DNA of 64,000 nucleotides, from NCBI GenBank assembly GCA_015178975.1, contig WHVD01000082.1, positions 124,001-188,000 on the forward strand. Direction: 5' to 3'. Position 1 is the stretch's first letter. Every line of letters begins with the position of its first letter. Below the pieces are notes generated by a model. It did not search any database. It saw only the letters and a program-made list of their open reading frames with translations, and had not been told where the DNA came from. The position numbers were made by a program, and so were the translations under genes. This document shows positions 1 to 64,000 of this stretch, piece after piece. This stretch comes from Hysterangium stoloniferum (lineage: Eukaryota; Basidiomycota; Agaricomycetes; Hysterangiales; Hysterangiaceae).

Positions 1-42
1 AATAACAAAAAACATATGACGAATTTCGTTATAGAATATCTA

Positions 43-3000
43 CTAGTATAGAATGCAAATAAAAAAACTATTTAGAATAACAACCCCATAGTTTCTTTTT
101 GATCCTAAATAAGCTCTAAGTGCCCTTGTGAGAATTCGGTTGATTATCTCTTTTCGGCGGTCAGTTTGTGGGTAATAGGCCGTGGTAAGCGCTTTCTTTA
201 TTCCTAATCGAGCACAGATTGCTCTCCAAAATATTCCGGTCCATTTTCTATACCAATTTGAAGTGATTTGACTTAGGAAGTTATAGTATATTATTATATG
301 TTTTAACAATAAATTGCCAATGTACTCCTTAATGACAGTGATTCTATTGGGTATGATAATTTCATATTTAGTTAAGTTATCAACAGTTACTAATATGTTA
401 TCATAACCTTGGCTTTCTGGCAATTTTGGAGTGAAGTCCATAGTTATTATTTTAAATGTCCAGGTTGAGATTGGAATGGACTGTAAAAATCCTACAGGGA
501 CATTTCCCTTTACTTTGGACTTTTGACACATATAATATGTTCTTCCATACTTTAACATTGATCTTGAAATCCTTGATCTGATTAAGTTTTCAACTTCTAA
601 TTTCCTATCACAGAAACTAAATATCAATTCAGCTCCCTCCTTATTTCTCATAATAGTCAGAGCATATTGATCAGCAAAGTCATTCCCTAAAATAAATGGA
701 GTAGTCATTCCTTTAACTACATAAGTTTCAATCTTTAATTCTACAGGTCCTTCATTTGTATCAAAATATATTGGTACTGATACAAATCCTGATATGGTAG
801 AAGATCCTGTTATTTGAATTAAATTGATCTTTTGTCCAGTTTTTATCTTAGGTGGATTGTTTATTTTGTTGAATGCTGATTGAGATATCAGGGTGATATC
901 TGCTCCAGAGTCTATTGTGATTCTGATTTGATTTTGTCCATAATTATTAAGCCATGCCTTTGTAGCCATAGCCTGCACACCAAGAAAGGCACATCTGGGT
1001 GGGCATGACATTAACCTCTTTAATGATGATATATTCTTTTTACTCTCAGAAATAAGTTGAGAAACATAAGATTTGGTCTTGAACATGCCATTTCTAAATT
1101 TCTGAGATATGTTTTGTTTTTCAAAGGTTTGTCTGGCTTCTAACTTGCTCAGTGATTTATTAGAATCTAGGGATCCCCTCAGAGAAGACTGTGGCTTCAT
1201 TTTCAAAGTATCTGAGCCACACTCCAATTCCATTACAGCATTCAGCTGAAGGGCCTTATGAAAATCCGGTTTTTCCTCCTCCTTTAAACTATCTGATGAT
1301 TCTAAACTTATCAAGTCTTTATTAGAATCATTTTGAGGTGGATTTTCATCTTCTGAACTAGTATTTAGATAGGCTTCTTCATATTCTTCCATGGCCTTAA
1401 TATACTCTTCATCATGGACAATTAAATTTGCCTTGGCATTTCTAGAACCCTTTCTAGAATACTTGCACTCATTATCCCAATGCTTAGGACTACCACAATG
1501 TCTACATGGTCTAGCTCCTTTACTTTCAGGAGTAGACCCTTTGGAAATTGTTCCATCATCCCGAGGGAATTGAGGCTTGCCTATAGTAGGTGAAGCACCA
1601 ATAAGGTTAGTTCTGGCAGACCGGAAGAAATTCCTCTTGCTTGAACTTTGATCAGGACCTGGTAGATTAGATCTAGTAGTCCTTGGTGCATCACGCATCA
1701 TTTGTTCAAGCTGCCTTATTCTTCTATCTAGTACATTATCATGACTTGGGAATGGAGTATGCTCCAATGCTTCTTCATGATATTTAATTGCTGCTGCAAA
1801 GTCTACTAAGTCCTTGCAACGGTGTACATCTAAGATAGTTGTCCAGAATTTAGGTGCTCCATTCATTACTTCCATCATAACTTCTGAATCACTCATGCTA
1901 TACACTAGACTAAGTAATTCGGATTTTCTGATATAGTAATTGCTTGGTGATTCTGTTGTATATCCAGCTTCTCTGTAGTATGCTCTGTTCGCTCGGCTTT
2001 TTTGTCTATCAAGCCAGGCTCGGTTCATATAGTATGTGCATACTACATCTCTAAGTGTACCCCAATTCTGCATTGCTTCTCTTCTATAGCTACTTGGTAA
2101 AGACCAGAACCATAAGTCTGCATCCTTCTCAAGTCTAGTAGGTACAACTTCTCCTAGCTGGTTATATATGCTTGTACTACGCTCTGATAAGTTGTTTATC
2201 TTCAAAACCCATTTGGCAAGTGTGTCAGGATCACCATCCCATTTGGGTACAACATCAGGCTTCAACTTAAGATCAAAGTGAGCTCCTTTATCTTCTTTTT
2301 TTGCCCTAGATAATTCTGACAGTCTCCTAATACCCTTAGGTCTATGGGATTTATCCTCAGGTGAGCTATCACTACTCCCTGGATCTCCAGGAGGCTGAGG
2401 ACTTCCTGATCTTATTTTCTGACTCTTTTCACTAGGTAATCCCCTCTGATGACGTCTCAAGGTTGGCCCAAGCTTTGGGTGAGGACTAGGTGAATGTGGT
2501 GGACCATAGTCACTGTCTGATGGCTCATCAGGTGGGAAGCTAGCTTGTGTGTACTTTGGAATTGATCTGAGCTTAGGTTCATAGGCTCTTGATTTTTTAC
2601 TTAAGTACTGCTTATTATCTTCAAAGATATCAGATAATCGGCGTGACTCAGTCAGATGTATTGGATGTTCTTGATAAGGTGATTTTTTAGAAGTAATTCT
2701 TGGCTCAAACATCACTTCTGCTAGTCTTCTTCTAATAGACTCAAAGCCATGCTCCTCATGAGGTGGCTTCATGGGTTCTGATTCTTGGGGAATTGACTGA
2801 ATTTCAGTAGGATGAGCTGGTGTTGAAGCTTCAATCCCCTCAAATTCGACTGTAGGGCTAGGGCCTCTTGAAGGTAACTTCAATTCTTTTTCTTTCTTTT
2901 CTGATGGCATCATTGTCTTATGATCATAGAAATAAGCTAACAAGTTTTCAACTTCTTCTCTATACAAAACAGATATTATTTCAAAATCATTAGCATTCCA

Positions 3001-3561
3001 TGCTATGAGTGGATTGTTGTCAGATCCCCAACTAGGCATACTAGGAATCCAATCTTTATTTTTATTTAGAATAGGTATTGATCTGACCAAATGCCTTTCT
3101 AACATATGAGTGAAGTTTTCAAACTTAATTGGATCTAAGTAATATCCAATTAAGTCACTAGAATCACTAGTAGTTGGTGTTCCAACTAACAAGTCTTCTA
3201 ATGCATCCAGTAGTGGCTGAAAGAACTTTTCAGCATAACGAGGTAGATACCCTAAGTTCACTCTTTCCTCATTTGGAAATTCTGACATGGCTAATGCCAA
3301 CATAATATCTCGGCGGTGATTCATTCTTGGATCACCATCATAAGTTCTTCTCAATCTGACAGTACCAGGATACAAATAAGTCTTGTCTTTAGCTATATCC
3401 TCCCTGTCAGTAACTTCTTTTACTGGTTCAAAACTGAAACGCTGAATTGGTGAAGCAGGTATAGTAACATTCAAGAACCTTTCATCCCTTTCAGAAACTT
3501 GTTCTGTTATGGAGGATAGTTCTTGAGCCATTTCTGCTTTAAGAGTTGGTGTAGATAACAT
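43..3561 (-). CDS. Gypsy-type Gag-protease-integrase fusion frame (RT/RNase H missing)
   Basis: A 1172-residue uninterrupted frame. The N-terminal half is Gag-like and acidic/proline-rich. A CCHC zinc knuckle (C-x2-C-x4-H-x4-C, CRHCGSPKHWDNEC) lies near residue 685 and binds genomic RNA in this family. A retropepsin domain follows near residue 885, with the DSGAD active-site motif and a later FILGNDF flap-partner motif. About 130 residues further the frame passes directly into integrase-core sequence (MDFTPKLP, VDNLTKY, AYYPQTD) with no reverse transcriptase or RNase H. An intact Gypsy polyprotein would need several hundred more residues, so this is an internal deletion that kept the frame open. 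It is preceded on the same strand by a primer-binding site and a 5' LTR. It probably could move only with enzymes supplied in trans. The 3' LTR would lie beyond the window. Confidence 0.85.
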   Translation of the reverse strand: MLSTPTLKAEMAQELSSITEQVSERDERFLNVTIPASPIQRFSFEPVKEVTDREDIAKDKTYLYPGTVRLRRTYDGDPRMNHRRDIMLALAMSEFPNEERVNLGYLPRYAEKFFQPLLDALEDLLVGTPTTSDSSDLIGYYLDPIKFENFTHMLERHLVRSIPILNKNKDWIPSMPSWGSDNNPLIAWNANDFEIISVLYREEVENLLAYFYDHKTMMPSEKKEKELKLPSRGPSPTVEFEGIEASTPAHPTEIQSIPQESEPMKPPHEEHGFESIRRRLAEVMFEPRITSKKSPYQEHPIHLTESRRLSDIFEDNKQYLSKKSRAYEPKLRSIPKYTQASFPPDEPSDSDYGPPHSPSPHPKLGPTLRRHQRGLPSEKSQKIRSGSPQPPGDPGSSDSSPEDKSHRPKGIRRLSELSRAKKEDKGAHFDLKLKPDVVPKWDGDPDTLAKWVLKINNLSERSTSIYNQLGEVVPTRLEKDADLWFWSLPSSYRREAMQNWGTLRDVVCTYYMNRAWLDRQKSRANRAYYREAGYTTESPSNYYIRKSELLSLVYSMSDSEVMMEVMNGAPKFWTTILDVHRCKDLVDFAAAIKYHEEALEHTPFPSHDNVLDRRIRQLEQMMRDAPRTTRSNLPGPDQSSSKRNFFRSARTNLIGASPTIGKPQFPRDDGTISKGSTPESKGARPCRHCGSPKHWDNECKYSRKGSRNAKANLIVHDEEYIKAMEEYEEAYLNTSSEDENPPQNDSNKDLISLESSDSLKEEEKPDFHKALQLNAVMELECGSDTLKMKPQSSLRGSLDSNKSLSKLEARQTFEKQNISQKFRNGMFKTKSYVSQLISESKKNISSLKRLMSCPPRCAFLGVQAMATKAWLNNYGQNQIRITIDSGADITLISQSAFNKINNPPKIKTGQKINLIQITGSSTISGFVSVPIYFDTNEGPVELKIETYVVKGMTTPFILGNDFADQYALTIMRNKEGAELIFSFCDRKLEVENLIRSRISRSMLKYGRTYYMCQKSKVKGNVPVGFLQSIPISTWTFKIITMDFTPKLPESQGYDNILVTVDNLTKYEIIIPNRITVIKEYIGNLLLKHIIIYYNFLSQITSNWYRKWTGIFWRAICARLGIKKALTTAYYPQTDRRKEIINRILTRALRAYLGSKRNYGVVILNSFFICILY

Positions 3562-3834
3562 TGATGAATAGGAGTTAAAGGTAAGTAAGTTTTTTGTTTG
3601 TTTTAAAATGTAACTATTGTAAACTACAAGCTAATTTATTTAACACTCAGTTGTCAGCTGCAATAGCCTAATCCCAGAAGCACAGGAGTGACTACCTGGT
3701 TCTTTTCTGGAGAACTAAAGACTGTCTCAATTAGAGAATCAGTCCCAACAGTTGGTGTTATGAAACAGATAAGAATGTCCTTGACAATCGGTAAACTACT
3801 TAAGAAACTAAACTGCTAGTTAATCACAGTATTT

Positions 3835-3850
3835 CCCAGAGCGTCCACCA
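3835..3850 (-). other. Primer-binding site of family A element
   Basis: Read on the minus strand this is TGGTGGACGCTCTGGG, three bases inside the LTR end. It begins with TGG, the complement of a tRNA CCA tail, as expected for minus-strand priming. Its position between the LTR and gag fixes the element's orientation. The primer tRNA was not identified. Confidence 0.7.
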
Positions 3851-4439
3851 ATTTGTGATGTATTAGCCTTATTTTAATACTATTTTCCGAAAAAGGAGTC
3901 CAATGCTCTATCAAAATGTGCAAATACTCAATTCACTGCAAGGTAAAATAATTTAAGTATTTGATATTAATCAGTGGCAGCCTAAATAGACTTAGAACCC
4001 CTGAAGTCAAGAGTTTACTTGAATATATGCACCCTACTTCGCAAAGAAGGTTTTGAGAGCTGCTTGTGCAAGCTTGTTCTTTTTCTGTAAAAACACTACT
4101 AAAATATGAATAACAATTCACTGATTCCGAAACTAGATTCGACTTCGATTCTAGCTAGTTTATATATATTTTATACTATTTATCAAACAGTAAAAATATT
4201 TATAAACAGGTCAAAAGATTAGATATAGAATAAAACACTATTTGGCTAATATATGCTTTATTTACACTAACCTACAGGGTCTACTGTGATACTAACTTAT
4301 CAGGATCTTAATGTAGTCTTAAGGATTCTGCAAGAATATTCTCAGTATTTATTTATGCCAAAAACCGGGTAGAAATTAGAATATATGTATTTCTAATCTC
4401 AATATAACCTAAAATATTTATTACTTTAACTGATAACCA

Positions 4440-4680
4440 ACAACTCAACTAGAGGTGGATTAGTAATAAAGGATAGCCAGCTACTCAACTAAGAGGTGGC
4501 AAAAGGGGAACAAATTGTTTGTCAGAAGCTCAACTAGAGGTGACAAGGGGGTAGGATTATTACCAGAAGCTCAACTAGAGGTGGCAAAGGGATCCTGAGA
4601 TAGCTTAGGTCAGCAGCTCAACTAGAGGTGACTAAGTGTTTGTATATATTTATCCAACAGCCCAACTAGGGGTGGAATAT
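4440..4680 (-). repeat. Six spaced copies of a short motif in LTR A leader
   Basis: The motif (C)AGCTCAACTAGAGGTG recurs six times at about 37-55 bp spacing, with unrelated sequence between copies. The array is retained, also six times, at 35150-35395 in the solo LTR. It lies downstream of the TATA box, so it would be transcribed. Confidence 0.75.
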
Positions 4681-4761
4681 AACTGCTGATGCAGTGGCAC
4701 ACTGATGTGGTGTAGTAAATGGGTTAAAAATAAGTTATATTTCAGTGGTGGAGCAGAGCTC

Positions 4762-4771
4762 CTTATATACA
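4762..4771 (-). promoter_or_regulatory. TATA box of LTR A
   Basis: Reads TATATAAGGAGC on the minus strand. The same box is conserved in the solo copy at 35058-35065, so it is probably the LTR core promoter. Confidence 0.6.
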
Positions 4772-5010
4772 GTAAAATCTGAGACATGGGAGAATGTTCT
4801 AGCTACTTGTTTTACCTATTTTTAGCTATTTTACCTGGAATCTGCTGGAATATTCCAGGAGTTTCTGCTACTTTCCATTGTAGCATATATGCTGATGTAA
4901 TGTTCTCGCGCGTCGCGAAGTTGCTGATTTCGTGCGCGCGCTGATTACATAATTTTCCCGCGCGTGTCGCGTTTGTGACAAGTCGTCGCATTTTGTGACG
5001 ACGGTCACTT

Positions 5011-5292
5011 GTTGTGACGACAGTCACCGTTGTGACGACAGTCACCGTTGTGACGACAGTCACCGTTGTGACGACAGTCACCGTTGTGACGACAGTCACC
5101 GTTGTGACGAATGTCACCGTTGTGACGAATGTCACCGTTGTGACGAATGTCACCGTTGTGACGAATGTCACCGTTGTGACGAATGTCACCGTTGTGACGA
5201 ATGTCACCGTTGTGACGAATGTCACCGTTGTGACGAATGTCACCATTGTGACGAATGTCACCGTTGTGACGAATGTCACCGTTGTGACGAAT
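5011..5292. repeat. 18-bp minisatellite inside LTR A
   Basis: Fifteen full 18-bp units: five of GTTGTGACGACAGTCACC followed by ten of GTTGTGACGAATGTCACC (one with a single change), plus a partial unit. Each unit contains the inverted pair GTGAC/GTCAC, so either strand could form serial hairpins. The solo LTR at 34.5 kb has only scattered GTCACAAA words here, so the array expanded in this copy. Open frames running through it are artefacts of the repeat. Confidence 0.95.
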
Positions 5293-5744
5293 ATTCCCGC
5301 GCGTTGTGCAATAAGCGCCAGAAGGCCGGTTTTATATTATTATATAATTATTATATTTACTTTTAGTTAGTTATAAATATAATATTTTATTATGATAATA
5401 TAAAAATATATATATATTTCGCCTTGATAATGCGCGAGTATTTCAAATCGCGTTTTGTCGGCGTCGGAGTTTGAAATATCATGTGAATGTCACATGATTA
5501 CTCGCGCGTTGTGAATAAGCGCTGAGTCGCCGACATATTAATCAAAAAAGAATAAAAAGTAGAAATTCAATTACTTGTTCAATTTATTAGATAAAAATAC
5601 AAAATAAATTGTATAAATTCAGGATAAATCAAACAAATATTGTACAATTTAATCGTCGCAATATAATTACATTTGAATATTTGTTTTCGCAATTTGTTAG
5701 GGGAAATTGTTTAAAAATTGGAAAAAACTTAGAAATACATAACA

Positions 5745-5775
5745 GAACCCCTGAAGTCAAGAGTTTACTTGAATA
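5745..5775 (-). repeat. LTR A internal scrap
   Basis: Matches an internal LTR A segment near 3986-4020 (GAACCCCTGAAGTCAAGAG). It shows that the family A element landed next to, or recombined with, an older LTR A copy. Confidence 0.6.
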
Positions 5776-6630
5776 TGTTAAGGAGAGCACACAGAGCTTA
5801 TTGGAGGGTTTCTGGAAAAACCCGTGGGAAAGCCAGTAGGACTTGGCTTCAGCTTATAGGCTGTGTCCTCGTGAGATTGTGGCATCCAATTTTAGATGGG
5901 TGGACAGGAATCCTGGGGGGTCTGGGAGTAGTTGGTAGGTTGAGAGGTTGGAGGGTCGATTGTGGGAATCCCATGGAGATCGAGGGGTCAGGTGGTGATG
6001 GGTCAGAGGTTGAGCAATAGATAGGTCACAGGCTCTGACAAGATACTTAGTGGTGTGTTTCAAAGAGAGGAATAGAGCAGAAAATGTACTGAGATTACTG
6101 GGGGGAATCTAAGCTGATTTTCTGACTGGATTGTATGTACAACATCTGCCAGACTATATAGACTGTGGAATGTATGTTATACCAAATCCAGTAATAATAA
6201 AATCCAAACTAGTAATCATGAAATAGGATAAGTAAACACCAAATTAGGTGTTAGGAGTGGAACAGAATGGGGGTGGAGTCCAAAATGTGACAGGTTATTA
6301 GACCATAATGGGAACAGGGTGGAGTGGAGTCCAAAATGTGACAGGTCATTTGACCATAACGGGAATGGGGCTCAGTTAGAGAGCTGATGGGTTTCTGAGT
6401 GTGGTCCAGTTGACTGATGCATGGGACAGGATCAGAGATAGACAAGTACAACATGTGTGGGTCCCAGCAGGTATTCCAGTGACTGATTCGTGAGACAACT
6501 AAGGTCAGACATGGGCAGGTTCATTGTCCAGATCCCAGCAGGTATTCTGGTTAACTGATAACTAGTGTGTAAAGGGTGTGGGTGCCTATAGGGTAGTGCC
6601 TGGAGTCCAGCAGGTTTTCTGGTCATAACA
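5776..6630 (-). repeat. LTR of family H, copy 1
   Basis: Ends TGTTAAGG ... GGTCATAACA. The family orientation is set by copies followed by gag at 6.9 and 62.4 kb; relative to those this copy is reversed. No TSD is seen, because the right flank is another, oppositely oriented family H segment. Contains the shared GGCTTCAGCTTAT motif near 5853. Confidence 0.75.
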
Positions 6631-6888
6631 CCAACCTATCTATCACTCAACCTCCAACCCATCACCAGCTGACCCCTCAACCTCATCAGAGCCCATGGGC
6701 TCCCTGACTGGTCTTTTGACCTATCAACCCCCCACCTATGAACTACACCTGGACTCCCTGGGTTTCCCATCTGCCCATTTGAAATTGGATGCCACGATCT
6801 CATGAGGGCACAGTCTATAAGCTGAAGCCAAGTCCTACCAGATTATCCATGGGTTTCCCTCTGCTAAGCCCTGCATGCAACATAACAG
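6631..6888 (+). repeat. 3' part of a family H 5' LTR
   Basis: Corresponds to the last ~250 bp of the LTR at 61581-62371 and is followed by the same leader (GTATTTTCTGACT) and gag start. The first part of the LTR is missing, replaced by the inverted copy to its left. Confidence 0.7.
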
Positions 6889-6920
6889 TATTTTCTGACT
6901 GAGACTCACCGATTGTCAAT

Positions 6921-7238
6921 ATGCCACCAAGAAGAAAAGCACCAGTACAGGAATCACTACCTGGACCTTTGACTCTTCATTCCCCACTTACTTTGTAGAC
7001 CAGCCAGACACTCACAAACCAGTCAGACACCATGGATGAACCCCATATTGAAGAAGTCCCAGAAAACCCAGATGAATCTGACCATGAGGATGAGTCTGTG
7101 GCCTCCAACAAGTGCAAAGGTGTTGAAAATTCCCCATCTAATGATTGACGACCACTTGCAGATTCCACTTCCGAGTTGTTAGCAATCACTTTAGAAAGAT
7201 TGATGAATCACATGCTCGGCAAAGGCAAAAAGAAGTAG
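6921..7238 (+). pseudogene. Family H gag, broken
   Basis: Starts MPPRRKAPVQESLPG, closely matching the gag start at 62408. An in-frame TAG follows after about 25 codons and a TGA after the acidic stretch. The remaining frame reads charged, Gag-like sequence ending in a lysine-rich tail. It is truncated by an LTR L fragment, so no capsid or zinc-knuckle region remains. The protein would have formed the particle core of a Gypsy element. Identification rests on position after an LTR and on the second copy, not on a recognised capsid fold. Confidence 0.55.
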
Positions 7239-7469
7239 TATAAGGCTCTCTTCATGTATGCTACAGTTCCCCAGTTTGAAAATTGACCTAGATTACCCTC
7301 CTCTAGTTTTAATTCCCTTTACTCTTCCCCTAATCCCTTCAAAGATGTCATCAGCCAGCTGTGACTCTTACTCATACAACTCTTAGCATTTTCAGCCCCC
7401 CAGTTGATTCAGTAAGTGTTGTCTTCAGTTGGGACTCATACTATCCATCCTCTTGAAATACTGGAGCAC
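7234..7469 (+). repeat. LTR L 3' fragment
   Basis: Matches 44180-44416, including a TATAA-containing core followed by a CATGTA-type start region and the end ACTGGAGCAC. Truncated on the left. Confidence 0.6.
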
Positions 7470-8552
7470 TATGAAGAGTGGTGGAAGTTCTAACTGTTCT
7501 ATATATGAAGAATATCAACCATTTAGGTATGACACGACTGTTAAGGGTGCATACACAGAGGGTTTCCAGAGAAACCTGTGGGAAATCTGGTAGGACTTGG
7601 CTTCAACTTATTGGCTGCACCCTTGCGAGATTGTGTTGTCCAATTTCAAACAGGCAGACGAAACCCGGGAGTCTGGGCAAAGTTTGTGGGTTGAGGGGTT
7701 GTAGGTTGTAGGTTGTTGGTTGAGAGGTCGGGGAGTTGAGATAAATAAGTTGGAGGTTAAGAGATAGATGGGTCAGAGCCTGTGGGCTCTGACTAGCGAG
7801 AGCGGTGTAATTCAGAGAGGAGTTGGAGTGGAAAATGTACTAGATTACTGGGGAGAATCTAAGCTGATTTTCTGACTGGATTGTATGTACAACATCTGCC
7901 AGACTATATAGACTGTGGAATGAATAATATACCAAATCCAGTAATAATGAAATGAAACTAGCAAAACATAAAATGGGATAAGTAAACACCAAATTTGGTG
8001 TTAGGAACAGGATGGAGTCTGAATTGTGACAAATCATAAACCATAACAGGAAACAGAGCAGGAGCGGAGTCCGAATTGTGACAGGTCACTTGACTAAAAT
8101 GGGAATGGGGCTCAGTTAGAGGGATAATGGGTTTTCTGAGCAGGGTCTGGTGACTGATGCATGGGACGAGGTCGGACATAGACAGGGATGGAGTCTGGCA
8201 GGTATTTCAGTGACTGATACGGGATGTAACAAAGTCGAATGTGGACAAGTCTGATGTATGGAGTTCGGTGGGAATTCCAGTAAACTGACGATTTGTGCAT
8301 ATAGGTTAGTGCCTGGAGTCTGTGTCATATATTTTATCACTTTGTTTCTTTGTTTAACCTTTAAGGGACATTAGTCAAATAGTAGAGGACTGGATCCTTT
8401 AACTTTGGCTCAAGAGTTTAAGATGTCATTGTTCTGATAACATAAGATTTGCCATGGAAACCAGCAGAGTCATAGATTACATACTAATAAGGTATCTCTA
8501 GCCCTTATAGTATGCAATCTACCCCATCTCCTTGGCTACATATTGAGGGAGA

Positions 8553-8690
8553 TGACTCATTGGTGAGTCATATCAATATGACTATGCAATGAGTTACATA
8601 TGACCAGAGCTATGACTCAGATACATAGTCATAGCTGGTTGGATGACTCTGAAATACACTTATGAGTCAAGTATGGGAAATACTGACTCA
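8553..8690 (+). promoter_or_regulatory. Cluster of five TGA(C/G)TCA sites
   Basis: Exact TGACTCA or TGAGTCA heptamers at 8553, 8564, 8613, 8663 and 8684. This is the classic site of Gcn4/AP-1 type bZIP factors. The cluster lies just upstream of a TATA box and would make LTR N an amino-acid-starvation or stress-responsive promoter, which is inference. Confidence 0.7.
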
Positions 8691-8732
8691 TTCTCCTAGT
8701 TGCATTACTTAGTAAGCAGGATCCTGGACTAG

Positions 8733-8740
8733 TATAAATA
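8733..8740 (+). promoter_or_regulatory. TATA box of LTR N
   Basis: TATAAATA, 43 bp downstream of the last TGACTCA site. Confidence 0.6.
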
Positions 8741-9604
8741 CAGGCTCAAATCATGTATTTAGAAATCATTCAATATCACATCACTTGCTCATTTAGCTAC
8801 ACTTGCCTACTAGGTCCACACATTGTGCTTAAGTTGAGTACTCTCCTTGCCAATCTGTTGACCGTCTTGTTTCCTTGAGTTGAGCTTTATCCTCGGAAAA
8901 CGGACATGGGCACATAGTTGAATAAAAGTGGATACTGATTTAATTGACAAAACTCCTACATACAGATTAATTTGAATTTGAATCTCCTTTCTCAAGCTAT
9001 GCTACTTAACTTAAGTAAAAAGAGTTTACAAGTACACTAAATAGTAATAATACATTACAGTCCGGCGGGAATTCCAGTTGTAACAATGACAATGTATTGA
9101 CTATCTAGTTCAATATGGTTGAGAGGATTAGCTATCTTAAGTAGAATAGATAGCTAAGACAAATGAAAGAGAATCAACTTTGCTCGAGTGTTTAAGGAAA
9201 TAACGAGAGAGTTGAATAAACAGAGTGGTGCGGATATAGTCCACACAGATTGAGATAATGGTTTGAGTTTCGACTAGTGTAGTTCAAAACTGTGATTGCA
9301 CTGGTAGTTAAGGCCCGTCTGTGATGGTTGAGAGGATACCCCAATCACAACTTGCAGGACACTAAGTGGGTGTCTGGGCAAGTTGTGGTTGTGGGGTAAA
9401 AAGTGTCTGAGTTCTAACTATAGGCACTAGAATACATAGGTCTGGCGCATATGTGCCCACAAGAGTCTATGTACTGAATGCATAGGTCGTTGAACTAAAT
9501 ATATGCATATAATAAAATAAAGAGAGAAATAGAAATAATAATGGAAATATAGTGTAGGCTCATCTGGACTATATTTCGGAGTATATTTTGCAGTACCTCT
9601 CACA

Positions 9605-12600
9605 ATGCCCCCCAGGTTGAAGAGCTATGTCAAAGAAGGTGTCAAAGGTTGCTTGGAACTCCTCCCCATGCATCCTGTGAAGGACCTCTGAGATGCAGGA
9701 TATCATTTCCCTAGGTGAGATGCTTGGCATGAAAAGAAGTGACAATGTCCTCCCACTTCAAAACATTGCTGGCTGACGTCAACCCGTCCAGTCTCTGAAT
9801 GGCAGAGACCCAATGACTGTAGGCCTTTTGGTGTGTTCGAATAATGGTGCGAACACGATCAGCAGAGGCAGCTGTAATGTGGGTGATGAGAGGGAGTGTG
9901 AAGGGTATGCATATATCATGATTGGACTGTGGAATAATATACATATTATAGTACTTTGTTATCTAGTTTTTATTTCTTTTCTTTAACTCTCTATATCTTT
10001 CGAGCATACCCGTATTTCTTAGTTCGAAGTCTTGTGTATATCTATGGGCGCTCTCGGCACCAAATGACAGACACCTTTTTACCCAGCAGATACCACCTCG
10101 TAACAACCCGATGTCGAATAGTGAGAGGTGTCAAGGGTAACATCCCAGCTACCTATAAAGGTAGTGTTTTCTTGCATACTAATAGTCTTTGGACTCGAAC
10201 CGTGAAGGTCGAGTCCCACTCCCAAGTCTTCACGCTCATTGACACTATAGTCGACTCATGCTGCTATATCTCTACCCTAGATATTCAGTCTTTTGCTGAC
10301 TATCTCTCTTACTTCTAGCTACAAGTTGTACCGTAAGGGTCAACTCTTCTTTTCTCCTGTCCTCGTCATCACGAGCAACTGTACAGTTGCTCTTGTGACA
10401 TGTAGTGCGTCTCTCTACTAGTACTATCAGTCTAGTAATCTACTGTATTGTACTGGACGGTCAATACTTAATAATAGTAGTTGAATAAGTACTATTCTTC
10501 GTATATCGAGTGGTCAAAATCTATCGACTCTTCACAGGGAGCCGGGGGTGCAGTGATGGTGGGGTAGGAGTGGGAGGTGGTGTGCAGCTCGCATCCCCAC
10601 CAGAGGGAAGTCCTCCCGGGGCATTGGAATCCGATAACAGATGCTCCAACAGGTCGACCAAGTCCACAGCTGAATGAATTGGTGCATGCTCAGGAAGGAC
10701 ACAAGTGGAGTCCATGAGCAGGGACCAAAACATGGAGAGCTCAACCTGTTTGATGTCCTCTGCTAAATGCAGCTGTTCTTTAGGGTCATTGATGTGTAAG
10801 TAAAGTGTACTCATGTGGTCCAAAGCATGAGAGACCCACTATACCCTTGAATATGTCCTTTAAGAAGGGGTTGCTGCAAGGTTTGTCCCAGTCACGTTAG
10901 TGTGCATCCCACAGTAAAAATGTCAGAAGGGTAGTTAATTGACAAGTGCATCCAACCTGCCTGTGAGAAATGAGCCAAGTCAGCTGTGTCCCAAGAGTGA
11001 GGGGGAGAAGGTGGTTGTGGCAGAGGGCTGCGAATGGGGTCAGCCAGAATGGGGTCAATGGCAAGGGGCTCGTCGTCTTGGCCCTCCACTTCCCCTTTGC
11101 CTTTTCGCTTAAGGGGGGAGGCTCCTTGAAGACTTCCATGGCTGGAGGAGGTTCCTCAAAGACCTCCGTGGCTGGGGGGGATTCCTCAAAGATGTCCATG
11201 ACTGGGGGAGGCTCCTCGAGGACTTCCTGGATTGGGTGATCAACATCCATCAATGTAATATTGGGTTGATGAATGGCAGGGAAACACAAGGTGAGTAGGG
11301 AGAGGCGGGCGGTGGACTCCGAACTGGCAGGAGAATGTGGGATGTGTCTGACACTGTAGAGAACAATGGCATCAGGGTAGAGCAGGTGGTGACAAGGGGT
11401 TCAGGTGATGTGCAGGAGGGTGGAGTTGTCCATGGTGCAGGAGGGGGCTTGGGCATGGGTGAGGGCGGTGGTATGAGGGAAGGTCCTGTGCAGGGGAGAG
11501 GTAATGGTATAGGAGGGAGAGGAGGCGGGTTGGTGGTGGATGGCTCAAGACTTCCCGGAAGCTCTGAGAAGGGTGTGAAGCACTGCAGTGGGGGTGCAGA
11601 GGAAACGGACGGAGGTGGAGAGAGGTGGGTGGAGCTGGACGGCATCGTAGGGTTGGCTGGATAATACCCCCTCCAAACCCTGATGGAAGTCAGTAATTTT
11701 CTTTGCTGGTTAGGGTCACTTGTGAAGAAGTGAACGTTGTCATGAAGTAAAGAACCTTCATGGCAGTCAGTGCCGAGGTACTTGTCATTGTAGGTGGGGT
11801 AGCGTGGTTGGTCATCCTCTGAGACAGATGAGAAATCGATGGGCCCCATCCGATAGGTTTGTTCCTGGGGCCCACATTGGGAAGGAGGCCTGGGAGGTAG
11901 TGCAACTCTGTTCCCATGTTGTAATGCAATGCTTTGTAGTTTGATCCTCCATGCTCTGTCCCAATTGTAGAAGGTGACACCATCCTTTCCTTTCCTGCTT
12001 TTCTGTCCCACACTCTGAACACATGGCATGCCACCATCACTGCAGTCCGTCTCAGCGAATTCCATCCACTTATGGCCCAGGGGGGGGAGCAATGGCTGAA
12101 GGGTTGTTGCTTCCTTCCATTCTCCTCCATTCCTGCCATGTCTGCTTTGAGGGGACATTATCCCTAGCACCCATCTTTCGCTGTCCTTCTAAGTACTCCT
12201 CCCTCCTCTTTCTCTTGAGCATTTTTAGTTCCTCCTGAACTTGCACAGAGAAAGCATCGGACTGTCATTTTTTCCTGATCTCCTCTTTGGTGGAAGGGAA
12301 GATACTACGAGGGGATAGGGGGGTTTTGCTCCATGTTCCCATGGGAGCCCCCCAAGTGCCAGAGGACAAGGGTGCAGCTTTTGGGAAGGGGTCCATCTGT
12401 GGAGGATATGTGGACAAAGAGGCTTCCCCCAAGCACTCGACAATCTCTGTTTGAGGTGGTGGGGAAGGAGGAACCATCATTTGGGGCCGAGGTATCCTTT
12501 TAAAGTTGGGGAGTCGGGGTCTGGGAAGAGGAGTATATGGAGTAAAAACAGTTCCACTCCCCAAGCTGGCAGAGGTTCCTGCTGTGTTGTCCTGCGAGGT

Positions 12601-12750
12601 GGAGTGCATCGATGATGGCATCCCAGAATTACCCATACAGTGCTTGACATTTTCAGTATAAGACAATGTGGCAGAAGTATTGATAGGTTGGGGTTGTGGT
12701 ATTCTTTTGAAGTTGGGGAGCCTGGGTTTGGGTTGTTGTTCCTGCAACAT
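9605..12750 (-). pseudogene. Repeated proline-rich gene, family P, copy 1
   Basis: Function not recognised. From the right, the frame carries two PRLPNFKRIP repeats, a basic ELKMLKRKRREEYLEG helix, a conserved-looking globular stretch (FYNWDRAWRIKL, near 11940), a long proline/serine tract, an acidic EEPPPAMEVF repeat with EKAKGKWRAK (near 11100), then MDHMSTLYLHINDPKEQ (near 10800) and, across an LTR insertion, HQKAYSHWVSAIQRL (near 9830). Stops and frame changes interrupt it (for example after EEIRKK near 12265). A second copy at 45.6-46.4 kb shares the AKGKWRA and MDxMxxLYLxIxDPxxx blocks in the same order, so it is a real dispersed family. It may be a captured host gene or the cargo of an unidentified transposon. 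Confidence 0.55.
9897..10536. repeat. Solo LTR D with perfect TSD
   Basis: 640 bp, TGTGAAGGGTATGC ... CGACTCTTCACA, flanked on both sides by GGGAG (9892-9896 and 10537-10541). It splits the family P coding frame. A second copy lies at 33534-34174. Confidence 0.9.
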
Positions 12751-12950
12751 AATGTACTGGCTTGCGAGATTGACGTGGAGGGAAGAGACAGGGGGATAAA
12801 AATTTCTTTAGCAGATTTACATATTTTATATTAATTTTAAGCTCCACTCGGTTATTGAGGTGAAACGCCGAGGGGAATGAATAATAGTGTGTAGAGTTAA
12901 AAAGTAATAAACAGTGTTTTCATTGTGAAAGGATGAAATGATCGTTAGAT

Positions 12951-15240
12951 TCAATAAATAGTTTTGTAAGCTCTGAGAAGAGTGGGGGCATTATGAAGGT
13001 CATTGCCATTTAACCAAGTGTCCTCTTCCGGTCCATATCCTTTCCATCGAACTTGGAAAAGGAGTTGATTTCGATGCTTTTTGTGTCCCACTATAGCCTC
13101 TACTTTGTACTCCTCGTCGTTACAGTCTAGTTCCCGAGGGTTTTCAAGTAGTGCCCTTGATCCAAATTCCTTGGGGGAGAAATGGTACTTTTTAAGATGG
13201 TCTCAGTTGATCACGGGATGTATTTGATATTCCAAGGGAATGCAGAGTGGAAAGACTTGAGGATTGATCTTCTCCAAGACTTCAAATGGTCCTATGTATC
13301 TGTCTTTGTATGAGTTTCCTCCCAGGTCCTTTGTCTTTGATGAGCTCGAGAGAATGAGGATTGATTAGAACATAATCTCCTTCTGAGATATCTTCCACCA
13401 ATCTCCTTTTCTTATTGTAGCTGTGAGCTTTCCTTTCTTGTGCTTGTGCAATTGAATCTCGCGCCACCTGTCAATGGTTCTCCAGTTCTAAGATCCATTG
13501 GTCAGCCAAGGGGCTATCCAACAATTCTCTGGGAACCATGGGGTTGTCCCCTCCTAGGCAGCGAGACATTCTTCTTGGTAAGTATCCCATCAGCAAAAAG
13601 GCCGGTGCATAGCTTGTTGAACTCTGAACCATCAAATTGTAGGTATGGGCCACCATGTTACGACCCGTTCCCGGATGTTTCAATATCCGACTTCCGGTCT
13701 CCCACTCCCGACTTCCGGTCTCCCACTCCCGACTTCCGATCCCCGACTTCCGACTTTGACCTCCGACTTCCGACTTTGACCTCCGACTATGGAACATCAT
13801 AGTTACCGTATCATCCGCGTTCTTCGTTTGTTCCACATTTGGTAATTTGTCCATTGACAAGTATTCATTCGTTTGTTGTTGTATTCCCGTCTCGGAATAT
13901 TGTCTTCCTAATATGTCTTATTGTATTTCCGTTTTAAGAATACTTCCGTTTCTGTCTTATTATGGTCTTAGTTTGTAGTACAATAACGAGCAGACTTATA
14001 TTAGTTTCCGCGAATTTGTACTTTACCTTAGATCTGATATCGACTTAGTTTCTTATTCCTCCTCCCGTCTTTCTGTACGCTCGATATTCAGAACTCTTCG
14101 GAACTCTGAATATCCATATCTTCCGTCGTTAGTTCACTTCCGAAATTAAGGACATTGAGCGTTTGCGTAGAGGTGCAGCACATAAGCTGAAGCCGACGTC
14201 CTGACCCTATCCACGAGTTTCCGACTTCCCGGTGACTTCCCGATAGTTCTGGAATAAGTTCCCGACACGGCACTTAACACACCACTTGAGTCCATTTAGA
14301 CCATTCCTCTTTTGAAGAAGCACAGTACGCTCTGAGCATTTGCTCAACAATAGCATTGGCATTCTCCATTTGACCATCAGTTTGAGGATGATGGGACAAG
14401 GATACCGCAAGGGCACTTCCATACACCTTGCAGACCTCTCTCCAGAACCTACAGGTCCATCTCTTGTCTCAATCACAGATTATCCTTGAGGAAGCCAAAG
14501 GGAGCGGCTACCTTATTCACAAAAAGTTGTGCGAATCCTTCTGCAGATAGATCCGAGGTCGTGGGCTCACAAATTAAGAAATGCATGAGTTTATCCACAG
14601 TGATGAAGATGGTGGAGTAAGCACCCTCTGCAGAAGGTGGCAATCCAGTAATCAGGTCCATTGAGACAACCTCAAATGGCCTTAAGGGTGCTTCTGTGGG
14701 TCGAAGAGCTCCTTGTTGAGCGGAATGATCAAACCTTAGTTTTCTGGCATATGTCACAGCTGTGAGCATACACCACAGTCCTGCAACATCCTTGGCCAGA
14801 AAAACCGGTCCTTCATCAGCTGAAAGAGTCTGTGACTGCCCACATGAGCTCCTTCGAAGGGATTGTTGTGTATCAATTTGAGTATGGTTGATGTCATGCT
14901 GCTAGGTACGCAGATTCGACTTTTCAGGGGTTTAGTGATGCCTTTCTTGTCACTTCGTTCGAAAAAGAACTTGCTGTGTTTCTTACCTTGTTTCATGTTA
15001 GATCTCCTAGGGACAGTTTTATCTTCAGTTTCACTGAGGAGGATGTGACCACGATTGGTGGAGTCGATTCCCCTAGAGTGTTCTTCCTCATGCCAGAGGT
15101 CCAACTCTTCCTGTTCAGCAATCATGACTCTGGGCTTCTGAAACCGGTAATGCTCTCGATGTGTTTGGACCCAAGCATTAATCAGAGCCTCTTGTAGATT
15201 GTTAGCATAAGTCTGCAAGCTCATGATGTCATCGATGGGT
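12951..15240 (-). pseudogene. Chromovirus Gypsy pol, 3' half (integrase and chromodomain)
   Basis: Read leftwards: a region before integrase (near 15220), integrase zinc-binding segment (HNNPFEGAHVGSHRLFQLM, near 14850; usual HHCC partly altered), the catalytic core with SMDLITGLPPS and IFITVDKLMH (near 14640) and HPQTDGQMENANAIVEQ (near 14360), then after an LTR insertion APAFLLMGYLPR (near 13600), GDYVLINPHSLEL (near 13360) and a C-terminal chromodomain EEYKVEAIVGHKK ... FQVRWKGYGPEEDTW (near 13070-13110) ending in a stop at 12951. The chromodomain targets such elements to heterochromatin. Several frameshifts and stops break it. RT, RNase H and gag are absent; the upstream side meets LTR C at 15279. 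Confidence 0.85.
13656..14279 (+). repeat. Solo LTR B, copy 1, with perfect TSD
   Basis: 624 bp, TGTTACGACCCG ... GGCACTTAACA, flanked by CACCA on both sides (13651-13655, 14280-14284). It sits within the integrase frame. Contains several tandem CGACTTCCG-type words near 13690-13790 and the shared motif near 14180. Confidence 0.92.
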
Positions 15241-15278
15241 TGTCCTTGTAGAAGGTAAAGCTATCCATGGGCAGCGTC

Positions 15279-15753
15279 TGTGAAGAGTGGTAGAAGTTCA
15301 GACTGTTCTATATATGAAGAAATGAGTAGAAAGGAAGAATATTGACCTATTCGGTGCAATATAAGAGAAAGTGAGAGAAAGAGCACGAGATGACAAAGGA
15401 GTCAATGAGTGTGATGGTTCGAGTGGAAGCCTCGACTGTTATAGTTCGAGGCCAGAAGTGTTCAGTAGTTCAGATAATGCTACCTATATGGTAGCTGACA
15501 CGTTACCCTGATCACCGCTCATAGTAGACCTAGTTTTATGTCTTACGAGTGGTGGTGCTTGGGTAAAAGTGTGTCTGAGTTTCATTAGGTGCTGAGTGTA
15601 CCCACAAGTATACACAATGCTTCGAACTAATGAAATATGCAATATTCGAAGAATATAAAAGATAGAAAAATATGAATAAAATGTGTAAAATATAAATGAA
15701 ATAAAAGGAGTGTTTTACCACAATGAAACTGTGGTAAAAGCATACTCCTCACA
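15279..15753. repeat. Solo LTR C, copy 1
   Basis: 475 bp, TGTGAAGAGTGG ... CATACTCCTCACA, flanked by GCGTC and GTGTC, a 5-bp TSD with one transition. A longer copy is at 42556-43666 in the other orientation. Confidence 0.85.
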
Positions 15754-17319
15754 GTGTCAGGATGAGTCTGCACATTTCATCCTTTCAATTTTGGTGGAAC
15801 CCATACAGGAAGTGATAAGTTTAATTTTCCATTGAACGTAGTGAACGGGTGTCTCACAATTGTGGCCGACTTGTCAAAACTTCATCGCTTCCTATTCTAA
15901 GGCTAAGGATTTGTGCCAATGAGTTCCAAGTAATCCCTCTACGATGCCTCAAAGGAACGACCCATGAGATTGACTGAATTCAGTGTGATGTTCATGGTCC
16001 AGGGTGCTCCACCAGACCTTAGCATTGCCAGTGAGTCATCTTGGCAGAGAAACTCCTAACAATGTGCTCATGGAGTCTGATACCTCCCAGAGACTCATGA
16101 TATCCATGATGTAGTCCAAAGCCTTGGATTGAGTTCCATTGTATTCAGGAAGGTCAGACCATTTTATCTTGATGTTGTTGGTGTTAAGAGCAATCTTCTT
16201 ATCCTTAGGTAAGTCATCAATAAACACGCTGGCTCAAGGCTGCATCAGAGTTCAAAAGGGGGAGTTAGGTACTCCACAATGTCGCCCCCCACATCCTGAA
16301 TTCCCTCCATAGTCTGAATCATTCAAGCTCCTGGATGAACTGCTGCAACCTGACCAGCTATACCCTCGGTGAATGTGGTAGAGAAGGAGGGTCGACCCTT
16401 GCTGGTGACCAATCAATTCCTAACCACAGGCTGTTTGTCACCAAAGTTGGGGCTATCCAAATTCTTTCAAATGTGATGCGAGAGCAATGAATCCCCTGGT
16501 GGGGCATGGGGCTGGGTTCTGTCACAATTCATCTCTCAATTTCAGTCATATTCAAAAGCCGACATGGCTGAGGCTGATGGAAAGGAGCACAGACTTCAAT
16601 CCTTTTTTCCTGAAGATGACCTATCACTTCCATCCTCATATCCAACAGGAAATCCTCCAAAATGACAGGACAATTGAGTGAATGGAGGAAACAAGTATCA
16701 GGAGACCCATTTAGGTTGTGAACAAACGAATTAGTCGTGGAGAGAGGCGAATCAGGCAATTGAATTGAATTATTATAAGGGTGAAGCACTTCCAAAACCA
16801 TTTTATTGAGTCTTCTCTGATTTCACTTCAACTGCCACCTTAGAGTAAAGTATGTGAACGATACATTTGGCGTGACAACATTAAGAGACTCCTCCAACAT
16901 TCAAATGTACATATACTGGTAGTCAACCTTGGGCATGACATGATCCCCACCAAGTAGGATGTGAAGGATCTGCAGTGTGTCATCATATGTACGAAGCACT
17001 TTGAGGAATAAAGAGAACACTTCCCGCTTAAAAACCGTTCTTCCCCCTTCCATAATGGATGTACATAACATCACTCGACCATTCAGGAATCAAGTGGGTC
17101 AGATCCTCAAGGGTTCCTGGTCATGTGAATAAGTCCCGCACCAATAAGATGGCCTGATAATGACCTAACCAGACTGCTACCATCACCAGTAAAGAAGGGT
17201 AATCCATTTTGTACTCCTCCACAAAAGGAGTAAGCTGATCAGTGGAGATTCGATCGGTGTAGTATGTGTCCCACTTCACATCAATAGGCTCGGCATAAAC
17301 CATATGACCCCCAAGGAAC

Positions 17320-19325
17320 GAGGCTATGCATAATCTGTAAGAGTCGAGTCGTCCTGTCCATTTAAGGAAGTTTAATTAGTTACCTAAATATTAAAATTGA
17401 ATAATTAATGTATATTATAAAGAACTAAAATAATTACAGTGATAAAAAAATTAAATTGGTTATTGGTTAGAACGAAGATTGGGAGGGCAGGTGGCAGGTG
17501 GAAACACAGGCTCGGAATTGGTGTGCAGTCTAGATTGTTGGAGGTAAGATAAATGAACATTATAAGAAGATGTAGGTGGCTCGAGTTCAGGAGGGAGTGA
17601 TGCATAGAAAGGCTCGGCGGATGTGGGATGATAAGACGAAGAGGGTGAGGATAGGGATGGGAAAGGGAAATTTTCCTTTTTGGTGGATATTGCAACAGCT
17701 GGTGTTGGAAAGCCTCTCCCAGAAGCTTTGACATTAATCTTCTTACCACCGGACACTTGTTTCTTCTCAGTGCGTAATTGATTCACATTCTCTATGGCTA
17801 TCTTCTTTTCTTCTAATGCTGCTGCCAATTTGATTTTGATATTTGTGACCTCCTTGTGTATGTGATCAGCTGTGTCCACTCATTCAATATGTAGAGAAGT
17901 CTGATGATTATTTGAGATGAACCAGTGTGTGTGTGTTTTGATGGATTGTCAAGATGCAGTTTTCTGATGCCAATTGAAGTTCGCATGAAATCTGTTTATC
18001 ATATTTAAATGCACTAGTAATGAGATTAGATATCTGTGATAATTATAAATCGTTCATGTAACTCACCTGTCAATTGCCTCTGCAAGTGGGATGTGGATAC
18101 CTGTGGCATGATTTGTTGCTTGATGTGACTGTTCATTAAGATTTGTGTTGGTTGGTCCGAGACCCCAGTCAGCTGATGGAATTTTTGAAAAATGGCGGCA
18201 CAGTGCAGGGATATACCATGGATATGCAAGCTTGTTCCACCACCAGTCTGCAGAACCAAAATAAGTAATAACGGTGTAAGTGTTTTAGAAAAAGTAAATA
18301 CCTTGGACTTTCAGTTGTTCATGCCCCAAGCACCAAGCTGTAAATTCATCCATCTTCTCCTGTGTCGTGATATATTGAAAGTGAGCAATGCGGTTGTAAT
18401 CTTCATGCGAACAAACTGCCTTTAGAGGATCAACCCCTCTAGAAAGCCAATTAGACCAAAGTCACAAGAAAAGTAAAGACGTACCGTTGGCAATGTATGT
18501 TGCAAATGTGACTACAATACTGAACTATAATTTGTGGATCCTTTGTCACAATCCTGCTGGTGCCCCAGTAGATTTATCTAACAAATATTAGCAAAAATAG
18601 AGCTGACTGAGGAAATATAAAGCTTACTTGGGGTCACCCAGGTGATTGGAGGAGGATATTCAGAAGATCTAGATACTCTCTGCAGTTGTTTATCTCGTGA
18701 AAATTAGCAAAGAACATCTGGAGAGAATATGAACCTTACTGGCTATCACCACTGAATGCTCAGAAGATGTTGATGATCCCCACTGTTGTTTATACTGTCT
18801 CAATGGAAGTGCACTTGCAGATGTTGAAGACTCTGTGGAGTACACAGTGTGGGAACCTGGAGCCATTCAACTACAAAATGCTGGAAATTTTCAGCATTCA
18901 CCCAATTTATAGCATTCTTGATGGAAAGAAAGTCGCCAGATGCTTCAATAATACCAGTAGTGAAGTACTGAAAGAATTAACAATCAATTTAGCTGTTGTC
19001 CACACTCCAAGGCATAATATTTATACACTCACTTTTGTCCAATAGGCTCTGATAATCTCATCTCCCACCACTTTGAGAAGGCTTAACAGGTTGATTGAGC
19101 TGGAAGACATCAGTTGAGAATGGAAGCAGGAAGCAGGGTGTGTGACATGTCCTGACTGTGATATTGTCACATAGATCACACACTTTGTTGTGATTTGTTT
19201 ATTTGTATTTTTACTCATGGGGGTTAACAGATCATGTGGGGGTTATCCCAGGTTATCAATGTGGGTGAATGTGGGTGGTCACGTGCATGTACGTGACTTG
19301 ACTCTTACAGATTATGTATATACTC
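17320..19325 (-). mobile_element. MULE-type DNA transposon with 9-bp TSD
   Basis: Bounded by CCAAGGAAC on both sides (17311-17319 and 19326-19334); the uninterrupted paralogue near 32680 has a single CCAAAGAAC. Terminal inverted repeats of about 30 bp start GAGGCTATGCATAATCTG on the left and, reversed, GAGTATATACATAATCTG on the right, and both continue TAAGAGTC. A 9-bp TSD with TIRs of this size is characteristic of Mutator-like elements. A transposase remnant lies inside on the minus strand. Confidence 0.85.
17460..18425 (-). pseudogene. MULE transposase-like C-terminal remnant
   Basis: Two exons joined by a plausible short intron (18243-18300, GT...AG on the minus strand). They read ...DEFTAWCLGHEQLKVQ and then WWWNKLAYPWYIPALCRHF, SKIPSADWGLGPTNTNLNEQ, SHQATNHATGIHIPLAEAI. 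The DWxLxPxxTN-x2-E-x2-H block is one I associate with transposase-like proteins multiplied in Agaricomycete genomes; this is from memory. Further left, a coiled-coil/basic region (17460-17879; LAAALEEKKIAIENVNQL) would be the C-terminal tail. The catalytic DDE part should be upstream, but 18430-19050 gives no recognisable domain. Its location between TIRs supports the transposase reading. Confidence 0.5.
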
Positions 19326-19462
19326 CCAAGGAACTGCTTAAGGATAACTCGTCTTGGTGGGAACATGAGAATGGGCTCGGGTGCTCAGGTAGGCTCAATG
19401 TTAGCTCCAGGGGTGCTCAACTGCCCAGTTGGTGAATGTTCCTCTGGCGGATCGGGGAGGGT

Positions 19463-20569
19463 TGTCACAACCATCACAAGTCACAACATTGTCACAAACA
19501 ATCAAAGGTAATATTCGACAATCTTCGACGCATCAAATTCGACTCAACAAACCCGAACATTATTCGACAACATCGAATCTCTTTCGACATGTCTCATTTT
19601 GACATCATGTATGATTTCATTATTAGTTCATAACATAGTCATAATGATACGAAGAAAAGCATAAAAGGGCTATGAAAGGAGCGAGGGAAGTCAGTCGAAA
19701 TATCTGTAATTTAGGAGGATATCTGAAAACTATTAATTATACCAAATTCTAATATACTCTAAAGGTCATTTAAACATCTGAGATGTGATTCAAACATAAT
19801 TTGGTTTTTAAAACTTTTTGAAAATTTTAAACTCTCTCATACATTACAAACTAAAGAATCTTTCCGGACATGAGTAGACAATAAAAAAAATTAGTAGTTT
19901 GAAACACTAATACTTTTAAAAAATAGATACCTTTAGATAGTCCATTCCATGCATATGTATATCATTGGCACCTCTAACTACATATGTATTACTTCGGAAT
20001 GGATCTGTTAATCTGAACAGATTTCTACTTGATTCAACATACCCAGAATATATAGGGGGTTTTACTTAATAAAGACAGCTGTGATATGAAAAATTTCCAA
20101 TAATATTTTACATATTTTACATGGAAATAACTACATTTCAACTTTTAAAAAACAAAGTACTAATAAAAGTATTAGTAGGCATCTGTAAAAGGAAGGAAAT
20201 TATATACAATGGAATTTGTTAAATAACTATGGGTTGTATAAGATGTAATATGGAGAACTATTTCTGATGGTTATTTTTTGATGATATAATTGTTTCAGAA
20301 TAGATATCACTATTTAAAGATGGAGTTTTGTAAAAATAAGACTTTTATTAGTAAATATTTGAGATTATAGTAATTATAAACACCCTCCTTAGTGATACTA
20401 GTAATCTACTTGTCGTAACTTCTTTGACAAATACTTCCATGAGTTTTCGCGACTGGTAATAGCCTCTTACTTCATCGACAGGGCAAATATATACTTTGTC
20501 GAACGAGGCTTTCGAGTTCGATTAGTAGAATATTATTCAACTTTATTGAAGAATAATCGATTCGTGACA
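19463..20569. repeat. Solo LTR R in family Q gene
   Basis: 1107 bp including a nested TIR element, TGTCACAACCATC ... GATTCGTGACA, flanked by AGGGT and AGGAT (one mismatch). The paralogue at 32.8 kb lacks it. Confidence 0.8.
19714..20388. mobile_element. Small TIR element S in LTR R
   Basis: 675 bp, ends GGAGGATATCTG and (reversed) GGAGGGTGTTTA, flanked by TTA on both sides (19711-19713, 20389-20391). AT-rich and non-coding, so a MITE-like element. A 3-bp TTA TSD fits PIF/Harbinger-type elements. A truncated copy is at 31793-32151. Confidence 0.7.
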
Positions 20570-20774
20570 AGGATATTCACTGACGGTCCAGCTGCTACTC
20601 TCAGGGAATCCTCAGGAGGGACTGATCTTTGAAAAGTCAACGAAGACTTCCTCATGGTGACATTATGGGGTGGTTCCAGACTAGCAGGTCTTTGACGAGG
20701 TGTTGAACTACTTGGGGTTGTTGAAGATCTCGGTGTTGGTTCTTACCTGTGGTCATTTGCATGCTTAGAAATTA

Positions 20775-21174
20775 ATAGTTGAATAAACAGAGTAGTGTGG
20801 ATATAGTCTGTGTGGATTGAGATAACAGTTCAAGTTTTGACTAGTGTAGTTCAAAACTGTGATTGTGCTGGTAGTTAAGGCCCATCTGTGACGGTTGAGA
20901 TGATACCCCAATCACAACTTGCAGGACACTAAGTGGGTGTCTGGGCAAGTCGTGGTTACAGGGTAAAAAGTGTCTGAGTTCTAACTATAGGTGCTAGAAT
21001 ACATAGGTCTGGCGCATATGTGCCCACAAGAGTCTATGTACTGAATGCATAGGTCGTTGAACTAAATATATGTGTATAATAAAATAGAGAGAGAAATAGA
21101 AATAATAATGGAAATATAGTGTAGGCTCGTCCAGACTATATTTTGGAGTATATTTTGCAGTACCTCTCACAAGC
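20775..21174. repeat. LTR G 3' fragment
   Basis: Matches 9200-9604 and ends CAGTACCTCTCACA. The first ~200 bp are missing. Confidence 0.75.
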
Positions 21175-21419
21175 ATCCTAACAGTTTATGTGAGGGCACA
21201 ACACATAAGTTGAAGTTAAGTGACACGAATCGAATTCTACTCAATAAAGTTGAATAAACAATTGAAGAATATTCAACAATATTGAATGCAGATGCCTTAT
21301 TCAACGAAGTATTAATTCATCCTGTTGATAAAGTGTGAGGACACAGAGGCTCACCAATCCAATAAGTTAAAGTAGCATGGTAGGTCCATGGGTGTTTTTA
21401 GGTGCTGTGAGAGTGTGGA
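21175..21419. other. LTR debris, no gene
   Basis: Contains GGGCACAACACATAAGTTGAAG at 21195, like the LTR T segments at 44.4 and 44.8 kb, then AT-rich sequence with repeated TTCAAC/GTTGAATA words. No coding sequence seen. Confidence 0.45.
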
Positions 21420-22631
21420 GCGCCCAAACCTCCTCCCATAAAAGGCAGGTAAAAGGTACCATCAGCTTAGTCACGTCCTTAGTCAGCACGGAATCAATAT
21501 AGGGCACTCATGGGAGCTTTTTTGATGCCACAGGAGTATTTTGTGACACACTGTGATGCGTGAGAAAACCATGCGAGCATTTTCGGCCATAGCCACCAGA
21601 AGACTAGGGCCTTGAGGCTGCAATGCTTTCTCCCTTTCCCTCTCTCTCTCCCCACTCCATGTTCTTTACATTGTAAGTGGCTACTCTCTGGAGTATTTAT
21701 CAAAGTAGTTGGGTCCATACCAAGACATGTTAAGGCCTCTATTTAATTGTATTTAAGTTTGCTTTTTTAATAATTAAATATATTATTCTACAGTTACAAT
21801 CTGGCCATCCACTGGCCATCCACTGGCCCTGTACCCTTTATATTGGAGGTTCATCTTCTCTGAAGCTTTCTGACTCTGCAGTCAATATCAAAGGTGTGGT
21901 GAGCCTGTACTTATTATTACTTATTTCTTTCTGTTTTTAATGATTAAATAATTTATTTGCAGTCAAAGTCACCTTTTCCAGCAGTTATTCTCATTCATAA
22001 TCTTCATATACATAGTCTGAAGGCTACTCTATAAATTCCAGGTGTGTTTTGTGTTTCCTCATACTGTTTTACATTATTTATGCTTTATTCTTTGCATTTT
22101 TGGGCTATTTTAGATCCATTTGTCTGATTTCTTTTTTCCTGGTACTCTCCACTGCTTTGGTGAGTATCCCTGTGAGCATAAGTAGAGTATTGAAGGTAAG
22201 TCCTGCCCCTGTAATTAATTTCACCATTTATTCCTTAGAAATAATTCATCCAGTTGTCATTGGCCTCTATTGTGTGGCTTTTTGGATTTATTGCCATTTC
22301 CTTTCCCCCTGCAAGGTATAAAACACTTCTAGGTTAGTATTGATATCTTCTCTGACACTGTGAAAATTATTTATGGTTTATGTTTTGCTTTTTTGGCTTA
22401 TTTTAACTGAATTCATTCCAACTCTGTCCCTCTCTTTTACAGGTTTTCCATGTCTGCTGCTGCTGCTACTTTGTGTTCCAACCTTGGCTTGATTTTTGGT
22501 TTGTATTTTCATTGACTCCCAGTTTGGTATTCCAATGGGTGGGAACTCAGCTGGGTTCCAGATAAGCCATATAGTGCTCTTTGTGATATATCACACTTGC
22601 ATTTTTTCCTTGAGTGTATTCTTCTACTATT

Positions 22632-24290
22632 ATGGATTGAACCCCTGAGTTTGATCGGGAGGAGGAGCGGAACCGACGTAGGGCACAATTGCAGATGACA
22701 TCACCATCTGACTGCCATCGATGTTCAGCTGTGACTCATTATGATGTACTCCCTCCTCAACTATTCCCCCATGTCTCTGTTGTTGCAGGTCCATCTGATG
22801 ATCCATTTGTGGCTGCTCCACAACCACCACAGCAAGGTGTGATTCCTCCTGCACCCCAAGTGGGGAGTAGTGCCATGGCAGCATTATGGGATCAGTATGC
22901 AAATTTGCCACCATTACAACCTCTTCAGCAGGGTTGTCAAGCAGCAAATGTATCTGTTCAACCACAGGCCCCAAATGCCCAATTAGCACCTGCAGATCAA
23001 TCTATCCAGCCTACAGTTGGTTCTGCTGCAGTAGCTGCTTTGGGTGCTTGGTTGGCTACTTTGCCACCATTACGACAACCTGCTGAACGGCATCATGCAC
23101 AGGCAAATGCAGCTGCTCAGATTCAGAATCATCCACCATTACAGCAACCTGCTCAACTGCAGCCACCAATTTTACAGTCAGCACCACATTCACAGCTTGG
23201 TCATCCATCTGTACCACTGCACCATGGTCATCCACCTATTAATGCAGTTCCACCACTTCAGGGACAAGTACCCATTTTTCAGTTGGCACTACCACAGCAT
23301 CAACATCCACCTGTTCATCCAGCAGCAAATGCACAGCAACAGCCACAGTTGGCCCCACCCCCAGCTATTCCTCCACCTCCAGTCATTCTCCCACTTGCCC
23401 CACCCCCAGCTATTGCCCCACCTGCAGTCAATGCCCCACCCCCAGCCATTCCATATCCTGCAGCCATCCCTCCACTCCTACTTCCTGTTGCACAATTACC
23501 CATTGGATGGCAGCCAGTTGTGGAGGCCAGGTTTCCAAGACATGATGTGGGACATATGAACATACAGTGTTCACACTGTGGAGCTTTACACTGGATAGAT
23601 GAACATCTGTCAGCTAGCTCTCAGACAACACCAAAGTTTGGCAAGTGTTGCAAGCAAGGAAAGATCATCCTTCCAATACTTGAATTAGTCCCTCATACCT
23701 TAAAGTCTCTTCTTGAGGATAATACAGACAATACCAAGGAATTTCACAAAAATCTTCATGCATATAATAATGCATTTGCATTTATATCACTTGGTGTCAA
23801 ATTGGATGAGTCTGTCTTGCAAGGTGGTTAGGGCCCATATGTTTTTAAAATACATGGTGGATTGTATCATGAGCAAGGTTCCTTAATCCCATACAGGGAA
23901 GAAGTATTACCCAGTTATGCTCAGCTTTACATCCATGATCCTGCACTGGCAGGTGAGGATGCACTGGGGAATGCATTGCAGATAAGGCAGAATCACAGGG
24001 AAAATCTAAATCTAAACAATCAAACCTTTTTTGACTTGCAGGACATGATGGAGCAATATAATCCTTTTATAGCACTCTATTGCCAGGCACATGAGTGATT
24101 GAGAACACAAGCAGAGACTCCAAGGTTACATGTTAGACTGAGCTACAAGGCTTTTACTGATCCCCAATGGTTCAACCTTCCAACCAGTGATGAACTTGCA
24201 GTCATTGTGCCTGGAGATGGTGATACAGGTCGGGGTGACCCAAGGGATATTATTGTTCAGGGAAGGGGGGGGGGCCTTCCATCGATTGCA
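22632..24290 (+). pseudogene. Helitron 1 N-terminal region
   Basis: The equivalent frame in Helitron 2 starts MDQTPGHNREEEQW; here codon 3 is TGA (22638). After an EEERNRRRAQLQMTSPSD segment comes a long Pro/Gln/Ala tract (residues about 40-290), then a cysteine/histidine module (MNIQCSHCGALHWIDEH ... KFGKCCKQGK, 23555-23665) conserved in both Helitrons and usual before the Helitron-like N domain. A TAG at 23829 and a TGA at 24097 interrupt SLGVKLDESVLQGG and the following YAQLYIHDPALAGEDAL. A G-run at 24263-24275 marks a frameshift into the Rep frame. Confidence 0.75.
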
Positions 24291-25896
24291 TGAAGGACAG
24301 GCCATTTGTACACCCCTTCATTATGTCATTCTCTTTCCCAGGGGTGAGCGTGGTTGGTCATGGGACATTCCCTATGCAAATAACAATTGGCAGCCTCAGG
24401 CTGCACGGCAGCATGAACAGGCTGAAGAGGAAGACAAAAGTCATAAGGTGACCCAATGTGAATATTATGCCTATCACCTATTTCTTAGAGCAAATGAAGC
24501 CAAAACCATTTTTTATGCACAAAAGCTATTCCAGCAGTATATCGTTGATGTGTGGGCAGTCACAGAACAGAGCAGATTGAAGTTTCTAAGTGAAAATCAA
24601 CCAAGGATACATGCAGAACTCTACAACCAGGTTGTTGATGCTTTTTCAAATGATGATATCAATCCCAATAGTATTGGTCAGAGGGTCATACTCCCTTCTT
24701 CATTTACTGGTGGTTCAAGGGATATGAGGCAAAGTCTGCAAAACTCTTTTGCAATCGCATGCAAGTATGGCAATGCCAGCTGCTTCATCACCATGACTGC
24801 TAATCCCAATTGGGAGGAGGTCACCCATGAATTGCTTCCTGGCCAGACCCCTGCTGATCACCCTGATTTGGTCTCACATGTCTTTGCTATCAAAAAGCCT
24901 AAAATGCTGAAAATGATTACAGAGGGCCATATCTTTGGTAAAACGGTAGCACATATCCATGTCATTGAATTCCAAAAGCAGGGTCTTCCACACATGCACT
25001 GTCTTATATGGTTTGAGAAGCAGTATAAGCCAAGGACACCTGCAGATGTCGATTCAATTATTTCTGCCTGTTTTCCAGATCCTGAAACACATCCCAGACT
25101 ATTTAATTTAGTAGGTCAACTCATGACCCATAGCCCCTGTGGTCTTCATCATCCAACTGCTGCCTGTATGGCCAATGGCACATGTGGTAAATTCTGCCCA
25201 AAGGATTGGTGTGAAGCCACCATTGTCAATCAGGAAGGCTATTTATTCTACCTTCATCCCAACAATGGAAGGGTTTATCAAACTCCCAAGTTCACATATG
25301 ACAACAGATATGTTGTTCCTTACTCTCCTATTTTGCTTCTCACCTTTGAGTGCCATATCAATGTCAAGTTGGTCTTTACCAATAGATCAATGAAGTACAT
25401 GCATAAATACTGCTACAAGGGGCCTGATCGCACAACTATGGAGGTTGGAAAGACACCAGATGAGATTAAACAGTATCTTGGTGCACGATATGTTAGTGCA
25501 CATGAGTCTGTCTGGCGATTAATGTGCAATGAACTCTACATCCAGGTTCCTGCAGTAATGGCACTTCATGTCCACCTCCCTGGGGAAAACACTGTCATTT
25601 TCAATGCTGATCAAGGTCCTGCTGAGGATTTACAAAGGGCAGAGTGTGCTGGCACAACTCTAATGGCTTATTTTGAAGCTAATGCCAAGGATATCATTGG
25701 CTACAATGGTCGCCATGCCAGGGACACATTGTATATGGATTTTCCTGAGTGTTTTACATTTGTAGCTAGGACTAAATCATGGAAGCCACGTCAAAGTGGT
25801 TTTTCCATAGGACACATCCATTTTGTCAATGCTGCCAGTGGTGAAAGATTTCACCTCCATACATTGCTCACTGTCGTCCAAGGTGATACCTCATAA
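24270..25896 (+). pseudogene. Helitron Rep (HUH nuclease) domain
   Basis: About 540 residues. Begins with CTPLHYVILFPRGERGW and the Helitron-like N domain (YYAYHLFLRAN ... FQQYIVDVWAVTEQSRLKF), then PSSFTGGSRDMRQSLQNSFA and FITMTANPNWEE. The HUH metal-binding motif is GLPHMHCLIWF (near 24985-25010). The paired-tyrosine region is KYMHKYCYKGPDR (near 25396-25430), with both catalytic-type tyrosines present. This domain nicks and joins DNA strands in rolling-circle transposition. The frame is open but leads to a stop at 25894 before the helicase, where a frameshift is required. Confidence 0.88.
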
Positions 25897-25919
25897 ATCT
25901 AAGGACTTTTCAGGGTGAG

Positions 25920-27713
25920 ACCCATTCCACATTTCAACAAGCCTGTGTTGCACATGGTTTGCTTGAAGATGACTGCCAGTGGAACATGTGTCTCAGAGAA
26001 GCCAGTCGCATACAGCCTGGCCTTCAACTTCACAGGTTGTTTATCATCATTTTGACCATGTCCTCCCCTGCACAACCCCAAGAACTCTGGAATGAGTTCA
26101 AAGAATTTATCTGTGATGATTTGGACTGGATCCTGAGGGTTACATATAACATTGACAATGTAGCACCTCACACAATTTATGACTTTGGTCTCTATCAGAT
26201 TGATAAAATCCTCTGCTATTCTGGAAAGTCTCTTTCACTCTATCCAACCATGCCACAAATCACTGAGAATTGGGATCAGTTCATTGGCAATCATCTCATT
26301 AGGGAGCAGAAGAATTATAATCTTGATCATGAACATGCCAGTGCCCAGGCCAATCTTGAAAAGTTCAATCCTGAACAACAAGTTGCTTTTAACACTATCA
26401 TCAAGGCAGTTGATGAGCAGCAGGAGGGCAAAATGTTCTTTGTCAATGGTCCAGGTGGCACTGGCAAGTCCCTTGTATGGAATACTCTTGCACACGCATG
26501 TCATGCCAAAGGCTACATTGTCCTTTGTGTCGCCTCATCTGGAATTGCATCAATGATTCTCAAAGGTGGTTGCACCTCTCATAGCATGTTTTCAATTCCT
26601 GTTCCCTGTGAGAAGGACTCCTCATGTCACATCAAAAAGGGCTCAGAAAAGGCAGAGCTCATGAAGCGAGTACGCCTCATCACAATGCAGTCATGTTTCA
26701 TATGTGAACAGTCGACCGAACTCTAAGGGATGTATTAGACAAAGATGCTCTCCCCTTTGGAGGCATTCCTGTTGCCTGGGGAGGTGACTTCCAGCAGACT
26801 TTGCCTGTTGTACAATGTGTCTCTAAAGAACAGATTATTGGTGAATGTATTCAAAAATCTCAACTCTGGAACCATGTCAAGGTACTTTTCTTGAAAAAGA
26901 ATATGTGGGCTGATCAGCATGATCCACACAGTGATCAGTTTGCTCAGTGGCTCTTAGATGTAGGCCATGGAAAGGATTTGCCTTTGGATCATACAATGGA
27001 TATCCCTCCTTATATGATCTGTGGTCCAGAAATGTCTGATCTAATTACTGAGATATATCCAGACATCCATGTGGATGGAGACCAAAGAAATTGGCAAGAT
27101 GGAGACTTATTAGACCATGCTATTCTGTGTCCTAGGAATTCAGATGTGGAAGAAATTAATTCAGAACTTCTGAATAGATTCCCTGGAGAGAGTTGGGTCT
27201 ACCACAGTGCTGACACTGCAGAGGTGACATGGAGGCAGAAGTCTATCCTGTGGAATATTTAAATAGTCTCAACTTTGGTGGAATTTCACCAAGTCGACTT
27301 GAGATGAAGCCAGGAGTACCTTTAATGCTACTACGGAATATAGATCCACAGATGGGACTTTTCAATGGTACAAAATTGCAACTATTGAAAATGGAAAATC
27401 ATTTTCTTTTGGTGCAGATCTTAACTGGACCATGTGCTGGGGAAGAGGCATTTATTTCAAGGATTAAAATCATTACAAATGATGATGAACTCCCTTTTAA
27501 ACTTCATCGGGTTCAGTTTCAATGACAAATAACAAGTCACAGGGACAATCTTTGAAATTAGTAGGATTAGATTTGAGAATGGCTATGTTTGGACATGGGC
27601 AATTGTATGTGGGACTTTCAAGGGGAAGAAGTTGGAATAGGGTTAAAATATTATTAGAGAAGGAGTCAAAGAGAACTGCAAATATAGTGTACAAAGATGT
27701 ATTATTAGATTGA
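25920..27713 (+). pseudogene. Helitron PIF1-type helicase
   Basis: Connects from TFQQACVAHGLLEDDCQWN in a shifted frame. Walker A is FVNGPGGTGKS (26440-26471), followed by CVASSGIASMILKGGCTSHS. Walker B and motif III follow in other frames (GGDFQQTLPV near 26785). The middle and C-terminal parts (HVDGDQRNWQDGD, 27070; KPGVPLMLLRNIDPQMGLFNG, 27305) and the end (MTNNKSQGQSLKLVGLDL ... GQLYVGLSRGR, 27522-27645) are all visible. At least three frameshifts or stops (26726, 27262, 27525) inactivate it. The helicase unwinds donor DNA during Helitron transposition. Confidence 0.85.
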
Positions 27714-27862
27714 GAATTTGATATATTTTGATTTTTTTTTCCTGACAATGATTGGAATAGATAGTTAAGAGTTGTGGATGTGGGAGGGGGTTGCATAGCA
27801 AAGTGGTGGGGTAGGTCATTTTAATTATGATAAATACTTAAAAGTTGTCAATGCGGGGGGGT

Positions 27863-27883
27863 TTGGGGGGCTTCGCCCCCCAA
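27863..27883 (+). other. Terminal hairpin of Helitron 1
   Basis: Nine-base-pair stem TTGGGGGGC/GCCCCCCAA with a 3-base loop. It is followed by CAAGCTGG, so CTGG could be the CTRR terminus. Only one such end is present here, which limits confidence. Confidence 0.55.
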
Positions 27884-28595
27884 CAAGCTGGAGCCCACAG
27901 CGAAGTTGTGGGGCTGGTCGCAAAGTGACTGCCCTGCAGCATAGCAAGGGTTCCTAAGCTTGTCATCCATATAATGAATTTTGCTTGGTGGGTTGTGGGC
28001 ATGAAAATACACAAAAATCCCAACTGGGCGAAAAAAGATGCCAGAAAATAAAAGGTACTGTTAGTGACTCAGCTTTCATTGTTATGTCAGCACAGAAGCA
28101 AATTCAGAAGCATTTTTTGCACTTGCAGGGGTATTTTTAAGGCCACAGGAGCTTTTCAGCACTCGTGGGAGTATTCTTTAGTGCTGTGGGAAGCCTGGAA
28201 GCCCGCTGTAAAGCCTTGAGGCTGCAACACTTTCTCCCTTTCCCTCTCCCTACCCTGCCTTTGTGCTCATTCAATTGTGAGGGGATCCTCTCTGGAATAT
28301 TTCTCAAGGAATATTTCTCAAGGTACCTGAGCCCATACCAAGGTGTGTTGCGGCCTCTATTTAATTGTATTAAATTTTGCTTTTTTAATAATTAAATATA
28401 TTAATCTGCAGTTAGAGTCTGGCTATCCACTGGCCCTGGACCCCCCATATTGAACATCTATCATATGTATCTGAAGCCTTCCTCAACTCTTCAGGCAATA
28501 TAAAAGGTGTGGTGAGCTCCTATCTATTATTATTTAATTTTCACTTTTTTTAATGATTAAATAATTTATTTGCAGTCAGATTACCCTTTCCCAGG

Positions 28596-29216
28596 TGGAG
28601 GATAACCCAAAACTTTAAAAGTTATTTATCCACTAAAGTATATATATTTATATTGTTTGTTGTAAAATTAATATTTAATCAAATTCAGTTGATTAGGTAT
28701 CACTCTGAAGAATGCAAAAATATTAATATTTATCCTATATCTGACAAAATTTAGTCAAACAATCATTTGTAGATTATTCTTTTGGAATAAATTGCACAAT
28801 GGGGATTGGTACCCCAGATAGTTCTGGTTAACTCTCTAAACCAACTAAATTTAAATTATATGAAATATATTTGAAAGTTTGCTTGTATACAAGAGAATAC
28901 ATCATAACCCAAAGATTAAGTCATAACCCAAAGATTAAGTCATAACCCAAAGATTAAGTCATAACCCAAAGATTAAGTCATAACCCAAATAATCTTGTTT
29001 AACCCAAATAATCTAGGTTAACCCAAATAATCTTGTGTAACTATGTCATTTGTGTGTATTTTAAAAAGGCATGCATATTTTAAAGATGAAATTTCAGGTA
29101 ATTAAATATAAACTCATAGAATAAGTTGTCATGGCCAGAAGGAATAGACTCACTTAGAAAATATGAGGATTATCCAGTAAAATTTTGTATATTCAATAAA
29201 GTGTGACCATCCTCCA
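28596..29216. mobile_element. TIR element in Helitron 2 leader
   Basis: Present only in Helitron 2: Helitron 1 runs straight through the equivalent point at 21975. Ends TGGAGGAT and ATCCTCCA form an 8-bp inverted repeat related to the GGAGGAT end of element S. AT-rich and non-coding. No convincing TSD was found. Confidence 0.55.
28903..28989. repeat. 19-bp tandem repeat
   Basis: About 4.6 perfect copies of CATAACCCAAAGATTAAGT inside the TIR element, then a decayed run of AACCCAAATAATCT words to about 29035. Confidence 0.95.
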
Positions 29217-30159
29217 GTGTTCTTCTCATTGGAATACACAGTCTGAAGGCTACCCTATAGTCCCAGGTATGTTCTGGACTTTCTCATGCTATTTTAATTT
29301 ATTTATGCATTATTTCTTGCATTTCTGAGCTATTTTAGACCCATTTATCTGAATTCTTTTTCCCTGGGACTCTCGCTGCTTTTTTGAGTCCTCTCTGTGA
29401 GTATAAGTGGAGTATTGAAGGTGTCCTGTCCCTATAATTAACCTTACCTTTTTTGGCTCAAATATTATTTATACAGTGAAACTGACCTTCTATTTTGTGC
29501 CTTTTTGCCTTGATTGCTGTTTCTATTCTTGCTGGAAGATATAATATCCATCCAGGTTAGTACTTATATCTTTCCTCATGCTATTAGAAACTGATTATGC
29601 TTTATTTTTTGCTTTTTTGGGCTATTTTAGACCCATTTGTCTAAGTTCCTTTTTCCAGGCACTCTCTACTGCTTTTGTGATTGCTTTCTGTAAGTATAAG
29701 TGGAGGAATTGAAAGTGAGTCCTTTCCCTGTAATTAGTTTCACCATTTTTGGCTTAGAAATAATTCATACAGCTAACATTGACCTTCCATTCTGTAGGTT
29801 TTGGCTTTATTGCTGTTTCTATTCTCTCTGTGAGATACAGGCCACCTCCAGGTTAGTATTAATGCCATCTCTAATGCTGTTAAAGTTTATTCATGATTTC
29901 TTTTTTACATTTTTGACTTATTTTAGCCTAAATCATTTCAACCATCTCCCTCTCCTCTCTCCCCTCTTTTTCAGGTTTTCTGTCTCTGCTGCTACAGCTT
30001 GGCCTGCCTTTTTTCTTTTTTGTTTTATGGTGCTTCCCAATTGGTGCAAGTGTGCTATACTGGTGAACAGGTCTTTTGAGTGTATCTATACAGCCTTTGT
30101 TTGCTGTTGCCAAGTATATTGCACTGGCATTTTTCTCTTGAGTGGATCCTTCTACTGTT

Positions 30160-31527
30160 ATGGATCAAACACCTGGACATAATCGGGAGGAGGAGCAATG
30201 GCAGCATAGGGCCCAACTGCAAATGACATCCCCCTCTGACTGCCATTGACGATTAGCTGTGAATAATCATGATGTTCCACCCCCTGCTCAACCATTCCCA
30301 CATGCCCGTGGTATTGCAGGTCAATCTGATAATCCATTTTTGGTGGCCCAGCAACTACCAGAATTGCCTCACCACAATGTAATTGCTGCAGGTGGTTCTG
30401 CTGCAGGTGGTTCTGCTGCAGGTAGCTCTGCTGCAGGTAGCTCTGTTCCAATTGGCTCTGCTGCAATGGATATTTTGCATGCTCGGTATGCAGCTTTGCC
30501 ACCATTACGACGATCTATTCGTAGGCAAAGGGCCCCACCACAGTACCACCATCTACCTGGAAATCCAGCTCCACAACAACAACAACAACCTATATTGCAG
30601 TGGGCACCACCACAGCTTCACCATCCACCTGGAAATCCAGCTCAACAACAACCACTACAGTTAGCGCCACCTCCAGCCATTCTCCCACCTCCAGCCATTC
30701 TCCCACCTCCAGCCATTCTCCCACCTCCAGCCATTCTCCCACCTCCAGCCATTCTCCCACCTCCAGCCATTCTCCCACCTCCAGCCATTCTCCCACCTCC
30801 AGCCATTCTCCCACCTCCAGCCATTCTCCCACCTCCAGCCATTCTCCCACCTCCAGCCATTCTCCCACCTCCAGCCATTCCCCCACCTCCAGCCATTCCC
30901 CCACCTCCAGCCATTCTCCCACCTCCAGCCATTCTCCCACCTCCAGCCATTCTCCCACCTCCAGCAATTCCACAGCCTGCAGCCATGCCTCTACCTCCAC
31001 CTCCTGTTGCACAATTACCCATTAGACGGCAGCCAGTTGTAGAGGACAGGTTTCCAAGACATGACTTGGGACATATGAATATACAGTGTCCAGACTGTGG
31101 AGCATTTTACTGGATAGATGAGCATCTCTCACATAGTTCTAAGATACATCCAAAATTTGGCAAGTGTTGCAAACAAGGAAAGGTGGCCCTCCCAATACTT
31201 GAGCCAGTCCCTCACACTTTAAGGTCCCTCCTTGAGGATAATACAGACAATGGCAAAGAATTTCAGAAAAATATTTGGGCATATAATAATGCATTTACAT
31301 TTACATCACTTGGTGTCAATTTGGATGAGTCTGTCTTGCAAGGTGGTGGCGGCCCATATGTCTTCAAAATTCATGATGAATTGTATCACCAGCATGGTGC
31401 CTTGATTCCTTACACAGAAGGTGTATCACATAGTTATGCTCAGCTTTACATCCATGATCCTGCATTGGCAGAGGAGGATGGACTGAGGCAGGCATTGCAG
31501 CAAAGGCAGAATCACAGGGCAAATTGA
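30160..31527 (+). pseudogene. Helitron 2 N-terminal ORF with PPPAIL array
   Basis: Starts MDQTPGHNREEEQW at 30160, with a TGA after SDCH (30247). The frame then continues open from 30259 through an alanine/glycine/serine repeat, a Q-rich stretch, seventeen PPPAI(L/P) repeats, then the zinc module (MNIQCPDCGAFYWIDEH ... KFGKCCKQGK, 31075-31180) and YAQLYIHDPALAEEDGL. It ends at TGA 31525; recognisable Helitron sequence continues in other frames to about 31790. Low-complexity linkers before the zinc module differ strongly from Helitron 1, so this part evolves by repeat expansion. No nuclease domain remains. Confidence 0.75.
30667..30972 (+). repeat. 18-bp coding minisatellite (PPPAIL x17)
   Basis: Seventeen units of CCACCTCCAGCCATTCTC with few changes. 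Helitron 1 has only a short, divergent version at 23357-23460. All six frames are open through it, so the overlapping long frames on both strands are artefacts. Confidence 0.95.
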
Positions 31528-31792
31528 AACTTGAACAACCAAACCTTTTCTGACCTCCAGGATATGATGGAGCAATATAATCCCTTTATAGAACTCTATC
31601 GCCAGGCACATGAACAATTAAGGACATAGGAAGAGACTCCAAGGTTGCATGTTGGACTGAGCTACAAGGCTTTTAATGATCCACGATGGTACAACCTTCC
31701 AACTGGTGATGAACTTGCAGTCATTCTCCCTGGAGAGGGTGACACAGGTTATGGTGATCCAAGGGATATTATTTTTCATCCTATGGCCTTCT

Positions 31793-32151
31793 TTATTAAG
31801 TGAAACCACCTATATATTCTGGGTATGTTGAATCAAGTAGAAATCTGTTCAGATTGACAGATCCATTCCAAAGTAATACATATGTATTTAGAAGTGCCAA
31901 TGATATACATATGCATGGAATGGACTATTTAAAGGTATCTATTTTTTAAAATTATTAGTGTTTCAAACTACTAATTTCTTTTATTGTCTACTCATGTCCA
32001 GAAAGATTCTTTAGTTTGTAATGTATGAGAGAGTTTAAAACTTTTTGAAAGTTTTAAAAACCAAATTATGTTTGAATCACATTCCAGATGTTTAAATGAC
32101 CTTTAGAGTATATTAGAATTTGGTATACTTAATAGTTTTCAGATATCCTCC
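31793..32151. mobile_element. Truncated TIR element S, copy 2
   Basis: Reverse complement of about 19714-20075, ending CAGATATCCTCC. It joins the Helitron 2 break to the family Q copy. Confidence 0.75.
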
Positions 32152-32154
32152 ATA

Positions 32155-32981
32155 AGGATAAAGCACTTCCAAAACCATTTTATTGAGTCTCCTCTGATTT
32201 CGCCTCAACTGGCCCCTTAGAGTAAAGTACGTGAACAATGTATTTCGTGTGACTCCGTTAAGAGATTCCTCCAACATTCAGATGTATATTGTATACTGGT
32301 AGTCAACCTTGGGCACGATGTGGTCCCCACTGAGTAGGATGTGAAGGATTTGCAATGCATCATCGTGTGCATGGAGCGCTTGAGGAATAAAGAGAACACT
32401 TCCTGCTTGAAAATCATCCTTCCTCCTTCCATAACAGAAGTAACCTCACTCGACCATTCGGGAATTGAGTGGATCAGATCCTCAAGGGGAATAAGTCCTG
32501 CACCAATAAGATGGCCTGATAACAACCTAACCAGACTGCTACAGTCACCAGTAAAGAAGGGTAATCCATATTGTACTCCTCCATGAAGGGAGTAATCTGA
32601 TCGGCGGAGATTCAATTGGCATAGTACATGGCCCATTGCAAATCAATAGGCTCAGCGTAAACCATATGACCCCCAAAGAACTGCTTGAGGATGACCTGCC
32701 TTGGCAGGAATGAGAGAATAGGTAGGCTCAGCATTAGCTCCAGGAGTGCTCAACTGCTTGGTTGATGGATAGTCCTCATGTGGATCTGGGGGAGTATCCC
32801 TTGACGGTCCAGCTGTTGCTCTGGGGGAACTCCCAGGAGGAACTGGTTTTTGAAAAGTCAATGAAGACTTCCTCATGGTGACATTACGGGGTGGTTCCAG
32901 ACTTACAGGTCTGTGATGAGGTTTTGAACTACTCAGGGTTGTTGAAGATCTTGGTGTTTGGTTCTTGCCAGTAGTCATTTA
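32155..32981 (-). pseudogene. Gag-like gene, family Q, copy 2
   Basis: Starts MTTGKNQTPRSSTTLSSS at 32978 with a Ser/Pro-rich segment (HRPVSLEPPRNVTMRKSS), reaches AGHPQAVLWGSYGLR and then, in another frame, MVYAEPIDLQW and MEEYNMDYPSLLVTVAVWLG, ending near VMEGGRMIFKQEVFSLFL. It is collinear with copy 1 and lacks copy 1's MULE and LTR R, so it serves as the empty-site reference. Frameshifts and stops show it is dead. The left end is cut at element S and the Gag-like C-terminal part is missing. Confidence 0.5.
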
Positions 32982-33054
32982 TGTGCTTAGAAATTAATAG
33001 TCATAGAGTAACATTTTCTTTGTAGGGAAAGAGCAGTCCGGCCCGGATCACCAC

Positions 33055-34333
33055 TGTGAAGAGTGGTGGAAGTTCTAACCATTCTATATACAAAGAATAT
33101 TGACCGTTTAGGTATGACACGTAGATGTATTGACTGTCTAAGTCTAATACAGACTGAACAGATATTGACTACTTAGTTCAATATGATTGGGTGAAGTAGC
33201 TATCTAAAGTAAAGTAGAGAGCTAAAACAAATAAAGGGAATTGACTGTTAAGTGCAATTACGAATGACTGCTCAAGTGTAGAAAAGAGTAACGAGAGAGT
33301 TGAATAGTAGAGTAGTGTGAATGTGGTCCACTGGATTGAGATATAGGTGGAGTTTTGACTGGTACAGTTCAAAACTCTGATTGCATGGATAGTTAAAGCC
33401 CATCTGTGATGGTCGAGATGATACCCCAATCACAACTTACAGGACACTAACTGGGTGTCTGGGTAAGTCGTGGTTGTGGGGTAAAAAGTGTCTGAGTTCT
33501 AATTACAGGCACTAGAATACACAAGTCTGGTGTTGTGAAGGGTATGCATATATCATGATTGGACTGTGGAATAATAGATGTATTATAGTACTTTATTATC
33601 TAGTTTTTATTTCTTTTCTTTAATTCTCTATATCTTTTGAGCATACCTTTATTTCTTAGTTTGAAGCCTTGTGTATATCTATGGGTGCTCTCGGCATCAA
33701 ATGACAGACACCTTTTTACCCAGCAGACACCACCTCGTAACGACTCAGACATCGAATAGCAAGAGGTGTCAAGGGTAATATCTCAGCTACCCATAAAGGT
33801 AGTGTCTTCTTGTGTACTAATAGTATTTGGACTCGAACCACGAAGGTCGAGTTCCACTCTCAAGACTCTGCGCTCGTCGACACTGTAGTCGACTTGCGCT
33901 GCTATCTCTCCACCCTAGATATTCAGTCTTTCACTGATTATCTATCTTACTTCCAGCTACCAGTTGTACCGTAAAGGTCAACTCTTCTATTCTCTTGTTC
34001 TGGTCGTCACGAGCAACTGTACAGTTGCTCTTGTGACGTGTAGTGCATCTCTATACTAGTACTATCAGTCTAGTAATCTATAGTATTGTACTGAACGGTC
34101 AATACTTTCTAATAGTAGTTGAATAAACACTATTCTTCGTATATTGAGTGGTCAGAATCTATCGACTCTTCATAGGCATGTATGCACCCACAAGTCGATG
34201 TACCGCATACATAGGTCATTGAACTAAATATAAGTGTATAATAAAATAGAGAGAAGGAAGAAATAATAATGGAAATATAGTATGGGCTCATCCAGACTAT
34301 ATTTCCTGAGCATATTTCACCATACCTCTCACA
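33055..34333. repeat. LTR G split by LTR D
   Basis: Starts TGTGAAGAGTGGTGGAAG, ends CATACCTCTCACA. No TSD: flanks are ACCAC and GAGGG, so one side has been rearranged. Confidence 0.8.
33534..34174. repeat. Solo LTR D, copy 2, nested in LTR G
   Basis: Same ends as 9897-10536 except the final CACA is CATA. Intact LTR G copies read GTCTGGCGCATATGTGC across this point; here flanks GGTGT and GGCAT form a TSD decayed by two transitions. Confidence 0.8.
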
Positions 34334-34495
34334 GAGGGAAACAATACAGGAAACTCTTTTTCCAAAGAAGCAACAAAAGGAACAGTGCCAGACCTCCCAA
34401 GGAGTGTTGGATCTGCAGAAGCCCAGAACACTTCAAAATAGACTTTCCTCATTCAGGTAAAATGGCTCATTATGTTTCACTGAACCAGTGCCCTG

Positions 34496-35914
34496 TGTTA
34501 TGTATTTCTAAGGTTTTTCTATTTTTTACAAAATTCCCCAAATAAATTGATAAAAACAAGTTTAAATGTACTTATATTGCGACAGAATTATTGTACAATA
34601 GTCTCCTGAAATTAACCTGAATTTTTACAATTTATTTCATATTTTTATCATTTATTTTGGGAGAACTATTGAATTTCTACTGTTTATTCTTTTTTAACTA
34701 ATCATCTTCGAAGTCAGCCATCTGGCACTTATTGTGCAATGTGCAGGAATATTGTCACATTTCGTGACAATTGTCACAAACAACAGGCTGTCACAAATGC
34801 GACCCAGCTGTCACAAATGGCTGAGTAACAATAATGTCACACATGGAAACACTCTGGCACATGTGGGAAAATTATGTAATCAGCACGTGTGCACAAAAAT
34901 CATCAACTTCATGATGCACGAGAGTATTACATCAGCATATATGCTACAATGGAAAGTAGTAGAAACTCCTGGAATATTCCAGCAGATTCCAGGTAAAATA
35001 GCTAAAAATAGGTAAAACAAGTAGCTAGAACATTCTCCCATGTCTTAGATTTTACTGTATATAAGGAGCTCTGCTCCACTACTGAAATATAACTCAATTT
35101 AACTACATTTATCAGCCACATCAGTGTGCCACTGCATCAGCAGTTATATTCCACCCCTAGTTGGGCTGTTGGACAAATATATACAAACACTTAGTCATCT
35201 CTAGTTGAGCTGCTGACCTAAGCTAACTCAGGATCCATTGTCACCTCTAGTTGAGCTTCTGACATAATAATCCTACCCCCTTGTCACCTCTAGTTGAGCT
35301 TCTGACAAACAATCTTGTTCCCCTTTGCCACCTCTTAGTTGAGTAGCTGGCTTTCCTTCATTACTTATCCACCTCTAGTTGAGTTGTTGGTTATCAATTA
35401 AAGCATAAATAAATACTGAGAATATTCTTGCAGAATCTTTGAGACTACATTAAGATCCTGATAAGTTAGTATCACAGTAGATCTGGTAGATTAGTATAAA
35501 TAAAGCATATATTAGCCAAATAAGTGTTTTATTCTATATCTAATCTTTTGACCTGTTTATAAATATTTTTACTGTTTGATAAATAGTATAAAATATATAT
35601 AAACTAGCTAGAATCAAAGTTGAATCTAGTTTCAGAATCAGTGAATTGTTATTCATATTTTAGTAGTTGTTTTCATAGAAAAAGAACAGCTTGCAAAAGC
35701 AGCTCTCAAAACCTTCTTTGCAAAGTAGGGTGCATATATTCAAGTAAACTCTTGACTTCAGGGGGTTCTAAGTCTACTGTATTCAGGCTGCCACTGATTA
35801 ATATCAAATACTTAAATTATTTTACCTTGCAGTGAATTGAGTATTTGCACATTTTAATAGAGCACTGGACTCCTTTTTTAGAAGATAGTATTAAAATAAG
35901 GTTAATACATCACA
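34496..35914 (+). repeat. Solo LTR A
   Basis: 1419 bp, TGTTATGTATTTC ... AATACATCACA, flanked by CCCTG and CTCTG (5-bp TSD, one transition) within element J. It has the TATA box and the six-copy AACTAGAGGTG array but not the 18-bp minisatellite of the 5 kb copy. Confidence 0.88.
35058..35065 (+). promoter_or_regulatory. TATA box of solo LTR A
   Basis: TATATAAG followed by GAGCTCTGCTCC, identical to the 4.76 kb copy. Confidence 0.6.
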
Positions 35915-36208
35915 CTCTGGACAGAATCCCTCAGATGAGGTGGAGGAGCAAAGGTTGTATGAGGCAGTTTATGGACTAAATGTAGGAGCACAAGTATATA
36001 ATGCTGAGAGTGAATCCATTTTTATTTCCATTTATACTCCTTCCCCTGAAAGCGACAATGCAACCAAAGGGAAATCAGAAAATGACAAAGAGGAAATTGT
36101 GGAGCTATACATTTCTATATCCAACAAGGATTTCACAAAAAAGGGAAACCATTTAGAAGTGCACTGTCAGCATCATGAAGGTCTGGCATGGCCCAAGAGT
36201 TTCCCAAG

Positions 36209-36752
36209 TGTTATGACCTGTTCCCAGATGTTTCAATATCTGACTTCCAATCTCCGACTACGGAACCTCATAGTTACCGTATCATCCGCATTCTTCCCTT
36301 GTTCTACATTTGGTAATTTGTCCGTTGACAAGTATTCACTTGTTTGTTTGTTATATTCCCGTTTCAGAATATTGTCTCCCTAATATGTCTTATTGTATTT
36401 CCGTTTTAAGAACACTTCCGTTTCCGTCTTATTATGGTCTTAGTTTGTAGTACAATAATGAGTAGACTTATATTAGTTTCTGTGAATTTGTACTTTACCT
36501 TAGATCTGATATTGACTTAGTTTCTTATTCCTTCTTCTGTCTTTCTGTATGCTCGATATTCGGAACTCTTCGGAACTCTGAATATCCATATCTTCCATCG
36601 TAAGTTTCATTTCTGAAATTAAGGACTTTGAGCATTTGCATAGAGGCGCAGCACATAAGCTGAAGCCGACGTCCTGACCCTATCTGATAGTTCCTGACTT
36701 CCTGGTGACTTTCCGATAGTTCCGGAATAAGTTCCCGACACGGCACTTAACA
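36209..36752 (+). repeat. Solo LTR B, copy 2, with perfect TSD
   Basis: 544 bp, TGTTATGACCTG ... GGCACTTAACA, flanked by CCAAG (36204-36208, 36753-36757). It lacks most of the tandem CGACTTCCG words of copy 1. Confidence 0.92.
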
Positions 36753-37884
36753 CCAAGTAAGAAATCACTCTTTATTGAAGAAATCATTGATGAAGAAGTA
36801 TTTATTGACCAGCTTAATTGTACTAATAATCAATACATCATAAAGGACATAAGAAACAATGTAGGAGCAGAAACCTTTCCCTTCAATCCAGGACTACCTC
36901 CCAACCTCATCATTAGCAATGAGTTGGATTCAGAGGGTGAAGATGACTCAAACATTCCAGACTGACAATTATATCAGAACACTCAGCTAGCCCTTAGGAA
37001 AGAGGGAAGGGAACTGAGGATACATTACCCCCAAGCTAGTAAACTAATGAAGGAGGATACCTCTATTGTATATCAAAAGAGGAACCACCTGGAGGGTACT
37101 CTAGCGTTGGTATCTCAGCACTGCATGCATTTGGCAAAATAGGGGGTCCTGACAGTGAAGAGCCTATCAAGATCAAACTGGAAACTGGAGTTGATTTATC
37201 CCTCATGTCAGAAGAATTATATCAGGAACTGAAGGATCAGCCTAAACTGAAACAGGGACTTAAGCTATGATTGATACAACTCACCAGGAGTGCCAAGGTA
37301 TTGGGATATGTTAGCATCCCTATTTTCTTCAAGATGATAAGGGAACCCTATTATGATTCAATGCTGAGACCTACATCATGCAAGGAATGACTGTATTGAT
37401 CCCTTTAGGAAAGGATTTTCACATCAATTATGAAATAGGAATGCTATGAGACCAGCCTTTAGGATCTAGATTAATCCTTCCAGAAAGGACAGGGTTCATC
37501 CCTGCAAGCTCTTCGAGTAAACCAGCCCCTTTGACTTTCTCAGTCAACAAAGTTCCTCTGGAAGATGGATCAGTTTCACTGACCATTCTAATGTCTAAGC
37601 CTGACAGGGGATGTGCACTGAAAGAGTCACAAGAGCCTTGGAGGACTGCACAATAGAACCTGAGTCCATTAGACTGATACCTCTTTTTACCAGGGATATG
37701 GAAGAGGAAGAGTGGATAGTAGATGACATAGTCTTACAAAACAAAGATGGAACCATACTAGCTGCTCCCACTACTGCCATTTCTAGAGAAAGGGAATTGT
37801 GCCTCTAGCTAATCTGACCCTAATCCCCCATATCATAAGAAGAGGAGAGATCATCAGTTTAATCCACAATGCTAAGATGTGGGC

Positions 37885-38625
37885 TGTTAAGAACAGAAAA
37901 CTGACTAATATCGGTAGGCCAATGGGGACCGATCGGAAGGACATGGCTTCAGTTTATGTGCTGTGCCCTTGCAATTATCCATCAGGTGTCCTTAAATTTC
38001 AGACGGTTGAAGACTAGTCCTAACGAGTACCTCTCGGTGAACTACTGATCAGAACCAAAGGATAAGTTGGGTGTTGGGCCAAGGGGTCAGGAACCGAGAG
38101 TGGGCAAGTGCACGTGAAGGCAGATAGTGGAGTACTTAGTATGAGACTTCTAGAGATGTAAGAGGGTAGTCTGAGTTGATATTCTGATTGCCTAGTAACT
38201 ACAACTACAGTGGGTTCATATACAAATATTCGGCGTCTAGAAAATACTAACTAGGAGAAGAGCGGAAAACAGTATTGACAAATAAGCTTGACGAGGAATG
38301 GGAAGGTTACAATTAGTTTGGAGGCCATGAAATAACTGAGAGTGGGATTACAAGAACAGGAAATAGTCCGAGGGTTACAAGTATATATAGACATATGTGA
38401 ACCATAGAGTAGAATGGATCATCATAATAAAAGGGACATATCAGAGTTTAACCAGATAGTATGAGTAGATTTTGATGGGGGTGTAAATGGAGTTTGATCA
38501 CCACAAAAGTATACGTCAGCGTTGGGAGACTGACAGTTTCCGATGTGATGACTTGAACAATGACTTTAATCGTCGATAGGTGGCAATAACCTTGGGGACT
38601 GTCAGGTTGTGACACGGTCGTAACA
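37885..38625 (-). repeat. Solo LTR K with perfect TSD
   Basis: 741 bp, TGTTAAGAACAG ... ACGGTCGTAACA, flanked by TGGGC (37880-37884, 38626-38630). Read on the minus strand it starts TGTTACGACC like LTRs B and H, which suggests one superfamily. Contains the shared GGCTTCAGTTTATGTGCTG motif at 37946. Confidence 0.9.
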
Positions 38626-38788
38626 TGGGCCCAGAAACCTCAATCCTCAGTGGAAAAGGAATTGATGCAGTCAGTGAGCATGAAAATCACTCAGTTTATA
38701 GAAAGCATCTCCAAACTGGAAGTGGATCACATCTCTAACCCTGAATCACCCCTCACATCCCCAGAACATTAGGTGGCAGATGACTTTG

Positions 38789-39384
38789 TGTGAGAGGTAC
38801 GGCGAAATATACTCCAGAAATATAGTCTGGACGAGCTCATACTATATTTCCATTATTATTTCTACTTTCTCTCTATTTTATTATATGCATATAATTAGTT
38901 CAATGACCTATGCATTTGGTACATCGACTCTTGTGGGCACATACATGCCAGACGTATGTATTCTAGCGCTGGTAGTTAGAACTCAGACACTTTTAACTCC
39001 ACAACCACAACTTATCCAGACACCCAATTAGTGTCCTGTAAGTTGTGATTGGGGTATCATCTCAACCGTCACATATGGGCTTTAACTACTAGTGCAATCA
39101 GAGTTTCGAACTATACTAGTTGAAACTCAAACCATTATCTCAATCTGCATGGACTACATCCATGCTTATTTGACTCTCTCGTTATTCTCTTCAACACTCG
39201 AGCAGTCATTCAGAATCATACTTTACAGTCGATTCTCCTTTATTCATTTTAGCTCTCTATTCTACTTTAGATAGCTAATTCACTCGACCATATTGAACTA
39301 AACAGTCAATACATCATTGTGTCGTACCTAAATGGTCAATATTCTTTGTACATAGAACGGTTAGAACTTCCACCACTCTTCACA
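38789..39384. repeat. Solo LTR G with perfect TSD
   Basis: 596 bp, TGTGAGAGGTACGG ... CCACTCTTCACA, flanked by CTTTG (38784-38788, 39385-39389). The cleanest copy of the family. Confidence 0.92.
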
Positions 39385-39401
39385 CTTTGACCCTGCAGGC
39401 C

Positions 39402-39747
39402 TGTGATGTATTAGCCTTATTTTAATACTATTTTCTGAAAAAGGAGTCCAATGCTCTATCAAAATGTGCAAATACTCAATTCACTGCAAGGTAAAATAAT
39501 TTAAAGTATTTGATATTAATCAGTGGCAGCCTGAATAGACTTAGAACCCCTGAAGTCAACAGTTTACTTGAATATATGCACCCTACTTTGCAAAGAAGGT
39601 TTTGAGAGCTGCTTTTGCAAGCTGTTCTTTTTCTATGAAAACAACTACTAAAATATGAATAACAATTCACTGATTCTGAAACTAGATTCAACTTTGATTC
39701 TAGCTAGTTTATATATATTTTATACTATTTATCAAACAGTAAAAATA
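39402..39747 (-). repeat. LTR A fragment
   Basis: Same orientation as the 5 kb LTR and matches 3854-4198, starting TGTGATGTATTAGCC. Broken at 39747. Confidence 0.85.
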
Positions 39748-39870
39748 CAAAAGTTGGTTTGTTGTGCCTCCAAATTCAAGTACTTGTGGTGATGTGTATT
39801 ACAATTAGAAGCCAGGGCCCATAACCTATTAAAAATAGTATGAGTTGGCTTATTGTAATACACAATCTAT
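39748..39870 (-). repeat. Copia-like leader, PBS and LTR E end
   Basis: On the minus strand the LTR E 3' end (ACTATTTTTAATA) is followed immediately by GGTTATGGGCCC (39815-39826) and a leader. This shows that solo LTR E copies belong to an element primed at GGTTATGGGCCC. Confidence 0.7.
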
Positions 39871-39889
39871 GTACTTTGGCTTTATCCAT

Positions 39890-42286
39890 ACAGAGTCCAT
39901 CCGGTCCCATTATGAAACCTAGATACTCCACAGAGTCCATGTCAAAAGTACATTTTTTTTACCATTTGTGAATAGACCATGTTGTCTGAGTCTCTGGAGA
40001 ACTTCACAGACTTGTTTGTCATGTACTGTGGGATCCTTGGAGTAGATAAGAATGTCATCCAAGTAAAGAATGACACATACATCAAGCATATCAGAGAAAA
40101 TATCATTAATAAAACATTGAAAAACAGACAGAGTATTGGTGAGCCCGAAAGGCATCACCAACCACTCAAAGACCCCATAATGGGTTCTGAAAGTGGTTTT
40201 CCACTCATCTCCCACAGAGATCCGGACCAAGTGGTAGGCATGTTTAAGGTCTATCTTGGTATAAATCCGGGCATTCCATGGAGCATTGAGCAGGTCAGAT
40301 ATAAGCAGGAGCAAATATTTATCCTTCCATGTAACAGCATTGAGTCCTCTGAAATCAACACATAGCTGGAGGGATCCATCCTTTTTCTTAACAAACAAAA
40401 CAGGTGCTCCAAAAGGAGACTTCGAGGGTCAGATAAAACCTATGAACAAATGTTTGTCCAGGAAATCCTGGATTGCAGAAAGTTCTGTGGAGGACAGCAG
40501 GTTGATATTTCCAAAGGGTGGCTGGGTGCCTTCTTTGAGGTCAATTTTTAAGTCGTAATGTCTGTGGGGTGGAAGCCAGTTAGCTTTACACTTACTGAAA
40601 AAATCTGTAAAATCATGATATTTCTTGGGGACACCTTCTAGATCAGCAGATTGCTCAGATGCCAAAGTTGAAAAATGACCGGTTGCTTCATCAATTTTCA
40701 AATTGATAGTAAATGCCTGGGATCCATCCATTTTTGTAGCCCTAATAAACACTGCAGCATTAATGAGAGAAATAGCCAGATGTGCTGTGGGTTCCAGGGA
40801 AGTCATGGGTGCTGTAGGGATCACAGGGGAAGGCCATGGGTGCCATGGAGGCCATGTCAGATACAGTTGTCTCGGGTGCAACGGGTGTCCAGAAAGTTAT
40901 ACTGTTTGACACCCAGTCAATAAACAGATTGTATCAGGTAAGCCAGTTATGTCCTAGGACAAACAAGCAACTAGAGTCTAACTGGGTCACATAGAAAGTG
41001 ACCAACTGAGATATTCCACATGGGAACTGGATAGATAGGTCACAAGCTTGGGTGATAACCAAATTACTTGTGCCATTGAAAAGTCAGAGTCTGACCAGAT
41101 TTATCAGATAAGTTGACAACAGATTTATTTGTGTCAATTTTGTATCTAAAAAACAATGAGTTGAGCTGGAATCTATGAGTGCTGAAAAAATGAATTTTAG
41201 GATCATATTAGACATAAGTTTAATAAAAACTGAGTCAGAGTTCAAAAGAGCAGATGCGTTAAGATGAGTAAACTCATGAATGCATGGAGAGGTAATGCAA
41301 CCCCAACCTGCATGGAGTCCATGGGGTTGCTTACTCTTTTTTTGGGTCAGATGTTGGTTTGTCCTTCAATGGGGATTCCATGGAGGAAGTCTTGGCTGTT
41401 GACCTTTTGCAGAGTTTGCTTTCACCAACTGACATTCCAGAACTTGATGATCAGGTTTTCTGCACAAGAGACAAAGACTGTTGTCCATGTGCTGCTGCCT
41501 TCCCTGTGGGGTAAATTTGCCATTGGGTCCAAGCTTGCCTGTAAGGTCAGGTTTTCCTGTTTGCCTGCCAGACTGCTGACCTTTGTTGTTGTTATTGTTG
41601 TTGTTGGTGTTGGAAGACTTCTTGTCATTCTTCCACTTGGAGTGCATGGAGTTTTGGTTGCTGGTAGATGGGGTGTTGTTGTTGGGCTTGTTGGTGGTGA
41701 ACTTGTTGACCTTGTCCACAGAGGTCTCATGGGCAACTTCCATGTGACATTCCCAATAACATACATCTGTGTTTTGAGCCTTGAGATGCATACAGGACAG
41801 TGTTTTTGGTTTGCCATCTTTTGAGACTTCATCCTTAAGGTGGGATGGCAGACCAGCATAGAATTGGTGGTGGAGAGTGGGATCACCCCACTGACAACGA
41901 GCTGCAAGATTGTTGAATTGGACAATATAGTCCGTGATGCACTAGCTGTCCTTCATACAAAGATTGGTAAGGCTGTTCTCGGCTTCTCCAGTTGGGTCAT
42001 ATGGGCCAAAGTTTGTTTCTAGCTCCTCAACAAATGCATTCCAATCTTCAAGCCAGAGTGGCTCTTCCTCAGAAAGTCTGCTAAACGCCAGTTCAAACCA
42101 TTTCAATGTGGATCCCAAGGGGTATGAGAGTGCATAATTGACTTTTTGGGAGTCCATGGAGAATGCAGCAGATTGATCATGGAAATTAAAGTGACATTGC
42201 ATGAGGAAGGTGGAATGTTTTCTGGGATTGGAACCCATGAAGGGTTCCGGAGTGTTGACCTTTGACTGTGGAGGTTCTGGATCCAT
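39890..42286 (-). pseudogene. Gypsy element V: gag, protease, partial reverse transcriptase
   Basis: Gag starts MDPEPPQSKVNTPEPFMGS at 42286, with KVNYALSYPLGSTLKWFE and FVEELETNFGPYDPTGEAE, a stop near 41942, then a zinc knuckle CLLCRKPDHQVLEC (near 41465). The protease is degraded (ALIDSSSTHCF near 41160, where DSG is DSS; LFVLGHNWLT near 40960). Pol continues with YHDFTDFFSKCKANWLPPHR (near 40610) and reverse transcriptase ([20 protein letters not shown] at 40398, [13 protein letters not shown], catalytic YLDD near 40060). RNase H and integrase are missing: the frame ends near 39919, against LTR fragments. The RT core looks intact over about 155 residues. Gag begins directly after LTR L sequence. 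Confidence 0.88.
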
Positions 42287-42289
42287 GAA

Positions 42290-43907
42290 GAGAGCTTTAT
42301 ACTACAGTAAAATGGATAATCGGAGTTCTGATTTAGGAAGCGAGGGGTCAAACAGATCAAAGGGAAGTAAGTGACAGAGCAGGGAAGCAAAAGGAACTAA
42401 ATGTAGAGTATCAGAACAATACTTAAAAGGTCTGAGGTGGCAAATGAGGTATATGGTGGGAGAGCATCAGAATGGAGATGGAATGGAATGACTAAAGGAG
42501 TAGTCTACAGTAAACCAAGTTTCAGAAGGCTGAGGTGGTGGCTCCATAGTCCAGGTGTGAGGAGCATGCTTTTATCATGGTTTCACTGCAGTAAATACTT
42601 CTTTCATTTCATTAGTTCGAAGCCCTGTGTATACTTGTGGGCACACTCAGTGCCAAATGAGGACAGACACACTTTTTACCCAAGCACCACCACTTGTAAG
42701 ACATAAACTAGGTCTACAGTGAGCAGTGATCAGGGTAACATGTCAGCTACCACATAGGTAGCATTATCTGAGCTGACTAACACTTCTGGCCTTGAGCTGT
42801 AACAGTCGAGGCTGTCATGTAACAGGTAGATTTGATATCAATGACTCAAGCTGCTAACTAAATTGTCATGCTACAGTCCATTCATTTGGTTTTTATTCTC
42901 TCATCAGACAGAGTCAATTGTTATGATGCATGTATTCAACATACGAACATTACCAGGTATCTGAGCTATTAATGTTTGATACATGTAGTTAGGATACCTG
43001 TTTGTGAATGGACAGTAAAGATTCAAAATGCATATCATTTCTTAGCTAAAATTAATCTGAGACAATCGTAACAATCATGTGCAGCCACACTATATTTCGA
43101 TCATGCGCAGTTATTATGTAGCAACCGTAGTTTGTACGCAGTAATGCACAGTTGCGCAGCACCATGCCTATGTATTTAAACAGCTGAGCTGGATCATGAA
43201 AATATAGCCTTTTGAACCCCCTAAACTAGACAACTTTGTCACATTTGCATTTGTGCATCTTATTCCACCTGTTCCAGGTTTACAGGATATTACCTTTCTC
43301 AGGTTAATGAGAATCACTCTTATTACTAACGTGACTTATCTTAGTTACGCACTCCGAACGAAAGCTATTCGTTCGTTTTCCGATATTTCATTTTATCTTT
43401 AACTACTATTAAACAAGAACCCTAAACTAATAGTCTATTGACACACTCAGCCCTTTCATATATAACAAGTTGATGTCTTTAAGTTACTGCTAAGTACCTA
43501 AGGACTCTCAGCCTAAGAGATACATCACAGAGGCCTCCACTCGATCCATTGCACTTGTCAACTCCTGCATCATCTTGTGCTCTCTCTCTCACACTCTCTA
43601 ATATCGCACTGAAAAGGTCAATATTTTTCATATATAGAATGGCCAGAACTTCCACCACTCTTCACACCAGGGCACCAGTGTCAGGGTTCTGGAAGATTGC
43701 CAGGAGGTGTGACAGAGTAAAACTGAGTGCTGGGGTGCCACAAGCAGTGAAACTGAAGTTGGGGGTACCAATGGCAGGGTGCTGGAGGTTTGCTAGAGTG
43801 GAACCAGGTTCTGGGGCCTGAAATTGTGATATTCCTATTAGGTACCAATGTTGGGATGTTGGAGAGTTGCTGGAGAGTCTCCAAGGTAGAAATAGCTAAC
43901 AAAAACC
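42290..43907 (-). repeat. LTR L of element V, split by LTR C
   Basis: On the minus strand runs from TGTTAGCTATTTC (43907) to a TAGTATAAAGCTCTCTTC core at 42300, where it meets the gag ATG. Other copies continue about 200 bp past this point, so LTR end, PBS and leader appear deleted and gag abuts the promoter. Confidence 0.6.
42556..43666. repeat. Solo LTR C, copy 2, with perfect TSD
   Basis: 1111 bp, TGTGAGGAGCATGC ... CCACTCTTCACA, flanked by CCAGG (42551-42555, 43667-43671). Reversed relative to copy 1 and more than twice as long. Confidence 0.9.
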
Positions 43908-44416
43908 CTCATCATCTCATGATCAGTGCCCCCACCCCACATCATTACCCCTCATGGCTCCCCCAATACTTGTTCATAATGAACTAGCAACCCATTCCAT
44001 CTCTGCTCCATCCACTCCTCCATTCCTGTCTTCACATATACTCCTTATTTCCATCTAATATTGTTTCTTAGTACTATACATTAGTTTCTATCGCCCCCCA
44101 CCTCATAATCACTTCCCTTTGATCTGTCCTACACTTCGCTTCTCTGATTGGCCTTCCAATCACCCATTTCAATGTAGTATAAAGCTCTTTCCATGTACAC
44201 TACAGTTCTTCAGTTCAAATATCAACTTAGATTAGCCCCTTTTAGTTTTTTGCCTTTCCTCTCATTGTTACATTCTTAAAGAGTGGTCTTCAGCAAGCCA
44301 CAACCCTCTATCTCTCAACTCTTAGTGATTTGGCCCACTGGTCAATTAAGCTAAGTGTTGACTCTTACTCATATTGTACTATCTGCTCTGTTCTGAAATA
44401 CTGGAGCACCCTGACA
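43908..44416 (+). repeat. LTR L copy, plus orientation
   Basis: Has GTAGTATAAAGCTCTTTCC near 44171 and ends TACTGGAGCACCCTGACA. The left boundary is uncertain. It forms an inverted pair with 44882-45440. Confidence 0.6.
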
Positions 44417-44881
44417 GTTCATGCAAGGGCACAACACATAAGTTGAAGCCAAGCTCCACTATAGTTATAGAGTCAGACCTCCTGACTAGTACGATCTCTA
44501 TTGTTGGCCCCCTGATTAACTCATTTCCTATCATTGGCCCTCTGACTAGAGCATTCCCCCTCTTCCTGGCTTAGATCTTAACACATCTACACTGATCACC
44601 TCTACATCTGCTTCTTCCTCACATTCCCCTAAACCTACATCCCCAGCCATACCAAACACCATTGCTGTCATCCTTCCACCACCCTCTTGCAAACACCTGT
44701 CATCACCCCAAAAATACAACCCTGTACTTACTCATCCACTATGTTAAGATCTAAAGTCTAAAGACAAGAGGGGGAGTAATGTCAGAGGGCTGACAGATAT
44801 TTTGTACTTAACTGGGAGGTCCAGTCCTACAAAACAAGTGGAGCTTGCCTTCAACTTATGTGTTGTGCCCTTGCATGAATT
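44417..44881 (+). other. Retroelement interior between inverted LTR L copies
   Basis: The ends are related in inverted orientation (GTTCATGCAAGGGCACAAC and the reverse near 44860), each with the shared GGCTTCA-type motif. The middle reads Ser/Pro-rich sequence in one frame, and a purine run AAGACAAGAGGGGGAG (44761-44776) followed by TAATGTCAGAGGG looks like a polypurine tract before an LTR. No recognised domain. Confidence 0.4.
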
Positions 44882-45440
44882 GTTAGGGTTCTCTGGTATT
44901 TCAGAAGAGCAAGTAGTACAATTTTTTGGCTGACCATGATACCTAACTGAATCAACTAGAAGGCCAAAATGCTAAGGGTTGTGAGGATAAGAGTTATGGC
45001 TGGCCAATGACAACTTCATAAGTATTCAGAGCAAGCAACAGGGCTTAAACACAAAGGGGGTAATCTAAGTCAATATTCAAACTGGAGAAACTATAGCATA
45101 CATGAGGGTTGTTATACAAAAGTAATATGGATGGTTGGAAGGCCAATCAAGGAAGTGAGAAGTTGTGGTGGGTCAAAGGAAAGTGGGGAAAGGAACAAGG
45201 ATCAAACTAAGACTAAATGTGATGAAACACAAGTATTCTAAAGGTTGTGAGGTGGCAAATAAAACATACACATCAAATGGGTGATGAGAGAGTGTTGGGA
45301 TGGAGATAGAATGGGATGGTCAAAGGGTGTATTCTACAGAGGGACAGGTGTTGGGGCACCACAGGCAGTGACACCATGGTTGGGGATACTGATAGCAGGG
45401 TGCCAGAAGGTTACAAGGGTAAAACCAGGTTGTGGGGATC
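44882..45440 (-). repeat. LTR L copy, minus orientation
   Basis: TGTTAGGGTTCTCTGGTATTTC on the plus strand corresponds to the reversed end of 44416; similarity continues through GGCCAATCA (45151) to about 45440. Confidence 0.6.
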
Positions 45441-45553
45441 TGAAATGATAGGATCCTAACACACTACCACTACTGACAAGATTTCCCAAACCTCCTTTCT
45501 CCCCCTGCATATCTCTAGGAAGTCTGATTCCCTCTACTCATCCCAGACCAATG

Positions 45554-46362
45554 GATATTGACTATCCTGTGTTACCATGGAAGCTAACATCATTCCAATA
45601 AGTGCAAAGGCTAAAGGAAAATGAAGAGCTGTTGACCAAGAAACAGAGCTCATCACTGAGATTCCTATGCTGGACCCCTTATCAAATGACCTTTCTCTTG
45701 AACCATCCCCTTCATTTATGCACTTGAATCCTTTGGAAGTCACTCCACACTGTCCACCAGTCCCCACTCCCTGTATGTAGATTGCCATCAACTACCCTTC
45801 TGCACAATTTACTGTCAAGAGAATATTGATACAATTAGCATCAACCTTACAGTGACCATTACTCCAAGGAAGCATCAAAGCCTGTGGTGGATTATCTGTT
45901 AAATTTGATGATGAAACACATCTTTTTATAGGTGGAGTCCACCAATTATTGCAACTTTTCATATGAAGATGCTAATTGTGGACCATGCATTTGGAGGCTA
46001 ATGTGTGTCAGAACCACTATACACCTCCCAGAGCACCAAACCTATATTGTCAGGAGGTGCTACACTAACTGACACAAGATATTGAGACACAAGTACTTTT
46101 ATTACAAGCTTATTAAATCCTTGTAGATTGTGTATTGCAATATAGTCAACTCATACTATTTTTAATATTATCCCTATTGATGGATACAATGGTTGATCTC
46201 TACCTGCTCATTGATGACCCAGCCAAAAGAGATGACTTAGAGGCAGCTAGGGAATCTAAGCTCTCTGCATTCAGACAACTCTTGGCAGACTCATCTTGTA
46301 TCCCCCTAGGTCATTTGAATACACTCCCAATAAACAAATCCATGGATCTGCTTGAGACATGA
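45554..46362 (+). pseudogene. Family P gene, copy 2
   Basis: Starts near MDIDYPVLPW (45554), passes in a second frame through AKAKGKWRAVDQETELITE and a proline-containing acidic stretch, is split by solo LTR E, and resumes MDTMVDLYLLIDDPAKRDDL ... SKLSAFRQLLADSSCIPLGH, ending LLET at 46362. It aligns block by block with copy 1 (MDHMSTLYLHINDPKEQ ... MFWSLLMDSTCVLPEH), although the proline-rich part is much shorter. Stops at 45638 and elsewhere inactivate it. The last block is the best conserved and would be the place to search for a known domain. Confidence 0.55.
45897..46167 (+). repeat. Solo LTR E, copy 1, with perfect TSD
   Basis: 271 bp, TGTTAAATTTGATG ... CTATTTTTAATA, flanked by TTATC (45892-45896, 46168-46172). 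It ends in TA rather than CA. Inserted within the family P frame. Confidence 0.9.
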
Positions 46363-46460
46363 CATTTGAAACTTAACTATAAAATAAGATATTCAGAGAA
46401 TATCTTAATTGAAATATATCAAGGGAAACATAGAAAAATTACAGAGAAATGTTAAAAGGC

Positions 46461-46777
46461 CAGGGAAGAGAAATGTAAGCCAGGGAAGAGAAATGTAAGC
46501 CAGGGAAGAGAAATGTAAGCCAGGGAAGAGAAATGTAAGCCAGGGAAGAGAAATGTAAGCCAGGGAAGAGAAATGTAAGCCAGGGAAGAGAAATGTAAGC
46601 CAGGGAAGAGAAATGTAAGCCAGGGAAGAGAAATGTAAGCCAGGGAAGAGAAATGTAAGCCAGGGAAGAGAAATGTAAGCCAGGGAAGAGAAATGTAAGC
46701 CAGGGAAGAGAAATGTAAGCCAGGGAAGAGAAATGTAAGCCAGGGAAGAGAAATGTAAGCCAGGGAAGAGAAATGTA
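46461..46777. repeat. Perfect 20-bp tandem array
   Basis: Fifteen identical copies of CAGGGAAGAGAAATGTAAGC plus 17 bases of a sixteenth. No variant units, so it was recently homogenised or expanded. Long frames through it are artefacts. Confidence 0.97.
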
Positions 46778-47458
46778 GAAACAAGGAAAGATTACACCAA
46801 CTCCCTCAGTGCCCCCAGTTCAAAGAGGTATGTTATACAAACTCTTGGAGAATTTCTAGGACTCCTCTCTAAGCCTCTTGCACCAAATTTCCAAGCTAAA
46901 GGACTATCTGTGCCCAGTGCTCACATTTATCATGGAGCGAATCACATATGTCCTCATGCTTTGAGTCACACTGGTCCTAAGGTAGGAGCACACGCTTATG
47001 CATAGCAGTGCTCCAATGACTATAGGCTTTTTGCCAAATCCAAATGATGGAGAATATTTGGTCTCTATTTGGCATGATTCACGTAATGAGAGAACTGTGG
47101 AGAGTTGGCGTGGTGGACAAGTGTGACGAGGAAGCTGGCAGCTGCTGAGGATCATGGTTCTCTGACGTCGATAACAATGCCTTTTATACAGGCATTCGTT
47201 ACAGAAGGAACAATAGGTTTAGCGCAGACCCGGACTATAGAAACTAATGGGGAACCAGTGACAAGTAATGATTACACGGAGTCATTTGACGAGATTTATT
47301 TGAATGATATCGCTTTTATTTTATATCTAAGTGACTGACAAGACTGGTATAAACAGTCATGGTGAAAGAAAGGTATACGTCCAACTGTTTATGAGGGAAA
47401 GGATCACCTACAATAGGTCCACCAAGCTACGGTGAGGCGAAATCAATTAACAACCTTG
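46778..47458. other. Unassigned region
   Basis: Plus-strand stretches such as HIYHGANHICPHALSHTGPK (46920-46980) and SLTSITMPFIQAFVTEGTIG (47160-47220) look protein-like but cannot be joined into one frame. No domain recognised; probably a decayed gene or captured fragment. Confidence 0.3.
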
Positions 47459-50300
47459 CTACTTCTCAAAGATATCACCACCATAGTATGCCATGGGATT
47501 GGCTTCTTCGGAGCTCACTTCCGCACCTAAGAGCTTCTCGAGGTTGCTGCTGACAAGTGAAAGGGCATGTTTATCCAAGAGGCCTGCCTCCAATGCCACC
47601 TGTGGTGGTAAATACGAGTCAGAAATCAAATGTACTACGACAGTACTGCTCAAGGAGACAAATGCACCCAAGCAGCGTCAAAACGTGCATTACGTGAATC
47701 CATGCTTCCTGGACGGCAAGTCCAACAGTTACATTGTGAGCTATCAACGCTGAAACGGCGCTTTGTCCCGTGAGTGGAGGACTTGGGAAGACTAAAGGGT
47801 GTACATCGATTTAGTAGCTTGTAAGGTTGCGCACAGAACACACCAGTACTCACATCCTTCGTTGCTGCCATTTCGAAGGGAACAGCCTAACAGGCGACAA
47901 AATAACGCCAACATCAGTGGCTCCCAACTCAGCTGCTAACAAATGCGCCTCAGCGGCTCCGGAGATGGTAAGTTTTAACGCCTTGCCAATCTCGACTTCT
48001 TTCTTCAAATGAATGAGTGTCGCGATGACGTTGGCACTTTCAGCGCTGACGACGAGGGGAATATCGCCCTGCGAAGTACAAGATACACGGCTAGCTTGAG
48101 AAAGGCGACGTTTGGAATTGTCTTGTGGTGAAAGTGACTACCTACATCTGTAACTGCGGCGAATGCAGCCTCCAGGCCGCTTTTGCCACCCCCGAACAGA
48201 AGTCTCCTTAGAGTTGCAATTTGAGTGCTTACGCTAGGTGAGCTATTGGATGAGTATCCAATCGTAACATGTAAAGCGGTGGTATCGTGCCCTTGTGAGG
48301 TGGTGTCAATACCGCAATGTATATAAGTACCGTGGTTCGCTGAGACTTACCTTCTCCAACTTGTGTAAAACGTACGTACCCTGAGAACACACCGGAATGA
48401 GCCGGTGCTGTGATGGCCGTCATGATGCCAGAGATATACGCCAACCTTCAAGGCAATAGCTAGATTAAGAATAGCAACGCCAAGGGGCACAATGATAATT
48501 CACTCAGCATCCATCGTAACAAACTGTAACCCATCCTCCTCCCTGATAACAGACGAATCGCCTCCCAAGATACTCGGCCCAGAGCCAGTCAATGGATCAA
48601 ACATGTCCCCATCCTTCCTGCGTCGTCGGTCCTTCCAGGATCTCTGTGATAATTAACGGTGAACCGTACGTTGTAAGACCCGGGGAAAGCGATCCGCCCA
48701 CAAGGTCAAGCGTGGTGTACCCGTGTTCGATGGAGTTCTCGCATGACCCTGTACAGGTGATTTTGCCGTTTTGAACGACGACGGTTCCGACAGAGCCGGG
48801 TTGTGCGGAGAATGTCTTCTCGATGCCTAGCTTGCCATCAACGCGAAACCAAACACTATTTACATTTTGGAAGATGACATTCTGGAACTGCTTCTGTGGA
48901 ATAAGCGGTGGAAGTCCTTCATACTTAACAGCGGCCGCAGCTTCTTTATCAAAGTTTGCCGTAGGGGAAAGATGTTGGAATGATTCGGGTTTAGGGGTTT
49001 AGGGACGACATAGGCAGGTGTCAATTGTGCGATACTATCGATGAATACTTGACTGGGTGTGGCGCCTAGTGCTAGAGGGTGGCTATCCCATATTACAAGA
49101 TCTAGTGAGGACAAGGCTGTGACCCGTGGGGGGGGCAAGCCCCCACCACACTACCACCCCCACAACTTTACTCGGTCACTTTGCGACCTGGTGGATCAAT
49201 AATAATGTCTTTGAACATACATCAACAGCCATATCTTATTCTGATTCAGAGACTTATTTTAAAGTGATTAAAGTTTACATTATTCAGAATTATATACATT
49301 ATATACATTTGTAAATTCACTATATGCATAAGCAGGAGTAAGGAGAGTACAAGAGGAGAGGGGGCAACTGACCAGCTCTCAAGTAACCAATGCAATGGTC
49401 AAGTCCCAACACTTCAGCAAGGGTAGTGGTGATACTTGAAAGGCTAAGGCGTTTAAACCGTAGTAGCTTGCCTGTTGGGCGTCAAACAGGAGATATCGGG
49501 AGTTCATGACTAGGGCTAGTCAGATACAGTGATGTGTGCCATAGTACAGGGGTGATCGCTCTGCATGATTCAGTGTTGAGTTATGCAGGTTGAGGGAGAG
49601 AAAATGAATCAAACCTTTGTCACACACAACATGCAGCCCGTTGTCCAACAAAATCTGTGCTGCAAATTCAGAGCTTCTAAACGCCTCTCTCTCTTATATC
49701 TGGGGAAGCCCGGACATAGAGACATTGACATTGAAAAAAAATGGGTTCATACTGAAACAAGGCGGGAGTCTTTCCCCAGGCTTTCTTGATCGGCTCTGGC
49801 ATGAGATATGCTTCGTGTGCATGGTGAAATGCAGCGATGGAGAATTTAAACTCGTTTGTGAGCTGTGTAGGGTGAGTAAGTCGCATTAAAAATTTACAGG
49901 TAATTATTCGTTTACCCTAGCAATACCATTGAAGTCAACTGCCTCGTAGCAGTGGGTGTGGACCTAATTCAGTCGATCCCGCAAACATCATAAAATGCAT
50001 GATCTACAAGTAATGTGATTTTCCTACCTTAACTTTACCTCTGATAACATCCGCAAGCGCTTCCCACTCTAAATCTTTGGGGAAATTTTGACCTCTGATA
50101 GAGGACCAGCGGCCTTTCTTTACAGCAGCGCAAAACTTGTCTTGGCGATGGACAAGAGTGCAGGCTTTGTTGTAACTATTTTAGGGAAAAAAGGAGTTTT
50201 AAATAAACTTAAAAAAAAAGAACGATATACCTTGCTCTGAATGCCCATGCAGTGTCCATTTGAGTTCCTTTGTAGACAAACGAATCCAGCTGGTTGTATG
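47459..50300 (-). pseudogene. Metal-dependent amidohydrolase, 5'-truncated and decayed
   Basis: Read leftwards, several exons with short introns match the fungal secreted amidohydrolase family often labelled carbohydrate esterase 9-like: TQMDTAWAFRA (50250), KDLEWEALADVIRGKV (50060), VHTHCYEAVDFNGIAR (49940) and LTNEFKFSIAAFHHAHEAYL (49860), which contain the HxH and HHAHE metal-site surroundings. Then YKREAFRSSEFAAQILLDNG (49690), MNSRYLLFDAQQASYYGLNA (49500), LDLVIWDSHPLALGATPSQV (49090), GGSLSPGLTTYGSPL (48680), SVSTQIATLRRLLFGGGKSG (48210), VIATLIHLKKEVE (48020), HNVTVGLAVQEAW (47730) and LVSSNLEKLLGAEVSSEEAN (47540). The first ~300 residues, with the first metal-binding HxH, are absent. 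Frameshifts occur near 49770, 48950 and 47700. Family assignment is from remembered sequence features. Confidence 0.75.
49121..49365. mobile_element. Insert with GC hairpin in the amidohydrolase gene
   Basis: Homologues would run directly from LDHRIGYLRAG to ...DLVIWDSHPLALG; here about 245 bp of AT-rich sequence intervenes. It ends in a GTGGGGG...GCCCCCAC hairpin (49126-49146), and TCGCAAAGTGACC (reversed, near 49180) is shared with the Helitron 1 end at 27920. It could be a small non-autonomous Helitron or a MITE; GT/AG at the ends means an intron is also possible. Confidence 0.45.
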
Positions 50301-51655
50301 GTCATGTTTTCCTTGTCACAGACTCGGTCAGTGAGGGATTCGCTCGAGAATGGTAGACGCATCACTAGGATATCATGGTGGTGTATGGGTCATTTCACTG
50401 AGTGAAGGTGCCTTTCTTTAATTCCAACTCAGTCTTGTGTATCTCTCAAGCCGACTAACAATAAGCAATTGTGCAAGATTGGGGAGAAGAATATACTACC
50501 GCTTATACTCATCGATGTTAAAGTGCGGTAGGAGCATCTATCGCACTGCGACTTGAATATTTATGTTCCTAATGTTAAAATACGGGTGTCTCTATGACGT
50601 ACTCGGGTAACAGAAGACCCTCGCAATCGCACAGGGAGCTATATTCTCATGTAGCTACATATATAAACCCTAAGAACAATAGGATACTATATGGGGAAGA
50701 CAATGGGAATGTAACAAAAGGGGGAATAATGGAACAATAGGGGAAGGGAACAAGGGAACATGAGCTTGGATGATGCTCGAAATCTAACACCTAATGTATC
50801 TTCTCGCGAGCTAGAGAGTAATCGCACATGAACGACCCAGTCGTAAACAGTCATGTATCTAAAGCAGACAATAAAACATTTCTTCGACCTGTACAATGTC
50901 GCAGCTTACCAGGAGGAAGAAGTTGAAATGGCACATCCTGCAGTTGCTTTTCCGTGCTTCTACGCGGTGCAAGCCATTAAGATGCGACAGACACCGTCTC
51001 CTCAGGCTTCCCCTCTGTTACAACTGGATAGCAACTGTACTGATTCGAACCCTCAAGGCTCTCATAACTTCTTGCAACAAATAGCTTTTGAGCTGCAGCT
51101 GGGGAATCACCCATTTCTACTGGTCCCAACAGTAATGAAGTACCATGGATATGAGCCTTCCAAAGAGCCTGGTTTGTCACGCCATAAAGCACTACGCTCA
51201 TCGAAATGACCAAATTTTATTATCTCAACACCCCTTTGCAGACAGATCTTCCTAGTTACTCAAATACTCATTCATCTTTTTCGTTTTATGTTACGCAGAG
51301 GTGTCAGACCTAACCGCACATCTCCACTCTCTTCATTCAATCAATCAATTTACTATTGATCCCTCATATTTTCTTGACCTTCATATCGTCCTATATCATA
51401 ATCCCGGCCATTTGTTACACTTGCTATGACATACCCTCCCTGGACATTTTTCTATTGATGTGCTCTACATCTGTATTATCCAATCAGCAATTGTCAAATG
51501 ATGTTGCTCCCTGAGGTCAACATTCTGATTAAATCAGAAGAGTCTGGTTCTCTAATTTCAACCATACAAACAATCTGGCGTGATCGTCAACACACATGCC
51601 AAAGTTAACAAACTACTGCTGTGCACTGTGGGTACAAGTAACAAGTCATGTGTCA
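50301..51655. other. Unassigned region
   Basis: No coding sequence convincingly identified. A minus-strand frame at 50977-51213 (MVISMSVVLYGVTNQALWK) and overlapping plus-strand frames are short and unsupported. AT-rich stretch at 51220-51480. Confidence 0.3.
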
Positions 51656-52212
51656 AGGCTCTCTTGTTCCGTGACCACCACCTGTCTCTGGGGTTGGGGC
51701 CCCCAGTGCTTGTGGTGAGGGGCGGAGAGGCGGATGACAGTGAACAGGTTTGGGGGCCTTTGAATTCACTGCTCTGTCAAAGTCGGCAGCCTTCAGCTGT
51801 GCACCAGTGTTGTCTGCGGAACGTCATTGGCACCTACCAACCATGACTGCTGCCTGGCAGTGGTCTACCCTTCCTACCCACCCCCAACTCCAGCATTCAC
51901 CTATGCACTAGCAATGCAAGACTTCGGTGTGCCTGCAGCCCTTGTCAATGCCTGCTAGCAGGATCTCGGGCTTTTCTTGGGGCTTTGGCCCAAGGCCTTA
52001 AGGCCTCAGCTCTATACCATGTATATATATCTACATGCCCCCCCTTTGCTTACTAAAATCCCTTCCATGCACGTAGCTCACTCGGAACTTCGTACCACCG
52101 TAGCATAGTTTCTCTGGGGGCCTTTTCACCCCCTAGCTGCAGTTAGCCATTGTTGCTTGAAGCAGGATACAAATATATCAAAAAAATAAAAAAATAAAAA
52201 AAAAATAAAAAA
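51656..52212 (+). mobile_element. A-tailed retroposon with 17-bp TSD
   Basis: Flanked by identical TAACAAGTCATGTGTCA (51639-51655 and 52213-52229). The 3' end is an A-rich tail of AAAATAAA-type repeats just before the second TSD. Long TSD plus A-tail is the hallmark of target-primed reverse transcription, so this is a SINE or a 5'-truncated LINE end. No clear Pol III A/B boxes, which slightly favours LINE-derived. Confidence 0.85.
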
Positions 52213-52229
52213 TAACAAGTCATGTGTCA

Positions 52230-52545
52230 CCCTTTTTTTTATTTTTATTTTTTTTAATACATTTATATACCGCATCACATAATGAAGATACATAGCGGTT
52301 GGGGAGAGAACTACCCTAACGGTCAGTGGAGAAAAGGTGGGATGTGAATGCAGTGGGTTGGGATACGTGGGAGGGTCTAATGCAGGGCAGGGGTGATTAG
52401 GTCTTCCGGAAAGCGTCTGAGGTGGCAATGAACTCGGCTAGGGCTTCAAGGCCCTTGTGTGCCGAGGATGATGGGGAGTGACAAGTCTTGAGAGGCGGCC
52501 CTTCCTGCCACGTTGATCTACGTCTTTAGGACTCCCTTACTACTA
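52230..52545 (-). mobile_element. Second A-tailed retroposon, opposite strand
   Basis: On the minus strand the body ends GGTATATAAATGTATT and an A-rich tail (52231-52258). The tail abuts the TSD of the first retroposon, so the two are tail to tail. The 5' end is not defined. Confidence 0.55.
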
Positions 52546-53433
52546 CCAGATCATACCATCTCGGCATGCCGTTTTTTTCAAAGTTGCGTCGCTTTGTGCC
52601 AAAAACAAACTAACAAGTGCTGATTTTGCTAATGTCGTGGAGCAACAAGGAAACACATACAATGATCCTGATTTCCGAATTAAAGAACTTTCGCCAGGGA
52701 CTACCCCTACTGTAGAGTGAGTGATTGAGTTTAGTATCTGTTTACTAACTTCTTTTGGATTTATAGTATTATTGCTATTCATGGCTTTGATGGGCATCAC
52801 GAAAAGTCCTGGACAGCCGATAACGGGAAGTTCTGGCTCCGGGACGTTCTCCCACAGGCTATACCTACAGTGCACATTTTGTAATCCTGTTGTCAATTGG
52901 GATCACTGGCGGTCACATGAGTTGACAGGACCATGGTGTATTGTCCAGAACAAGAACAGGATACAGGCAGATGCAGCGTACGGTAAGTCTAAAGAGATGG
53001 AAAACTACCTAGACTATATATGTATCTGTGCTACAAACAAAAAGGATGGAACAATAAGAGTGGAACAATAAGAATGGAACAAAAGGAAAAAGCGTAAGAC
53101 TGGGGTGCCAGGCTTACACATTTTGTCATTTGGTTACAATGCCTACACAGACAATTCATCATCTGTGCAGACTTTACATGGTCATGCAGGATTTCCTTGC
53201 ACGACTTTGCATGTCTAGGGAAACAATCGACACTAAGGTTCACTGACTGAAAATCACTGGTATTGTCTTGCTTGCTGACAGTTGTTTTCTATTTTCTGTG
53301 GCAACACCCAATAATCTTCATTGCACATAGCCTTGGTGGTATTATTCTTAAGAGTGTACATCACCTCAAAATAAAGGAATCGCCTGGTACATTTCATTCA
53401 TACTTGGAGGCAGGCCCTAATACAAGTTAATGT

Positions 53434-53705
53434 TGTTAAATTTGATGATGAAACACACCTTTTTATAGGGGGAGTCCACCAATTATTGCAACTTTTCATA
53501 TGAAGATGCTAATTGTGGACCATGCATTTGGAGGTTAATGTGTGTCAGAACCACTATACACCTCCCAGAGCATCCAACCTATATTGTCAGGAGGTGCTAC
53601 ACTAACTGACACAAGATATTGAGACACAAAGTACTTTTATTACAAGCTTATTAAACCCTTGTATATTGTGTATTGCAATAGAGTCAACTCATACTATTTT
53701 TAATA
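53434..53705 (+). repeat. Solo LTR E, copy 2, with perfect TSD
   Basis: 272 bp, flanked by AATGT (53429-53433, 53706-53710), about 96% identical to copy 1. It interrupts the hydrolase domain of the NLR gene between GIILK and STYGIVFLGTPHQG. Confidence 0.92.
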
Positions 53706-55689
53706 AATGTTGCCCATGAAGGGCATCTTCTGCCACATAAATGGATTCATGTATCAACATATGGCATTGTCTTCCTTGGTACACCTCACCAAGGCACAGA
53801 CATAGTGCCCAAACTGGTTTCGTTGTGCAGCCAGCCAAATTGTAATATCTTGTTAAAGCATTTAACTACTCACTCTGAGCTATTACAGCAACAAATATCT
53901 GATTTTAATCCCATCACTGCCCAATTTCATATGAAATTTTTCTATGAAACTTTACCTACTACTCTCCCTGGTTGTATTTCTGAGACCATGAGTTTAGGGA
54001 TTCTGATAGGCCTTATGACCATGTTAAATAATAGTATGCATCCAGATTGTTCCCAAAGCATCTGCTGTGGTCCCTGGGACTGTCAACATTGAACCAATAG
54101 GATCACATTGGGTTGTCCAGATTTCAGTCTGTTGATGATAATGATTTCAAGTCTCTGTTGTCTGCTGTACAAGACATGGTTAAGAAAGCCTTAGTCATGG
54201 TTTATGACCAATGGATTAAATTTAATTAACAAAGTGGTGTGTATGTTGATATGAATGGATATACATAGGCTAACATTATTGAGCAGAGGATACCTCCAAG
54301 AAATTTATATACATGTCTAAGCACCGTCCAAGTCCAAGGTTTGTGGGACAGGAGAAATATCTTATGAGACTTGGACAATTTTTTGCCCCTGAAAACTCCC
54401 TCTCAGCATGGAATCATTTCCTTTTGTATGGAATGGGAGGAGTTGGGAAAACTCAGATTTGTTTGAAATTCATTGAAGAGATGCTTGGCAATGACTAGTA
54501 AGTTACTAATACTGTGATTATTCTCATTAGCACTCACAGGAAAGTATTAAGTAACTTTTGGAACATTTTCTGGATAGATAGTACAAACACAGAAACTCTG
54601 ACAAGTGGCTTTTTAAATATTGCTGAAGATCCTGAAGCCAAATCCAAGGGCATTGAAAAGTCTCCAGAGGCTGTTTTGAGGTGGCTTACAGCCAATCAGA
54701 AGAAATATCTCATCATCTTTGACAATGCTGATGGGATGGGTGGAATGGTTAAAGACTATTTGCAACAGACTTGACAGATTCATGTATAGATCACTAGCTG
54801 TAATCTTGGACTGGCCAGCCATGTCACAGACTCACTGCAGGTTCTTCCAATGGAGAGTGATCAAGCACTGACTCTCCTTCAAACTGCAGCTAAACTTGAC
54901 AATAAATCAAATACTAATATTTATAAATTGTCAGAGAAGATTGTTGCCAAACTTGGATTCTTACCACTTGTAATAGATATTGCTGGGGCAGCCATCTCAA
55001 CTGGACTCTGTGAAGTGACAGAGTATCTAACAATTCAAGAAAAATATTACAAACATTTTTTTGATACAGACAACCCCTCCATGAAAGGGGCACTAGGATA
55101 TAATCACACAGTTTATAGTACTTTAAAACTGTCATATGATCTGATTGAAAAGAAGGCCACATTGTCAACAAGTGCACAAGATGCATTGTTCATATTGAAA
55201 GTTTTGGGATTCTTTCATCACCAAAACATCATGGAAAGCATCTTCAAACGAGCTGCAGAATTCCCACCAGCAAATACATATGATGGGAGCTTACAAACCA
55301 GATGTAATAGTGATGGACAGTGGGAAGGTCTACCATTCAGATTAGCCATGCAAGTCCTCTGTGATTACTCACTTCTCTCCAGAAACCCTGCAACACAATA
55401 TTCATGTTCATGGTCAATGCACCCAGTAATTCATGTCTGGGTAAGAGATCATATACTAGGTATCAATGATATCCCTTATTATCATGCATCCAGAGCATTA
55501 ATAGTCAGCAGTATCAATGGATCTGAAACAATGAATGTCATATTGTTCCAGTGAGATCTTCTGCCTCATGTTGTTACAAATCATGCTATGGCTAATGGAA
55601 GGAAAAAGGGATATTATGATGATCTGTCTGAGAGGTTTGCCCAAATATATGAACAGGCTGGTATATGGTCAGATATGGAAGAACTGTGT

Positions 55690-56310
55690 GTGCAGGTACT
55701 GGAGGCCAGGGAGCAAATTCTAGGCACTGAACACCCAGATACTCTGAGAGCAAAGGCCAAGTTGGCTGTCACATATGGTCAGGGAGATGGACTGATGCAG
55801 AACAACTGGAGGTGCAAGTGCTGGAGGCTAGGGAGCAGATCCTAGCACAGAACACCAAGAGACTCTGACAGCCAGGGCCAATTTGGCTATCACATATGAT
55901 CATCTGGGCAGATATACTGAGGCAGAACAACTGCAGGTGCAGATGCTGGAAGCCAGGGAGCAGATCCTAGGCACAGAACACCGAGTGACTCTGACAGCCA
56001 GGGCCCAGTTGGCTATCACATATGCTCATCTGGGCAGATACATTGAGGCAGAACAACTGCAGGTGCAGGTGCTGGAGGCCAAGGAGCATATCCTAGGCAC
56101 TGAACACCCAGAGACTCTGGGAGCAAGGGCTACCTTGGCTGTCACGTATGCTCATCTTGGCAGATACACTGAAGCAGAACAACTGCAGGTGCAGGTGCTG
56201 GAGGCCAGTGAGCAGAGCCTAGGCACTGAACACCCAGAGACTCTGGGAGCAAGGGCTAACTTGGCTGCAACATATGATCATCTGGGGAGATGGACTGATG
56301 CAGAACTATT
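55690..56310 (+). repeat. Coding TPR repeat array (126-bp units)
   Basis: About five 126-bp units, each encoding a 42-residue TPR. Units agree closely (EQLQVQVLEA, EQILGTEHPETL), as in fungal NLRs whose repeats are kept similar by recombination. A one-base loss near 55840 breaks the frame. Confidence 0.85.
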
Positions 56311-56335
56311 GAGTTACGAGTATTGAAGGTCCAAG

Positions 56336-56503
56336 CGTTGGAACCAGTGGAGCTGCACATATGATGCAGCATATGACTTATGATGCAAGTGATGTAGTGA
56401 TTCAATCCTATCGACGATGTCCTAGTATATAAAGGTCATGTAGTTAACATTATATATTAATGTGCTTTGCCCCATATATTGAGACTGCCAATAATTCCTA
56501 ATA
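56336..56503 (+). repeat. Short copia-type LTR I
   Basis: 168 bp from CGTTGGAACCAGTGG (probably TG mutated to CG) to AATTCCTAATA, then directly the primer-binding site. A TATATAAAGG box lies near 56429. Its insertion ends the NLR reading frame. Confidence 0.6.
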
Positions 56504-56515
56504 GGTTATGGGCCC
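56504..56515 (+). other. Primer-binding site GGTTATGGGCCC
   Basis: Same 12-mer as at 39815-39826 (minus) and 61071-61082. It resembles the complement of the anticodon arm of initiator tRNA, as used by some copia-type elements (inference). Confidence 0.65.
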
Positions 56516-56992
56516 CACTTGCGACAGCGGTGGAGTCTTAATGTGAGCGCATCCCAGAGAGCCACCGGTTACCCTGGCTAGACAGTGTTTTTTCCGGAAT
56601 CGTATGCCACTGCATGAAGCTGCATAAGATCAGCAGTTTTTTTCCAGTTGCACGCTGTCGATTTTTTAGTCCTCACCTCTGGCGTCAAACGACACAATCC
56701 CTTGCACATATGAATATGCTCCAAGTAATGCTGCGATGACCTGGCTGACTGAGGTGCCGAAGATATGGTCTGGAGCCGTTTCGCCCGAGGATGGCAGCCT
56801 GACAGGTGTATCGTGAGCCAGAGAGATAGGAAATCTCTGCCGGAGGAAATGCTATGACTGTTAGAGTCTTTGGGAGCGATTGTGCATGGCGAAAGTTGTT
56901 TTTTTTCAGAGATGAAGAGTAGGCCCTGGAACTCCCCAGTGGCTCATTTGGAACGAGATTGGTCGACCTATTGTCGAAGGTAATACAAGCTT
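56516..56992. other. Copia-type leader remnant, no gene
   Basis: Follows the PBS; GC-richer than its surroundings with two T-runs. No Gag frame or 3' LTR found. Confidence 0.35.
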
Positions 56993-57247
56993 CTAAGGCT
57001 TGAGGGGGAGTATTGGAGTCTGCAAGCCAAAGAAGCTGCGAGACTCTGTTGTCTCAGATGTTTGATTCTGAAATTGAATTATATATTTAGGGCCTGTTAT
57101 CCTCATGGTCACAGGAAGGTGCTTAGAGTGAAGTCTGGAGATAGTACCAATGCCAAAACCAGTGATTGAGGCAATAAATGGAGTGGAATGGCCAGCTTCA
57201 AGTAGAGAGATAATATATTGTTGTTGAGCAGGAGAGAGGGAGTGCAT
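56993..57247 (-). pseudogene. Tc1/mariner transposase N-terminal fragment
   Basis: MHSLSPAQQQYIISLLEAGH followed by STPFIASITGFGIGTISRLH is a helix-turn-helix DNA-binding segment of the kind that begins Tc1/mariner transposases (LS-x-lle-GxS-xxxIA ... TxSR). Only about 84 residues remain and the catalytic DDE region is absent. No TIRs or TA duplication could be assigned. The last third (IIQFQNQTSETTESRSF) is not recognisable. It lies between copia and Gypsy remnants. Confidence 0.6.
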
Positions 57248-57594
57248 GATGGATTGCTGGCAATGTGAAGAGACAGTAATATCAAAATTGACTATAGATC
57301 AACAAGTCATGTGACCATATTGAATAGAATCAACAAAGACATGTGATTTGGCCAGTTTATATAGTATATATTGTATCAAAATCATCAGCCACAAAACCTT
57401 TCCAATGAGCAGGCCTGACTAAACTATTTGTAGCATACCCAAAAATGCATATTATGTAATAATACTCTAGACCATGATTCTATACATGTTTAGCTATCCA
57501 ATGTGAATTTTTTAAATTTTTTGCTATTTTCTCTTCCCTGGTAGCAGTCTGCCAATATGCAAACTCCAAACATTGGAAAGGTTTTGTGAGTCAC
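57248..57594. other. AT-rich spacer
   Basis: No gene, repeat or recognisable element end seen. Confidence 0.4.
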
Positions 57595-59152
57595 TGTAGC
57601 ACAAATGAAGCTTGAAGGCATGACCTATCATCAGGGTTGTTGAACGGTCAATGAGTATACAGACAAGTTTCAGGAACTCATTGACCTGGCCAGCTACACA
57701 GACTCCCTATCCATTGTCATGAGGTATTGACATGGTTTGAGTGGATGGATTCAGGATGCTGTTGCAACAATGGAGAAACTGCCAGACGATGATGATGAAG
57801 AGGCTTGGTATGCCTCTGCAACTCACTTTGACTGGAACTGCAGCGCAAATGAGGTTTTCTGCTCAACCAACTCTACAAGCTTCTTGACTTGGCTCCCAAT
57901 CATTGCAGCAAAGCCTACGGTCACACCCCAAGCCACACCGGTGGTACCACTGTCATTGCCACCACCTAGGGCATCTGATGCTATGGATGTCGATACAACC
58001 AAAAGTTGTGGCTCCAATCTGTAGTCTGCTACAACTGCCACCAACCTGGCCATATCAGTCGGAACTGTCTGATGAGGCAACACAAGATACATGTGCTGCT
58101 GGCAGACCTTGATGAGGAAGACCAGACTGTGGCAACAGAACTTCTGTTTGTGCAAGCAGACATCTACCTCACCCAGACCAGGACAGTTGAAGTTGAAGAC
58201 TCACCTTGACACAAAGAAGTGGAGGATTTTCCTGATGGCAGTGAGTGAAGGGTACACCCTCATTGCCTCAGTCCAATAGATTTAGTGTTCTCCTGATAGA
58301 TGATGTAAATATCCCCAATACATCTTCCATTTAGTCAAAATCAAGTGAACAAAACATAAATCAAGTCGTACCTGACCTCACGATGCCCCCCCCCTCCTGT
58401 CTTCTTTGAAGGCCAGCATGGGAGCGCTATTTACCCAAATCATTTGTTATCTCCTTGACTGTGTCAATGAAATCCCTACACCTGAAAGTTGAGATTCAGA
58501 CCACAGATACAGGGCTCCACCTATCCACTCATGTACTCGTAGACTACAGCACCAATGACCTGTTTACACATCAGGAGTTACAACATTTAAGGCGGCACTA
58601 AAATATTATCTAAACCTGTTTACAAAACTTAAAGTCCTAAAATGGATTTGAACTCAGTTATTACTTCAATTTTAGACATGATCTGAACTTGTTGTTTAGG
58701 ACACACTTTTACCAGAGTTTTTATTCTAAGTCCAGACAAATGTTTACAACCTCAAGTTTGAACATAGGTTTAAAAATAAAATAAAACCCTAAGTTTTGTA
58801 ATGACCTTAAACTAATTGCCTGCATGGGTGGGTGATGAGTGGGCAATTAGTTTAAGGTCATTACAAAACTTAGGGTTTTATTTTATTTTTAAACCTATGT
58901 TCAAACTTGAGGTTGTAAACATTTGTCTGGACTTAGAATAAAAACTCTGGTAAAAGTGTGTCCTAAACAACAAGTTCAGATCATGTCTAAAATTGAAGTA
59001 ATAACTGAGTTCAAATCTATTTTAGGACTTAAAGTTTTGTAAACAGGTTTAGATAATATTTTAGTGCTGCTTTAAATGTTGTAACTCCTGATGTGTTATT
59101 GATCAGGACTATGTATGCACCCATCAGATTTCCACTCATGTGCTCACCTACC
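57595..59152 (+). pseudogene. Gypsy element U gag-protease, split by a foldback element
   Basis: Gag C-terminal part (NEYTDKFQELIDLASYTDSL, 57650-57710; LSGWIQDAVATMEKL, 57735), a linker with DAMDVD, then a zinc knuckle CYNCHQPGHISRNC (58024-58068). Protease region follows: VEIQTTDTGLHLSTHVLVDY (58478-58545), where the expected D-C/S-G-A reads DYSTN, so the catalytic motif is damaged; then DLF, the 529-bp foldback, and IDQDYVCTHQISTHVLTYL. Stops near 57728, 58020 and 58207. Capsid start and all pol after protease are lost. The order GAG-CCHC-PR is standard for Gypsy elements. Confidence 0.75.
58567..59095. mobile_element. Foldback (near-palindromic) transposon with TTA TSD
   Basis: Two 254-bp inverted arms (58567-58820, 58842-59095) differ at only four positions and flank a 21-bp spacer. 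The protease reading frame across it requires that TTA (58564-58566, 59096-59098) is duplicated, giving exact ends CACATCAGG ... CCTGATGTG. Non-coding. A 3-bp TSD with CAC ends fits CACTA-like or PIF/Harbinger-mobilised MITEs. Confidence 0.92.
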
Positions 59153-60030
59153 TGTGAGGTATCAGCATTATCTCATAAGGTTCTCTTAATTTTCTTTGAA
59201 TTATTTAATATTTTCTCAAATTTATTGTATTTTTATTATATTTCTATTGTGAAATATAAGGCCTAGTTCCTTTTAACTTCACATAATATATGAGCTCATA
59301 TAATGCTATTATATCTTAGTTAATTTATTATAATTTTTAACTAATTATTTATATTTTATTTACTTAGTTATTGCTTCTCAGCACATTGCTTGCTCCTATG
59401 TGCACATTTTTGGAGTCATGTGACTTATTAGATAAGCCTCTGACCTTGGGATATCATACAGTCATGAATGTGACTGTAATGACATACTTGAGTCATTATT
59501 TGATTCTGCCAACTCAGCAATTGCTTCCATCCCAGGACTGTGGCCTTGATTCATGTTCAAGCAAATGGTTGGAACCCTTGTCTCAGAGAGGGGAGTCATA
59601 AGATAAATAAAGGGTAAAAAAAAAAGTAGAATATGAGGTCGTTATGACCTAAATAATGACCTCATAAAATAAATAAATAGTTAATTATTTAGTTATCAAA
59701 ATGTATATAAGGAGGGCCAAGTTTCCAATAAAAACAATCTTATCACACATATTTTGCTGCACCAGCATTAAGCTTATCTCATCATCCTAAGGACAAATAT
59801 AGCCTTAGTCTGATATACTTACTGCAGGCACCTACACTTGCAGATTCTGGAATTCTTTGTCATCTCTCTTGAACTTAGCCAATCATCTAAGTTCTATCAG
59901 CTTCACAACAACTCTTAGGCTTATTAAACCCTTAATAAATCTAAGAAGACTCTTACTGAAATCCCTGCCAACACTTGGATTATTCAAGGCCCATCCCTTA
60001 AGCTAGTGAATTAATCAAGTACAAGCACAC
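59153..60030 (+). repeat. Putative LTR M (5' part)
   Basis: AT-rich and non-coding, beginning TGTGAGGTATCAGC just after the protease sequence, with a TATATAAGGAGGG box at 59704 and CAGGCACC-type start region. It resumes after LTR H at 61451-61580. The 3' end is not identified. Confidence 0.45.
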
Positions 60031-60973
60031 TGTTATGATGAGAATTCCTGCCGGACTCCAGGCACTAACTTATATGCGCATCCTATATGCACCAATTGTC
60101 AGTTTACTGGAATTCCTGCCGGACTCCATACATCAGACTTGTCCATGTTTGATTTCGTTACTTCATGTATCAGTCACTGGAATACCTGCTGGACTCCACC
60201 TGTTTATGTCTGACTCTGTCCCACGCATCAGTCACCAGACCCCACTCAGAAAACCCATCATCCCTCTAACTGAGCCCCATTCCCATTATAGTCAAATGAC
60301 CTGTCATGATTCAGACTCCGCTCCCACTTTGTTCCCATTATGGTTTTATGACCTGTCACGATTCGGACTCCGCTTCATTACGTCCCGTTCCTAACACCAA
60401 GTTTGGTGTTTACTTATCTTGTTTTATGTTTGCTAGTTTCGTTTTCATTATTACTGGATTTGGTATGTTATTCATTCCACAGTCTATATAGTCTGGCAGA
60501 TGTTGTACATACAATCCAGTCAGAAAATCAGCTTAGATTCTCCCCAGTAATCTTAGTATATTTTCCACTCTAAACTCCTCTTTGAATCACACCGCTCTTA
60601 CTAGTCAGAGCCCATGGGCTCCAATGCATCTATCACTCAATGTCTGACTTATCTATCTCAACTCCCCGACCTCTCAAACCACAACCTCTCAAACCACAAC
60701 CTCTTGACCCACAACCTCTCGACCCATGAACTCCACCTGGACTCCCTGGGATTCCCATCCACCCATTTGAAATTGGACAACACAATCTCGCAAGGGTGCA
60801 GCCTATAAGGTGAAGGCAATGTTAGAAATGGGAAAATGCAATATCTATATGTGACAGACTGTTATAAGACCCAGGCTTGCCATCAGTTATATAAGCTGTT
60901 ATAAGAGCACAAGTTGGCATCACAAGTCCTTATATATATGTATATATAATCCATCATATAATACTAGACTATA

Positions 60974-61048
60974 GGTCCAGTAGCTCAGTGGTTAAGAGCA
61001 CCTGCATATAAAGCCAGGAGGTCCTTGGTTCAATCCCAGGCTGGGTCA
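60974..61048 (+). tRNA. tRNA-like sequence in left TRIM LTR
   Basis: 75 bases fold as a cloverleaf. Acceptor GGTCCAG/CTGGGTC pairs 7 of 7 with two G-U pairs. D arm GCTC/GAGC. T arm CTTGG-TTCAATC-CCAGG. Box A TAGCTCAGTGG and box B GGTTCAATCCC are intact. The anticodon arm has one base more than standard (CCTG...CAGG closing a 10-base loop), so the anticodon is not assignable. A tRNA-derived promoter element rather than a working tRNA is more likely. Confidence 0.65.
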
Positions 61049-61070
61049 ATTCTTTTCTATGCCTTTAACA

Positions 61071-61082
61071 GGTTATGGGCCC
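61071..61082 (+). other. TRIM primer-binding site
   Basis: GGTTATGGGCCC directly abuts the left LTR, matching the copia-type sites at 56504 and 39826. Confidence 0.75.
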
Positions 61083-61128
61083 CGTGAGCTTGGTGCGCTG
61101 CATAGGGTATAGACTAGATATTGATTTC

Positions 61129-61136
61129 AGGGGAAG
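61129..61136 (+). other. TRIM polypurine tract
   Basis: AGGGGAAG directly before the right LTR, the expected plus-strand primer. Confidence 0.7.
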
Positions 61137-61290
61137 TGTTAGAAATGGGAAAATGCAATATCTATATGTGACAGACTGTTATAAGACCCAGGCTTGCCAT
61201 CAGTTATATAAGCTGTTATAAGAGCACAAGTTGGCATCACAAGTCCTTATATATATGTATATATAATCCATCATATAATACTAGACTATA

Positions 61291-61365
61291 GGTCCAGTAG
61301 CTCAGTGGTTAAGAGCACCTGCATATAAAGCCAGGAGGTCCTTGGTTCAATCCCAGGCTGGGTCA
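61291..61365 (+). tRNA. tRNA-like sequence in right TRIM LTR
   Basis: Identical to the copy at 60974-61048, as part of the duplicated LTR. Confidence 0.65.
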
Positions 61366-61580
61366 ATTCTTTTCTATGCCTTTAACAGGCAAGTCCTACC
61401 GGATTTCCCACAGGTTTCCCCAGAAACCCTCTGTGTACGCACCCTTAACACACACAAGAAATCCAATACAAATTATTTTCTCTATTAATAGAATATTTAA
61501 CTCCTTGTTATCTATTAATAGTTACAAATAAGCATAAAAGAAACCAAAGCTTTATATCAAGTCTCTGCTAAGCTACTGTG

Positions 61581-62371
61581 TGTTACGACTGGAAATCCCG
61601 CCGGACTCCAGGCACTAACTTATATGCACCTGCACCCTATATGCACCCATTATCAGTTTACTGGAATTCCCACCGGACTCCGTACATCAGACTTGTTTAC
61701 GTTCGTCTTCATTACATTGTGTTTCAGTTACCAGAAAACCCACTGGACTCCGTCTCTGTTTATGTCCGACCTCGTCCCACACATCAGTCACTGGACCCCA
61801 CTCAGAAAACCTGTCATCCCTCTAACAGAGCCCCATTCCCATCTTAGTCAAATGACCTGTCACGATTTGGACTCCACTTCTGCTCCATTTCCCGTTATGG
61901 TTTATAATTTGTCACTATTCGGACTCCACTCCATTCCGTCCCATTCCTAATACCAAATTTGGTGTTTACTATTCCCGTTTTATGTTTTGCTTGTTTCGTT
62001 TCATCATTACTGGATTTGGTATGACATTCACTCCAGATGTTGTACATACAATCCAGTCAGAAAATTGGCTTAGATTCCCCCCAGTAATTTAATACATTTT
62101 CCACTTTAAACTCCTACTTGAATTACACTGCTCACACTAGTTGGAGCCCACGGGCTCCGGCGTCTCTCTTACCTATCTCGACTCACGACCCATGACCTCC
62201 AACCTACGACCCCTCAACCCACGACCCCTGCCCGGACTCCCCGGGATTCCCGTCTGCCTGTCTGAAATTGGACAACACAATATAGCGAGGGCACAGCCTA
62301 TAAGCTGAAGCCAAGTCCTACTGGATATTACACGGGTTTCTCCAGAGACCCACCGTGTATGTACCCTAACA
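61581..62371 (+). repeat. LTR H, copy 4 (5' LTR of a truncated element)
   Basis: TGTTACGACTGG ... TGTACCCTAACA, followed by GTATTTTCTGACT and a gag start, as at 6.9 kb. Contains the shared motif near 62298. Confidence 0.8.
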
Positions 62372-62407
62372 GTATTTTCTGACTAAGACCTGCAGATTGT
62401 TTTCAAT

Positions 62408-62516
62408 ATGCCACCAAGAAGAAAAGTGAATGCACAGGCATCATTACCTGGACTGTCAACTTTTCATTCCCCGTTAACTTTGTATACCAGTCAGACGCTT
62501 GCGAACCAGTTGGTTT
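62408..62516 (+). pseudogene. Family H gag, first 36 codons
   Basis: MPPRRKVNAQASLPGLSTFH ... TSQTLANQL, without the early stop of the 6921 copy. It is cut by an LTR C scrap (62517-62578, GCACCCACAAGTATACACA). Confidence 0.6.
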
Positions 62517-62595
62517 GGTGCCAAGTGCACCCACAAGTATACACAGAGCTTCGAACTAATGAAATGGTACAATACTTATATCAAAATTTAAGTAT

Positions 62596-63432
62596 CTATA
62601 AGTCTTCAATTCCCTCCTCTCTCAACTCTGCCATCTTATCAAACCATGCCCCTCTAAATCTCCCACTATTAATGCTAATATCAGTCTCCTCACTAAAATT
62701 GCCACTTTCAACCAGTTTCTTCGACAAAACCGAAAAATTGTCCCTAAACACTTTAATCTCACCAATTAAATCCTCCATTATTTCTTCCAATTTCGACATT
62801 CTTTCACCAATTGACTTTATCTCTTTCTCCAAGTGGTTATCCGATCGATTTTCCAATCTTCTCAACTGTCTCGAAAAATTCAACAATCTTGACATGATGT
62901 TGTGACGAATATTTTTCCTTTGCCCAAGTTTGTGAATCCCTGGACTACCATTTTCGCTTTCGTTCTCCAATTCTTCGATCATGTTTCAACTGTTCTTTCA
63001 GTTTCAACATGGTTTTCCGGCTGACCTATTTATGGTCCAATAACAGGCACGATGCAATCGATTACACCGATCACAATTCGACAATGTGTTACTTTTCTTG
63101 CACATGAAATTCATGTTAAAACACATGGGGCAACTGGAAAAAATAAATTAGCAAAATTTGACAAAAATTTGACAAATTGAAAAATTACAAATTTTCTGAT
63201 TTTGCCTCAAATTCCCATTGCATTCCAATTCCTTTATGAGTCACCTTATTGAATGGTTCTTCGCAATCCACCAACCATTTTTTGGGAATTTCTTCTAAAA
63301 AAAATAACTAATTAACTAATTTTAAGAAATCCCAGAAATTGACTTACCAACCACATCAACAACTATATCTCTATCTTTGAAACCCAAAAACTCGGATTCT
63401 GATTTGAATTGATCAACTTCTATATCAGACAT
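62596..63432 (-). pseudogene. Cysteine-rich plus coiled-coil gene, unknown function
   Basis: From 63432: MSDIEVDQFKSESEFLGFKD, an intron (GTAAGT...TTTTAG, 63293-63346), EEIPKKWLVDCEEPF, a second intron (GTAATT...TTCCAG, about 63130-63190), then a metal-binding-looking module CPMCFNMNFMC ... SNCDRCNRLHRAC (C-x2-C-x6-C ... C-x2-C-x5-C, reminiscent of but not equal to the fungal Zn2Cys6 pattern). A TGA follows at 63009. The frame reopens at 62982 as IEELENESENG and a heptad-rich coiled coil (LLNFSRQLRRLENR, IKSIGERMSKLEEIMEDLIG), ending at 62596. A DNA- or RNA-binding oligomer is plausible; no family recognised. A third intron could remove the TGA. Confidence 0.5.
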
Positions 63433-64000
63433 TGATTGATGAAGATGGTATATTCAAGAACTTTTATTGATTTCATCTGTTATAGATAGGAGGGTCATTC
63501 GGTGGCAGCCGCACTGCCGTGTTGTTCCTAATGGCACGTTCTTTACTACTGTTTGAGAAACTTGGGCAGTATTACAAGAACTTGTCGAAAGCCTGGACCG
63601 GGAAGACAGGGAAGAGCCGTCAATTCGGGGGGCTTACATTGACATTGGGGTTCGAACCGTCCATTCCAACATTGGCCTCAACTGAGCTCCTCTCTCTCTC
63701 TGTAGGGAACCACGGAGGTGAATATGGCTGATGGAGCTCATAATGATGATGCTTGACTGTAACTGTTGCAAGACTTTCCGCACTGGTTCATACATGCCCA
63801 CTGGCATGACAAGTCGTCCGACAAGGTAAGTTGCCTACCTCTATTAGGATATTACATCGTGCTAACATCTTGCATCAAGGGCTCTGATAGAATTCGCGAG
63901 ACGTCTGAGTGCGAAATGATTGCTGTTTGGTGGGGGGGATCTGTTGCTTAGCAGGAACACTTGCGTTTTACATGTACGGAAAGAAATGCAAATGACTGAG
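63433..64000 (+). other. Possible 5' end of a gene running off the window
   Basis: A CTCTCTCTCTGTAG acceptor-like site at 63703 precedes a short exon-like stretch and CDWMLDCNCCKTF-type sequence near 63755, with a GTAAGTTG donor at 63826. No protein recognised. Confidence 0.25.

Follow-up and report, generated by a model that had tools for sequence, protein, structure and literature searches.

How does an element that encodes nothing come to be copied, and whose machinery copies it? The question is raised by a 568-bp retrotransposon lying in the window, that is, the whole 64,000-nucleotide stretch of Hysterangium stoloniferum DNA that was analysed here. The element consists of a 251-bp LTR, a 66-bp interior and a second 251-bp LTR; the original prediction had described it as a TRIM without genes, with LTRs identical at 251 of 251 positions and a GGCAA target-site duplication (TSD), and all of this was confirmed, the longest stop-to-stop frame wholly within the element being 50 codons. 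The interior had been said to be made of a primer-binding site (PBS) and a polypurine tract (PPT): both are present, but ~44 of its 66 bp belong to neither. The insertion sits in a dispersed host repeat, a paralogous copy of which at C256 (L108) represents the empty site, and the window flanks, once joined, align across the C256 junction with a single target copy (77% identity, 12% gaps, 336 columns). The features are collected in Table 1, where the limits of boxes A and B in the 5′ LTR are those that we take them to have.

Table 1. Features of the element and its insertion site (positions are those of the window)
Feature	Position	Strand	Basis or remark
Target-site duplication, left copy, GGCAA	60815..60819	.	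sequence inspection; empty-site paralog
5′ LTR, 251 bp, TGTTA...TAACA	60820..61070	+	LTR comparison
TATA-rich palindromic stretch, candidate TATA element	60930..60949, again 61247-61266	+	25-44 nt upstream of the tRNA-like unit
tRNA-like unit, 5′ LTR	60974..61048	+	RF00005, 48.6 bits; ARAGORN Tyr-ATA
Box A, TAGCTCAGTGGT	60981..60992	+	invariant across 83 LTRs
Box B, TTGGTTCAATC	61025..61035	+	invariant across 83 LTRs
TTTT run, 5′ LTR, weak Pol III terminator candidate	61053..61056	+	full template would need read-through
Interior, 66 bp, type A	61071..61136	+	between the LTRs
Primer-binding site, GGTTATGGGCCCCG	61071..61084	+	14/14 complement of the tRNA-Met(cat) anticodon arm, L127 (C112)
Polypurine tract, AGGGGAAG	61129..61136	+	sequence, ahead of the 3′ LTR
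3′ LTR, 251 bp	61137..61387	+	LTR comparison; same as the 5′ LTR at 251/251
tRNA-like unit, 3′ LTR	61291..61365	+	RF00005, 48.6 bits
TTTT run, 3′ LTR	61370..61373	+	predicted 3′ end of the Pol III template RNA
Target-site duplication, right copy, GGCAA	61388..61392	.	sequence inspection; empty-site paralog

Compared with Kojima's published description (PMC10886601), the element fits a Helenus-type TRIM, a kind already described in 2024. As portrayed there, Helenus elements are TRIMs of 311-1263 bp whose LTRs hold a tRNA-derived sequence and which occur in Pucciniales, some Agaricomycetes, animals and Selaginella; those of fungi have 5-bp TSDs, mostly a PBS matching the iMet anticodon loop, and probably a Copia helper (PMC10886601). 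The features in common with that description are several: (i) two LTRs, no coding capacity and a size, 568 bp, that falls in the stated range; (ii) a tRNA-like unit with boxes A and B in both LTRs; (iii) a short interior, with an iMet anticodon PBS right after the 5′ LTR and a PPT before the 3′ LTR; (iv) a 5-bp TSD, several families per genome and Copia as the presumed helper; and (v) tandem arrays, which Kojima noted for LTR-11_DR (PMC10886601). A fungal TRIM with a tRNA module had been presented as new; that claim has to be given up, as Helenus has been reported in fungi, in animals and in one plant (PMC10886601). Our search for further literature on Helenus found Kojima 2024 alone. The second family present in this genome, Helenus-2, combines a 128-bp LTR bearing an Ile-TAT-like unit with an interior of 155 bp and the same PBS as the first, and was seen at two loci, L114 (C1; TSD AAACC) and L112 (C16; TSD TCGTG), one of which is a three-LTR array.

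The TRIM Cassandra resembles the element in its Pol III-type LTR promoter, very short interior and LTR-sharing tandem arrays, but is a plant element with a 5S rRNA module (PMC7215508), and according to Kojima no helper family is indicated for it (PMC10886601). Membership in Cassandra is out, Rfam at gathering scores giving only two tRNA matches in the window and no 5S rRNA; a tRNA-derived SINE is out as well, the element having two identical LTRs, a PBS, a PPT and a 5-bp TSD.

The element has many relatives in its own genome (111 Mb, 554 contigs). A similarity search returned at least 97 matches, from 40 of the 364 candidates scored, so that it is no lone copy; the LTR structure, TSD, empty site and copy number likewise dispose of a tRNA gene duplicated by chance, the other trivial reading that the original prediction had entertained. 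Genome-wide pattern searches gave 224 LTR starts (up to 3 mismatches; reversed pattern, 0) and 72 interiors, namely 30 of type A and 40 of type B at up to 3 mismatches and 2 of type B from the junction search only, with reversed controls of 0 and each interior within an array counted singly. Among 27 distinct elements or arrays at loci L001-L030 (overlapping loci counted once, and L028, whose array runs beyond the locus, left out), 18 have a perfect 5-bp TSD; those lacking one are L003 and L004, which are copies of one tandem segment, L011, L016, L017, L024, L027 (truncated), L029 and L030. Tandem arrays of 4 or 5 LTRs lie under one TSD (L013/L021 and L025/L026), and three Helenus copies on C543 (266621, 272035 and 277449) recur at intervals of exactly 5414 bp, a tandem segment about as long as a Copia, and each is adjoined by Copia LTR sequence.

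Very recent movement had been read from the identical LTRs, and recent movement is supported by the genome. Both LTRs and the interior of a copy at C137 (L002) are identical to those of the window element, and its TSD, AATTG, is different; this is a better sign of recency than LTR identity, which at 0 differences in 251 positions by itself bounds the age to less than ~5.7 My (95%) at the fungal substitution rate of 1.05e-9 quoted in PMC5689174. In 16 LTR pairs compared, eight show no substitution (L015 among them, with a 2-base gap) and the others 1-6.

What, then, would transcribe the element? The 75-base tRNA-like unit had been predicted to form a cloverleaf. Its covariance match is clear (Table 1), the gathering score of RF00005 being 29 and both window matches having an E of 2.4e-07; however, the isolated 75 nt fold no better than shuffles (z -0.30) and their minimum-free-energy structure is not a cloverleaf, so that the cloverleaf rests on the covariance model. 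Among 20 loci fetched out of 62 tRNA matches, the unit is most like a tRNA-Cys, over 28 nt at 89%. That both boxes are intact, as predicted, holds well beyond the window: in 83 distinct complete LTRs, taken non-randomly from fetched loci that scored best or were picked by hand, the mean minority frequency falls from 0.0157 in U3 positions 1-110 to 0.0018 across the unit, where boxes A and B themselves show 0, and is 0.0060 over the 22 bases that follow. The unit is the least variable of the LTR regions as delimited in our analysis, and just 4 of the 251 circular 75-bp placements, the unit itself counted, are as low in variation. Variants common to at least 4 copies occupy 11 of the 154 upstream positions but none of the unit's 75 (Fisher p 0.018, a soft value, as the test assumes independent sites although the LTRs are related, and the 4-copy cut was picked after the counts), while rarer variants do not differ (20 of 154 against 7 of 75, p 0.52); the 22 bases downstream, with 0 shared variants and 6 rarer ones, were left out of this test. 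This pattern suggests that the unit has been protected during lineage replication, not that it mutates less.

From the invariance of the two boxes in the 83 LTRs we infer that Pol III transcribes the element; this sequence constraint is also what speaks for placing it among the Pol III-transcribed TRIMs (TRIMp3), which are defined by a functional Pol III promoter. A different reading takes the tRNA-like unit for a relic and has Pol II start from the TATA-rich U3, where a TATA-rich stretch does lie 25-44 nt upstream of the unit (Table 1); moreover, the partner Copia discussed below must presumably be a Pol II element. Nevertheless, we regard this reading as unlikely, given the contrast in variability between the unit and U3 1-110, the unchanging boxes, and the fact that Helenus-2, with a different LTR, also bears a tRNA-like unit. 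That the unit yields a working tRNA, so that the element spreads tRNA genes, agrees with the Rfam score of 48.6 bits but is scarcely credible in view of the poor fold of the isolated RNA and of an anticodon, ATA, at odds with the best local likeness to tRNA-Cys, such isotype conflict being a mark of non-functionality in Kojima's account (PMC10886601).

Transcription by Pol III across the whole element would have to pass the T4 in the 5′ LTR. This T4 seems to stand at the weak end of terminators, yet it might terminate, because T4 is the first T run downstream in 6 of 28 tRNA predictions from 20 fetched loci, the other 22 having at least five Ts; the tally drops two over-long predictions, double-counts some genes in overlapping loci and includes many near-identical Lys copies. 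Read-through is thus an assumption of our scheme. As a separate observation, numerous intron-containing predictions that resemble tRNA-Lys(CTT) form loose clusters at C112:985000-1220000 (L069, L074-L076, L080), and others lie on C68 and C410; several are ~400-430 bp apart, and they perhaps represent an expanded tRNA or a SINE-like repeat.

As for priming, the original prediction had allowed that the tRNA-like fold might help. The PBS points elsewhere: all 14 of its nt are complementary to the anticodon arm of a tRNA-Met(cat) of this genome, which we read from its sequence as the initiator tRNA, whereas the longest exact complement between the tRNA-like unit and the first 20 interior bases is just 6 nt. 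The tRNA-Met was found by a gapped pattern search with 15 matches (reversed control 4), four of them being GGGGCCCATAACCCC, one of which was inspected.

The same PBS leads to a candidate source of the missing proteins. A Copia family and the element have 21 bp in common across the LTR end and PBS, and similar PPTs. The LTR-end/PBS pattern has 1126 matches at up to 2 mismatches (reversed control 4), and exact matches lie ~2.9-3.2 kb upstream of RVT_2 in at least 8 Copia elements, paired by eye among the matches listed. Five of these 8 copies have open frames of 1,384-1,386 aa, and in the remaining three the frames span 836-1,063 aa; a Copia LTR begins six of the elements, a Helenus LTR the other two. 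In five whole examples the Copia LTR measures 338-349 bp, a sixth being shortened by a head-to-head neighbour, the PBS continues as GGTTATGGGCCCCGCGCTC, and the PPT is ATCAGGGGGGTC at the place of the Helenus one; canonical TSDs flank 4 of the 4 copies checked (CTGTA, CCAAC, CCTGC and GGAAC). This RVT_2 family is likely to be the autonomous partner that supplies the element's machinery.

A direct pointer to this family comes from insertions that are part Copia and part Helenus. A Copia LTR stands ahead of a Helenus interior at 17 junctions, 7 with type A and 10 with type B interiors (reversed control, 0 each). Twelve are simple hybrids, inspected at both ends, four are composites (C2, C259, C35:1081k and C534:341k), and one (C441:338.6k) stays outside the tally. 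Perfect 5-bp TSDs flank nine of the 12 simple hybrids (ACGCG, CCTGG, TTACA, GATTT, GGTTG, ATCCA, TTTAT, AAAGA and CTGTC), a rate like that of ordinary Helenus copies (18/27); when the flanks of different hybrids were paired, 0 of 132 pairings agreed by chance. The CTGTC of the C441 hybrid lies in a CAGCTGTC repeat. The three simple hybrids without a TSD are C68, C514:299k and C543:251k, the last with an altered right LTR end and an uncertain flank. An assembly artefact is disfavoured by the TSDs kept in 9 of 12. The Copia LTR of the nine TSD-bearing hybrids is whole, with U3, in six and internally deleted in L100, and at C109 and C441 it was inspected at its start and end only. No two of the six whole LTRs are alike, so the six are separate events; and since perfect TSDs flank unlike LTRs, the nine integrated as hybrids, the joining having preceded integration.

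The converse arrangement, a Helenus LTR with a Copia body, occurs at six junctions (reversed control 0): (i) C35:906370, with AGAGA on both sides, within AG-rich repeats; (ii) C2, a three-LTR composite with TTTTT on both sides; (iii) C14:166k, nested within another Copia and with no TSD of its own; (iv, v) C35:1081k and C259, composites whose far ends were not found; and (vi) C256, considered below. Both kinds of junction are present at C2, C259 and C35:1081k. Among TSD-bearing hybrids the direction is uneven, nine with a Copia LTR and Helenus interior versus one converse.

Our overall reading, which we hold to be probable, is that the element, a Helenus-type TRIM whose LTRs carry a Pol III promoter derived from a tRNA, is mobilised in trans by a Copia family resident in this genome, through shared particles. 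In this scheme, whose co-packaging, read-through and priming are proposed, Pol III would start near the tRNA-like unit of the 5′ LTR, pass the weak T4 and end at the T4 of the 3′ LTR, dividing the LTR into a U3 of ~154 nt, an R of ~83 nt and a U5 of ~14 nt. The Helenus RNA would enter Copia particles, with both RNAs in one particle, and initiator tRNA-Met, or its 5′ half, would prime at the PBS. Since the PBS is common to both templates, Copia plus-strand strong-stop DNA (U3-R-U5-PBS) could sometimes anneal to the PBS end of the Helenus minus-strand DNA, and the outcome would be insertions with a Copia LTR, a Helenus interior and a Helenus LTR, the converse being rare. The end of plus-strand strong-stop DNA lies in the PBS, and a transfer of this DNA to the minus strand of the other template would yield exactly the hybrid structures observed, which makes it the best explanation of them; a minus-strand jump from the PBS is disfavoured, because it brings only U5 and R while the whole hybrids carry U3. 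The uneven direction is not predicted by strong-stop transfer by itself. With rather less assurance, we lean towards the more specific proposition that particle sharing between the Pol III-transcribed TRIM and the Pol II-transcribed Copia is close enough for roughly an eighth of the Helenus interiors (9/72) to stand in hybrid insertions, with the Copia's LTR on the 5′ side and their own on the 3′ side, made by strong-stop transfer between molecules at the iMet PBS.

The main competitor places the exchange in the nucleus: still unintegrated, the free cDNAs of Helenus and Copia would recombine there where they share 21 bp. Such recombination would yield the identical junction and TSDs, and joining of cDNAs is suggested by the one-TSD tandem arrays (L013/L021 and L025/L026). 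However, Helenus-2 has 26 bp in common with the same Copia, as against 21, and yet its junctions with that Copia number 0 genome-wide at up to 3 mismatches, a comparison that is blind to Helenus-2 abundance and cDNA level. Nuclear recombination, which we think improbable as the general source of the hybrids, would in any case still need both cDNAs to be present together.

At least once, very probably, a Helenus and a Copia that had already integrated did recombine at the same 21 bp. The converse hybrid at C256 (L107, L109) has the flanks CTTCT/AGTTT, and the hybrid at C68 (L096) has AGTTT/CTTCT; their Copia LTRs are identical (327/327), a length shared by 0 of 9 other Copia LTRs compared, and their Helenus LTRs differ at 5 of 251 positions, comparable to some ordinary pairs. 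Given the swapped TSDs and the identical Copia LTRs, C256 and C68 are very probably the products of one later reciprocal Helenus x Copia crossover, both retained, and thus a retrotransposon-mediated rearrangement with both products present. The three-LTR composites at C2, C259 and C35:1081k and the Copia-joined C534:341k also fit circle or ectopic recombination. That every hybrid arose in this way, by contrast, is very unlikely: an ectopic crossover joins two target sites, with loss of the TSD, whereas 9 of the 12 simple hybrids retain perfect ones.

If strong-stop transfer within shared particles is indeed at work, insertions with unlike LTRs naturally preserve a record of the helper by which each TRIM is packaged, and in the hybrids a Pol III element comes to lie downstream of a Pol II promoter. 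Hybrids with TSDs can be searched for in any genome assembly and indicate the helper directly, in contrast to the indirect inference available so far for Helenus. They further suggest at which step of reverse transcription the templates become mixed, and with them it becomes possible to test, in a single fungus, whether Pol III templates an LTR element.

Related exchanges have been described elsewhere. LTR swapping in soybean, the subject of work by Du et al. in 2010, is said to be an exchange of LTRs between autonomous and non-autonomous partners, as here, but in replicating lineages, unlike the single insertions with unlike LTRs found here. The Triticeae template-switching complexes are likewise TSD-flanked composite LTR elements for which co-packaged RNAs were invoked (Sabot and Schulman 2007, PMC1950507); they have three LTRs, the outer ones alike, with a switch at R, whereas the present hybrids have two unlike LTRs, join at the PBS and combine a TRIM with its presumed helper. 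In the Onsen recombinants, two co-packaged RNAs also recombine during reverse transcription, though within one family, and in that account the LTR events mostly fit a switch at R and others lie in coding sequence (PMC5668417). No published TRIM carrying its helper's 5′ LTR was found by title or abstract, a weak negative, as subscription literature lay mostly outside the search. The tRNA-carrying fungal TRIM itself is already known, and what is new is the hybrid insertions pointing to the helper. Kojima's inference of a helper, as set out in PMC10886601, drew on PBS similarity and one Copia from another species; here the common PBS and the TSD-bearing hybrids point to a Copia of the same genome, from which we infer mobilisation.

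The window holds other repeats as well. At 46459-46777 a unit of 20 bp recurs 15.9 times with 100% matches and is probably a young satellite. A 126-bp unit repeated 4.9 times (55690-56306; 86% matches) adjoins a 254-aa open frame (54790-55554) for which Pfam gave no match and the protein search no homologue. A gag-like ORF had 6 matches in the protein search, the best being an unnamed protein and the second-best Crucibulum laeve at 34%. Pfam, run on four window ORFs, otherwise gave weaker matches under the cut-off only, apart from those of a Helitron at 24142-26726, where Helitron_like_N is followed by a PIF1 helicase frame, both over the curated cut-off; proline-rich frames of similar look lie at 22641 and 30250.
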